A DNA stretch of 64,000 nt, taken from positions 4,650,001 through 4,714,000 of the forward strand of contig JAMSLZ010000001.1 in the NCBI GenBank assembly GCA_026027325.1. The letters are read 5' to 3'. Each line of letters opens with the position of its first letter. Position 1 is the stretch's first letter. Origin of the DNA: Actinomucor elegans. Lineage: Eukaryota; Mucoromycota; Mucoromycetes; Mucorales; Mucoraceae. Below the pieces are notes generated by a model. The model was not told the origin of the DNA. It worked only from the letters and a program-made list of their open reading frames with translations, and did not search any database. Positions 1 to 64,000 of this stretch are shown here, piece after piece. The position numbers and the translations under genes were made by a program.

Positions 1-1520
1 AGTAATATATTGGTAGGCTTGATAAAAAAGAGAAAGAACCGAGAAGAAAAGAAAATGTTAGTAGTGTGGTAAGATACCAGTGTAATACTGTAAATAAAAG
101 AGATATAATAATATAATATAAAATTTATATCATTCGAAGGATAGTAGAATCCTGCTTAATCTATATTAACGAAGTGTTTGAGATTTATATATATAAATCT
201 ATCGCCTCATCAACTATGATTTCACTTTTAAAGGGTAGAAGGTTCTGGTACCTACATCAGGAATTGTAATATACTCACTATAGCGCTGCTAAACAATGGT
301 CTCATTAAATCCAGAACCTCATTGTAAATTTGAACTACTATTTATATGATATTAAGCTACTTTATATCAAAAGATATTGATATAATAGGAGGATATATGT
401 CATGAAGATCAAGAGGCTTATTCTTAAGAACCATTATCTGATCCAAAACTTTCATGTACTTTGCTAAAAAAAAGTCTTAATAGATCAAACAGATTGTCTT
501 TAGTATAGATTACTGTTCAGATACTTTATTACACCGATAACAATAGTAAAATTAATACTTAGTCTAAGGACAAACAGTCATATTTTTTCCAAAATTAACT
601 CATCTACATTTCCCAGCCGATTCTAGTTTAATGTCGCATCTAGACTAATTCATGTTTATGATGGGGCAATACATCTAATACATCTATCATTCAACTAAAG
701 TACAACGAAAGCACTATAGTTTTAGGTATTTGTTGTGGATCACAAGCTTTCTACGTTAAAATGAATTTAATGATCAGTATATCTCAATTAATAATTGTCT
801 ACTTGACTCATCTGATGACTGGTAATACATGTCCAAAGTAAACTACTAAATATACTAGAAGAACCATAGTTAAACCAAAAAGAAGGCATCATATTATATG
901 ATATTAACGATTTCTCATAAATTACAATCATGCAAGTGAACCAGATCCAATGAACGATCAATAAATCTCTAGGCAGATCCTGGTCAAAAGCCGCATGTGA
1001 TCAGTGCTTCATGCTCAGAATAAACTGTTACAACTGTATTATTCTTATAATTATGGGCCAAGTTACGCTAACGCAAAAGGAGTTACTCATTTATATAAAG
1101 TACTGTTTCCATTATCTGGAGTAAGGTTTGTCATTTCTCTTTCGTATATATAATTTGTATTTTTCGCTTCATTATGGCCTTCGTTACAGAAAAACTTAAG
1201 GACTGTGTCATTTACTTGAAGTCAGTTATACATAGATAACCTAGATACGCTATTGATCAAACAAGCACTCTGTAAATACTATATTTTGATGTATTCTATT
1301 ACTTGTATGTGGTAAAAATAACTTTATCTCTGTATTTGTGTCCTATCCAATATATCATGTATATTCAAACATGTTACTTTACCCTTTGGCCTATACAAAC
1401 ACGTTTAACACCATTATAAGCTGAAAGTTTATGTCTGGAAGCAGTGCATAGACGCGTTACCAACAAGGTTTACAAAAAGTAAACTCAAGATGTATAGCTA
1501 AACTTTTAGAGACTTTATTC
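1..1520. other. AT-rich spacer, no gene seen
   Basis: No frame longer than background and no recognisable protein or RNA gene. It holds one weak copy of the short dispersed repeat (991-1021) that recurs near 20.6, 40.7 and 51.7 kb. The 3' end lies just downstream of the CSN5 stop codon. Confidence 0.6.
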
Positions 1521-2925
1521 CTATTGATCTTTCTCTTCTTTACGATTGTTGAACACTTGATCTTTCAACACCTGAGAAAGTAAACCATGGACTGCTTCAA
1601 CAGTAATCTTGGAACTATCTTTTGTGACCTTATTGAGTTGGCTCTCATCATTCTTCTTCCTGTCACCATAATATCCTCCCATTCTTCCTATCATACTATC
1701 GTTTGTCTTGTTTAATTTTTGAGCAAGATCGGCCATTTGTCTTGCCGCATATTCACGATTCTAAAGGATCTAAATTAACACAGTGTTTGTAACTATATTT
1801 AAATACTTGTACTTACTGTTAAGAGTGGAGATTGAGATAACGTGTTCACCCAGTATTTGTTCCATAAAACCTCTATTAGCTGGGCATCCAAAGTTGATTT
1901 AAAATGGGACACTTCCAAAGAATAGTACCTAAATGCACATTAGACTATTGCTAAAAGCCCAATGCAAAAAGTATTTACGATTTAGCATGGACACCAAAGT
2001 CTTCTATCTTATTCAAGGGTATAGTCTGATATTCAGAAGGTCCTTCATCTGGTGGTGTATATCCCTACAGACATGATAAGTACATGTTTAGTCACATTCA
2101 GTAATGAACTTACAGCTGGATAGGTTCTGAAGGCACCAATTTCAACTTTACCAGCAGACATGGTGCGATTAGGATCAATCTGGATCAGCAAAATACATCA
2201 GCTTCTGTGATTAAGCTACATAGACTATCTTCTTTATTTACCACAACAGCTACAAATGGTTCCTGGTACTGTTGATTCAGCATTTGTGTATTAACATCAA
2301 TACCAGATAACCAACAGCCATAACCTGGGTGCGAATGATACCAGCCAAGAACATTTTCCAGTCTACCAACCTGTTTTGTTATGATTTTGTTAAAGAAACG
2401 TCTCTAGATAGTAATATCGTTGTATGTTTACCTCTTTCGACTTTTCAATATATGATACCATATACTCATAAGCTTCATTTTGTGCATTAACTCTGGTCTC
2501 GGTCCCTTCAACAGGAAGAGCAAAGCTATCCATGACATACATCGTATCTCCTTGGATTTTGCCTTGCATTAATCCCATAATTTCGATATTGCCGCCCGAG
2601 CGAGCGTGCATAACCTAAATAATCACTTATTAAGCCTATTTGATAACTGCCGCCCTCTAGTTTCGACTAGGTTACCATTTTAATCAATGCAATCGCTGAG
2701 ATTTTAACATGTTTAAAGTAATGAGGACTATATAGAACTGTTAGAATTGAAATGACGCGTCAAACTATCGAGAAAGTTTGATCTTTACTCTGCTTTCCAA
2801 GGTTTTTGAGCCACGTTTTCTTTATCTTGCACGGCGTCGTAGTAGTAAATGTGATCTAGAGTTGGATCTACGGTGGTTATATTGTTTTCCAACTCCCAAT
2901 TCTTCTGTGCAGTAGCTGCATCCAT
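1521..2925 (-). CDS. CSN5: COP9 signalosome subunit 5 (JAMM deneddylase)
   Basis: Catalytic subunit of the COP9 signalosome, a zinc isopeptidase that removes NEDD8 from cullins and so regulates SCF-type ubiquitin ligases. I start it at ATG 2925 because [15 protein letters not shown] opens the conserved N-terminus; an in-frame upstream extension to 3084 lacks family character. The gene has at least seven coding exons. Exon 1 ends near 2789, exon 2 (reading [16 protein letters not shown]) is about 2655-2717, and the MPN core begins near 2610 with [14 protein letters not shown]. The next exon carries the JAMM motif [14 protein letters not shown], with both metal histidines, the serine and the aspartate intact. 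The C-terminal exon (1521-1755) reads [16 protein letters not shown] and ends in a charged tail. Total is about 330 residues, normal for CSN5. Exon joins were inferred from GT/AG sites and conserved protein sequence. Confidence 0.95.
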
Positions 2926-3715
2926 AGTCAATGGGTTGGTGCAAAAGTTTAGCGCAAAAAAATAGTGTAAAAAGGAAGCAGCCCATTTGAATGCTCGGCG
3001 CACACTCTCTAGTTGGAAGTGTTTGGGTGCTGAATTCTGATTAGAAGCGGAGATTAAACACCCAGTTGCTGCTGCTGGCTTCACTACTTGCCACCTTGGG
3101 GCTCACTCAATAAACTAAAATTTTTGATATTGATTTTAATGGTGAGAAAAGTCATTAAACAAAGATCATCTCGCATTTTAACAAGTCCATGGAGTATATT
3201 TTGATAATAAGCTGCTTTTTTTTTTTTTTTTTAAAAAAAAACAATCATAACTCTGTGTTTTATACAGATACACAGATATGTCTATCTATGCTCATTGGCA
3301 CACAGAGCGTATATTGCTTAACAAACATGTATATGTGATGCTAATTGCACGCCCCAAAAAAGCGCAGAATGACATGAAAGAGGCCGGTGAAGATAACACC
3401 CTTGATTTTCTCCTGAAGTTATCTAGAATCTTAAGGCTTTACATTGAAATATATTTTATATACAACAACAAAACCTACAAGTATATTTATATACTATCCA
3501 ATTTTTTAACTGTAAAGTATACATTGCATGTTGATTAAATTTGCAAGGCCTATGGATCTCTTTATCGATCATGTTCAAATGTTGCATCTGACAAATATTC
3601 CATGTTTAGAATAAATAGCTACATTTATTGATTTCAAGAGTGGGAGAAGCATGCAAAGTAAATCCGTTCGTCAATCATTATACACATATTTTATTTATTA
3701 TATACCATCAATTAA
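2926..3715. other. Spacer between CSN5 and the PH-domain gene
   Basis: Serves as the CSN5 promoter side and the 3' side of the upstream gene. It contains a T17A9 tract (3216-3241). Short frames here do not look coding. Confidence 0.5.
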
Positions 3716-6700
3716 TTATTTACAAGAAAATGGTTGAAGGCGATCATCCATCTTACTGCGTATCATATGTTCAGTTACAGTATTCAATGCACAAACCCAT
3801 TCTTCCTTTTCTCTTCTACTCGGCGCTAGAAAAGTCCACGTACTGCCATTTGGGTTTAACCTCTGATCACGATGATACACACGCAATCGTTGTCTTTGAG
3901 TGCTGAAATAGCGTCTTAATTTGGGTTTCCAAATAGAAAATATACAAGACAAAGTATCATCGTCAGTAGATAAACCATTGCGATAAATACGAGCAGATTT
4001 TTTGATGAGATTATCTTGGTTCGACCCTTTCTTTTTTTTACTGCAGTCAACGCCAGAATAAAAGTAGCTTCCAGCAATATCAAGCGTCCCTTTTCGTTCA
4101 TGATTGCAACTCTTTTTCGTTGAATTTCTATTGTAAACATCGTAAAACAAGATCCATCCATTCGACGTGAGTATAAAAATCTTTTGTGAGTAACTTCCTC
4201 GTTTGTGGGGTTTATAGTACAAAATGCCAGATTTCTAATATAGAGTTTAATTAGCCAAAAAGTTATCACTAAACAAGATTTAAAAAGTTACCACAACATC
4301 ACGGCATTGTTCATAAAAACAATAGCTCCAGATTCGTGTATCCGCTAGCTGTTTTTGTTTCTTTTGAGAAATCTTGATTTCATTGTTCTTGGTTAATGAG
4401 TCGGTTTCAGAAATCGAGCCAATATTACAAGCGCTGCTGGCAAAGTTATCAAGAGAGTGTGCATCTTTTTCAGCTTCTTTACGAGCTTTCCAATATACGA
4501 TAATTTGCGCTAAATAGCTAACCCATAGATCGCATGTATCACTGGAATATGCCTACATTACTGATTAGTACGCGATGCAGTTAGTTCTTCTTTGAGACTT
4601 CCTACTTCAAACTTGATTTGTAAACCATTCGTCATAATGATCTCCAAGCAAGGTTTCTTTCTGCTCGTATTTTCCAAAGAATTTTGTTCATTTTGTGCCA
4701 GCGGCTGATATTTCTTTTGCGAGATCGAAGATCGAGCAGTAGGCCAATGAAGCAAGCTGACATTGCTGCTGCTTGGAATGTCCTGTTCATCATCTATGGT
4801 TTCTGTAAATGCTCTTCTAACATAAGACACTTCGGTCAAGTCAATTACACCTTTGGCTTCAATCATGAGCCGCATACGGCGACGAACTTCGCCTGCTTCA
4901 ACTTCAGGTGTACATGTCTTTGTGTAAGGTGAGACGGCAGACACATAAGGTTGCACTCTAATGTTTTTTGGTAATAAATCTTCATCTATCAAACAAGTGG
5001 TATTGGGTGGTTCCACTTTAGATGCAGGTGCATAGAATAAATATTGGTCAAACGAAGCGAAATAGCTCATTTTTCGATTGCTATGAAAGACACCTGGAGC
5101 GCCGTGGAAGTCAGACACTTGAATCAAGAATCCTTCAACTGGTGGTGGTTCTTTCAATTTCAAATTTTCGGGGAGGATGATATCGTGCGGCGTGTGTTCA
5201 ATCATACGCAGTTCAAGACGGTGTGTTTGCTCAATGCTTTGTGGGCAAATGACTGAATCAATTCGCTTGTTTTGATCGGAAGAAGAGTGCGTCCAATAAA
5301 CCCATTCTGCTCGATCACCAACTGTCCAACAGAGCCCAAAACTGTCTGTTGAAACGGTGTTTTCAGTATTTTCAGTGTTATTACCATTGGAGACCATGAG
5401 ATGTTGACCAAAATCCCACCCATCTTCTTCTAGTACTGATATAACAGCCTCTTTCACGACTTCCATTGTAACCTCATTACTGTCTTTGATATGTGACAAA
5501 GGTAAGTTAACAGAGAGATCCAATACAGGTATATACACTTCACACCATTGAGGAGTGGCACGCTTGCATTCTGATGGTAGCATGTCATACAGTTGCATGT
5601 ACCATTCTTGACATTTTAAAAACGACCTTGCCTTGAAAGTATGCGTGATCATCATGGGTGTATGTGCGCTATTAGATTGATACCGTAGACAAAAGGTATA
5701 ATCCAAAGAGGATAACAGAAATAATTCTAATTTCTTGGGTCTACTGCTTCCTACCAAGTAAATGCGATGTTCAAGCCTTTTTTTAGGCCAATATAATTTC
5801 TATTTAAGCTAGTCAGCGTCTGAACAAGAAGAATTGCTATATACTTACTGAAGATGAGTACGTTGATATATAAGAGTTAGTCAATACGAGCTCTACTTGT
5901 CTCCATTTTTCAGTTAGTAAATCATAACGTGCTTCCTTTGCAGCTTTATAACGCGAAGGCTCAGAGCCTGTATACTCCTTGACAGATCGCATACATAAAA
6001 TAGGCTCTATTTTGATAGGCTTTCCAGTTGGAATAGGCTCTGGCTCAGGTGTAACAATGGTGGGTATTCGAGAAGCAACAATGGCTGATCCAGGCTTTCT
6101 CCAAAGTAAAGACTTCTTTTTACTACCCAGACGTACAGAACGACGCATCCTTTTCTTTTTCTGTGCATTTGTTGGTAAAGAAGATGTTGCAGTTGCAGGT
6201 GGCGAAGGTGGAGGAGTTTCTTCATGAGGTTGGTTCATTGGTAGTTTACCTTTGTTCTGTTGTGTTGGTCTTATTGTCTTGATAGATTCTGCGTCGGTGC
6301 TGCTGCTTAATATATCTTCTTTTGGCTGAGCAGAGGATGATGCTTCTACGGTTGTATCTATTAATTCATTTCCTGAGGAAACAAGTAAACTATAATCGAT
6401 TTCATCCTCATCCTCTTGTTCAGCCATTCTTTCTAGAAATCGGTAAGAAGAATTGACACTACTGCGATAGGGTGAAGAATGAGTCTGAGAGCGAGCAGTA
6501 ACAAAACTTGTTCCATCTGAGCTCGTATGGTCATAAACTGGCCCAGGTGATATAATACCAGGAGATTTGGTGCTATTGGTGATTTCACTGCCCTTTCTCG
6601 GACGTATCGCAGTAATGGAACTCGTGTGGCTAAGTCGGATTATTAGATGACCTTTCTCGGTGTATATACTCATATATATATATGTATGCTTACTCGTGCA

Positions 6701-6902
6701 GTAGATTTGTGTTTGAATGCGAATCTATAGAATTGCGATTGTCAGCATCTTGTTGAATGGGTCGCAATTGTTCCGGCTGAGGAGGAGGAGGAGGAGGAGG
6801 AGCCTTTATATCCCATGGACCAATAAACACACGGTTGGCACAATTTTTTCTATGCAAAAACTTTGTGCTTTCAACATGAGTTTCGTCCTCTATATCGATC
6901 AT
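3716..6902 (-). CDS. Spo71/Mug56-like multi-PH-domain protein
   Basis: Large protein of roughly 960 residues, likely membrane-associated. Exons read from 6902 (MIDIEDETHVESTKF, then a polyproline stretch from GGA repeats near 6780), through 6673-5837 (Ser/Thr-rich linker with a basic RRSVRLGSKKKS patch), to 5790-4600 and 4545-3716. The long middle exon opens with WPKKRLEHRIYLVG and reads FKARSFLKCQEWYMQLYD, a PH-domain-like beta strand and C-terminal helix. A second PH-like unit ends AYSSDTCDLWVSYLAQIIVY. A third starts LYYKPHKRGSYSQKIF and ends in REKEEWVCALNTVTEHM. The multiple PH modules and N-terminus suggest the fungal Spo71/Mug56 family, whose yeast member binds Vps13 and helps extend the prospore membrane. 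That family call rests on remembered architecture. A 50-nt intron around 4549-4600 is inferred because the continuous frame meets a stop directly after a TACTAAT branch-like site. Confidence 0.6.
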
Positions 6903-9214
6903 TTTTAAAGCGTAAACAGGAAGAAAAGGATATTGAAAGTATAAAACAGTGATGAGCTATTCATGACGGCTCGCATTACTTAATAAGGCAAGGCTAAGGG
7001 TTCCGATAACCTTACACAAAACGAATTTATTGGACAATTTTGTGCTGCAGAGGATGGAATGCTACGTATTATACGTTTTCCAGTATCTAAATGCATCGAT
7101 TATACTGAGTGGATTGTGTTTTACGTATTTCCCGTGTTTCAACGTTTCATTTCGGCTCATTGCTGATCTATATGCAATTTTGTTAAAAGATATATATATA
7201 AATAAAAAGGATCTCCGTTCAAAAGCATTAAATGCGACTGGTATGAAAATACAGCGAGTAGAGATCAAATACATAACACTCAATTCAAATCAGTGCAATA
7301 TCATCGATGGTATAGACGGAAAGAGAAGGACTCATAAAAGCAAATTGAATCATTACACAACGATTGATGCGCAATTATTTCTGTTGATCCATATGGATTG
7401 TTATTGTAATTGTGTGTCAAGTGTTTCTGAATTGCTTCGAACGAGCAGTTTTGAAACATGGTCCTATCAAATCTGAGAACCTCTAACTTTTATCCGATTT
7501 TGAAGAAGCATGCACTACTTTCCCTCTCTCTTCACAGTAAGTAATCAATATATATATATATAAAAGATGTGCAAAAATATAGACGCATGCTTTAAACTAT
7601 AGCAGCAAGGATACTTTAGCAGCCATACTGCTAAAATGTCTTTGGTACTGTCAAACGATGAAACAGAGATAGCATTGTGTCGGAGATTTAACATAAAGTC
7701 ACTCAGGGCACTTCAAAAATATTGACCGAATTTTGGTCTCATTTTTAATGGTAAGTGATTGTCGATACGCAAAAAGTGCAGTAAAGATTCTATGAATTAT
7801 GAGATGGCGCACATAATGGTGTAATTACCACACGTAGTTTCCTTTAGTTGATCGATTTAGGTTAGATAAACGGCTCATTTAAAAATGCAACCATAACTCA
7901 AGTATTCTATATGATAAAGTCCACAAAGAATATGTTGTCTTATTTATCAAAGTTTTAAATTTACGTCAATTATAAAATATGGCCCGAAAATACCTTCTTC
8001 CTGCCCCACAAAATAGGAGAAGGCATGGGAAATTTGGGCCTGAGGGCATGCTTTGAAATTCTTTCAAAAATCGCTCTTTTCCCAGTATCTGAACATTTCT
8101 CAATATATTCAAACAATGATGCATCCGATAGCTAGAATACGTTAAAAAGTGAGCCATTAAATGTACTGGAGCTATATTTTAACTGAAACTCAATGATTGT
8201 TTAATAGTTGATAATATATATATATATACATTTCACACAAATTAGATCAAATACTCTCTGCATTTCTCAACCGATCTTGGTCAAACCTGACATCTGTTTC
8301 ATAATGAGATATTATACTTACTAGAATCTTTACCAAATAGCAGATTGTAGTGGTGAGCTTGTTATTTTAAAAGAACAGAGATCATGACACTCAATGCTGC
8401 CTAACACCTCTCAACAAAAGCCAATCTCTCTATCCATTAAAATTTTGTGTGGGCTATGATCATCTTGCCCAAACCCTCTTTTTTCATCATGCCCACATTA
8501 GTATTGATAAAAAAGGAAGTCTTCATCAGGCTACTACTGCTGAAATTCGAAGCGCGAAATTCATTGGCTATCGATGATGGAAAACTGTCGTATTGCGCAC
8601 TGGAAATTTTGATATCACTAAAACATATCCAGACTAATGATAAATCGAGATTTATTGCTGCTTTTCAGGTAAATCATAGGAAAGAATATAGCGCTTGCAG
8701 CAGAAAATTTTTCATAGTCAAACTAAAAACTAGAAATAAAAACAACAGACAATATAGATTGATATATGCTGAGTAGCGAAGCTTGAATGATGAAGAAAGA
8801 ATGCTATTGGTGCCCATTAGTATTACACAGGCGCAATGCAACTAACAAGCCGAGATAATCAACAATTTCCGGAAAAAACTAGAAAGAAACATACTCTTTC
8901 CAATGAATTACTTATACAGCAGCCCAGACAAGTGGTATATAGTCACTTGAATCATTAGATTTTACATAATTGTGCTGTAACACAGTGGTAGTCTGACACA
9001 GTCTGTAGCATAACTCGATACAGTCTAGTCTCTTCCCATTGAATAATAAATAAGTCGCATTTGGGCATTATTATTATGTCTGTGTGACGAAATCAGGTTT
9101 CGAAATCATTCTGCCAAGGAATACAATGTACAAGAGGATTTTATTGTGTTCTACATATATATAATATTTACATAAGCAAGAAGAGAGAAGTAATATGTAA
9201 AAGAGGACGGAATT
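6903..9214. other. Long AT-rich spacer
   Basis: The longest open frames (7030-7476 and 8447-8776, plus strand) have background-like composition, no motif and no splice context, so I do not call them. There are small (TA)n runs near 7550 and 8214. Confidence 0.5.
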
Positions 9215-9949
9215 TCATTTTTTAACAGAATCATTAGACCCTACTCTTCGATGATGGATGTTGTGTAAAGCAGAGTTAAGTTTGGCCATAAATTTCTTTT
9301 TGTGCTGTGAGGATATAGATACAACGCTGTTTTCGCTAACCTGTCTCGAAAGATCAATGTCCTCGGGCTGTTCTTCAATGGTCTCAAAAGATACGCTCGA
9401 TTGATTTGAGAGTGTGATGCTTAGCGCTGGTGAAGGTGTAGGTGCTGGGTATACAAGTGCCCTTGGAGTTGGTGCTGGGCTTACTCCATTGCTTGAATCT
9501 GAAGAAGCGTCGTTCGCTGATGGAGATACTGACCCTCCAATTGATTTAGGTTTAGGATCACCATGTACCGGAGCCCGCCCTAATTTAACTCGTGTCTTTT
9601 GCCACCATAGTGGAGGACATGTTGTACCTTTCCGTTCATCATGAACATTAGGCCTTTGGCGGTAATTGACGATTGGTGTTGGTAAACTCGATCTACGTTC
9701 TGTTTCGCTTTGGTCCAACTTGACAAAATCATCATTTGTAAAAACAGTATGCGCTGGTCGAGGCGGCGCTGAGTGAGCTCTGTGTCTTGCAAGTATGGTC
9801 ATTGCGGATTGTTCGGGCGCTAGTAACCCAGATTCTCGAAATACACAGTAAAGAGCTGAATAGATCCAACAAATTTCTGATTGCACCAGTGCGACAGATA
9901 TTAACAGATATTTGGGAATATTTTTCTCATAGAAAATTTGAGGCTTCAT
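9215..9949 (-). CDS. Unknown Ser/Pro-rich protein, 244 residues
   Basis: I do not recognise this protein. The N-terminal 50 residues are hydrophobic and mixed (LLISVALVQSEICWIYSALY, then CVFRESGLL). The rest is low complexity: RHRAHSAPPRPAH, a short conserved-looking WWQKTRVKLGRAPVHGDPKP, Ala-Pro-Thr repeats (VSPAPTPRALVYPAPTPSPA) and a basic tail HKKKFMAKLNSALHNIHHRR. A single uninterrupted 735-bp frame in AT-rich DNA, with codon usage like its neighbours, supports a real gene. The start at 9949 is the first ATG; an internal ATG before ILARHRAH is the alternative. The disordered body with basic and Ser-rich segments would suit a phosphorylated adaptor, but no function is assigned. Confidence 0.6.
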   Translation of the reverse strand: MKPQIFYEKNIPKYLLISVALVQSEICWIYSALYCVFRESGLLAPEQSAMTILARHRAHSAPPRPAHTVFTNDDFVKLDQSETERRSSLPTPIVNYRQRPNVHDERKGTTCPPLWWQKTRVKLGRAPVHGDPKPKSIGGSVSPSANDASSDSSNGVSPAPTPRALVYPAPTPSPALSITLSNQSSVSFETIEEQPEDIDLSRQVSENSVVSISSQHKKKFMAKLNSALHNIHHRRVGSNDSVKK

Positions 9950-11872
9950 AATTCAGATAGATTCTAAGAAGAAAGAAAAGACACTCGGTGGAACTTTTTC
10001 AGATTTTATATTCAAGTGCATACCGTTGAAACGCCGCATACAGGCCATGACGAATAAGTTAAATGGGTGAAAAATACTCAATCGATCAAAGTTTCAATTA
10101 TAATCTAATAATATCCTGACACAGGACACTTTTGGGGTGTATGTTAAGATCGCTTCATTCTACTCAATGGGCTGCCTAGGCTTTTACTGGGTTTTTCTGA
10201 TATTTGAGTGCTGGATTTCCGGTGGTACAGATCCTGGTTTAACCCTAACCAGGAATAAAGTCACCGGTTTATCTCCGTTATGAACATTATTTTTAGGTAA
10301 ATTGACCGCTCTATCCCAAGAGATAGTTGGCTCTTGATAAGATATTCTTGCCAACATTCAAGCATTCTTATTTCACCAAGAATAAGCGCACTTTTAACAA
10401 TCAGTATAAAAAAATCAGTCTATACAATATCTTTATATAGTGTTCGATTGGTCTTGTTATGTGATGAAAAATTTATATTCACATCATCAATCCTGTTTAT
10501 AAGGGCATTGCTAGTTATCAAAGCAACGATTCATAACAATTCACGTGTTTGAAACAGCCGCGGAATATCCGTAACTCAAATTGCCCAGACTTCTTATTCA
10601 ACTGGCAGATAATCAATAATTAAACAATGCCAATGACAATAGAGATAGGTTTTACCTACTCCGAACTTTCAGTTCCTTCTGTTCTGTCAAAATATCGCAC
10701 ACAGTCGATTCTTGATTGGGGAATATTTTTACACTCACCCTTACCAGATATACAGATAAATTAAAAAAAGGTACTCTTAGGTCATTGTTAAATCTTCCAT
10801 TGGGAACAAAACGCTCAGCGAAAATGTATTCAAGTAGATCTTGGAATATGACGGATGCTGCAGCTCATTCTGAACTTGGACTATTGAACAGATGCGATAT
10901 TAGACCGAGATTGACCGAGATCGCACACATCAGAATGTGTCGTGTCCATTTTCTACGCTGCGATTATTGGAAAAAAAATAATGAAATTCAGCAGTGATTA
11001 CTAAACAATAAAAATAAAAATTGTAGCATGAAAGGCAAAAAGTATTTATTCACACTTTGTCTACTTTATATAACTTTTAGAAAACTTTAACAATGCAATA
11101 TTTATAAGAAAATGAAAGGAAAAATCTTTCTTCAGCAGTTAAAGATGCTATATTTTCGAGATTATCTATCATTTGTTTACATTGTTATATTGTTACAAGA
11201 CCATATTCATCCGAAAGAGGCATTTTTTTTCTATATTTCCCTGATTAGGAAATGTTTGTCTTGTATGGTCGTTAATATGGGCATAATTATTTGTATTTCT
11301 TTATTAAAAACATCATTGGTGAATCACCACATAACACTCTGAAACCCAATGAAGTACGAGTATTTTCGCGGCCCAGAAATCGATTGTTTGCGATCGGATG
11401 GATTCATTAGTGATAAATGATCATAAGTTCAGGATACACTTCCTACAGATCAACAAGTAAAGGTAATAAAGCTTTGAAACACCTGATACATAGATATAAA
11501 TGTGGTCTTTGTAACCTGCTCAGCTAATTTTTGCAATCACAGGTCAATACTGAAGTGTGCTGGGTTATTCCGAAGCTGCTGTGTTTTTCTTTTACTCTTT
11601 TAAGATTTTATGTCATTCGAAAGACACTTACACTTTCTGAGATTTTTTATGATTGTGAACTGATAATTATGAATCATATATGAGGTTTTTTTACTAAGAC
11701 AATATTGACTTAAAAAAAAAAAGGTTAAATCGGTGCCTGATTCTATAAACAAACTTAGAACGTCATATGTAAAGCAGTTGATTACAAGATGATTATATAT
11801 AAATACATGAAGGAAATATAATGGATAAAATAGATTTCAGTCTATAAATGATACCATTAGGCAAAAGAATCA
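9950..11872. other. Spacer with no convincing gene
   Basis: Contains scattered short frames (10334-10552, 10716-10997, 11112-11342) without motifs or splice support. It includes the 3' region of the permease gene that starts at 13926. Confidence 0.45.
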
Positions 11873-13926
11873 TCATATTTCGTCATTCATTGCTTTTGGT
11901 CCTTCATAATGATATCTTCCCCATCCTAACCAAAAGGATACCGTAGTCAAAATAACAATGATAAAGCCTACACCAGCATAGTTGAATGTATCACCTATTA
12001 GAGATAGTTCAGTATAATGCGTCCTATATGCTTTTTCTTTGTATATACCTGTCATAGGCCAAGAAGTAGGCAAGACAAACGCAAGAATAGCAAATACGGC
12101 CCACGAAAACCCAACCATAGTGATTGGGGTACTCCATTTACCCAAGTTGAATCGTCCTTTTTTCTTTTCTGAAGCAAGTAAACGACAGCCTAGTACCATG
12201 GCTAGATAGAAAAGTTATTAGAAGAACCATTCAAGCGGATAATAGCAAGGCTCACCATAACTAAAGTGAATAGTAATCGTTGTAGCACTGACAATAATGT
12301 CAAACAAATGCTCTGATAAAGGGAAGGGCAATATGACCAAGCACGTCATGATAACTGTAAACCAAACCGCGTTACCAGGTAATTGGTGGCTATTGATCTT
12401 CTTCAGATGTGAGCTCATAGGGGCTGCATGATCTCTTGCCAAAGCATATATTTGTCTTGAAGTAACAGTAATCGTAGTAGCACCTGTACAGAACTGACAT
12501 ACTACAATGAGGACCAAAAAGCCCATAGTTCCCCAAATACCGATGGCATCCTAATGTTTGGCAGTTAGTGGTACGAACTCAAGCATCAGTTTGGCACCTA
12601 CAAAGAACAATTGCGCTACTGGCATATCTAATGTCGAATTCATAACAGAGTCAATGTCCTGAATAGAAAATAACAAGACAATCAAGAATGCAAGACCAAC
12701 CACCCAAGAAACAGCAATCGAACTCACCATAGCGCTATATACAACAAAGCTTAGTGATTATATCTACTGTATAAACATGTACATTACAGTGGCGATGATA
12801 TGTCAGCATCTTTAGTTTCTTCATTGACAGAAGCAGCGCATTCGCATCCTTATAATACATGTCAATATAGCACATAGTAGCTTTTTGTACAACAGACTAT
12901 ACCAAATAATGAGTAAGCAGCACCAATCATACCAAGTACAAGTACATAGCCTGGGTTCTCAAAGCCTGTTTGGTTTTGGTAGTATGTGAAAACCCAAACT
13001 GCATTCTGATGAGGAGCTAAACAAGAAAGAGCAGTAATGATAACCACTAAGCCAGTACATGACCAGAATACGCTCCATTGATTCAAAATGGCTAAACCAC
13101 CTATATCACGCACATTCAAATAGCCATGAACAAGTGTGATGATTAACGTGATGAACATCAAGTACAGCTTTGGTACCTCTATATCCAATGTCAACTTTAA
13201 AATGGAACCAATAGAAAGAGCTACAATCCGTTAGTAGTAGCGATTATTGTTTAATGTAAACCTTACCAACTGTCACGTTGGTTGCACCAATCGATATAAT
13301 ATTGGCTAGAGAATAGGTCCAACCAGTGATGAAGGCGCTAATACAGCGTGTTATATAGAATTATATTATTTGAATATCTAGTATATATACTTACGCGATA
13401 GAAGCCTTTGATTTACCGCGAGGACTCAATAGTTCATAGACCCAATAGTACAATCCACCACTTGTAGGATAAAGGGAGCATATTTCAGCTAAAGATAATG
13501 CCACACACAGCATCAATATGGCTACTATGTTCCAGCTTAAAAGCATAGTGACAGGTCCACCTCTTTGCAGAACTAGTAATAATAATGAGCTACAGGTAAG
13601 TGCCTATTGCTTATGTACCTGTTTGAAACGTAGCTGACGTGTTTGATAATATGCCAATATTGGTGAAAGCGAGCCCTGGGTTGCACAGTACATAAGCAAA
13701 CTACACATTATGTAAAATAAGTCTATTTACCAAAAGTTGCAAAAGTAGACAGTCGTCTTTGCAATTCCTATAACAAGGCAGTGTAAATACAATCTCGGAT
13801 AATAAAATTCACTTTTACTTGTTTATATCCTAGCTGATCCAGTCTTTCCTGTCCAGTATCAACCTGATGAAAAGTGACAGCTCCATAATCTGATCTTTGA
13901 TTTATCTTCTTTATTTCGTCAGCCAT
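11873..13926 (-). CDS. UGA4-like amino-acid/GABA/choline permease (APC family)
   Basis: Polytopic plasma- or vacuolar-membrane transporter for an amino acid, GABA or choline. The start at 13926 gives MADEIKKINQRSDYGAVTF; exon 2 reads RRLSTFATF and exon 3 FAYVLCNPGLAFTNIG. The family signature SLYPTSGGLYYWVYELLSPR lies near 13430-13500. Later segments include FITLIITLVHGYLNVRDIGG, SSIAVSWVVGLAFLIVLLFS, and TSRQIYALARDHAAPMSSHL, the conserved cytoplasmic loop of this group. The C-terminus, GFIIVILTTVSFWLGWGRYH, is the last membrane segment before MNDEI and the stop. About nine exons with introns of 40-60 nt. The region corresponding to the usual GYDASAHMSEET reads CAASVNEETKDADIS, so the family residues D-A-S-A-H-M are diverged; this could affect substrate choice or reflect my exon boundary at 12855. 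The exact substrate cannot be told from sequence. Confidence 0.88.
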
Positions 13927-14737
13927 AAGTCGGAAGGCAGTATTCTATCTAGCAAAAAAAAAAAAAAAAAAAAAAAAAAGACAAAACAAAAACAAAAGAG
14001 TTTCAATAGGCGTATCCGTTATAGCTTATAACGTGACAGGTAGATGGAAAAGTAAAAAGAAGAAGGAAATGATTTGAAATCTTATTCTAGCTTATTTATA
14101 AGAGGGTGGGAACAGTCTACTAGCTAACTTTGAACCTAATGACAAACTGCAGCTATCATTAGCACTGATCGAATGCCATTGTCTATCTTATCTTTAGTTC
14201 ATACAAGACATAATAATAATGTATTTTTACAGTAGCAATTGAAATCTATGCAGATGATCTAGTCTCATTAATTAATAGTCATCAAATGACTCCGCTTAAT
14301 AATAATCTCTCTTCCTCTCTCTTTTCTTGCATAGATAAAATAAAACTTTTAAACGTCTCAAAATAACGCATCGAGCAAATATTTATTGGTCGTATTTTAC
14401 CTCATGAACAAAGGACTTGCAAGATTTCTCAAGGTTTCTCAAGGTTTCTCGGAATAAATCTCGAGAAATGAAGCTTGTTTTAGCTAACCGGCTTATCCAA
14501 TAATCTGATTCTCGAGAATAAACGCGTTTCTTTAGCTAAACAATCTACATGTCAATCGAGAACTCAATAGTTCAGTAGTTACACGGAACCGGAGCTTGAA
14601 TATTGTAACTTGACATCCGCTGATTGGCTATGAAACTCTTCCACCAATTAAATTAGACCAGCCCTCTATTTTCTTTCACTCTTTCATTTTCCTTTCCAAA
14701 ACATCATCTTTCTTTTACAATCCATTAATATATTCAA
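13927..14737. promoter_or_regulatory. Divergent promoter region, permease / SEC61G
   Basis: The 811-bp spacer between divergent starts. A 26-nt A run (13954-13979) sits directly 5' of the permease ATG. On the SEC61G side there are three tandem copies of a TTTCTCAAGG-type decamer (14422-14450), an imperfect inverted repeat of TTTCTCG/CGAGAAA (14445-14468) and a perfect 12-bp palindrome ATTCTCGAGAAT (14508-14519). A CCAAT box in reverse (GATTGGCT, about 14620) and a pyrimidine-rich leader precede the ATG. Confidence 0.5.
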
Positions 14738-15142
14738 ATGAGCTCTTCCGATATCAAAGAAACCGCACAACAAGTTGTTGAAGGCCCCAAGCAATTCTTT
14801 AAGGATGGTTTTCAATTCATTAACCGTTGCAAGAAGCCTGATCAACAAGGTAAATTTCGTATATTGACATACCAGTCTTACAGATGACTCAAATTATACA
14901 ATAGAATTCTTAAAGATTACTCAAGCTGTTGCTATGGGTTTCGCTGCTCTCGGTGCTCTTGGTTATTTCGTCAAGGTAAAGTATTGGGCACAGAGATCAG
15001 ATAACCCCAGATAGATGAGGGAACGCGCGTGTGTGGAGAGGGGGATGCATTAGACCATGAGTACTAACTTTAAACGCGTTCATTGTCAACTCAATAGCTT
15101 ATTCACATTCCCATCAACAATATTCTCGTCGGTGCTGCTTAA
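14738..15142 (+). CDS. SSS1: Protein translocase subunit Sec61 gamma (Sss1)
   Basis: The single-span gamma subunit of the ER Sec61 translocon, essential for co- and post-translational import. Three exons: 14738-14849, 14905-14975 and 15098-15142, joined in phase to give 75 residues. The N-terminal amphipathic part reads VEGPKQFFKDGFQFINRCKK, followed by the KPDQQEFLKI segment (KPD is a family hallmark). The tail anchor is AVAMGFAALGALGYFVKLIH with the short lumenal end IPINNILVGAA, matching Sec61 gamma end to end. Length is typical for the family. Both introns have GT...AG ends; the second (14976-15097) holds a G-rich stretch that differs from its AT-rich surroundings. The exons are too short to stand out as open frames, so the gene is easily missed. 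Confidence 0.96.
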
Positions 15143-15918
15143 ATACATTTGAAATCTAGTATCATGTATATAAATTAATACTCGGAAAAGCCCAAATGCA
15201 ATTACTTCATCTCTTCCTTTCCATTGATTCTCTCGTTCCCTCTAATTAGCTTCGAATAAAAATATAATAATATGCACAATAAAAAAAATCATATAACACA
15301 TTGTATTATAACATATTTAGAGCTGCTGTTGTATATCTTGTGTCTTTTCAAGCGTGTATTAATTGTACAGGAATAGCTGTTACATTTTAATCCAATGTTT
15401 TTTTTTAAAAAAAAAGGTAACAGGAAAGCCATCCTATAAATACTCACTGCTTAGAATCCTAGTATATATCTACTATTCAAATCGACCTTGTTCTATTTCA
15501 TCTTTCTTTAACACTTTGTTGTTTGCGGTTAATTAATCGCAGGTTCACGAGAGTTTTTAAGAAGGGTTTCAAAGAAAAAGAAAAAGAAACCTTAGTACTG
15601 TAAGTTCCCATTGAAAATCTTATATTATTGTTTCGATGGTATAGATGATATTGTATATACCTAATCTTTTCATTACATCCAAAAGTATGCATAACAAAAA
15701 GCCTTAACCATAAAACTAAAAACAGTAAAACCTCATTGTATGAGATAATAATCTTTGCATCCTTAAGACAATCAACGAAATAATCACTTGGGCTTAAATT
15801 GGATTAAAACCGCAAGCCAATCAAAATATCCTTTGTAATCAACAGTCCCAGTAAGCCATTATAAAAAAAAAGGTTTCAAGTAACTTGGAAACCTCTTCTG
15901 CAATCTACAAACGTTATA
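15143..15918. other. Spacer with T9A9 tract
   Basis: 3' region of SEC61G and promoter of HGH1. Contains a T9A9 inverted tract (15398-15415). The minus-strand frame at 15498-15692 looks random. Confidence 0.5.
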
Positions 15919-17291
15919 ATGGATGCTCAAATCAAAGAAGTAAATGGGTTTAGACGCTTTTATTTATTTATAATTTGACTCTTACAACTGGTTTTCTCTC
16001 GATAGCTTATTCCTTTCTTGCATCAACCAGCATTAGAGGTAAAATGAACCTTTACAAGAAACCGGACCCGACAGGCTTATATTAAAAGTATTAGATCAGA
16101 GCCATTGCTCTTCACCATCTTGTTCCTTATACACCCAACGGTAATGAGTATCGTCACATTCTTCTTGAGCAAAGACAAGTTGTATGTAAAGATATGAAAG
16201 CTTTATGTAAAGAAGACCCCGTAAGTTTCACAAAAACACCTATTACATATACATTTTCTGACAGGTAAGGTTAGGTTACTGCACACGATGCACTTCGTTC
16301 TTTGATCAACTTGTCCAGCGACCCTCTTGTTCAGCATGAGTTGGATGATGAGGACTTTATTAAGCATATTGGATTATTGATCACTGTAAGTATCTGCTGG
16401 TAGATGGAATCTCAAATATTGACACGAGTCAATTAGAATGCCAAGTCTGTTCTCGCAGATTTAGCCTGTATGCTCTTGTCCAACATGACCAAGTATGAAT
16501 CTACCTGTGTCAAAGTCATTCAAGCTAAAGCTGAGCCTGTTGAAGGTCTCAGTGCATCCAAGCGTTTATTAGATCAACTTATCGAAGTGTTCCTCAAAGG
16601 TTACAAGAAGGAATACAATCCTGAAGCCGAGTATCATTTCTTGGCTAGTGTATTTTCAAATGTTTCCAGCATTCGTCTCGGCCGTGTATTCATGATTGAG
16701 CCTGCTGAAGTAGATCAATTAGCACCTCTTACCAAAATTCAAGTCTTTACAGAAGATCCTAGTATCATTCGCCGTGGTGGCGTAGATTCTGTTATCAAGA
16801 ATTGCTGTTTTGAAACCCGCCAACACGAGAGATTGTTATATTCTGATGATATCAATGTATTACCTTTTATTTTGTTACCTTTGTGTGGTAATGAAGAATA
16901 TGACATGGAAGAGTTTGAACAATTCCCTGAAGAAATTCAAATGTTGGATGATGACAAGGTAACTAAAATGCAGGCGGTTGGTATAGTTTTGTGTTTAACT
17001 TGATTATCCATATAGAAACGCGAAACAGATCCCATTCTCCGTACGATGTTATTGGAATCTGTTATTTTGCTTACTACAACTCGATTTGGTCGTGATTACT
17101 TGCGTAAAAAGCAAGTATATCGCGTTATTCAACGCCTTCATGCTCAAGAGACCAATGAAGACATCAAAGAGCAATGTGTTACTATTGTTGATATGCTGAT
17201 CCGTGATGAAGATGGTGCTGAAGTAACAGAAGTCAAACCCGAGCAATCAGCAGAAGATGAAGATGATATGGTGATTGAAGAAATTGCATAA
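15919..17291 (+). CDS. HGH1: HGH1-like eEF2-folding cochaperone
   Basis: Armadillo/HEAT-type adaptor that, in yeast, delivers eEF2 to the TRiC chaperonin. The first two coding exons are tiny: 15919-15939 (MDAQIKE) and 16006-16038 (LIPFLHQPALE). The third starts near 16097 (IRAIALHHLVPYTPNGNEYR). Later exons read TAHDALRSLINLSSDPLV and CMLLSNMTKYESTCVKVIQ, then FHFLASVFSNVSSIRLGR-type sequence (actually YHFLASVFSNVSSIRLGR), SIIRRGGVDSVIKNCCFE and INVLPFILLPLCGNEEYD. The last exon contains LLLTTTRFGRDYLRKKQVYR-like sequence and ends in an acidic tail EDEDDMVIEEIA. These blocks match the DUF383 and DUF384 domains of the HGH1/FAM203 family in order, and the length, about 365 residues, is normal. 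The small first exons were placed by splice sites plus family alignment. Confidence 0.93.
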
Positions 17292-17585
17292 ACTTAGAAT
17301 AAAACTGTATAGAAACCTTTTATTGTTATATATCAAACGGCCATTCTCAATTGATAGAGTATGTGATTCTAAGCGTTCGATAGTATTTTTGAAGCAGTAT
17401 TTGATCATACAGTGCTTGTTCAAATACTAAGGCCCAGTTGCTTGTCCAATCGTCAAGCGCTATTTCACTTTGGTGCATTTCTACTGTGACTTGGTTTACT
17501 GAGCCAACACCCCTCCATTATACCAATTTTTTTAGGCGATTTCTATTATTTTTCTTTTTGCTTCTTTACACTATACATAGCAAAC

Positions 17586-17762
17586 ATGGATAAACGTCAA
17601 CTAGAACAAGGACAACAAAAGACTTCATTTGTGCAAGCTATCAAATCAGAGCTTTTCTCTCCCGAGAAGCGTCAAGGAAACCTCAATATCGCTCTTTCTG
17701 TCACTGTTTTCACTGGTGCTATTGTCTTTCTTCGTAACTGGGGTGAACTTTTGGCTGTTTAA
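17586..17762 (+). CDS. Small single-span protein, possibly TOM6-like
   Basis: Intronless 58-residue frame starting MDKRQLEQGQQKTSF. After a hydrophilic half (VQAIKSELFSPEKRQGN) comes one membrane segment, LNIALSVTVFTGAIVFLRNW, and a short end GELLAV. A small basic cytosolic part followed by one C-terminal span is the layout of small TOM subunits (Tom5, Tom6, Tom7). The NLNIALSV...FLRNWGELL pattern most resembles Tom6, which stabilises the TOM core of the mitochondrial outer membrane. The resemblance is weak because these proteins are short and diverged. Evidence that it is a gene: ATG context CAAACATGG, a pyrimidine-rich leader (17540-17570), GC-richer coding sequence than its flanks, and neat packing between HGH1 and PSMG1. 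No other function can be argued from sequence. Confidence 0.6.
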   Translation: MDKRQLEQGQQKTSFVQAIKSELFSPEKRQGNLNIALSVTVFTGAIVFLRNWGELLAV

Positions 17763-17897
17763 ATCAACCTGACTACAACACACACATACACGCTCATTTA
17801 TTACATATTGTATAAACTCTTATTAAATATATTTTCTTTTATGATGGCACAAAAGGAAAAAAAAAAAGAGCCTTTTTTTTTTATTGGGGATATACGT

Positions 17898-18798
17898 TTA
17901 AAGATACAAACGATGATGGCTATCATCTACGCGGCCACTATGACGAGCACTTAAGATATCATCCATTCGTTTCTCGTTGAATTTAAGGTCATATCCCAAC
18001 TGATGCAGTCCTTGATTATAGGCTTCTAAAATCTCGGCTGTCACTAATAGTTTACCATAGATCGATTCTTGAAGCGTCAGCAAATCATAGCAGGCAATTG
18101 AGTGTATTTCGCACTAACCAAAGCATTTAGTAAATTATGACAGACCATCAGATAAATTGATAGACTTACATGATTAACAATGGCTGCTGATAGCCCTTTA
18201 ATCATATTAGGTGATTCATAAAGCGGTAATCCTTTGATAGAGGCAGAGCTGGATGTTTGCAATACACGCAAGAATGGAGGAGTTAAATCATCACCCCAAA
18301 CTTCGGATGTATATCCAACTGCTGTAAACGCGTCCAATACTATTACTTTTTGAATCTTGCTAAAGCTATTGAAGATAGCTTTGCTATACTGTCCTGCTTC
18401 TTCAGGTGCTACTTCACTTACAAAAGAAACCAATAAGATGGATTGATCAGCAAGCTGACTGATATTGGCCTTGGTTTCGGGCTCCTTTCCTTCAACCTAG
18501 TGCAAGCTTTAGTCTTTCTTATTACTGAACACATCCTTTAGAAGAGTCTTACTGAGTGTGTGACTGTACCAACAGCCATAGCATTTTTTCCTTCGAGCGA
18601 ATTAATAAAGACACTACCAGGACCTTCTATGCCAACTATCAAAGTCCATTGCTTATCGAGATCTTGAGTAGACAATGTCAAGTTGGCTCGAATAGAGATC
18701 TTGAGGCTTTCCTGACTGGCTTGATATTCTTCGTCACTGTCATGGTCATCCAGAGCATAACGAACAGGAGCAGAAGCAAAAGATTCCTCGTAATCCAT
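17898..18798 (-). CDS. PSMG1: Proteasome assembly chaperone 1 (PAC1/PSMG1-like)
   Basis: Partner in the PAC1-PAC2 heterodimer that scaffolds alpha-ring formation of the 20S proteasome. Three exons: 18798 to about 18545 (MDYEESFASAPVRYALDDHD, then WTLIVGIEGPGSVFINSLEG), 18500-18170, and 18115-17898. The middle exon reads KVIVLDAFTAVGYTSEVWGD followed by LTPPFLRVLQTSSSASIKGL and LYESPNMIKGLSAAIVNH. These align with the human PSMG1 region where PFLRALKT, LLEQPNIV and LPAAVLSYC occur. The last exon (LLTLQESIYGKLLVTAEILE) covers the C-terminal helices. It is convergent with the 58-residue gene, 135 bp away. The weak sequence conservation of this family is the main caveat, but the order of blocks supports the call. 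Confidence 0.85.
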
Positions 18799-19162
18799 AA
18801 CTGTAGTTGTATATTGAAGTGGTTAAAGAGTGCGCGTCCTTTTTTCGAAACAGCATTATAGAGCTAGCTTTTACCAGGTGACAGTCACTGCTAGTGTACG
18901 CAAGCACTGATTTTAACCCACTGATCTAAGGTTTATACTGTAGTAGCTAGCGTTTGTTTATCTCTATAGCGTCGCTACACCAGTTTTGGAGCAGCTTTAT
19001 ATTTGATCTTTGTTGGCTTATCCTTGTTTCGTTTTCAGTTTACATAACGCCTTTGTAGTAGTTGATTGAGGGAATATTAACTTCATTGGTTTTCGGTGTT
19101 TAAAACACGCGCTTGTTGTTGTTGTTGTTGCTCCTCTTACCTACCTACTGATTTTATGGATA

Positions 19163-20151
19163 ATGCCTCTCGATGAGGATCGTGGAATTCTATATCTCAA
19201 CAATTCATATATGTTTTTGAATTATTATCAGGTGATATTTGTATAAAAGTACACTTATTCTAATGTATTAGATTTCATTGTAATTCGTAAATACAGGAGG
19301 GAACAATGTAGTTCCAATTAAGTTGATTTTTTTCCCTTCTAAACCTTCTAGACTAAGTGTTCCTTTTGAATTTGTTACAAACCCTATATCAATGGATAAA
19401 AAAATTATGAATTTCTCGGTTGATCTTGTATTTGTTCAATATAGCTCATGTTCAGCTGGGTTATTATATTCTGTAAAGTATCATTTAGGCTTGAATGCTT
19501 TCATTGCACTACATGTTTTGTATATATTTGAAAGTTATATGGAATATATAAGTTGATTTCTACTGCAAAAGGGACTATAGCAATTCGATCACGCTGAACG
19601 TGCGGTTTGTTTATTAATGTAAAAGAAAGACCAAGATCTCTATATTGCACAGCTTGAGATCTATTAAATATTGTATTATTATTGTATGCCAGATTAGATG
19701 AGCTGAGATTTTAAATATGTGTAGTGCTTTGTATCTTAATACCGCATAGTATCATCCAGATACATGCTCACTCTAAAGATTGTATGTTAATTACCTCCCA
19801 AAACCGTCAATATTTATCAATCTCTAATGTTCATTCATCAAATAATGGTCTTTTTCTTTTCGTCTACGAGTACAACGAACTATTTCCTACAAGTTACAGG
19901 GAAAAAGACCAATGACTCTCTATGTACAGCCTGAGCTATCTTATATGAGTGTGGTTGAATATCAGAATGAATTAATTTATTATGCCACAAAAACTATCAA
20001 TATGACTAGTATTTTATACTTAGAAAGAGTTGGTTCAACTAATGAAACATCAATTTGGTTACTATGTATATTACTGCTACTTCAAATACCTTTTTTTTGT
20101 ATATATCCATACGCATGTTCGATTTTTTTATGTAAGAAACAAAGATATTGA
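19163..20151 (+). pseudogene. Possible decayed surface protein with C-terminal span
   Basis: Several adjacent plus-strand frames read as one broken ectodomain protein: MPLDEDRGILYLNNSYMFL (19163 on), GGNNVVPIKLIFFPSKPSRL and FEFVTNPISMDKKIMNFSVD (19296-19470), then YLSISNVHSSNNGLFLFVYE (19820-19875). At 19912-19915 one frame ends exactly where the next begins (ATGA overlap, one-base shift). It continues as TLYVQPELSYMSVVEYQNEL and finally NETSIWLLCILLLLQIPFFC, a membrane segment followed by a KKQRY end. The LSISNV...NNGLFLFVYEYN stretch resembles an Ig-like beta strand pair, but this is impression only. Splice phases between the first two pieces do not fit. It may be a pseudogene, a gene with a sequencing error, or chance. 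Confidence 0.3.
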
Positions 20152-20637
20152 TTTCATTTCATGGTTTTTTGATTGAGAGTATTCCTAACGATAAAACATG
20201 AATATTATTTCTTTACATGGAAAGGATGGAGCTTCCAATGTTTTTATAATAGAAAGAATCAAGCCGCTGGATTCAGAGGAATAAAGGTCTCGCGCCGGAT
20301 ATTAACCAGTGTAAGTGGAGTGTAGCATCTACTGACTTTAAATCCAACGAAGCGAAAAGCTGAATATAAGTGTAGTTTAGCCTGAGGTTGTCAACAATTT
20401 TTTTTTGTAGAATCGAGGCCATTTTTAAGCCACCAACCTTCCTCAATTGATTCTAATTTCTTGTTGTATCTAATGGCCTCTGTTATATATTCAGAATGAC
20501 CTACTATTATATCTATCGAAATCATTATGTTGTTGAAATATCGAGTATTTTATTTTTAGTGATTGACCGCAAAATACAAGCAATTCATTACGAAAGCTAG
20601 ATCCATTGATCTATAGATCTCTCAGCTGATCTCGATT

Positions 20638-20690
20638 AAATTTCGCATCTGATCAACAGCTCATGCGTAGATTGAGTCGCTGCATCTATT
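20638..20690 (+). repeat. Copy of a short dispersed repeat
   Basis: Best-preserved reference copy. Its first 38 bp match 40723-40760 at 32 of 38 positions, with five of six differences being transitions. Its 3' part (20660-20690) matches 51734-51764 at 23 of 31, and 991-1021 matches the middle at 21 of 31. The core is GCATCTGATCA, then CTCATGCGTAGATTGA. No flanking target duplication could be defined. Confidence 0.5.
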
Positions 20691-22579
20691 AGAGCCTTTA
20701 ACAAAGATTTTTCAGAATTATCCATTTACACTCTAGAGAATTTTATGCTTATTAATACTCGGCGCCTCTCCACCAACTTCTATGTCGAAATGTTGAAAGC
20801 CTGCCATGTCTAAAGACTTCTTTTCAACAGACCTACTATGTATTGTGGAATCTAGAAGGATAAACAAACTAGCCCTACAAGATGATATTTAGAAGCTCTC
20901 ATAAATAAATACCATCATAATAAGTTCATGACAATATAAGCATCAGCTATACAAAATGATCAGAAGTTTCTGTAGTTTCTCTGTTTCTTTCTAGTTTTAT
21001 TGTATTTTTAATTAATTGGTTGGCTCAAACCATACTAAGCAGATGAAAAAAGTTGGTAATTAACTTACAAGGAAAAGTTTAGGAAAATAAAGCTATGCTG
21101 TCAGTTATTTTCTCGGTAAAATTGTGTACGACTTGACTTGGATAAGGTCTAGATTCTCACAAACGGCAACATGACTCGAATGATATCGGTAACATGGGAT
21201 TTTGAAGCACAGTTTTACATGGCAAAGGGTCCCTGCTTGATCTATGAGCTTGAAAATTTGACGCTAACCGATCTTTTAAAGAGGTCCGAGCTTACCTCAA
21301 CCTTCTCCGGTTTAAACATACCAACATCAACAACTTTTTACATCTTTTTTTCTTTTCTTTATATAATGAAATACGACAGTGGTAGGGACCCAAGGTCAGT
21401 AAGAACGGATATTCACCGAGTTTTATGATTAAACTGTAACTGAGCACAATGACGAATAAGGAGTTGTATCCGATATATCCGGGTCAAGACATTGTGTGGC
21501 AGGTGAAAAAAATGCAACGGACAGGCACAAAGGTCCCGTAATGCTGCATTTTGAGCTCCAATCAAAAAAGGTGAATATAAATAAAACAGCGGGTACCCTC
21601 GATGGTGATATGCTTCTACTGACTACTAGCTTTGACATTTGTTTGATCTGCGTATTATTTTTATTTTTTTTTATTTTTTATATATTTTTTTTATAAAAAA
21701 ATGGCCGAAATGCTGCTATGAACCAAGATCAAAGAACTATGTAACACGACATAAAACTAGGACATAGTGCCAAGTTTGCAATTTCAATTGCATTTTCTAT
21801 AGCGAACGGCAATGGCCAACAAGTTCGGTCATTCAATCAATGTAGACAGCTGGTTTCATTGAGGCACAATTTAGTAGCGTCAACATATGGTTGATGTCTA
21901 TATGTTTACTTCTGAAACGGTAAAAGTAGAGCAACTAAACGCACTCAATCATTATACCGCGGGGTTGAAGTCTATTGTTTAGTAATGATCTTTGTTACAA
22001 CTGTCTTTTGGTAAATCGACGCTAGATCTGAAAAAGGATTTTATTCGGAGATGACAGCGTGATCATAAGATGGCGTATTTTACATATAATCGAGAAAAAG
22101 GTAATATTGATATGTAGGTCAACGATTAACAAATGACAGCTAGTTTGGGCAAGTTGCACAAATTAGATAGCGTAGGTTCACGCGTTTATTTTATAAAAAC
22201 AAAGAAGCAGTAACCTTCCAATGAAATGCGCCTATGTATATTAGAAGAAGCTGATATTACCGAGTTTTGCGCTTTTACCATGCTACTTGCCACGTTGTAA
22301 ACTCACTATGCAAAACGTTGCAACACAAAAAAAAAAAAAAAAAATAATAATCACACTGGGCCCCATACCTAGTAGTGATGAAGTACTTTAACTAATAGTC
22401 TCAATGGCCCAAGTTCTTTTCAATAGTGAGTCTAGAGTAAAAGAAATGGCCTTATTTTACACTGCCTCATTACAAGCTCAACAAATTAGATTTCACAAGT
22501 CCATTCTCCGTTCTAATGAACAAGTTCGTGTACTGTTACTCTTTTAAAGTGGCCGGAGGACGGCGGGGAGTCCTATCTG

Positions 22580-22588
22580 TATATAAAT
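22580..22588 (+). promoter_or_regulatory. TATA box of the RlpA-like gene
   Basis: TATATAAAT at 22580-22588 lies about 92 bp upstream of ATG 22680 and is followed by a pyrimidine-rich leader. A frame can be extended upstream from a GTG at 22590, but that codon is next to the TATA box and so cannot be in the transcript. This supports 22680 as the start. Confidence 0.65.
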
Positions 22589-22679
22589 AGTGGCGAGTAT
22601 CCGATTTTCATCGTCTTTATATTTTTCATCTTTTCTAACGCTGGTCGTTTTTATTCCATATTCATTCCAATCATTAAAC

Positions 22680-23189
22680 ATGTCTCGTACTCTTTCTTTA
22701 TTCACAGTTGTCGTTCTTGCTCTTAGCGCTTTATCTTCTGCAGCTCCTGTTGATACTAATTCAATTGCTTCTTTTGAAAACAATGCTCAACCTGTCATCG
22801 CCTTGGAAAAACGCAAGAAGCAACACAAGAAGAGCAGACACAACAAGAAGGCTGCCAAGTCATCTAGTGGTAGCTCCTTCACTGGTACTGCTACTTGGTT
22901 CAAGCCTGCTACTGAAGGCGGCTCTCAAGGTGCTTGTGGCCCCGAGGAAGATGATTACTCTCTTATCGTTGCCTTGAACGCTCCTCAATATGGTGACATG
23001 AGCGAAAAGTCCAAGTGGTGTGGCAAGAAGCTTAAGATCACTGGCCCTGCTGGTACTGCTTATGCTACTGTCAATGATGCTTGTCCTGGTTGTTCTCATG
23101 GTGATCTTGATCTCACTCCTGTCCTCTTTAAGAAGATTGTTGGCGATATGAACAAGGGTGTTGGCAAAATTACTTGGACCGAAGCCTAA
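22680..23189 (+). CDS. Secreted RlpA/expansin-like double-psi beta-barrel protein
   Basis: 169-residue intronless secreted protein. The signal peptide is SRTLSLFTVVVLALSALSSA with cleavage near APVD. A propeptide ends in IALEKR, a probable Kex2 site, followed by a very basic linker KKQHKKSRHNKKAAKSSSG. The mature domain starts SSFTGTATWFKPATEGGSQG and contains ACGPEEDDYSLIVALNAPQY, WCGKKLKITGPAGTAYATVN and DACPGCSHGDLDLTPVLFKK. These are the barwin/expansin-like DPBB hallmarks, including the disulphide cysteines and the H-x-D-L-D motif; it lacks the C-terminal cellulose-binding domain of true expansins. Such proteins loosen or modify cell walls or act as small secreted effectors. Strong TATA box, short leader and codon bias (GCT, AAG, CTT, ACT) suggest high expression. 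Confidence 0.92.
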   Translation: MSRTLSLFTVVVLALSALSSAAPVDTNSIASFENNAQPVIALEKRKKQHKKSRHNKKAAKSSSGSSFTGTATWFKPATEGGSQGACGPEEDDYSLIVALNAPQYGDMSEKSKWCGKKLKITGPAGTAYATVNDACPGCSHGDLDLTPVLFKKIVGDMNKGVGKITWTEA

Positions 23190-24893
23190 GTTTGCTGTAG
23201 TTAATCAAGCACTTGATGTTTGATTTTTTGTTCATATTTTCTTGCCATCTCTTTAAGCTTGTGTGTATCATTATTCTCTACTTTTTTTTTTCTTTTTTTC
23301 TTTTTTTTTCTTTTTTTTTTTGTCAGAAATCACTTTGTATTATAGCAAACTAAAAAACAAATAAAAAACTCATAGAAATAACGAACATTATTCTGAAGTC
23401 TGGGACTTCGTTAATGATCTAAATTAACACTAGTAACTCTGACCCAAATTTGTATTGAAATGCTTTGTTTCCATTCGATAACGTATTTATAGCTTGATTA
23501 TAACAAAATAGGATTATAAATCCGAGAACACCATACTTTTTTGAACGTTGCTTTTACTTTGATATTACTTTTATTTTCAGTCACTTTGTGCAATCGAAGC
23601 CGACTCTAGCATCTCTTTTGTTCAGCTGAAGATCATCCCAGTACTGCAACCCATCCTATTGATTGTCGTGGTGACACATCTTTTATATTATTTTGTGTAA
23701 TATTTTAGTGCGGATCTACACATTGTATCCAACAAGCGGGCTGATGATACACACTCTGTATTAGGCAGTACGCCACTACCAGTCGTATCACATCTTTCGA
23801 TTGTAAATCAGAGCACTAAGGAACAGTGCCACGAAGCAAGCAAGAGTCGAAGCTTCAAATCAACGCTATACATGAACAGATGCGATAAGGCTATTTTTGA
23901 ATTGGAAACATATCACGGTTTTATCAGAAGCAGTAGCTCATTCTAAACATGTACTAATGATCAGCTACGACAATAGACCAAGATTCAACAAATCTCAGCA
24001 TTCAATACGCCATGTCAATGTTCCTAGCTATAATATTTTCTTTCTGATCCAGAAATTGAAAATAATTAAAAATCAGGTATCATGACAAGAAGAAGAATTT
24101 ACAGAGTACCTAGAACAAATACACGTCAATGGCTTTAGCAATTGGTATGGGTTTTGTAGCTGGTTTAAAATAAAACATTTGATCCAGAAAGTAGAAAATG
24201 TAAAATAATCAAAGCTGTATAGCTAATAGACTGTAATGTATTCTAATATGCTAAAACAAGCAGATTTTTTCTTCATATATTCCAATTTTGAAATACTCGC
24301 CGAGAAAGGGGGGACTATTGTGATCAATCGCTGCAGCCAATAGTTTTTAGCCCCTCATCTGACTTCATTTTTGGGCCCTGTAAAAGACGATCGTTGCACA
24401 AAGACGACTTGAGCGCTTAATAAAAAAAATAAAATAAAGCTCTCTCAGATGATCTACGCTTTGGTTAAAGAAGAATCATGAAAATATTGCTTCAGCAAAC
24501 ACATATATTTTTTAGAGACTTTTAATTTTTAATAGACTCTGTACGTATTTATTAAAACTAGTTCATTGAAAAAAGAACATGATTTTATGTATATATATAT
24601 ATATACCGAAAATCATACTTATCTCGGCTCATTAGATGCAATATATTATTTAAGGAATTCCTAAGGTGGACCCTAATTTGGAATGCCGATAAACAAGTTT
24701 TGCAATGCACTACTGTTGGCTAATCTTGTCACAATTCACTATGAATCAATGGTAGTATTATGACGTTCTGGCGATGTAATTAAATAAAATTTTGATTTAA
24801 TCAAAATATATATGTACAGGGAGAAAAGTACAGTTTGAATAAGATATTAGAGTAAATAGTAATATAAAATAAGGTAAAGGTAAAATAATAGTA
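23190..24893. other. Spacer
   Basis: Begins with a T-rich 3' region (23280-23320, T and CT tracts) of the RlpA-like gene. The rest is AT-rich with short random-looking frames; no gene seen. Confidence 0.5.
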
Positions 24894-26729
24894 TTACGAC
24901 ATGTATCGGAAGCCAGGATGTCTATCGCAAATGTCAGGCTTGGAAGCTTCTTGCTCATACTCTTCCACAGAGAGATTATCACGTCTTCTGTTTTCTCTCT
25001 GCAAGGACCACTTGAAGAGCAGAGAAAAGACCACGGCACCCCACATCAATCCCATAGCAATCAAATTAGGACGGCCATAGAGAGGAGCATCCTCGGCACG
25101 ATAAATTTGACCACCAATAGCGCCACCTACGTTACCAATCGAAATAATGATAGCGGATGCAACACCGCGCTTTGTATGACCACCGATATTGTTACCAAAC
25201 CAACTGAGCATAGCTGGGATGTGAGAAAAAACACCAGTGACAGTAATGCAAGCGGCAATATACATCGCTACTGGGCCTTTGTTACGGAGAAGGAAAAGCA
25301 ACAGATAACCAATGGCACCGAGTGCAGCAGGGATTGCAATATGATAGCCACGCTCTTTCTTTTTGTCAGCATGCATTGCGACCAAGACAGTGACAAGACA
25401 AGCTAAGGATGAAAGTGTGTGAGTAAAAAAAAAAAAAATGAAATTGTAACCATTCACTTTACCAATAGCATATGGAGGAGCAGACATTGCTTGAGCACGA
25501 AGATCGGTGAAACCCATACCAGAAATGATACTGGGTAAAAACAGACTTAGACTATAAAGAGGAGTTGAACCACAAATGTAAATCAATGAATGAACATAGA
25601 CTCTATAGTCTGTAAAGGCAGCACGGACTTGGCCCCAAGAGAACTCAGTTTCAGTTGAAGGGCCAGCATCTTCCTTGAGTCTATGAACAATAATCTCGCG
25701 CTCACGATCATTGATAACTACCGAATCGCTTAGTAACCATATTTCTCACTCTTTTATCTATAGCTTACATTTGGAGTTTTCTGGGAAGTCAGGAAGAAAG
25801 AAGTAGGCAACAATAGCGAGAACAAGAGTAGGAATAGCCTCAATGATAAAAATCCATTGCCAGCCATGAAGGCCGTTGATACCATCCATCTGCATAATTC
25901 CAAAAGCCTATCATTTCAAACAGTTACATTTATGCATATCCCTGAAAAAGTATTTTTTTTTTATATATTTACCAGAACACCACCAAATGCCTATTCAAGA
26001 ATATCCGTTAGTTAAATAGAAACACGGGAATAGCAAGTGATGATATACTTACACCAGCCAAGGTTGAACAAGAAAAGAAGAAGGCTACACGAGTTGCTTG
26101 TTCTCCACGCTTGTACCATAACGTGAGATAGAAAATAACGCCTGGGAAAAGACCTGCTTCAGTAATACCCAAAAAGAAACGAGAGGCCAATAATCCCGCC
26201 GTGTTATTACAAGCTGCCATAGCTGCCATCTATTGCTTGATTGTAAGTTTTTTTTTTTTTAAAAAAAACTGGATATCATGATAAAATACTTACCACTGCA
26301 CCCCAAGAAATCATGACGATAGGAATCCATTTACTAGGGCCAATTTTCTTCAGAATCAAATTGGAAGGTACTTCGAAAAGGATCTGCATTGGAATAAGCT
26401 TTAGGTAAATTGTTTGATTAACAGCCGCAGTTACTTACATAGCCGATAAAGAAAATAGACAATGCAATATTATAGTCTGTTGGACTAATATTCAAATCAA
26501 CAGTGATGCCAGCCAATTTAGCATTACCGATATTGACGCGATCCAAGAACGAACACAAATACAAGAGACCAAGGAATGGAATGATACGAAGATCCAGTTT
26601 CCAGATAACCGCCTTTAATTCTTCAGGAGATGGAGCAACATAACCAGCTTTATCAATCGAATGTTCAATGTCAGTGTATTCAACAATTTCTTGTTTTTCA
26701 AAACTATGTCTATCAGCTTTATCCGTCAT
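24894..26729 (-). CDS. MFS transporter, anion:cation symporter (Dal5/Tna1-like)
   Basis: Twelve-span plasma-membrane permease of the ACS family, whose fungal members take up allantoate, nicotinate, pantothenate or related organic anions. The start at 26729 gives a cytosolic head (MTDKADRHSFEKQEIVEYTD), then DLRIIPFLGLLYLCSFLDRV and NIGNAKLAGI, the family motif of span 1 (D-R-x-N-I-G-N-A). Next come IGYV, LASRFFLGITEAGLFPGVIF and LTLWYKRGEQATRVAFFFSC, with the conserved E-A-G-x-F-P-G and W-Y-x-R. The C-terminal half reads SRGVASAI-type sequence (KRGVASAIIISIGNVGGAIG) and ENRRRDNLSVEEYEQEAS. Six to seven exons; one intron contains a T13A8 tract (26248-26268) and another an A12 run (about 25425). 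Length is about 490 residues. Substrate unknown. Confidence 0.9.
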
Positions 26730-27092
26730 CTCTGTGATAAAGTGAAAAAAAACAAAAACAAAGAACCGGCACCTTTTTATATGATCTTGTGGATTATCCC
26801 CCCCCCTTTTTTAAGCCCTTAGCAATGCATTGTTTGGCAGAATCGTGTGTGAGTCAATCCCCACACTATAGGATGTGTAACTGCTATATATCACGCCGGA
26901 GAATAGTTTAAGTTACCAATCTTAGTATTTCATCAAATGACTAACTTTCGATCCATCCAATTAAATGTTTTATTCAAGCAAGGATAAGCTTATGATAATC
27001 TTGAACTCTAAAACTCCATTTAGTAAATCATGCGAGGTATTATCGACACTATGTACTATACTAGAGATAGGCTAGAAACATGGGTATATTAA
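26730..27092. other. 363-bp spacer
   Basis: Promoter of the MFS gene and 3' end of VPS72. A C-rich run (about 26800-26810) followed by T6 is the only visible oddity. Confidence 0.5.
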
Positions 27093-28300
27093 TTAGTTGG
27101 ATGAATTCCAGCCATCCGGCACACCTTTTGCACTTGGTAATTGTCCCAAATACAATCCAGAAGAAGAAGACCATTTCATATCGTGATGCAGACAAGACTT
27201 GATAAGTTCATAGGCATGAATATTAGCATAGGGTACATTTGTTTGCGGATCTCGATATTTGGCGATTTCACCAGAAACAGGACAGATGATTGGCTTATTG
27301 GGCTTTGGCGTCTTATTTAACCAATCGCTTAGTTGATCAATCAAATCTACCAATCCCAAATCTGTATCCGCAGTCGTCGTCCCTGAAGCGACACAAGTCG
27401 CTTCGACTTCTTTTGTACTATCCATAAACGAAATAAGATTTCTTCCCATCAATTCGCCTGTTTCTGACATTTCATTCCCATCTGCAAAAGAGTAATATCT
27501 GACAAATGCGCCTGTGATACTCTTTTTTCTTTTTGTTTCGCATTCTCTTTACGCTCCGCCTCTTTCTGCTGCCATTCCAACAGCGAATGTTTGTTCTTTT
27601 CTTCCGTAATAGCTGCTTCAGCCAAAAGTTCTTGCTGACTCAACTTGTTTATCACTGGTCGTTCGCGTTTAGGCTGTAAAGCCTTCTTTTTACGATGCTC
27701 TCTCATTTGAACTTCCACCTGTATTCTATTCAGCATTGTGTTCTTTCTCGAAGAATATCTGGTGCTGCGTTCTTCCTCTTCCGTCTTAATTTTCTTGCGT
27801 CTTTCTAATGTCTTTTTTGGTTTGATTGCACTTGCAGTGGGTAGATTAAATGTAGTTGTTCTACGCGCCTATGGATCTTGTGTTATATTTTTTTTTCCCT
27901 CCATGTATTCTATTGGTGCCTTACCCTCTTTTCAGCTTGTTCAATTTGCTTATCCAAAGCTTTACCTTCCTCAATATGTTCTTGTTCGCCTTCAGACGAG
28001 TCTAAATCGAAGTCAGAGTCTATTTTGTCCTCTTCTTCCTCTTCAACTGCATGATAAATCCAGTTAGTCTACATATCATTTACTTGTCTGCTTTAGAGCT
28101 TACGCTTGGCAGAGAACTCCTCGTCTTCTTCGTCGTCTTCTTTGTACTCGAATAGCTCCTCCATATCTACTTCTTGATCTATAAGGGCACGCATGCTAAA
28201 TGTGTGCTAATGTTAGGGTTGGCTCAAGTCACTATTCATCAATAATCATCTACCGGTTGCCCGCATTAGAACGTCTTTCTCTTTCTTGAACAAATGACAT
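27093..28300 (-). CDS. VPS72: VPS72/YL1, SWR1-complex subunit
   Basis: Subunit (Swc2) of the SWR1 remodeller that binds the H2A.Z-H2B dimer and exchanges it into nucleosomes. The start at 28300 gives MSFVQERERRSNAGNR, the conserved start of the YL1 N-terminal domain. Following exons hold ALIDQEVDMEELFEYKEDDE and an acidic block (EEEEEDKIDSDFDLDSSEGE, the H2A.Z-binding acidic region), then a basic stretch RREHRKKKALQPKRER-like and a coiled, Glu/Lys-rich segment (LLEWQQKEAERKENAKQKEK). The C-terminal YL1-C domain reads ICPVSGEIAKYRDPQTNVPY and ANIHAYELIKSCLHHD, matching CPITGxxAKYRDPxTxxPY. Four to five exons. Length about 345 residues, shorter than animal YL1 but usual for fungi. Confidence 0.93.
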
Positions 28301-29079
28301 TGGATAATACACTAATGGCGTAGGTTAATTCTTGCAGTAGAATGCGAGTTGTGAAGTAACCGAGTACGTTTTTCTATCGATTTTTTTTAGTGCATTAAAG
28401 GACTGTCATTTTTTTTTTTGTAAAGCCAAATCAAGAAAAAGATACATTCATTCCAGCTTTTAATTTTACACTATTTTTGGAAAATATTCGTGCATTTTCT
28501 AGATTGGATTTCGTACATCGTAAGCAAAAATATTCGTACGCTATCAGGAAAACATTTTGTACGATATCTGAATAAAAAAATTGTTCATTTATTTAAAAAT
28601 ACAGGGTCAAAAAAAAAAGCTAGACGAGACCAGAGATACCTGTGATAATCATATTATTAGTATAGAAGATCTCAATCAACTTTTCAAAGAATTCTTTCAA
28701 CATGAATATAGTGTAGTTTTAACATAATTCCGAGCACTACACAATTGAAAAATGTATACTGTAATGAATTTTATTTTTGCATACTCGTAGTGTCATATAA
28801 GCATAAATTACGCAACGGTAGCTACGTTTATGTTCTTACATAAGATAGTTGATGAATGCATTCTACCCACTTAGTGTAGTAGTCTTCAATAGGTTCGTTT
28901 TAAACTCGAGATTGTAATGGAGATGGTTGCTGCACCAGGACCTACTGTTTGATCAGATGTTTCATTAGCGTTATTTTCCATCCATTATTCAGTTTCATCT
29001 ACAATGATAATGTATTAACGATTTTTATCAATACCTATTTCAAGCGCATGCAAGCCAAGTTTGTTCAGGTTAATATGGC

Positions 29080-29113
<34 letters not shown>

Positions 29114-29223
29114 GAACGGCATAATCCGTTAACCTGACTGATGACTTTGGTATCTTAAATTGAAACTCTCTGCCTACATCAGGAAACAAATTGCTTACCA
29201 AGGTTTTATAAAAAAAACTGCGA

Positions 29224-29700
29224 GATTGCCTTGGCGCTAATGCTGCCTTGGTGATGGGTAGCTGATCTGCTCCTAATGTTTGATTTCAAGAGCCTACCAG
29301 AAACATAAGATTCCGCAAGCTTCTTGCGAAACATGGTTTCCAGGTGTATTTAATTGAAGAGCTCAGAACGAGCCGATATTGCCTATCTTGCTAACGTTCA
29401 AGATGGTTCCAAATCCACGACCTTATAAACATCAAGTAAATCCCCGAGTTTTTCGACGAGGCCCACTGAAGTATCTATACTATTTTATTAATGTAAACAT
29501 CAATGCTCACTTTTATTTTTGGTAATAGGTGTACAAATCAAAACTATCAATAGGCCACCCGTCGTACTCGAGATGAGCTGCCGACCGTTTGTAGAATCGC
29601 GATTTGGCTTGTCTAAATGTAATTTTATTATACATTTCTCTTAAGATTCCAGCGTGGCATTATTACTCCTGCAAGAAGAAATAGAAGAAGACCGAACTAA
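29224..29700 (+). pseudogene. Decayed Fanzor (TnpB-like RNA-guided nuclease) C-terminal region
   Basis: Translating the plus strand gives ALVMGS-stop-SAPNV-stop-FQEP, then FRKLLAKHGFQVYLIEELRT and SRYCLSC (29224-29391). After a one-base shift come KMVPNPRPYKHQVNPRVF and RRGPLK (29400-29475), an intron-like gap (29494-29528), then DRL-stop-NRDLACLNVI (29583-29624). This order matches the RuvC-like core of eukaryotic Fanzor/TnpB proteins: the G-x-W-S-A-P segment, the (D/E)EFRTS plus CxxC zinc knuckle, the NPRPYxR block, and the RLWNRDL catalytic aspartate. Four in-frame stops and one frameshift show it is dead. Two stops stand where Trp (TGG) is expected (SWSAP, LWNRD). Only the C-terminal half is recognisable; I could not find ends or guide-RNA sequence. 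The family call rests on remembered motifs. Confidence 0.6.
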
Positions 29701-30671
29701 CACCAGCAATATCAACAACATGTACGTCGTAGGGATCAGTAAGAATTCCGGTCTGGTCATCGCTAGGCCATACGTATACACGGCCTTGGTAAAACGAAGA
29801 GACTCGGTAAGCTCGGTATTCTCTCTATTTATCAATATATATTAACTTTTTTTCCATTTACTGTTCATCTCTCTTGCTTTCATTATATTCAATGCAAGTT
29901 ACTATTATCCTATCATTTGCTTACTATTGACTGATTTTTATTCTTTTCACTATGCATCATTTATTGTATTGTTTATCAAACGAATTATTTTTTATTTATT
30001 ATGTGAAAATTTATCCAATAACTGAACAAATAATTCCGGAATAAAGTGTATAGAGGCCCTTATTTAAGTAGTCAATTGCCATGGCTACCCTATCTTGGAA
30101 ATACTCTAGGTATCTCCACATTGAAAGAGCCCAAAGCAAAGTAGTATGTCTTTTTTTTTCTATGCACAAAAATTTAGCTTAATTCAATGCAGTACCTAAT
30201 AATTAGCATCTAACTTGGCTATTTATCAATATGTTGGGGTTAATGGAACCTAATGCTTTTCCTTCTTCCCTATGAGCATATCGACTATAGGCAATGGTTG
30301 GAACACGTAAAAAACCTCAAGGAAAGCGTCATATTCGCACAATACATTCTCGATTTCCATTGGTTATCTGTGTTTATTCAATAACCTTACTTGATTGGCT
30401 GAAATATGATTGAGCATCAGAGAACCAAATTAATGCATTTTTTGTTGTTGTAATTCGATTTTCTAACTGTTGAACAGTATTAATACAAAACAAGTTTCTT
30501 TATAAAGAATAGTTTTTATGGACAGGAATGCATATATATCACCTCCCAGCAGTGGTAATACTCACATTCGCTTAAATTAAAAAAAAAAGTCCCTTTTATA
30601 TACTTGCATCTTAGGGTCAAAAATCATGCTGACAAGTATCACATTCGGGTATGACTGGAATTTCTGGATCA

Positions 30672-31076
30672 ACTTAAAAAAAACACGAAAATAGAATTTT
30701 GTTCTTGTTTTTCGTGTTGACAACCCAAATGTACTTTCAATGATGGCAAAGGTATTAGATATCTCTTATGATAGACATCATTATTTTTCCAGTGTTTATC
30801 TGGCATATGTTCTGGTATGATGGTGCTGTCCTCAATAATAATTTGAATTTGAATTTGAATTACGTCATTGAGTGTGGTGGTGATAACCGCGTCAATTTCA
30901 GTCGTGAAGGCCGCAATAGAAGCGATGATGTTAATGACAGATTCTTGAGCGCTAGTGGTGGGAGCAGTAGTTGCTTCAGAAGAGCAGTTATCTATAGCGC
31001 TGCAGTCATTGAAGAAATCACAATCATCATCCAGGACTTTGAAACTACGAACTCGTGTATCTTTTATTAAATCACT
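30672..31076 (-). pseudogene. ATG-less coding-like frame, Ala/Thr/Ile-rich
   Basis: A 135-codon stretch with no stop on the minus strand. It has no initiating ATG in its first three quarters. It reads VRSFKVLDDDCDFFNDCSAI, then NCSSEATTAPTTSAQESVIN and IIASIAAFTTEIDAVITTTL, followed by NDVIQIQIQIII (from an ATTCAA repeat) and a less convincing tail. The Ser/Thr/Ala-rich helix-like part with frequent GCT, ACT and ATC codons looks more like a secreted or wall-protein exon than like spacer. An upstream signal-peptide exon was not found, so it may be an internal exon, a gene fragment, or chance. Confidence 0.3.
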
Positions 31077-31428
31077 TCAGATCGATTTTTAAATTTTTAG
31101 AAACTCGAATATTTTTGCTCGTTTTTAACATATATCTCTACATTTAAATATTATTCACCAATAAAAATCTAATATATTTATTAATGTTACTAATCAAACC
31201 AGCAGGTTGCCGTACTTGAACTTTTAGCTTCTCGTAAATCCAAGTAACCTCAATTTGACAAAGAATCCAATCTTTCGAAAAAGAGTTGTTTCCATGCGTT
31301 ATTATTGTAGCCAATCAAGACGGATGCTTATTAATTCCTCATTTGATTAGTTGTAAAGTCAAATAAACGTTCTATTTGAATAATATTCTTTCTTTCTTTA
31401 CTTTCTTGCACTAACATATACATAAACC

Positions 31429-32071
31429 ATGGTTCCCTTCAGCGATACACCCAAAATGTCTCTCATTGATCCTGAAAGTAAGATTCAAAAGCCTTCATGT
31501 CGATACAGCTGAACCTAATCTGTACTACTCATTGTTTAGATCAATCGCTTGAAGTGCCCGAGTTTCCAGCTCGCAACGGACCTCAAAGACTAGTAGCTGC
31601 AGCCACCAAACAACCTCGTAATCGAGAGAAAGTGAGACTGGAGCCTGGGCATTCAGCTTTAGATTGGGCAAAATTAACAGCCTCTGGCAAAGATCTTCGA
31701 GTAAGTTGGATGAATAGAACGAAATCTTGGTCAAAAAAAAAAAAGACTCATACTTTGGATCTCAGGGCGTGCCGCAATTAGGAAGATATACATTAGAAGA
31801 TATTAGACAACATAGAACACCTGAAGATGCATGGACAGCTATTCAAGGAAAAGTATACAATATGACACCTTATCTCAAATTTCACCCAGGCGGTGTGAAA
31901 GATTTAATGCGTTGTGCTGGAAGAGACGGTACTAAACTATTCAGTAAGTGGGATGCTACTATTGAGAGAACAACTCGCTAATGAATTTTACTACTAGTGC
32001 TGACTCACTCTTGGGTGAACATTGATTATCTTATGGAGAAGTGCATGGTTGGTTTTTTGGTCCCTTCATAA
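31429..32071 (+). CDS. Cytochrome b5-domain protein (Irc21/Ncb5or-N type)
   Basis: 153-residue soluble haem protein. Four exons: 31429-31477, 31540-31700, 31766-31943 and 31998-32071, joining in phase. The N-terminal third is Pro/Arg-rich (VPEFPARNGPQRLVAAATKQ). The b5 fold begins GVPQLGRYTLEDIRQHRTPE and shows DAWTAIQGKVYNMTPYLKFH, HPGG (first haem histidine) and AGRDGTKLF, then the second haem histidine in THSWVNIDYL, split across the last intron. No membrane anchor is present. This compact form with the b5 unit at the C-terminus matches yeast Irc21 and the N-terminal part of Ncb5or/CYB5R4, but no reductase domains follow. Role is probably electron transfer to an oxidase or desaturase; not determined. 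Downstream gene starts only 98 bp after the stop. Confidence 0.9.
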
Positions 32072-32168
32072 TAGATAGAGATCAGATGACAATAAAGTAC
32101 TGTTACATCTACTACTATTTAAACCCTGAATGTTATTGTTTACTTCTTTCTTTTTTTCTTTTAAACAA

Positions 32169-32426
32169 ATGCCGGACGATAAGAAAGCAAAAGAGACGTT
32201 TTGGAATCCCCGCGTAGATCCTGATAGCATCAAGCCTTCTGATAAACATACGTTTTCTAGACCAAGGTAAAAAAAAAAAAATCATGAATGAAATTGTTTC
32301 GGATGTACGCTAACCATCTTTATTAGAGAGTTTGATTTCTCTGACGTTGCTTGGAATAAAAGGAAGGCATTTTGGTCACAAAAGGAGCCCATGGTTGAGA
32401 TAGAGTATCGAAAGAACAAGAACTGA
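32169..32426 (+). CDS. Small unknown protein, 65 residues
   Basis: Two exons, 32169-32266 and 32327-32426, joined within an Arg codon. The protein reads MPDDKKAKETFWNPRVDPDS, IKPSDKHTFSRPREFDFSDV and AWNKRKAFWSQKEPMVEIEY. It is hydrophilic, basic and Trp-rich, with no membrane span or obvious targeting peptide. The intron contains an A12 run directly after its donor. Support for a gene: clean splice sites, conserved phase, composition distinct from flanks, and a T/C-rich leader upstream of ATG. I do not recognise the family. Such short Trp/Lys proteins occur as accessory subunits of mitochondrial complexes, but that is only a guess. It sits in tandem with the b5 gene and convergent to PRPP synthetase. 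Confidence 0.65.
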
Positions 32427-32606
32427 CCATTCAATTTAATAAGGGCAAGACTCTTTTTATTTATGAATGTATATATATAATAAACCAGTTTTAAAAGTAA
32501 AGGAACAGTTTTTTTGTAGTATGACCCAAAAAAAGTAGAAAAAAAATGTCTATAAAGGATGCGAATTGTAAGGAAGAAAAGAGATAAAAAAAAAAAACCG
32601 AATATT

Positions 32607-33687
32607 TTACTCGGGAGCATGAGAGAAGAGGTAAGATACAGATTCACCATTGTGAGTTCTACGGATAGCTTCAGCAAGAGTAGGTGAAATATCAATGACA
32701 TCAAGCTTGGGACAGATGGCCTAAAAATAATGAATATGTTAAGTTTATCGTTAAAAGCAGATCCAATAATAACTTACCATCTTGTCTTGGTGAGGAATTG
32801 TGTTGGTAACGACCAATTTCTCAATGACAGATTCATTAATGACCTTGATAGCCTTTCCAGAAAGGATACCATGGGCAACAATAGCGTACACCTTGGTAGC
32901 ACCGTTCTCAACCAAAGTCTTTGCAGCCAAACCAAGAGTACCACAAGTATCTGCCATATCATCCACCAAAATAGCAATCTTACCTACAACATCACCCACC
33001 AAAACCATACGGGAAACTTCATTTGCTCTCTTACGTTCCTTGTGAATCAAGGCGAAATCAAGTTCAAGACGATCAGCAATTGAAGTAGCACTACATTTGA
33101 ATAAGTAAAAAAAAAAAAAAAAAAGGTGTATAGTCATTTTCAATACTTTACCGCTTGGCACCACCAGCATCAGGAGAAACAATGATAGCATTAGTCCAAT
33201 CAGGGATCTTGGTACGGATATATTTGATCATGGAAGGTTCACAATACAAATTATCAACGGGGATATTAAAGAAACCTTGGATTTGAGAAGCATGGAGGTC
33301 CATAGTAATAACGTGATTGGCACCAGCAACAGTCAACATGTTGGCAGTCAACTTAGCAGTGATAGGGGCACGACTCTTGTCCTTCTTATCTTGACGAGCA
33401 TAAGGGAAACAAGGAATGACAGCAGTGATTCTACGAGCAGAAGCGGTCTTGCAAGCATTGATCAAAATCAAAAGTTCCATCAAATTATCGTTGATTTCAC
33501 CACAACCAGACTGGATAATAAAGACATCTTCATCACGAACAGACTCACCCACAGTAACAGATGTCTCTTGGTTGGAATACTTCATCACAACAGCCTTAGC
33601 GAGGTCAATACCAATACGCTTAGCGACGAGCTTGGCAAGCTCGGGATGAGAGTTACCAGTAAAGATTTTAATAGCGTTATCAGACAT
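32607..33687 (-). CDS. PRS: Ribose-phosphate pyrophosphokinase (PRPP synthetase)
   Basis: Makes PRPP from ribose 5-phosphate and ATP for nucleotide, histidine and tryptophan synthesis. Three exons: 33152-33687, 32778-33090 and 32607-32720, giving 320 residues, the standard length. The start [20 protein letters not shown] is at 33687; an upstream in-frame extension lacks family similarity. Family motifs: [20 protein letters not shown], the flexible-loop and ATP region [20 protein letters not shown], the divalent-cation signature [29 protein letters not shown], and the PRPP loop [13 protein letters not shown]. It ends in [14 protein letters not shown], almost like the human enzyme. The first intron carries an 18-nt homopolymer. 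It belongs to the short, non-insertion class of PRS. Confidence 0.97.
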
Positions 33688-36600
33688 TTGATTAATAGAA
33701 GGGTATGTTGGAGATAAAGTCGATACTCTCTTGTATTGTTGGTTATAGAATGTGCAAATGAGCTTTATAACTGTCTGGTTAGTGGAAAAGAAATATAAAT
33801 AATAAAAAAGAAAAAATCTCTTCGAAGCAAGTCCCACATTTAGAACTCAGTGGTGACTTTGAAATGGTTCCCCGTCTCGGATTTTTGATCCCATGCATTA
33901 CTTGCTGCCTGGATAATATAGACAAGTTATTCAGTAGCTAATCAACGATGAGTCTCGGAGGCACGAATACAATCAATGCATAATAAGCTAGGCAATAGAG
34001 AAAAATTGATCAGCAGTAAAGAAGTGTGAGTCATAGAATCAAAAAGATTCTGCTTTTGAAAAAATAATATATATATATATATATTAACATATAATGGTTA
34101 CTAGAATTCTCTGCAAGCTTTTTTTTCGATACAAGCACTGTTGCTTCTTGAATATATATATATGTATATGTATATATTAACATTTATATATGCGTGGATG
34201 AATGGTCATTCACTTTTGATTGGATACTTTGTCTGGGGAAATACCACGGTCAATAAGGGAAAAAATTTTCAGGCCTTGCAATATCACATGCTAATGAGAG
34301 TCATTGTACTTTTTGACAGGCATCCGAACGGCTAAACGTATAATAAACCGAGTCAATTTAATGACAGATTTAAACAAGATCCCATTTTCCTGACCTCTCC
34401 ATAGTTCACAGATGCTTGTGTCTCATTCAACATTGTGTTTCCGCCTTAAAACCAAAGAGACTCTCTATTATTTTTCACGTAAATCGCCTTATCTTGTGTA
34501 TAGCTGCTTTGATCTATGGTTGTGCCGTTTGACTTATTTGGAGATTGCATATTTTCTTGTATATTTTGCTTGGAAATCATTTTTATATTTCGGTTCTTTG
34601 ATGAACTATTGTAGAAAAGTGAATAGAATGAACTGCCCAAATCATTAAATTTGTACGCCGAACATCAATACCGAGGATCTGCCAATTTCAATGTTTCATT
34701 ATGAAATTTTACTCATTGGGTGGAGCATGATTTTCTTTAATGTTTCCCTCCGGAAACCATTGACATACCTCGGCTCTTTACTAAACTAGAGACACATTTT
34801 AATGAGTAAAAAGAGCATTTCAAACACGTATTCAAGCGCCGATTCCAACCTATGCCAGCAAACTTCAATGGGTATCATTAATACAAACTAGTATGCTAAA
34901 AAAAAAAGAGCATATTCTCTTTTATATATTCCCAGAAAATATTGATATAGACTAGTTCTTTGTTCACTTATAAGCGAGTTTTAGTTAATAGAATGATCTG
35001 TTAAATCACACGTTCAAGCATCGGTTCAATGATCGTTTATCAGCCTACATCCAGCACCTATAAATTACAATCTATACTTACACAAGCTAGAGTGTTGGAT
35101 AAAGCATGCTTTCTTCTATATCTTGAAGGAAAATAACGCACATATATTGTCTTTGTACAATTCAGAGTATAATGGGTAACCTCGTTATCATTATCCTGCC
35201 AATGAGGACAGCCACTTCATACAACATAATTTGTATCATACAATCCAAGCACGCCTTTTATTTCTAGCTCTATTCATTTTAACTTGTTGTGAACATGCCC
35301 AATAAGTCATCCCATAGTTCAAATTTACAGCTCTAGAGGATGATTTAAATGCAACTGGGGCAGCCAAGTTACCTTTAAGCTGATATGCAACACGATGAGA
35401 AAGACTCGAGGTGTTTTCTACCTTAGAAAAGCTCTTGGTAAGATAGCGCATGTAATTGCTTACAATTATTGATAAAGCGAACATATGCAAAGTTCTTTAA
35501 TACAAGGCAGAAAAACAACTGGCTTGCTTATTTAGTAGAATAGGCAAAAACTCTTTAAAAACTTCTTTTATCACAAATCTTTTGTTACGGCATAAGTCAA
35601 GTGTTGTGTGAATCAATATCTGTAGAATCATATTACCATACTTATATATGGATAATGACCTCTTCTTTTTTTTTGTTGTTGCTGTTATTGGCCTCATCAA
35701 CACTTTAACCCTTAGAATTTATAATACTATTGATCTTTCATTTTGCTACCAGATAAGCATTGATCATCGTCCAAAAGAAGTTGGCAACATCAAAAGATTA
35801 GGTTAGACCCAACAGCACGTCATCTTGCCGCCTTGCCAGAGAAAGAGCATCGTAAAATCCAAATGAATTGCGTTTCCCGGTCACGGATACCAATAGAAAA
35901 GTCTGCATAACTTTGCAGGCTTGACAAAAAGTGTAGCAAGAAGTACATCATTTGATGGCGAACGGATAAATTTGGAGCAGCTTTTGCTTTGAAAGGTTTG
36001 TTTTTATAACCATCATTCATCACACTATAAATCATGACCAGTATGTAATGTCGCAGGATTAATGCAGGTTTAAATGCTCTAATCAAGACAAGAGCAAGGT
36101 CAATACCAAAAGCTTTTTAATTGGAGCAAATTTACAAACGTATGCAGCTCAACTCATGAACACATTCTTAGAGTAAATCAATACAATCAGTCATTGTATT
36201 TATTGCCAAAGAAAAGTACAAGATCAAAAATAAGATATATAAAGAGTAGTACCTTCTTTATATGATTGATATAGCGTAAGTGTCTTGTTTCTTGGTAGTG
36301 AAAGCCATGCATTTGTGATATTTTATTTTTGGTTGGATATATGTCATAAAATTTTCCCAATGTCAATTAAATGCCCCAGATACGCTGTAAAATATATTAA
36401 CAAAGTATATACAGGATTCAATTGTGTACCGAGTTATACTAGTTTATTAAATCTTTCGAGTTTACTTGGACAAAAAGCCAATTCCCTCCATTTTTTTTTT
36501 CAAGTAGTGTTTCCAAGCATCGTTACACCGTTTACATGGTAATACGGGTATATACTGATATATGCTTATGAAAGTTGATTTATTAGAAAAAAGTAACGCA

Positions 36601-36834
36601 TTTTATTTAATGCATTGTCCGGAAATCATGTATATAACTATCTTGGCCCATCGTTATTCCAGTCAAAGACCATATTATACTTTAAGCATAATTCTTATTA
36701 ATATCTGCCCTTCAGCAATGAAGCAACATATTAAATCAACAGGATAGCACCAGTTTTTGTTCAATAATTATACAGTTTTTTTTTTTATTACTAGGTTTGT
36801 CTAAAATGATAGGAATATATGAAATCAATATTGT
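33688..36834. other. Gene-poor spacer
   Basis: PRS promoter side followed by AT-rich DNA with (TA)n at 34067-34083 and 34154-34175. Minus-strand frames at 35236-35490 and 35820-36086 are marginal; the latter overlaps a second open-looking frame and is discussed under findings. No gene is called. Confidence 0.45.
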
Positions 36835-38184
36835 TTAGAATCTACGCTTAGCGGCTCTTCTAGCAACTGCAGCTGCTTGTTGTCTTTCACGAATAGCACG
36901 TTCCTTTTCTAATTTTTCGTGATGCTTTTGTTGATCCTTAAAGTTCTCCATGAAGCCCTTTGTGTTCTTTTGAAGTTCTTCAGGTTTCTTCAAAAGCTTG
37001 GGGATATTCAATGCGCTTCGCACAGTGGGGTTCTTTAATGCGAGAATTTGACCAATTGAAAAGAAGTTACTTGTAATCCAGTATACAAATACACCCTACA
37101 AACCAAGACAACTTAAGTATATTGCTCTTCATTGATGATATCAAAACTTACACTGGGCATCCAAGCGGTGAATGGTACCATGACCAAGGTAAGAGCTCTG
37201 AAAACATTCTTCATACCTTTACTTTGAGGATTAGCAGCGCCTGCTTCGGTACCGGCTTCCAATACAGCCATAACACCAGCAGCACTGATTACAGGAAGGA
37301 CATAGTAAGGATCCTTGGCAGCCAAATCTGTGAACCAGAAAAGACCTTGATCTTGCAAACCAGGCACAGGCACTTCAGCCATACTACGAATGGCCATAAA
37401 GAAAGAAACCATGACAGGCATTTGAATCAAAGGCAAGCCCATCGACTTCATAGGATGACAGTTGTTCTTTTTGAACAATGTTTGAATTTCCTGTGTGTAT
37501 TTACCAGTGGCCAGCGAATCACCCTGTGCCTGAGCTGATTTGAGGTTATCCATGATACGCGTTACTTCGGGGTTGATATTCATCAGTTTAGCATTGTTTC
37601 TCTGGATCTTGATCATCAAAGGCAAAAGAGCAACACGTACTGCAACAGTGGCCAAAGCAATAGTTCCCCACCAAGGTAATCCACCGTAAAGATGAATGTA
37701 TTCAAACATGGCCTCTAATCCGCCCACAGGAGTAAAGTTACATAATCCAAGTGCTTTGAAATCACCAATTTGAGCTGTGGCATTGACAAGCGCATCAGGT
37801 GCTGTAGTTTGAGTGACTTGTTGGATCAAATCGCTAGCAGACTCAGTGATTGAGGTAGAATCATTGCTGGATTGGACTACTGCTTCAGCATTCTTTGATT
37901 CATCGGTGGTTAAGTGACGAGCGCCCAAATGATTCATAAGAGTAATGTTACCCAACATACGACCGCCGTTGGATTTGGCAGCTCTTTGTGCAATAACACT
38001 TAAAGGCTGGACTCGCTTGGTTCCTGCCAATAAGCCGGTTGAAAGCTATTTTCAATAATAAAGTAAAGCGTTCATTTTCAGTATTTTTTTTTTTTTTTTT
38101 TGCTGATACCATGGTACTTACCATACGAGAAGCGTTCACACTTTGTCCAATACAGGCAAAGGTACTATGGTTGACAGAAGGCAT
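36835..38184 (-). CDS. OXA1: Mitochondrial inner-membrane insertase Oxa1
   Basis: YidC/Oxa1/Alb3 insertase that places mitochondrially encoded proteins (Cox2, Atp6, Atp9) and some imported ones into the inner membrane. Three exons: 38122-38184, 37152-38045 and 36835-37095, total 405 residues. The N-terminal presequence (MPSVNHSTFACIGQSVNASR, then AGTKRVQPLSVIAQRAAKSN) is basic and serine-rich. The core has ALGLCNFTPVGGLEAMFEYI, YGGLPWWGTIALATVAVRVA (span 1 with the conserved Arg), the coiled loop LMNINPEVTRIMDNLKSAQA, MPVMVSFFMAIRSMAEVPVP and WMPSGVFVYWITSNFFSIGQ (last span). The C-terminal tail ERAIRERQQAAAVARRAAKR is the basic ribosome-binding extension. It is divergent from ATP11, 326 bp away. 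Confidence 0.97.
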
Positions 38185-38510
38185 GCAAAAGTGAGTAATT
38201 TTTTGACAGCTAGTCCATGTGAATTAAGAATTTCATTTCATTTACGTTTTAGAGGTTAATCGGCTCGAGATTCTAAGCATCGTCAATGGGTCTTGAACCA
38301 AGAAAAAAAGAGTAAATGACAGGAAACCTTACGAGAACAGGTGCAAAAAAGGACTGTACTAGGGTCGACCATTGAAGAAAATTCAAGAAGCAAGTCACGG
38401 ATGTCCCAGTGAATTTGGAATTGCGACCCTGCAACTAGCCTAAATGTTTGACATTTTGTTCCTTTTTTTTATTTTTATTTTTTTACTTTTAGTAAACCAA
38501 CATATAGATC
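38185..38510. promoter_or_regulatory. Bidirectional promoter, OXA1 / ATP11
   Basis: 326 bp between the two start codons. A T-rich tract (38461-38491) precedes the ATP11 ATG. No exact known element was identified. It must contain both core promoters since no other gene lies between. Confidence 0.6.
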
Positions 38511-39639
38511 ATGTTTTCAAACATTTCACGTCAAGTCGTTAGAAATCTCAGTTCTTATAAAAATAAGGTCATTCCTCAACCTGCTTTGCGACTCCAAACG
38601 AGCAATGTTCGCTCAAAGCTTGGTAACCTATATAGAGTACTTAAAAATCTCAAGTGCTATGCAACTAACACACTTAACCGAGATAGGTCAGAACAGATTC
38701 TATACTGCTCAAATAAAGCCAGCCGATTTTGAAGCGAAATATGCCGCTAAAATTAAAGAAATTGCTCAGAGGTAAAAAGTTGAAAGTGATTAAATGAATA
38801 CAGCTACTCATCCTACGGCTTTGTTATTCAGGGAAGGTTTGACTGTGGAAGAATTAAAGCAGAAGATCAAGGATGAAGCGGCAAAGAAGTTAAAGGCTGC
38901 AAAGCCCAAGAAGGTTGAACCCAAGGTTGTTGCAGAGACCACTAAAAAAGCTTCTGCTTCTACTATTGCAGCTAAAGCTAAATTACCATACGATTCTTCA
39001 GCTCCTGTACGTTTACATTTTAATCAAATTACTGAAATAGTCCACTCACTTTTCCGAATAGACTTTGGATAAGCTTGTCAAACTCGAACTTCTTGAGAAA
39101 GAAACACCTGAGAACATTGCTAAAATTTGGAATGCAGGCCATGCCAATAAGGATTGTATCACAGCTATTATCCCTAGCGACATATATGACAAACTTTACA
39201 AGCGCAGTCAAGAATTCCCTATGGTAAAGACATTTATTTTCCAAGAGAATGCAACTAAATGTTTAAATTATTGTAGTTTGTCGTACCTATGCCTCGCGAA
39301 GAAGGTGTCGAGTTCTTCTTCCTTCAATTCAATTTCCATCAATGTAACTTCACCTCACTTTTAGAATACAAGACAAAGGGATCTGAAGCTAGACCATTCC
39401 TCACTTTAACACATTTCACTGAACTCGAAAAGTCAAAGGGTATTGTTTTGATGAAGGGTGAGATCAACGACGACCCTCGTATGTTGGATACTGCCAATGC
39501 TCAATTCTTGACTTTTGCTCTTCAACAATTTTATGTCACGGGTGGAGAAGACAAGTTGAAACTTGTTGAAAAGTTCCATAAACATCCTACTACGTTTGAT
39601 TTCCAAGAATTGATCAAGTCTGTAGAGACACTTGTTTAA
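38511..39639 (+). CDS. ATP11: F1-ATPase assembly factor Atp11
   Basis: Mitochondrial matrix chaperone that holds free F1 beta subunits until they join alpha. Five exons. Exon 1 (38511 to about 38622) encodes a presequence MFSNISRQVVRNLSSYKNKV. After an intron ending near 38688 comes QNRFYTAQIKPADFEAKYAA. The next exon (from about 38834) continues EGLTVEELKQKIKDEAAKKL and a Lys/Ala linker. The core reads DKLVKLELLEKETPENIAKI and WNAGHANKDCITAIIPSDIY, followed by FVVPMPREEGVEFFFLQFNF, YKTKGSEARPFLTLTHFTEL and EKSKGIVLMKGEINDDPRML. It ends TFDFQELIKSVETLV. The ATP11 family signatures (LxKE...IWxxxH, PLPR-x-x-G-x-E-F-F, LT-x-T-x-F-x-E-L) are present. Total about 300 residues, normal. Confidence 0.94.
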
Positions 39640-40966
39640 TCTGATAATAAAAAGCAGTTGTTATAGACCAAGTTGAAAGTTTGATATCATCAAATGTATA
39701 TTTCAGTCACCATCGGTTCAATTAGCGCTTTCAAACCAAATATGACAGTCCTTGATGTAGTGTCTACTTATTACTAAACTTGTTGTTTGGCAATGACGTT
39801 TATCATTAGGCTGGATGGCAGTGTTAGTAATAGACGCAGTGACTCATTCACTAATCAAATGCTGCATTTGATCGAGATTGGTCGAGCAATCTATCAACCT
39901 ATCGATTAAAGCCATATGAAATGGATGTGATTTAATATTAATCTTTAAAGTATCATGCACTGATTGTGATAGAGTTAAAAAAAAAGGGCCTTGGTAGGCA
40001 CAATTGCCCATTCTGACAATAAGCTACTGATTAAACACAGTTTTGGACAGGAAATTGGTCAAGAAATGGCCACAAATGGCATATTTTAGAGGATCCCCTT
40101 AGGCTAAGATTCACTTTTTTTTTTGTAGTGTGGTAACTACATGCTCGAGACATAGTCTATTGATAACATAAATGACATATATATGAGTATCCTAATGTAT
40201 TCATTTCATATTTTTTCAAATTTTTAATTCTTGAATTTTTTCATATACAATTTTAGTGTATTAGTAATTTTTTTTTGACATTAAAAACTGGAGAAAAAAC
40301 TCCCTCAGCCATTAAAAGAGAGGATAGAACCGTAGTAGTAGCAGGGAATTTTTTTTCTATAACATTTGTTTGATGATATAAATGAAAATTTAGAGACATA
40401 ATACATCACTCATATATAGTTTGTACTTTATAAAGTGTGTTTCTGTATTTTTCTATATTTTTTACTTGTTAAAAAACGTGGTCGATGAAGGTAAAATAAA
40501 GTAATGTATGGATCAATATCCTTAAGGAAGATTGCTCTTATTTCATATGAAATACAACATGTTTTTAAGACCATTGGATAATTAAATAAGTTCTTTACAA
40601 GCATTATTAACACCCTTTTCTTGTATAGACACATATGTGTGATTTAAAATTGAATGAGAACCAAGTTTGGCACGACTATCCTTAAGTCAGACTGATATTA
40701 TTACCAACCATCGATTTCGGTTCAATTTCACATCTGATTAGCAGTTCATGTGTAGATTGAACTACTATACCTACATAGTGAAATTCTGTTGCTATGACCG
40801 TATTATTCAACTTTGTATTTGATTGTTTACTGGCTGCATTGTATAACAGGTCAGATATCACCCAATTGAGGCCAATTGTCCAACAAGGAAAGTAGACTCA
40901 ACCTTCAGGGATCAAATAAAGATGAGTACAATTTATTACACTGTTTTATTATATGGATCGAGAACT
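39640..40966. other. Spacer with dispersed-repeat copy
   Basis: AT-rich. Holds the clearest copy of the dispersed repeat (40723-40760). The minus-strand frame 40428-40634 looks random. Confidence 0.5.
40723..40760 (+). repeat. Copy of the dispersed repeat
   Basis: Core ACATCTGATTAGCAGTTCAT followed by GTGTAGATTGA, matching 20638-20675 at 32 of 38 positions. Confidence 0.5.
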
Positions 40967-42343
40967 CTAAGAGTAGGTGCTCCAGTTGATAGAAGGTTTG
41001 TCTGTTAACCCAAGGCATAACTCCAAATGTGTTGAATTAGGTCTACGAATAACACTACGAATAGCTTGATCCAAAGGATAGAATTTCTCTGCATCTGATA
41101 TCACAATACGTTTACCTGGTGGAGGAGATCCTGTCATGTCGATTTCAGCCAACAGGTCTCGAAATGTAAAGCTATCTGTGATGGCCAAGTTGCGGAAATA
41201 GTACATATCTGGCGAGGAAAGTGGTTTCAAAGATACGGTTTCGATGACAGTAGGGGTGATGTCCATAGGAGTGGAGGTGCTGGGCTTTATAGCCAGAGTA
41301 GGACGAGGTGAAGTATTGGCCATGGGCGTATCATGTATATGGTGATATATCTGTGTTGAAGTAGAAGCAGAGGGTAATATAGTATCTGTTTTACGTGAAT
41401 GAAGTGGTGGTAACTGAGAAGGAAAGTCTACGACTGGCATATATTGCTGTTGATATTCAGCAGGTATAGTAGGTACATTATTGGCGTGTCTATTCTCGAG
41501 CATAAAAGGGTTTACATTGCGACCATAGAGTAAGGGGGTTGAAACACTTGAATGAGGCCTTTGTTGAGTATCGATATTTGGTGATAGTTTATTATGAATT
41601 CGCTTGCGTTTGTTGGAGGTAGAGTGCGTTAGTCTACTAAAATCTGGTTCAATGACTAAATCTGGTTCAGTGCCTGGTTGGTATTGCTGTTGATTAGCCG
41701 AGATTTCTCGGACTTTGGCAGCTAAACCACCTGATCTAAGGGTATTTTGATGATGGTATGGATCTGTAGAAGGCGAAGGTGGGCCACCCATATGTTGACG
41801 TTCGTGTCTCTTTTTGCTCTATACAGTGTGCTAGAATGTGCTTTACACAATGATACTTCTGTCAGCTCTCTTAGGCCTAATACATTATTATTTTCATCCT
41901 TATACATGACATGCGCGTTTTCATTAATCCATTTTAATGAAAATTCATAGTCTTCTGGATCTTCTCGGTGTAGTTTTTTGGCTCTAGAATCCAATCCGCC
42001 TTCTGGTAGATTCTTGCCTCTTCTTGGTTGCATTTCTTGGCAAGAACAGTCTACACCATAAAACTATTGCGTGTTATTTAGTATAGATATAATAATTAAA
42101 CATAAGGTATACTTTACTTTGCTACAAGTGAAGCACACACTACATACAACGCAAGCATTCTTTGACAGCCGTGAGTATCACTTTTTTTTTTTTTGTTGAA
42201 TTTGTATTTATATTTACCTTTCGAACCCGCAAATACCTAGAATAGCTATTCGACTCGTTTTGCTGTTGTTGATTAGTAGATGAGTCTTGTAATGGTAACT
42301 CTGCAATTACTTGAGCAAACTGAAACAAGTTATTTTCAGACAT
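40967..42343 (-). CDS. Unknown protein with Cys cluster and conserved C-terminus
   Basis: About 430 residues in four exons; not recognised. The start at ATG 42343 gives MSENNLFQFAQVIAELPLQD. Exon 1 ends RYLRVRK. A short exon (about 42117-42163) reads NACVVCSVCFTCSK and the next continues FYGVDCSCQEMQPRRGKNLP, so six cysteines in CxxC-x2-C-x2-C...CxC spacing suggest metal binding. It proceeds DPEDYEFSLKWINENAHVMY and LGLRELTE. I then infer a 38-nt intron (GTATCATTG to TATAG), which joins in phase to SKKRHERQHMGGPPSPSTDP. The middle is Ser/Thr/Pro/Gln-rich with a nuclear-signal-like NKRKRIHNK. The last 90 residues look folded: NLAITDSFTFRDLLAEIDMT, GSPPPGKRIVISDAEKFYPL, then LELCLGLTDKPSINW. 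A nuclear regulator is plausible but unproven. Confidence 0.65.
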
Positions 42344-42499
42344 GACCAAAGCAAAAGGTTTGCAAGAAGAAAAAAAAAAAAAGAAGGTGATAAAAAAGCA
42401 GTAAGAAAATAATTTTTTTTTTTTTTTTTATTATGAACAGGGACCAGCTTGATTTGGTATGCAATTATACGCGTAAATAGAACGCGCTTCTTCAATTCA

Positions 42500-43376
42500 T
42501 TAGCTGGACTTGTTTTCAATAAGCCAAACTAAATGAGCTACTGCAACGGTATCCAAGGTACGGTCCTTGACTACCACATCAATCTTGACTTCTCTTGATC
42601 CACTCTCTTCCAAATCCTCAGGTAAGTTGAAATCAGTAGAAGCGGTTAATAATCCTCTGGCCTTCTTTTTAAACTATCGAGTCATAATAATTTAGCTAAA
42701 GAAACACTTGAATGATCATCTGAATACCTCTAATTCTAATGATAAAAGATTGATTTCAGTTTTATCATCCTTTAGACTACTTAACAATCCTAATTCTCCA
42801 ACTGACTCTGCAAACGTAGCAAGTGCTGTCGCGTGGATACTATTAGACATAATTAATCAATTGAATCGCCTATGAAGCTTGTCAAACCTTCTAAATGGAT
42901 TCCGATTCTTTTGTCTATCCTATTGAAAGCATGGTTATTACACATTTGTTGTTACTGTTGTTGGCATTAATACTTGCTCGCATAAACCCTGTACAAAAAC
43001 CACGCGAAAAAGTCGATATTCTCATGTCTAAAACAATGATTAAAATCATTCTTTTACCTGTCTAGTTTTAATTCTTACCTATTGAACCTGAATAGGGATT
43101 TATATTTCCCAACAAATAGGCAAAAATCTTGGGTCTAAATACTTTGATCAATGGCTTGTTCAACTTTTCCCAAACCACTAATGGTCTACGTGAGTGACGC
43201 AAAGTCCATACAAGATAAATAATAGATAATATCGTTGCTGCAACAACTCCAACCATAAAACGTGCAAACACTGTCAATTCAACTTCCAATGCGACTTTGG
43301 CTAAACGGATCGTTGCTTGCACATGCTCAGAAAACGCATCTGCCAACTGAGAAGGTGTCACTACAGTATTATCCAT
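42500..43376 (-). CDS. Membrane-anchored hotdog (DUF4442) thioesterase-like protein
   Basis: The start at 43376 (MDNTVVTPSQLADAFSEHVQ) leads into a membrane span, FMVGVVAATILSIIYLVWTL, and the typical fungal linker KVFRPKIFAYLLGNINPYSG. The gene is then cut into small exons that I joined by phase: about 42992-43034 (YRLFRVVFVQGLCEQ), a short exon near 42895-42926 (DRQKNRNPFR), and 42729-42837 (SIHATALATFAESVGELGLL). The final exon runs from about 42674 to 42500 and ends VKDRTLDTVAVAHLVWLIEN. The RNPFRSIHATALATFAE block and the closing VAxAxxxWLI are hallmarks of the DUF4442 hotdog fold, related to acyl-CoA thioesterases. Activity and location (mitochondrion or ER) are not known. The two small middle exons are the least certain; an alternative reading would shift about 15 residues. 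An in-frame upstream ATG at 43454 is the alternative start. Confidence 0.75.
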
Positions 43377-43993
43377 GCTTTCCGATAGGCTAGTATTGAA
43401 ATCTCGGACAAGAAGAAAAAACCTGGGGAAAAACGAGTTCAAACATGAGGTCAACTATCTCGAGAATTTTCGATCGGGGGTTTAATCATTTCAAAAGGTT
43501 GGCCCCATGGAGTCGCAAATCTCAGCACTTCAAATGTTTATCGACCGTGCCATACATGTTTTAAAGCTATGGTTTATAGTAGGAAACCACCCATTACGTT
43601 AGATTCTATATTTTCACCTTTTTATGCTATTTTCACTTCTAAAAAAAGCTCAGTTTACTATCATCAAGCTGAGAAACCGAAAATGGGCAAACAATTCGAC
43701 TTTTTCTCAATCTTTTTGATATGAAATGTCGCATAATTCTTACACCACTTGATGTATAACATAATTTTATACAAGCTTTATTAATAAATATTGAATTAGT
43801 TTATACTGTTTAGTATGCGCCAGATATTTGTCAATTTGAAAACTGATTTTGAAGAAAGAAAAAAAAAAAATTCAATCACAGCCTGCCAATGGAGGTATCA
43901 TGCATTTCAGGCTTGCATTACATTGTGAATACACAATAGCTTTTTAATCTATCTAGAAACCTTTATCTGGGTGGTTTAAACCCATTCTTTATT
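43377..43993. other. Spacer
   Basis: 617 bp without gene signals; promoter of the DUF4442 gene and 3' region of the F-box gene. Confidence 0.5.
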
Positions 43994-45422
43994 TTATATC
44001 AACACATCATCTAAACTGCTTGGTATTTCATCTGGATAGTGTACTTTATAGCTTCTAACTGGGGAAAAGAAGCAAGCCTTGAATGGCTTTAGATCATACT
44101 GATGATCACCTCGATCGGGTCCTATAGAAGTACTCGAGTACTCTTCCCAGATCAATTTGTTATGCCTTCCTCGATGCGTCGTCTTAATCTTAAGCGATAA
44201 ATGAAATGTTTCTCTTGGTAAATTGCTGTCCTTCATAATAATCGAAATATGATCATCGTTGCTCAACACAAATTGACCGTGAAAGCATTGTTTCTTATTA
44301 TAACCAGGTTGTAGCAGCTTGACTACGTGAACAGGTTCATCTGTGGTAACATGCTTTAGCACAGTACCATTAGGAAAAAAGCGGAAATAACGATAGTAGG
44401 TGACAAAGTGAATGGGCTGGTTCCAAGCTGTTTCTGATGTACCAGGTCGAATGTAATGACAGGTGGAAATGTATACACCATCATAGCGAATGCGAGGTCG
44501 ATCGATAAACATGCGTAGCCAATGGCCATCGTATTTTTTCACGTATTGCAATTGATATGTATGAGACTGTTTCAGTGTCATGGAAGGTTCTCTAAAGATA
44601 CGGATGCAAGCATATTGCCAGATAGAAGGATCTCTACTAAGTAAAAAAAACTTTTTGCAAACAAGTGCAAAATAAGGCACAGTAGAAACGGAATGCAATA
44701 CCAAGATGCGAAGTATATTCAACATGATTTCACCTGTCAAACATGATTAGATACTATTTTTTTTTTCTGTTCATCACCGATCTTACTTGGTAGCTTGGCG
44801 ATAGATACTGGCTTATAATCTAATTGAGGTATATACGAAAGATCGTCTTGGGACAAAAACTGATCAATCAAATCTGCTAAAGGATCGCGCCGCGTTGCTG
44901 AAGGAGCTGTATATTCTTTGCCAATGGGTACAATGTGCTGAAATCCTTCGGCAGCTTTTAAAGGTTTATCCTTATTCTCCTGTATTTTGGGTAATATATC
45001 GGTTTGATAATGCTTCTTGTATGCATAATCGATATCAGGATCTAATTTGAAAGCGCGACGGTAGCTGTCCAGTGCTGCGGTTTTGTCTGTTAAGCTTCAC
45101 TTGTCATACATAAAAAAAAGAAGCTATTGATTATACCTTTGCCTAACTTTCCCTGTCTTTCATTATCAACAGCAATCACATAATGGTCCATAGCTGTTAC
45201 AGGTACAGAGGTTTCAGTCGTTGTTAGCGACTCAGTTTCTTCAATCAAGTTGGCGATTGACGCTTCTTCCTTGTTATCGATAGACTTGTCAGCCTTTTTT
45301 GAATTCTCGGCCTGCTTTTCATGATCATGACTGTGCTTCTCCTTGACCTCTTGACGCCAGGTGTTTCTAAACTCTTCCAACACCTGCTCTTGTGGAATGT
45401 CGGTGTTCATGTTATCCGTCAT
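43994..45422 (-). CDS. FBXO9: F-box protein, FBXO9/Hrt3/Pof7 type
   Basis: SCF ubiquitin-ligase substrate adaptor. The start at 45422 (MTDNMNTDIPQEQVLEEFRN) is followed by a charged linker and a single TPR-like unit ending DHYVIAVDNERQGKLGKG, then AALDSYRRAFKLDPDIDYAY in exon 2. The F-box region reads YIPQLDYKPVSIAKLPSEIM-like, spanning the last intron (about 44745-44790), then LNILRILVLHSVSTVPYFAL, VCKKFFLLSRDPSIWQYACI. The C-terminal Hrt3/FBXO9 domain follows: WLRMFIDRPRIRYDGVYIST, CHYIRPGTSETAWNQPIHFV, YYRYFRFFPNGTVLKHVTTD and FHLSLKIKTTHRGRHNKLIW. The order TPR, F-box, FBXO9-C is diagnostic. About 420 residues. CSN5, 41 kb away, acts on the cullins such adaptors bind, but the distance argues against any shared regulation. 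Confidence 0.92.
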
Positions 45423-46439
45423 TATGAGTTAATTGAAAAAGTGAAAAAAGAAATAAAAAGCTTAATTCTCATTGACCTGCGGCAAAAAAAGGATGGTGTC
45501 GAACTTTATTGGTTGGAAACAAATAATGCTAGTCTTTTTTTTTTTTTTTTTTTTTTTTGGGCGCAAGGCTAAATTATAATGGTCATAATAGTATATATGA
45601 CCCATTAAATAAAAGTAAACAGATGCCTATTGCAATATATGTATTAAATCGTTTGAAGTATGAACTATGATGTTTGAGAGTTATGATCCACAATATACTT
45701 TTTTATGCTCAAGTACAGAAACTTGGTCAGGTATATAGTTTGAATTAATTTGCGCTTTTTACACCCAATATGCTGTATTGATTAAGAATGCTATAGTCTT
45801 TTGTTGGTTTAATCACAAGTAGGAATACAAAATAATTAAAGTGAGCAACATTGTTTGAGATTGGTGTAGGTGCCATAAGCAGTACACATGTAATATATAC
45901 AATCAGTCTATCAACACGCAAAACCAGAGTAGACATAGCTCAACAATTCTTATTGATAAGCATGTCAGTGCATAACGAACAGAAATGACGATGTAAACCT
46001 GCATATCTATACATGGAAACGCATAACTGGTAATGGCAATGCGCAATAATAATTCATGCCATCAATGGTGATTTTAAATCAAAAAAGGATACTTTATAAC
46101 AATCAGTAAAGAAACGTGTAATATAACTTAGGACGATATACTATTGCTGCTTCCTCCTCGTGCGCATTCAAACTCAGGCATCTATGGCTCTGCTACAACA
46201 AACAGAACTAGTCCACTCAAGGTAACATAACATTGAAACTATACACAGACTGCAATATGGTTGTACTAAAACATAAGAACATAAAATCGAAAACTACTGC
46301 TTTAATAATGAAATTGGAAAAAAAAAAGGAAAACATGAATCGATGGAATACCCAGCTGTTTCTGTGACTTTTTAAGCGAGACACTGTTGATTTTCGATTT
46401 TCCCTTTGCTTTGTTTTCTCTATTCAAAATTGTTCTAGA
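45423..46439. promoter_or_regulatory. Divergent spacer, FBXO9 / HEATR6
   Basis: About 1 kb between divergent starts, with a T24 run (45535-45558). A minus-strand frame at 45745-45936 looks random. Promoter elements were not recognised beyond a pyrimidine-rich leader upstream of ATG 46440. Confidence 0.45.
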
Positions 46440-48752
46440 ATGGCTCAACTCAAGAGCTTGGATCATTTCTTTTCATTACTAGATCAATATAAGCAAGCTG
46501 CTTTCCCTAATCAGATAAAGCAAGAAACAAGCCCTGGTGCTATATTTGAATTGTTTGAAACCGTTGATCATGTCAAATCTATTCCTGATCAAGTAAAGTA
46601 AACAAAAGAACTCGCAATGCATTGTAATGAAAACTAATTGATCTACTGCAGCAAGTGATAGAAGTCCTAATTGCTGGTTGCAAAAGCTTAGATTATGAAC
46701 ACTCTCTATCTCGACCATTCTGTCAATTCTTGTACAAACAACTCTCGAAACAAGTAAGAGCGTCCGTTACAAATAGGAGAATAAGCATCGTGGTTGACCT
46801 TGAACCTCATCTATTTAGATCAGAGTTACCAATTTTCGATCTTCTCAATTTGACGTTTGCATAAAATATATTCTGGACGGCATAGATACCCTCACTAATA
46901 ACCATGAGCACAAAGTCGATTTACTTCGAGCACTTAGCGCACTTGTTTTCGAAAACGCGTCCAACTCACAACGATTCGCATCTCGTCTTTCAACCACCTT
47001 GCTAGCACTTGCTAACCGGACATCCAAACCACTGGAGGTCCGTCGTATGGCCATCAACTGCATAGGCAATGTATGTGCAGGAAATTCAGCAGGAACAAAA
47101 CTGCAACCATTATTTCAAGATTTTTATGCTTGCCTATTGGGCAATGTGTGCACAGTGGACCGTACATCAGCTGGTACAGTCATGGTAGCCTCTTCATCGC
47201 ATGATTTCACAGATACGGCCGTACGTAAAGTTGCCAGTTCAACTTTAAGATCACTTCAATTCTTGTTGGCTCAGGACAAATCATTAGTAACCAATCCTCT
47301 ATGTGATATCATTGAGATCATTTACACCTTTATTTTTATGAATGTCAGCGTACAGTCGTATTCAATGGGGAATCCTGTAGTGTTACCTTCTGTTACTATT
47401 AGTAGTACTAGAAGAAACCGCCTCTTACAGCCCACCGCCACACCTACATCCACTACTATCAATTCAACAAACTCGACAGCTAATCACGGTGCCAGTGTAT
47501 CGCCAAGGCCTTTATTACAGTTTTCATGGAGAACACCTCTACAGCAAAGAATGACCTCTTCTTTAGTGACAAGTTCAGAATCTGAACTATCTGATTCTAC
47601 TAGTTTAACAGAATACTCGCCCCGAAGACAAAGAGACAATGCCAAAATCAGAATCAATGCACTACTCTGCTTATCTGCTATAGCTAATGTAAGTCTTGAA
47701 CGTGTCCATCTGTTGTACTTTCTTTTAACATGTGCATACTAGACTTCATCAAAGGCATTGTACCCTCACTGGCACAAGTTTCTTCCAGACACTTTTTCCA
47801 TCTTTTTGTCGAATAATCTCACTAATGGTGAATTACCGCCGCTTCTCAGGTCAGATAACCAGCCTTATTCATTATTTACCGTATTACTCTATGATCCAAT
47901 GGTCACTGTTCGTACAGCAGTATGTAGTACGCTATTATCTATCCTAGATGGTTCAAAGCAATACCTGAATTTGGCAATAGAAAGGTATTTACGTATAAAT
48001 GATTATGGTTACAGCATATTCATAGTTAAATAGCGACAAGTCTACTTCTTCTTTTACATCTTTATCAGAAAACCTCGGTTCAATCATTCGCGATATACAT
48101 CGAGGTCTTATTTACGCTCTGGGTAAAGAAAAGTCAAACCAAGTATTAATCATGATGATGAATGTCACTACTTTACTGGTTGAAAACTGTTCTTATGAGA
48201 GATTATCCAAACACCATTTACCATCTCTTTACCATGCCGTTACTGCTCATTGGAAAGAACAAAGTAAGATCACTGCGATGCCTACACATTATTATTGTTA
48301 CTAAACTTATTTTAGCCTTGCGTAGCTCAATTCTCAAAGTCATCCTTGCCATATTCAGTATTCATCAAGAAAGCCTAGAAGATTTGATCCAAACTAATCT
48401 CATTGACCGTATTTTACTTGAAGCAATCAAAGATAAAGATGAGGATGTTCAATTAGAAGCATGGCGCACCTGCACTACATTGACCAAAACATACTTTGCC
48501 CAAACCATGCCCATACTCTGGCAAAAACTAACACAAGATGGCCAATTGCCTATTCACGCTGCCAGTTTGAAATGGATTGAAGCATATGCCAGTGCTACTA
48601 TGGATGAACCAGAGACAGATCAATGGTGGCAAGTTGTGTTAGAAAATAATTTGCAAAAGGCCTGTTCGCATGAATTGGCTGCTGTCCGTGCTGCTGCTTG
48701 CGACTGCTTTGCTAGTATGTCAAAGTCTGTTTTTGAAAACTTCCATGTAAGC

Positions 48753-48783
<31 letters not shown>

Positions 48784-49808
48784 AAGATTTAGCCTGTAAC
48801 TGTTTCTTTTTAGTATCGACATCAACGATTAGCAGTAACACTGCTGTTTTCTCTTGTCTCTGATACGGATGCCAACGTAAGAGCAGCGGCTTGTAGAGCG
48901 TTAGGTGTATTTATATTGTTTCCTTCTTTAAGGGAAGATCCTATGTTTGTTTCAAGCATGACAAAAGCCATTTTATTGCAAAAAGAAGACAAGACCATCT
49001 TGGTTCGTGTTCGAGTTAGTTGGGCCATTGGTAACCTTTGTGATGCGCTTGTACTTGAAAGGTAAAATAGATACTGCACAGCTCGTAAAAGGTGCTGATT
49101 TAACGCTTTTACTTATAGTGAAAAACCAGAATTTAACTTGCGAGAATATATGTCAACTACCGAATGGATTGATGTTCTAAGTACAGCCACAGCAGGGTCT
49201 CTAGATAATGATAAACTACGCTCTAATGCTGTAAGAGCAATTGGTAGTTTGCTACGCGTAACCCCTAAAGCTTATTATGAAAATACGCGTATTATGTCCT
49301 TGGTAAAGAATGCTGTACATGGATTAGTCAAGAACATTGAATCAGGATCTCTAAAGACGCGTTGGAATGCATGCCATGCTACCAGCAATATGCTTTTGAA
49401 TCCTCATTTTCCAATTGGATACATCAAGCAGGAAGGCGGCATTTATCCTTGGACCCAAACCTTGTTTCAATCATTGATCAAGGCCTTGCTACAATGCAAG
49501 AACTTTAAGGTCAGAATCAATGCTTGTTTAGCCATCACTACCCCAAGGGAAGTAGATCAGTATGGCGATAAACTACCATTGATAGTCAAAAGTATATTAG
49601 AAGCCTGGGATATTTGCCAGCAAAACCAAGAATACAAAGAAATCAAATACAAGCAGCAATTAGAGCAACAGGTAACATGATTACAATGACTGCATTCCAG
49701 TAACTGTGACTAACAATTAAGCAGATCACTGACTCATTGAATCAATTAAAACCTTGGATACCTTTACAATTGAAAGATAGTGTGCAGCATATTATTGAAT
49801 TGCCATAA
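46440..49808 (+). CDS. HEATR6: HEAT-repeat protein, HEATR6-like (DUF4042)
   Basis: Roughly 930-residue alpha-solenoid. The start MAQLKSLDHFFSLLDQYKQA is at 46440; exons run to the stop at 49808 with about ten introns. The N-terminal half contains VDLLRALSALVFENASNSQR, RTSKPLEVRRMAINCIGNVC and a Ser/Thr-rich insertion (TATPTSTTINSTNSTANHGA). Then comes the DUF4042 core: NAKIRINALLCLSAIANTSS, YPHWHKFLPD and LLYDPMVTVRTAVCSTLLSI. The C-terminal half is a chain of HEAT repeats: LHPASLKWIE-like, ELAAVRAAACDCFASMSKSV, DANVRAAACRALGVFILFPS, RVRVSWAIGNLCDALVLESE, LKTRWNACHATSNMLLNPHF and FKVRINACLAITTPRE. Family function is undefined; human HEATR6 is amplified in cancers but its molecular role is unclear. 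One intron (starting about 48748) contains a T24A9 tract right after its donor. Confidence 0.88.
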
Positions 49809-50322
49809 TAATAAAACTGTCAAGCTCAAACTCAAACGTCAAGCTTTTCTATGTGATTTTTTTCATTTTAATTTGGCCAAGCCTAATTGATATTCTATGT
49901 AGTATTTTTATTACTGTAATCCAGCCTTTAGAAAATACCTTGTTGTTACAAAGTTAAGCTAATCAACAGTTTTTTTCTTCAATGGCCTTTATCTCTTTTT
50001 ATTTGATTTTTGCATCAAATATTTCTTTCCACAAACCTTTTGGGTAACATAGGTCATTAACATGTGTCTCTGGATGCAGCTTGTTTTGCTTCTTCAGCAC
50101 CAAAATGAACCAATCACTCTTTACGCTCTTCAATTCGCTAATTGGCATTCATTTATGGTGACAAGAGTTTGCCATTCTTTTTTCGAAAAGTAATATAAAT
50201 ACAGTGCCGCCAGTGCCAAATGGCGACATTCAAAAAACATATAGCGGTTTTGTAGTTTTCAACTTGCGGTTTTTGTTACATCCAATCAGCGGTTGTGTAA
50301 ATACTCAAGTTGCGCTTTATTA
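49809..50322. other. Spacer with left flank of transposon relic
   Basis: The stretch 50205-50310 is GC-richer than its surroundings and contains CAGTGCCGCCAGTGCC and ATCCAATCAGCGG, plausibly the outer sequence of the adjacent Tc1-type element. I could not find its inverted partner beyond 51331. Confidence 0.45.
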
Positions 50323-51330
50323 TTAAAGATTATCTTTGTTTAAACATTTTTGGAAGTTTTCACTAGAATGTCTAATAATACTTTGAAGGGCATCAACAGG
50401 AATATCTTGACTAGCTTCACTTATTCTTGTCTTCAAGTCTTTAGCATCGCCAAATTGGCTTCGCTTTACTTTGCCTTTGAGTAAAGCCCAGAACTGCTCG
50501 ATTGGGTTCAGTTCAGGAGAATACGAAGGAAGGCAAACACTTCTATATCCCCTTCACTCTATCATTCCATCAATATCGTCCTCAGATTTATGGATGGGAG
50601 CATTATCCACTATAACGTAGAAGTTTTCCATTTCTGGAAATTTGTCCATTTCATTCAGCATCTTGGATATAAACCTCATGTAGTGACCAGCTGTTGTCCC
50701 GGTCGTCTTTTTCTCGGCCGCTGGTGCATTATTTCTCTCCTTACCGCCAGCAACTTTGATCTTTTTGGACTTCAGAGGCTCTCTCACTTCAACACTTACA
50801 ACGCCCTGAGAAGAAATAGCTCCAAGTATTGTATGAGAAATTGCACGGGTCGAAGGAGTCTCGACTATTGCTGGAGTGCCACAGAGAGAACGTCCATAGG
50901 GAGCCCTCATGTTGATATTAAAGGCAGCTTCATCCACAAAAACGCAATTTGTCAAGTAGTTTATGTCAGTTTTTAGCATTGTTGTCACTCACTCAAAGCG
51001 CTTTTGGATTTGTTCATCACTGTTTCTTGCAAGAGGTTGAGGCGTGATTCTTTTGAAAGTCAAGTTGCAATCATAAAGGATAAAGTCACCAACTGAAGTC
51101 TTTTTCAAAGAGAATTCTTCAAAAGCTTTGGTCAAGCTGCCCACAGCATCCTGCTTTGAAGCTTGAGGGTACTCATCGTAAAACTTAGTGAGGTGCTCTT
51201 TGTGCTCATCTTGTAATTGAGAAGAAGGGCGATTGACTTTGTTGGTATCTTTTTCGTAGATGTTCCAACTTGGATCCTCCTTCAGTCTTTTTGCCCAAGT
51301 CTGAGCAGTACGCTCCGCTATTCCTGCCAT
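50323..51330 (-). mobile_element. Inactivated Tc1/mariner-type (IS630-like) transposase
   Basis: One minus-strand frame of 336 codons, interrupted by TGA at 50989-50991 and TGA at 50554-50556, otherwise co-linear and well preserved. The N-terminal helix-turn-helix reads MAGIAERTAQTWAKRLKEDP. The DDE domain (PF13358 type) has FVDEAAFNINMRAPYGRSLC (first Asp), YVIVDNAPIHKSEDDIDGMI (second Asp) and, after the second stop, LPSYSPELNPIEQFWALLKG (catalytic Glu). Spacing between the last two acidic residues is about 35. Both stops lie where a Trp or Arg codon would be one transition away. The true N-terminus is missing or truncated upstream of 51330, since the frame there runs into a TGA at once. 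With only two lesions this is a fairly recent, non-autonomous copy. Terminal repeats were not resolved. Confidence 0.85.
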
Positions 51331-52679
51331 TCTGCCCGAAGGAGTTACCCTTCATAGCTTAATTCTATTAAAGTAATAAAAAAGAGTACGCTGTTTGTCT
51401 GAATAGACGTTGTTTTTTCTTCACTTTTTTTTTAAAAAAAAATGAAAAGAAAAGGTATTGGAATACTAGAAAATAGTTGCACTCAAAACATGGTCAAACC
51501 AGTAGGAGTTGATTGATTGACTGTTTGAGAAAAAGTAATGGAGTGATTGTGTTAAAGCTTTGTTAAATCATTCCCCCTTTTGAGGACAGTGGTGGTTCCT
51601 TTGGGAGAGTCCTCCCCCCCTTCCTAGAGGACGCGAGCGTAGTGTGTATAGAAAACAGCAAGTTTAATGTAATCTAGAGCTAAGGAATAATAGATCTTCC
51701 AACCAATTCCGGTTTGATGGCGTATATTAGTGATTCATGCTCTGAATGAGCCATTGCATCTATTGACACTTTTATTTGATTCTAATGCTTTTATTGTATT
51801 AAATTACTATTGATAATTTATTACCATCAACAAAATTTGTAAAATGCGTTGGGTTTCTCAGATCTAGAGACTATTATTCAGTCCGAGTACTCAAATATGT
51901 TTACACAAATTTCTGTGTTGTTCTAACAGATAAAGATCATACTGACTATAGATTTATACAAGTTGACTCATTGAAAAGTGAAAATTATTCTCTATTATTT
52001 GTCTGAAAACCATTGTATTGGCTCTGTTTATTAGTGGATTGGATGCAAGACATCATGGGAGCTTTTTCGATCATTGCTGTTGTCATTTAGACGTTCCGGT
52101 GTATAGGTGGTCTTTAACAATCGCCTACGATAATGCATGGATATTAAAATCAGTTGTCAAGAAAGATGATGTTTGCGTTTGTCCATTACCTAGAATTCAA
52201 TGACTTACCTCAACCCATTGCTGACACAGACCATATGAAGCGACCTTTAGGAGAAGCTTGAAGAAGCATATAGCCCGTTCTCCACCATCCAATGAAGTAG
52301 CCTTATCTACTATAATTATTAAAAATCCGCTACTGATTGTAAAAGTGCATGACCCTGCTTGCTTGGAATGAGCCTCTGGCCCTGCCATTTCGTTATTCCG
52401 TATTAAATGACGCGTATTGGAGCATATACAACAGTCCACGGTCGAATTATACACAACAGCTGTTGATTAAAGTACTTATTCTGGGTATTTTCAACTAGAT
52501 CAGCGTCTAATCATGGGTTAAATACGGTAGTATATACCGAATATCTGTTGCTGCTGCTGCACTTTCATTATCACATGCAAATAATAGATTATAAATTTTT
52601 CCATTATAAATGTTCAGTTAGTTTTTGCCTTCTTTCTTTCCCCACATTCTGTCGCTTTTTTTCTTTCTAATCATTGACC
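51331..52679. other. Spacer with repeat copy and T9A9 tract
   Basis: Contains a T9A9 tract (51425-51442), a C-rich patch (51585-51625) and a third copy of the dispersed repeat (51734-51764). Frames at 52018-52203 and 52197-52454 were considered and rejected. The last 60 bp are a pyrimidine-rich leader for the ABC transporter. Confidence 0.5.
51734..51764 (+). repeat. Diverged copy of the dispersed repeat
   Basis: TTCATGC...GAATGAGCC...TGCATCTATT matches 20660-20690 at 23 of 31 positions. It lies about 400 bp beyond the transposase relic on the same side. Confidence 0.4.
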
Positions 52680-55173
52680 ATGCCAAACGTGTTTTCCAAG
52701 TTGGCATTGCAAGAATGGGGACTATCCATGGTACCTCAAGTGACTAGGTTAATGCGAGGTTATGGTAAACACCGAACTACCATTCAACGATCCATCTTGT
52801 TTCTATTGATATTCCGTTCGTTGATGTCTCTAAGACAGTTGGTGAAGGCCTTTAAAAAGAGCAATAAAGGTGACGCGAAAAAGAGACGGGAAACAAAGAA
52901 TAAGAAAGTGGAGGTACACAAACATGTAATTTATGCCTGAAAGCAATTTCTTAATTCAATTTATGTATAAAGGTCGATATGGTCTTCTTTAAGCAAATCT
53001 ATAAGCTATTACAGATTGTAATGCCTGGTATTCGATCAAAAGAGTTTTGGCTGTTGATTATCCATTCAGGCTTTTTAGGTAGACATAAATTAGATGCTTT
53101 TTATTCTTTGGCTAATTCCTTTTTGTATTAGTCTTTAGAACTGTGTTGTCTGTATACATTGCTTCTTTGGACGGTAGAATTGTGAGTGCTCTGGTTAGAG
53201 GTCAGATCAGAGAATTCGTATTGGGCATCATTTGGTGGATGACTGTAGCCATTCCAGCTACTTATACCAACAGTATGCTCAGTTACATGCAAAGTAAACT
53301 ATCGATCCAATTCCGTACACGTCTAACTACGTTCATACACGACCAATACTTGACTGATATGACCTTTTATGCTGTCGGTAATCTCGATGATCGTATCAAG
53401 AATGCCGACCAATGTATCACTGTAGATACCATGAAGTTTTCCAATTCATTAGCAGAGCTTTATTCGAACCTTGCCAAGCCCATCTTGGACGTTTTTATCT
53501 ATAACTATCAATTGACGCGTAGCGTAGGCTTTGAAGGTGTCTTTATTGGCTCTCTCATTATCAACCTGTCATCAGTAGTGATGCGTAAATACACACCTAG
53601 TTTCGGTAAAATGGTAGCTGAAGAACAAAAGCTTGAAGGTGAATTCCGATTCAGACACTCTCGTTTGATTGAAAATGCAGAAGAAATCGCACTGTTTGAA
53701 GGACAAGAGATTGAAAAGACAGAGCTAGACAAGAGCTACTATGCTTTGATTCGCCATGTCAATCGCGTCTTTCGTTTACGAGTGCCCCATGGCATGCTGG
53801 AGGACTTTGTTATCAAGTACTTTTGGGGTGCTTGTGGTTTGGTGCTGTGTTCTGTGCCTGTCTTTTTCAAAGTACCTGGTCTTTCTGGTTTAGATGCCTC
53901 TGTTGGTGGTCGTGCTGAGGGTTTTGTTACCAATCGTCGTCTGTTGATGAGTTCTTCTGATGCTGTAGGTCGTATCATGTACGCTTACAAAGAAATTACT
54001 GAATTGGCGGGTTATACTAGTAGAGTAAGTCTTTTTTTATTTCTATTTTTTTTATAGTGACTCATTATAGATTCTCATATGTTATTAGGTCAATGATCTA
54101 TTAGAAGTCTTTGAAGATGTTAAAGTGGGTCGTTATCAAAAGAACTTAGTCAGCTCTATTTCGACAGAATCCAATGCTGAAACGTTAAAAGGTCGCGGTG
54201 AAGTAGTCGAAAGCGAGAATATTGAATTTGTAGATGTACCTATTGTTAGCCCTAATGGTGATGTTCTTGTGCCCAAGCTGACTTTCCACGTGAAACCCGG
54301 TGTAAGATACTCAACAGCTGGGTGTGTAATACAACTAACATAATACCTATAGATGCACTTGCTAATTGTTGGCCCTAATGGCTGTGGTAAGAGTTCATTA
54401 TTCCGTATTTTGGGCGGACTATGGCCTGTGTATGGCGGTACTGTTCACAGACCAAGTCATAGAGATATCTTTTATATTCCCCAAAGACCTTACCTTTCTA
54501 TGGGTACACTTAGAGATCAGTAAGTTGTCGAAATTAGTAGCAAAAAGATCTTAACATTTATTATTAGAATCTTATATCCTCATACTATCGAGGAAATGAA
54601 AGAAAGAAACATCACAGATGATCAGCTGCTGGCTATTCTCAAGGTAGTTCAAATTGAACATATTGTAGAGAGAGAAGGAGGCTGGGATTCAGAAAAAGAA
54701 TGGACATTGGCATTATCTGGTGGTGATAAGCAACGCGTAAGTCTATCCTTAATACAAAAAAAAAATACATGCCTTATTGACTATCCTGATAGATTGCTAT
54801 GGCTAGACTGTTTTATCACGCACCCCGTTACGCTATTCTAGACGAATGTACAAGTGCTGTTAGTATGGACATTGAAAAAATCATGTACACACATGCTACT
54901 GCACTTGGTATTTCTTTATTGACTGTATCTCATCGTCCTTCTCTTTGGAAATACCATAATTTCATCCTTCAATACGATGGACAAGGTGGTTACATCTTTA
55001 CTAAACTAGATGCTCAAAAGAGATTGGCTCTTCAGGAAGAAAAGAATGCTGTAAGTTTCTAATCCAAAAACAGAAGCCTGTACTGATCTTGATTGATGTA
55101 GATTGAAGCAAAGCTACTTGAAGTCCCCAAATTACAAGCTCGTATTCAAGAATTATCTGAATTGAAGAAATAA
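52680..55173 (+). CDS. Peroxisomal long-chain acyl-CoA ABC half-transporter (ABCD)
   Basis: ABCD/ALDP-family half-transporter (yeast Pxa1/Pxa2) that imports fatty acyl-CoA into peroxisomes for beta-oxidation. The start [20 protein letters not shown] is at 52680; a TTG-initiated extension upstream is not used. Membrane domain: [100 protein letters not shown], all ALDP hallmarks. Nucleotide-binding domain: Walker [21 protein letters not shown], signature [20 protein letters not shown], Walker [13 protein letters not shown] and the switch His in [15 protein letters not shown]. About 8 exons. It ends [13 protein letters not shown], a short coiled tail. Must dimerise to work; the partner is not in this window. 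Roughly 650 residues. Confidence 0.95.
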
Positions 55174-55362
55174 AACCCTTTCCATACCCTTTAATCTGTA
55201 ATATACATTGCACAGCGGCAAAACTGATTTAATTCATTATTTCTTGACTATCAACCATGCCTGAAATTACAACGAACCCATTTTTATTGTTAAAAAAGAT
55301 CAATAACAAACCAAGGAACATTATCTAATATACTTGTGCCTTTCTTCTTCTTTTCATATTTA

Positions 55363-56184
55363 ATGACAGTGATTTACACCGAGACCCACTTGACTTCTGA
55401 CCCTGTATTTCAACAAGATACTGCCTTCTTTACAGTTGCGCTATCTGCTATCTCTGTTCAGTGCCATATCCATCGAGAGGAAAACATTAGATATATACGA
55501 AACAATCAAATCAGAACAGGTGATTTGGTACGTCTTCACGGTGTTTTCATGACTTCGCATACAGATGTATATTATATCAAGATTAGCTCGTTAGCTCTAA
55601 TGACCAACCTCAAACTAAGCAAGAAGCGTAAAATAGATGATGTTATGAAGGGTGATACTGTACAATCCTGGGACGATCAATCTTCGTCTGATTCTACCTA
55701 TATGACATCTAGAAACAAGTCTGCATCGCCGCCAGCCAAACCAACCCTCGAAAGATCAAGAGGATTATTTCTGTCAACAGAGATGGAAGAATATCCTTAT
55801 ATTGAAGTAGAAGGTTGTTTTAGTAATTATTTCTTTATGATGCTTGGTAAAGTGCAGTTTGTGTGTCAGCAAGTTCATAACTTTCAGTATCATCACCAGA
55901 AAGATCTAGTTGATGAAATCGATTGCCAGTTGATAAAGTGTCAAACTGAGAATATGAACTTACTGAATGGTATCCTGCAGCAGATATATACCATGTATAT
56001 AGAACTGACGCAGCACGAGTTGAATAAACTAGCTGTGCTTAATTTTGTAATTACCGTCAAAAGCTTGGTGGATAAGATGTGCGAACTGCTTGTGTCTTGT
56101 AACTATATCATGCCTCAAGCCTTGGTGATTGACCGTAGAGTGCCTCTACCATCCTTTATATATAATTATCATATCAAGTCATGA
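55363..56184 (+). CDS. Unknown protein, 273 residues
   Basis: Intronless frame starting MTVIYTETHLTSDPVFQQDT; a GTG-initiated upstream extension (55336) is not used. Residues 20-80 read like a small beta-barrel, with IRTGDLVRLHGVFMTSHTDV and YYIKISSLALMTNLKLSKKR, reminiscent of an OB fold. A disordered basic and serine-rich linker follows (KRKIDDVMKGDTVQSWDDQS, SASPPAKPTLERSRG). The C-terminal third is helical: VCQQVHNFQYHHQKDLVDEI, LNGILQQIYTMYIELTQHEL, NKLAVLNFVITVKSLVDKMC. No catalytic motif is visible. The gene sits tandemly 190 bp after the ABCD transporter and 150 bp before SPB4. OB fold plus helices could mean a nucleic-acid or telomere-associated protein, but I cannot support that. 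Confidence 0.7.
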   Translation: MTVIYTETHLTSDPVFQQDTAFFTVALSAISVQCHIHREENIRYIRNNQIRTGDLVRLHGVFMTSHTDVYYIKISSLALMTNLKLSKKRKIDDVMKGDTVQSWDDQSSSDSTYMTSRNKSASPPAKPTLERSRGLFLSTEMEEYPYIEVEGCFSNYFFMMLGKVQFVCQQVHNFQYHHQKDLVDEIDCQLIKCQTENMNLLNGILQQIYTMYIELTQHELNKLAVLNFVITVKSLVDKMCELLVSCNYIMPQALVIDRRVPLPSFIYNYHIKS

Positions 56185-56335
56185 ACGGATAACCCATCTG
56201 CCCCGCCTGTTGAACCTGAGAAGCGGTGGCTTATTCTTGATTTTTTTAATAAATCCGCCTAGTAATGCATTTTTTTTGATAGCTGACAAAAAGCTTTCCC
56301 TTTAGATCCTTTATACTTTATAATCAACTTTTGCA

Positions 56336-58323
56336 ATGTCAGCTGTTCCTACTCACGCTGGCTCTTGGCGTTCGTTAGAGACACCTTTGAGCGATTCCAT
56401 GTAATTACTTAACCCTAGATCTATACTTGATCAACTTTTAATATATTATTCTTTCACAGTTTGTCTACACTAGACACAATGGGCTTTGAAACCATGACTC
56501 CAGTACAATCAGGTGCCATTCCATTGTTTATGAAGAACAAGGATGTGGTGGTAGAAGCAGTAACAGGTTCAGGTAAAACCCTGTCGTTTGTCGTACCTAT
56601 CCTCGAGAAACTATTGAGAAGGGAAGAGCTTTTAAAAAATTACGAGATTGGATCCGTTATTATCACACCTACAAGAGAACTAGCTCAACAAATTCACAGC
56701 GTGTTCCAACAGTTTGTACAAGATCATGAAAGAGAGGAGGAGATTCGATTAGGGTTATATATTGGTGGATCCACCTCTTTAGCAGAAGATATCAGTTCGT
56801 TTAAAAAAGAACATCCTCGTATCTTGATCGGTACGCCAGGTCGCTTGGAAGAATTGCTCACCAAATCAGGCCAACTTGTAAATACTAAAGAATTAGAAGT
56901 GCTTGTCATGGATGAAGCAGATCGATTGTTGGATATGGGTTTCTCGAAACAACTCAGTAGTATCATTGCCCAGTTGCCCAAACAACGTCGTACGGGCTTG
57001 TTCTCAGCTACCATGACCGACGCAATTTCAGAGTTGGTACGTGCTGGCCTACGTAATCCAGTACGTATTGTGGTTAAAGTAGAAGACTTGGCCAACAAGG
57101 GTGTAGTTCAACGTACACCAGCTACTCTTGATATTGATTACCTGGTATGTGATGCAGATCAAAAGATATTACAGATGGCGCGTATCTTGGAAAGTGAATT
57201 GAACGATCAGGATGGTTCTCGTAAATTCATTGTTTATTTCGCTACGTGTGCTATGGTTGATTACTTTTACAAGATTCTCAGTCGTTTGCAGCGTCTAAAG
57301 CCTTTCTCATTCCATTCATTGCATGGACAAATGGATACCAAGCGTCGATCAGCTACTTACACATCGTTTACTGAATTATCACCTGCAATTCCTGCAGTAT
57401 TGCTTTGTACTGATGTAGCTTCGCGTGGTCTCGATATTTCTGATTTGGATTATGTGATTCAAGTAGATCCCCCACAAGATCCCAAGGCCTTTTCTCATCG
57501 TTGTGGACGTGCTGGTAGAGCAGGTAGAAAGGGTCGTGCTACCGTGATCTTGGTTCGTGGACGAGAGGAGGTATACATTGATTTCCTCAAACTACGAAAG
57601 ATTCCCTTACAGCGTAGATCTTACATTATGCCTGATATGACCTTGTTCGACAATAGCATTGCAGCTGGAGACGATGAAAGCGATGATAAAGCAACTTCAT
57701 CGCAAGTCAAAGACGAGGCCTTGCCTCAATTCATTGCAGAAATGAGGTCCATTATCAAAACAGATCGAGATATCCATGATAGAGCAATTAAGGCCTTTGT
57801 TTCCTGGGCAAGATCTTATTCTAAACACGAAGCAAGTTACATCTTCCGTATAAAAGATCTCGATTTGGGTCGACTGGCTATGGGTTTTGGTTTACTCAAA
57901 CTACCCAAAATGCCAGAACTCAAGGCGCAGCAAATTCAAAAGGATCACGTTAATAACTTTGTGGAAGAAGAGATGGATTGGGATACGTTTAAATATGCAG
58001 ACAAAATGAGAGAAGCCAAGCGATTACGTGAACTTAAAGAGTATCAAGACAAGATGAAGCAGGCTAAACCTCAACCAAAGAAGAAGACAAACACTGCTTG
58101 GTCTGAAAAAACGGATGCAAAGGAACGTAAAATTGTGCGTAAAGAAAAGAAGCAAGCCAAGAAAGAGTTCTTAAAGAAGCAAGCTCTGGAAGAGGTTGAA
58201 AATAAGAAACGTGAATTGGAAGAAGCTAAGGAAGATTGGGAAGAATTAGCAGAAGAAGAACGCCTGTTTAAGAAAGTTAAAAAGGGCAAAATGGACAAGA
58301 ATGCTTTTGAAGAAATGTTTTAA
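56336..58323 (+). CDS. SPB4: DEAD-box RNA helicase Spb4/DDX55
   Basis: ATP-dependent RNA helicase acting in nucleolar 60S ribosomal-subunit maturation. Two exons, 56336-56400 and 56460-58323, give 642 residues. Motifs in order: Q-motif region GFETMTPVQSGAIPLF, motif I AVTGSGKTLSF, Ia PTRELAQQI, Ib TPGRLEEL, II VMDEADRLLDMGF, III FSATMTDAI, IV IVYFATCAMVDYFYKIL, V TDVASRGLDI and VI HRCGRAGRAGRKGRA. A DUF4217 region follows (AFVSWARSYSKHEASYIFRI, KDLDLGRLAMGFGLLKLPKM), then a very basic Lys/Glu-rich coiled tail (EKKQAKKEFLKKQALEEVEN) as in Spb4. The Spb4/DDX55 assignment rather than another DEAD helicase rests on YIMPDM, the C-terminal domain and tail layout. The stop is 17 bp from the PSMG3 stop on the other strand. 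Confidence 0.94.
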
Positions 58324-58340
58324 TAAAGTGAACTTTTTTA

Positions 58341-58810
58341 TTACCAAACGCGATGAGCCATAACTTGATCAATAACTTTATGAAACACATCTCTTCTTTG
58401 ATTAATGTCATTGTTAGGCTTTAAAGCTATGCCTAGTAATAACGGTCGCTTTTCATGTGGGTTCATGGCACCGATCGCTTGCAAAATAGAAGTAGCATAC
58501 AAAATATATAGATCGCTTTGTTCTCCAGTTGATTCACCCATCAAAAACTGAGTCGTTGTAGGGACTGCTGAAGGATTAGATGCTACTAGCGGTGACACAT
58601 CCAAGGTAGCTTGAATCTTTACTACATGGTTAGTTCATGAAACAAAAACTGTCAAAACATAATAATTACCAAACTACCAATCTTGCCGTACTGAGTAATG
58701 ACTACGAATATCTTGTCTGAAAAGCCTGTGAGTAAAATTTCGGTGTGAGTACCGTCTATTATGATGGCTGTCTGCTTGTTTTGAATAGGAAACTCTTCAT
58801 TAGTTGACAT
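58341..58810 (-). CDS. PSMG3: Proteasome assembly chaperone 3 (PAC3/PSMG3-like)
   Basis: Partner of PAC4 in early alpha-ring assembly of the 20S proteasome. Two exons: 58810 to about 58669 (MSTNEEFPIQNKQTAIIIDG, THTEILLTGFSDKIFVVITQ, YGKIGSLV) and from about 58620 to 58341 (IQATLDVSPLVASNPSAVPT, TQFLMGESTGEQSDLYILYA, ILQAIGAMNPHEKRPLLLGI, ending FHKVIDQVMAHRVW). The FSDKIFVVITQYGKIGSL block and the closing V-x-x-V-x-x-RVW align with human PSMG3 (VVVTQFGKMGTLV and CQVW). Length about 140 residues is right. The second PSMG protein of the window. The acceptor of the only intron is ambiguous by a few codons. Confidence 0.88.
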
Positions 58811-61800
58811 TTTGGTTTATTGATGAAGGAAGAAGCTTGCTTTAAAACGCGAACGAAATTTTAGCTACACAAGCGCGGTTCATACAAGACGAGAATATAT
58901 TTACATTTTGCTTATCAAGCAATAGGTTATATAGCAATCATTCCTTGGAGAATCATATAGGATAGATAGAAAGTAAATGTCTGTACTCTGATGTCTATAT
59001 AGATTATACACGTCTTTTCTTCGGATCACTTTCTTTAAAGCCTTTTTCGACAGTCGTTTTTTTTTTTTTTTTTTTTCAACGAATTGATCTTTAAACACTT
59101 TGCTCATTCTACATATGACCGATACCTGATAATAATAATTATATATAAATAGTTTATGTTATTTTCCTGTTAGATATGTCTAGGCTTATTTAGTAAGATT
59201 GGAGAAGCTTTATTGCCACGTATGCTATCTAGAAGATCAACGTTGTTCAATAGCGAGTTGTATTTGGGTACCAGTTCTTATAGTTTTGAAGTAAACGAAT
59301 GAGCCAAAGTGCTACCAGTATCAGTATTATAATTTACAATCATCTTCATGCGCTATAGACATCATTGTGTACTATTAATGTGTTGTTTATAGCGAACCAT
59401 TCTTACATTGGTATTGAGTATTTTGTCATTCTAAAAACGCGACAAGACGCATATTAAATGCTCGTCACTTCCTAGACTATCCAGAAGCTATTGAATGTTC
59501 TGACGTATGACTTTTACTTGGGCTCCATTTACTCGATTTTGACACCAGAGGAGTAAATATAGCGTTGGTGATGGATTTTCTTGATAAATTGGCTGAATTC
59601 ACATGTTATGCTTGGGATTGTTTCTCTAGCTTAGTGCTCTGCGTATAAGCTTTTTTCGTACCTCTTACTTGAAACTTAAGGTACTTGGTGGTTACCGCTT
59701 GATTGACGTTTATAATCTTGATAAGATACGGATCGAACTTGGTATGGCTCTTTCCTAACGATTCAATACGTGTTTGGAAGGATTCTATAAGGGAACTGTA
59801 CTGATAGTTAGTTTTTTTCGACGCTGTTCTCAATAAAATCAGTTCTGCTACTTTTTATTTCCAAGTTTTTGAGCTTTCCTTTGATTCCTTGACCACCAAA
59901 TCCAAGTTCACTGATAGATTGCTTTAATAGAGCCATTTGTAAGTTGTACTTGTCGACAATCGCTTCTAATTTTTTGTTTGAAACCAACAAAATGTCTAAT
60001 GTTGTGTAGCCGCATGATGGTCTTTAGTTATACGATTGTTATCTCTTTTATAAAAGCAGTTCCTGTAAGACGTAACCGGAGTCGAGTTCGCAAAAGGTTG
60101 GTCTTTTTCAACATATTATTAACGGACAGAGTATTGTATTTGGTTGTATGATGCTTATCTTGTCCTCCATTTGAGCTAGCTACACACAGGTAATTGTATC
60201 ATCATTTTGTTAATCTTATACAGTAGTAGATTTCTCTGTATACAACTTCAATTGGTCGTGAATAATTTCTTCCGATTTGATGCATATAGCTGGGAACAAA
60301 GTATTTTTATGATTTCTATTTTTCAATTTGCATACTTCACTAGATAGACTGTTAATTTCTCCTCGAAAAGAATTAACCATGACATCTCTACTGCTTATTT
60401 ACATATTGAAGAATCAGGGTTGGATCAGAACCATTCAAGGATGTTAAAGTGTTTTTATTGGTAATACCATTTCCTCGAAGACGAACTTGGTTGCTTCGGT
60501 AACAATAATTGTGTCAACACTTTGGACATTCATTTCTGAATAATTGAGCACTAAACTGCACCATTTTGTCATTTATGTCCTGTGTCACATCTGCATTTAG
60601 TTCAGAAGTATGATTTTCTTCTTAGACACACTTGATAAATTTTGGATATGACTAGTTTAGTTCTTGGTCTTTAGTAACAGACTGTAGTTTTGTTCACTGG
60701 TCTCTAAATTATTCGTACACCTGTCAGCTAATTTAGCCAATGTCATAGTCGATACAGAGATCAAACCCACTAGTGAGATATAGTATAAACTGTAAATATA
60801 TCCAAGAAGGTAATGAGAGAGTCAGTTACTGATATTAATTTAAGTACAGAAATATATATGATCTGCACAACAGCCTCAGCAATGAAGTAAGCGCTTTTTT
60901 CAAGAGCATTAGCATAGAAAGGTATGAGAGTATATATATCTACTGGCAGAAAACTAAATATACATATTATTATACTATTTATTTATTCTAGTCAGTTATT
61001 TTCCTTTCCATAGTGTATTTGTAACAATAGATTTAAGGTGAATTGCTCATTGTCATGATTTTACTTTTTTGATGTATTGTATTTCCTTTAATGCACGGAG
61101 ATCTCGGTTTAACAGTACTGATTCGGTAAAATTACAGTAAATTATGATATATAATGAGTTAAATCCACTTAAATTATTATCATCAACACAAGAAAAGCTC
61201 TCGGTCTCTTAAGGGAGTAGGAAACAAAAAAAAATGTTTGGCTCAAGAAGGCTGAAAATGTTTAATGGGTTCATACTGTTTAATACAGTAAATCATATTA
61301 CCATTGAGCGGATATTTATTAGATAGAACAGCTTATCCTGATCATTGGATACCCATCTGATGTGACATTTGATAGATTTCAGAAGAGATTACTCAAGTTG
61401 ATCAACGAATAAGCTCATAAAATATAATGGGCGTAAGTTGTAAACCTGGACCTTTAATTAAAGTTTTACTAAATCATATTCTCTTTCGAATGGCGTGCTT
61501 TTTATAAGAAAACAAAAGTAAACCTGTATTCTAGAATGTAAAAACCGACTGCATCGGAGTTGTATATTTCCTGTTGTTATCATTGAAAATTGTAGATCTG
61601 GATGAAATTTTAGATTAAATAAGACTATAATTTCAATGGTCTGCCAATGAAATCTGTGTTCCATATATCCACCACATTGCAAATAACGTAAATCAACTTT
61701 TAACCGGTCAAACAAGAGAGATCATGTATACTGCATACAAGTGTATAAAAGTTAGATAGACAATATAGTAAACCCATTTTTTTTAAATATGTACTACATC

Positions 61801-62791
61801 AATAAGCAGTACACAACGTTGCATAAACTTTATGTAAAGCTCTATATATTCCCACTTAGCACATCTATGTACGCGATTTACTGATGATTTTTTTTTGTCT
61901 ATGCAACATAATAACTTAAAAACTTATATCAGAGCTCGTTTTTCTTACCTCAATACACTGCAAATCGATTTTCTACTTCTTATATTCTCAAAAGAATCTT
62001 GTTTGCTTATATATGTTGGTCGTACCTTGATTTATAACCAGCATATTCAATAGCACCACAAAAGAAGCGCGTGGTGCCTTTGTAACAAAAGAAGAGTACG
62101 TAAATACTAACAGAATGATCTGCTGGATAAATATAAGATCGTGACTATATTAACGGTTGAAAAACATTCGTTTTCTCCCATGAGACCCAGGATACCTATG
62201 ATTGCTAAATAAGGGCTTTAATATGATTATGATAGTAGTCGTAGGTTGCGCAAAAAAAGTCATTTAATAGATGGATCCGACTTGCGCCACTCTCTACTGT
62301 TTAATTGGACCAGTTGAATACTACTATTGACAGGTGCTATCTTTTTATATTTACTACTTGGTACCACTTTTTGTAGAATAATCTTCACATCTGATCATTT
62401 TGATCAATATATTGCTTCTTGACTTGCTGTTGCCAAGAAAAAGTGAGCGACTAATATGCAAATACACTAAACCTATTATTATCTGATTTATTCAGCCCAG
62501 TTCTAACAAGATGAAATCCGGTTATGATAATATTTTATAGTGTGCGTGTATGAACGAAGAATGTGTTACTACAAGCCGTTATCTATTGGTGTTATGTAAA
62601 TCTTATATGCATTACTCTTTGTGATTGAAAACATGAGTGCATGTTCCTGAAATGGACGCTACGGATAGCAGCTACTTCTAAGCCCCATCCTACTAAAGAG
62701 GGTATCACAAACGTCTACTACGTATTTCAATTGTTTGTAGTTAATCTTTGATCTAGCCCTTTTCTTTACACTCTATTGATCTTTAAACATA
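58811..62791. other. Long gene-poor spacer with pseudogene
   Basis: Four kilobases without an intact gene. Includes a T20 run (59057-59076), the decayed gene at 59606-60930, and AT-rich DNA beyond. The minus-strand frame at 61458-61715 has no recognisable features. The end carries the promoter of the Tvp15-like gene. Confidence 0.5.
59606..60930 (-). pseudogene. Decayed gene: membrane segment plus coiled coil
   Basis: Successive minus-strand fragments in different frames read as one damaged protein. From the 5' end: ALEKSAYFIAEAVVQIIYIS and LKLISVTDSLITFLDIFTVY (60930-60770), a hydrophobic stretch; LVGLISVSTMTLAKLADRCT and NNLETSEQNYSLLLKTKN (60770-60657); VTQDINDKMVQFSAQLFRNE followed by CPKC and a stop (about 60590); VNSFRGEINSLSSEVCKLKN and EEIIHDQLKLYTEKSTTV (about 60390-60225). 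Last come SNKKLEAIVDKYNLQMALLK (59990-59808) and, after another shift, SSLIESFQTRIESLGKSHTK (59833-59606). At least four stops and three frameshifts. The heptad-like pattern suggests a membrane-anchored coiled-coil protein of unknown identity. No functional copy lies in this window. Confidence 0.55.
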
Positions 62792-63692
62792 ATGAGCGCA
62801 GTAATCTTTCAAGTCCTTAACGTGATAGTTATCATCTGTCTATTACTTGGTTTAATTGGCAACTTTATCACTTATTTTTGTATGATCTTGTAATACATTT
62901 TAAAGGCATTTTACTTATCTTCCGTTGTCTATAGATTGGAACTTTATCATTAATGGTATCCTCAAAATGTAAGCATTTGGTAGTCATGCTCAAACGATGT
63001 ATTAATCTTTCAATGTAGTGCTCTGTTGATAGTCTTGGTATTGCTTGAATTCAGGCAATCACCCAGTTTAGTCAAGCCATTCTCATTCATGTTCTATTTC
63101 CTTGGTCGTGGTCTCTGTAAGTATCACTCAGTCGTTGGGTCACTCTTTTATTAACATATACTCTCTTTAATGACTAAATAGTTTATCTTTTGTAAGAACT
63201 ATAAGCGATCGGATAGTATAGTATATAATTTGAACTAACTTAACACTAAACTTTATAGCCTTGGTCTTATGCCTATGGGTCTTGATATCATCTCTCTCAT
63301 TGGTGGCTTCATTGTAAGTTCCTCAAATTGCTAAGTATTATAACCATCATGTTAATTTTGAATCTATTATATTTTAGACTGCAGCTATTGGTATCATTTA
63401 CATCATCATTCATCTTAGCAAGCCCAACAGTGAACCTGAGTTCATGTCATTCGCCAGATACCAACGTCTCACAAGCGGGATTTCTCATGAATTACCTACC
63501 ACAGCAGCCGCAGCCACTCAACAGAACAGTTATCCTGTTGCACAGCAAGTCCCTCTCTCTCAAGATCCTACTAACGCAGCTTCGAAAGGGCAATACAATA
63601 CCACTCAAAATGATACACAAACATCTCCTACTCCAATTTCGGTCGTTGTGCCTCATGAAGAACCAGTAAACAACTCAAAGATAGAAATTTAA
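62792..63692 (+). CDS. Tvp15/COPI-associated-type Golgi membrane protein
   Basis: Four-span protein of 199 residues, related to Golgi Tvp15 and the COPI-associated family (PF08507 type). Six exons: 62792-62879, 62935-62968, 63019-63116, a 10-nt micro-exon 63182-63191, 63259-63313, and 63378-63692. Joined in phase they give FQVLNVIVIICLLLGLIGNF, YWNFIINGILKIALLIVLVL, EFRQSPSLVKPFSFMFYFLG, then GRGLFYLFLGLMPMGLDIIS and GGFITAAIGIIYIIIHLSKP. The R-G-L-F-Y-L-F-L-G signature needs the micro-exon, and skipping it would break the frame. The cytosolic tail (about 80 residues) is Gln/Thr/Pro-rich. Yeast relatives localise to late Golgi vesicles; the role is not well defined. Confidence 0.85.
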
Positions 63693-64000
63693 AAGAACAG
63701 GTCTTTAAACTTAACTTGAGCCATATACATTATGAAAAGAAACCTCTTAATTATCAATATTATGTTTTAATCGTCTAATTATTAACAATATCCTAATAAG
63801 CTAGCTTTATTTTACCATTGCTTTTACTAAGCCTTATATTATATCAAATCAATAAAGTCGCTCTAAAAAAATTCAGCCAACTTTCATTTTAGTGTGTTGT
63901 AATAATTCAAACTACACCCTAACAGGCTCTGGAAAGCTCAAGGATATTCTCTGATCCACTTATAATAATCAATACTCATTGGAAGAAAGTAGAAGCCCGT
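63693..64000. other. 3' spacer at window edge
   Basis: 308 bp of AT-rich downstream sequence; nothing recognised before the window ends. Confidence 0.5.

Follow-up and report, generated by a model that had tools for sequence, protein, structure and literature searches.

The stretch at 29224-29700 of the window (the whole 64,000-nucleotide piece of an Actinomucor elegans contig analysed here) raises the question of which gene left four broken peptide pieces on one strand, whether that gene belonged to a mobile element and what might have moved it. The initial annotation had taken the pieces for a relic of a Fanzor RNA-guided nuclease, a eukaryotic relative of the CRISPR nucleases, and we found all four of them on the plus strand. 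A translation of 29224-29523 with X at the stops (100 residues, six stops) matched PpFz1 of Parasitella parasitica (PDB 9cf0-9cf3) with an E value of 4.7e-14; in the RuvC-II/zinc region, 60 residues compared were 50% identical. In this PDB search, taken up to E 10, only two Fanzor chains were matched, the other being SpuFz1 (8gkh; weak, E 0.35). The pieces S-stop-SAPNV and VYLIEELRTSRYCLSC share a common frame (codon starts at 1 mod 3, 29224-29391), which aligns with residues 1122-1177 of the PpFz1 chain (PDB 9cf0). By tblastn, the RuvC-II piece of PpFz1 scored 66.6 bits on the real DNA; dinucleotide-shuffled versions of 29150-29720 (1000 of them) gave 4.6 bits on average and never more than 22.7, and the best score in the rest of the window was 19.6 bits. 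The Fanzor assignment is therefore upheld, with Fanzor1 as the type.

The RuvC-II/first Cys pair remnant was placed at 29212-29391 (plus strand, stops at 29263 and 29281). Its aligned catalytic Glu codon lies at 29359-29361, assigned from the 8gkh alignments and the SpuFz1 residues D383/E541 named in passages of PMC11423790, and the CxxC codons lie at 29380-29391. We found TSRYCLSC at 29368-29391, corresponding to the Fanzor1 C-terminal motif of Bao and Jurka, [TS][TS]xx and then the first Cys pair (passages of PMC3627910). By eye, no second Cys pair was recognisable in the window copy, where NRD follows the stop at 29592. For the RuvC-I piece of PpFz1, no match anywhere in the window was credible (the highest, outside the relic, had 20.8 bits), and the RuvC-I catalytic Asp is absent from the window copy, the stretch being deleted at about 29157. 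Related copies do match further parts of PpFz1: L032 at RuvC-I and RuvC-II (E 1.5e-13), L033 at RuvC-I and L036, the longest copy, at an N-terminal part (E 2.4e-5). The other two frames of L036 gave no Fanzor match, and its N-terminal piece had no second copy in the genome. Since RuvC-I is kept in L032 and L033, the family is Fanzor1 and the window copy a fragment of one. Judged by its sequence, the remnant is a broken Fanzor1, closest to PpFz1 among solved structures, and comprises a RuvC-II and zinc region and, less supported, RuvC-III; the gene in this copy, for which RNA-guided DNA cleavage would be the predicted function, is broken.

Profile searches did not provide the check that the initial annotation had proposed: no Pfam family was reported for the four short window pieces, and a piece of the sister copy L040 matched PF07282 below the cut-off (E 0.036). 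The sole PF07282 match in a scan of the genome (L009:1405-1716) was also below the cut-off and was set aside, as by eye it looks like part of a FYVE/RING-type protein; it is a trap for Fanzor scans that rely on profiles alone. Two Fanzor pieces found no match in a protein database in which Mucorales proteins are present, by a method that requires shared exact words, so nothing about their absence follows from this null.

A second frame (0 mod 3), for which a PDB search up to E 10 retrieved 0 sequences, contains NPRPYKHQVNP (from 29412) and RL-stop-NRDLA. The first of them belongs to a target-nucleic-acid-binding (TNB) remnant at 29403-29470 (plus strand) that is frame-shifted relative to the RuvC-II part; a sister copy on contig C12 (L003/L035) carries counterparts of both motifs within one frame. 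A probable intron placed by eye (GTATCT...TAG, 29471-29528) is followed by a probable RuvC-III exon at 29541-29618, which contains RL-stop-NRDLA with its Asp codon at 29601-29603, and by a probable last exon, again placed by eye, at 29644-29700 (RFQRGIITPARRNRRRPN, then TAA), all on the plus strand. A second intron before 29644 was likewise placed by eye, and two copies on contig C5 have a similar RFQHGTAML tail after NRDLA.

It had further been claimed that two of the stops stand at expected Trp codons, and this was borne out. The stop at 29263-29265 aligns with a Trp of PpFz1, and at 29592-29594 two sister copies read RLWNRDLA; these two are about 94% identical to each other and so count as about one witness. 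The G-to-A stops, as in a change of TGG to TGA or TAG, look like ordinary transition decay. Among the copies, transitions and transversions numbered 3437 and 1753; neither C-to-T nor G-to-A changes were in excess in the direction of the window copy, and these substitution counts gave no repeat-induced mutation signature.

The related copies were compared by a BLOSUM codon test. The predicted RuvC-II frame gave z 3.81 (20 copies), while the next best of the six frames, an opposite-strand frame with common third positions, gave 2.60. The NPRPY stretch (29400-29480) reached z 2.30 (18 copies) and the NRD exon 0.84, which is not significant (19 copies). No codon conservation was detected in any of the six frames of the 5' part of the element (maximum z 1.15, 6 copies) or in its 3' part (maximum z 1.39, 16 copies). 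Over 29224-29391, mismatches at codon positions 1, 2 and 3 were 0.280, 0.243 and 0.416 (permutation P 4e-4; scan-wide P 0.011). A three-base substitution periodicity equal in strength to that of RuvC-II was also found in the 5' part, at 28882-29049 (scan-wide P 0.007), with no conserved frame on either strand, which weighs against a simple reading of the codon-position signal. Codon and periodicity statistics serve here as guides, the copies being related to one another. Codon conservation across the copies speaks for past protein-coding constraint. The earlier claim that the frames line up in order with the Fanzor core thus gains two frames by codon conservation, with RL-(W)-NRDLA undecided.

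We searched the source genome (36.5 Mb, 27 contigs) for relatives. DNA of 29100-29900 gave 25 matches, self included, at 18 distinct places, and the protein piece gave 22 matches, again including self, which added seven further places for about 25. The 5' part (28640-29080) matched 13 times, self included, with five further places and about 30 in total. These counts are lower bounds, as the searches used pieces. The family is degraded and dispersed over about 25-30 places, so the absence of related repeats in the genome, part of what the initial annotation named as a refutation, does not hold, and several copies have common ends but different flanks. With nhmmer, 21 of 28 loci gave 31 matches to the window element, and aligned copies were 59-80% identical to the window copy. 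The suggestion that intact relatives might exist elsewhere in the genome did not hold in these piece-based searches: no intact Fanzor gene was found, 19 of the 22 protein matches had in-frame stops, and the three without stops covered 36 to 62 query residues. On contig C5, the relics L036:4344-4966 and L037:3660-4276 lie about 8 kb apart in opposite orientation and are 93.7% identical, far closer than other compared pairs; we consider them a later local duplication. A 500-aa open frame at L040:4607-6109, with CCHC zinc-knuckle-like motifs by eye, overlaps the 5' part of a Fanzor relic on the opposite strand and is perhaps the first ORF of a retrotransposon.

The relic element extends beyond the annotated 29224-29700, which is a real protein remnant but covers the 3' end of the gene only. 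The element occupies 28469-30048 (1580 bp), running from CACT to AGTG. It is flanked by TA on both sides, at 28467-28468, where the flank ...TTTTA precedes CACT, and at 30049-30050, as expected of a target-site duplication. The left terminal inverted repeat, CACTATTTTTGGAAAATATTCGTG (28469-28492, plus strand), is identical to the right one at 16 of 24 positions (P 1.1e-4 for random TA-anchored pairs); the right one, read inward on the minus strand, is CACTTTATTCCGGAATTATTTGTT (30025-30048). By eye, TTCGTnCA-like boxes follow the left repeat to about 28610. The 5' part (28493-29158, plus strand) has no detectable reading frame by codon test or PDB, where one frame gave chance matches only (E 1.2 or more). 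A minus-strand transposase suggested in this part by a VDE-like string was rejected, having no tblastn match with 121 transposases and no codon signal.

Comparison with oriented L036 revealed an internal deletion. The window element aligns to it at 109-521, 523-573 and 2585-3230, with about 2.0 kb missing at a junction with a 3-bp overlap (29156-29158). Most of the gene, including RuvC-I, is lost in this gap, while the RuvC-II Glu and NRD Asp codons are kept. Other copies break elsewhere (L039 at 679/2521, L041 at 722/2681, L033 at 233/2001). A long T run stands just left of the junction (29084-29112); three aligned sister copies have a shorter run or none.

To look for the source of the ends, we derived a degenerate pattern by visual inspection of the window relic (both ends) and of L034 and L038 (right end of each). 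It occurred at 50 sites in the genome, against 31 for a reversed control. Nine sites were exact; one belonged to relic L034, which had contributed to the pattern, and eight were ends of one Tc1/mariner family, seven with transposase sequence nearby and one as an end only. As the pattern was built from relic ends, this match was sought, not blind. The Tc1/mariner transposon was identified independently by its own transposase and target duplication. In two copies, on contigs C12 and C22, the end matches lie 1710 bp apart, a comparison of 1525 bases showed 99.8% identity between the copies, and both contain a stop-free transposase frame of 450 aa with a DDE_3 domain (PF13358, E 9.8e-28) and a DD34E triad (D249, D358, E393; 34 residues between the last two). 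The C12 copy is inserted at a TA within an IS1595-like transposase gene (PF12762, E 3e-18, for the piece to its right), and the empty site shows the TA duplication. Among the best 120 of 645 transposase homologues, those named came from Rhizopus, Parasitella, Mucor, Absidia and Rhizomucor.

The relic ends were then compared with the transposon end. The left end is identical to it at 20 of 24 positions, a score reached by one of 10786 TA-anchored window positions (the end itself), and the right end at 19 of 24, reached by two positions, both of them ends of this relic. When 140 bp were compared, the right ends scored 43 (window relic), 55 (L034) and 49 (L038), while none of 1441 null draws exceeded 34; the left end of the window relic was weaker, its score of 32 being reached by two of the 1441 draws. 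The element therefore has inverted repeats in common with a confirmed Tc1/mariner member and a TA duplication, with the left end weaker. A tblastn search with 121 transposases (E up to 0.01) detected none within the Fanzor elements, either in the window or at 22 loci, so these elements would be at most non-autonomous Tc1/mariner members moved in trans. The likeness of the relic ends to those of the DD34E transposon, whose transposase frame is open, makes it probable that a Tc1/mariner transposase mobilised the Fanzor elements in trans. The relics are old, whereas the transposon copies are young; the transposase that moved the relics may thus have been an older relative.

Within the sequences of the window and the 22 loci, matches to the 121 transposases fell only in the L036 flank and at window 50326-51453, where a separate Tc1/mariner transposase relic lies on the minus strand, about 40% identical to the C12 transposase and with four TGA codons. 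Nine near-equal matches elsewhere in the genome, 36-37% identical to the C12 transposase, have open frames of 556-608 aa with no stops (C7, C21 (two), C10, C4, C24 (two), C2 (two)); they appear to form a second Tc1-type family with many open copies.

We next considered the DNA past the gene. About 50 nt beyond the presumed stop at 29700, a plus-strand RNA hairpin of 8 bp with a 4-nt loop (29750-29769) is supported by covariation. Eighteen sequences span this place, and 16 copies were left after the short rows L027 and L029 had been dropped. In these, 87.9% of the cells were paired, and six of the eight pairs showed changes on both sides, a number reached by one of 500 shuffles. Cells with changes on both sides numbered 15 against 3.1 in shuffles (reached in 0/500), pair types 16 against 12.9 (10/500), and covariation was 0.520 against 0.317 (0/500). 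Slid controls were at most 51% paired, with covariation of at most 0.156. In a scan of all stems 29750-29769 came first, although one long-range stem had equally many both-side cells (7); consensus folding of ten 3' windows yielded a single hairpin and no other structure. A second stem resembling SL2 of PpFz1 was 74% paired with little covariation and was not supported, and the only Rfam match was at chance level (E 0.75; 17.5 bits, the gathering score being 105). We regard the hairpin as a candidate omega-RNA stem-loop 1. Some 280 nt separate it from the right end, and a guide derived from the flank would thus require a longer RNA; set against the 75-nt omega-RNA given for PpFz1 in passages of PMC11423790, this distance means that the hairpin may not be omega-RNA.

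Several other explanations of the locus were weighed. That a broken AT-rich repeat resembles a zinc-ribbon motif by chance would fit the lack of a Pfam match for the four short pieces; the PDB match and its shuffle control, the other copies that match other parts of PpFz1 in order and the codon conservation in two predicted frames already refute it, and we give it next to no weight. Scarcely more probable is that a host TnpB-like gene left one isolated pseudogene here, outside any mobile element. A lone C-terminal remnant with no transposase match inside is what such a pseudogene might look like, but about 25 dispersed places carry the same piece and several copies combine common ends with differing flanks, which contradicts this reading.

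A more serious rival concerns the mover. Passages of PMC3627910 report Fanzor1 in mariner, MuDR and other elements, Mucorales included, with MuDR published for some Mucorales Fanzor1 elements. Another transposase such as MuDR could have moved the Fanzor here, and the likeness to Tc1/mariner would then be convergence of short AT-rich ends; the relic ends are indeed AT-rich and the left one scores poorly over 140 bp. Against this, no TA-anchored 24-mers of the 64 kb window match the Tc1/mariner end better than the two ends of the relic, the right ends of three copies exceed every null draw over 140 bp, and both ends of the window copy are TA-flanked. We therefore consider another mover unlikely, though well ahead of the chance and host-gene readings.

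Very probably, the locus is what remains of a transposable element with a Fanzor1 gene, as a dead copy with an internal deletion. In a live element, the Fanzor protein would have bound RNA from the 3' part, with 29750-29769 as its first stem, and the complex would have cut DNA matching the guide. A Tc1/mariner transposase made elsewhere would have cut and pasted the element at TA sites. Fanzor cleavage of the emptied or sister site could then have caused the element to be copied back by repair, which fits published proposals; interrupted repair could have made the differing internal deletions, after which the copies decayed. More tentatively, and with rather less than even confidence, the Fanzor1 elements of this genome may be passengers of a Tc1/mariner DD34E lineage whose young open copies share the type of end and the sub-terminal TTCGTnCA boxes and have outlived the Fanzor copies; the latter, now dead, would have kept the RNA stem and ends, while several separate deletions removed the middle of their gene.

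The window copy itself is an ordinary dead relic; its interest lies in the common ends and the conserved stem. Relic ends like those of an open-frame transposon suggest what once moved the Fanzor copies, and with a transposase gene between similar repeats in the same genome the idea of mobilisation in trans is directly testable. If the passenger reading is true, RNA, ends and transposase could be paired in one genome to test whether cleavage by Fanzor promotes the copying of a cut-and-paste transposon. The family was recognisable by codon conservation and an RNA stem where a Pfam profile stayed below its cut-off, so Fanzor counts in such fungi that rely on intact genes or on the profile alone may be too low.

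Among known systems, the PUl elements, whose host we take to be an oomycete, and the PGv elements come from other hosts than the elements described here, of which the examined copies are decayed and a matching open-frame transposon lies elsewhere in the genome. The likeness is to PUl-1, PUl-4 and PGv-1 (Bao and Jurka 2013), in which, according to passages of PMC3627910, Fanzor1 is enclosed by mariner-like inverted repeats and TA duplications; PUl-4 encodes no protein other than Fanzor, and the PGv host is a virus. Spu-1 of Spizellomyces punctatus and its ghost loci, as described in passages of PMC10432273, are also similar, with a Fanzor between inverted repeats, many gene-less loci and an omega-RNA encoded 3' of the gene, where we find the candidate hairpin. 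Spu-1 has full-length copies, whereas no intact Fanzor was found here; no transposase flanked by its repeats was found, whereas a transposase with similar repeats was found in the present genome. The same passages suggest help to other transposons in trans.

In the open-licence literature, keywords for Fanzor in Mucorales or Parasitella parasitica matched only PMC11423790, those for Fanzor pseudogenes matched other topics only, and a search of PMC10711439 gave no passage on Mucor, Rhizopus, Parasitella, fungal, degraded or pseudogene copies. PpFz1 remains the closest among solved structures, its likeness extending in related copies to RuvC-I and an N-terminal part. According to passages of PMC11423790, PpFz1 cuts DNA in vitro, whereas the window copy is broken and without RuvC-I. 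The same source gives SL1 of three Fanzor1 omega-RNAs as 7 bp, near the 8 bp of the candidate hairpin, which also lies near the 3' end of the gene. Fanzor1 in mariner-type elements is already published, and the window relic adds a member.
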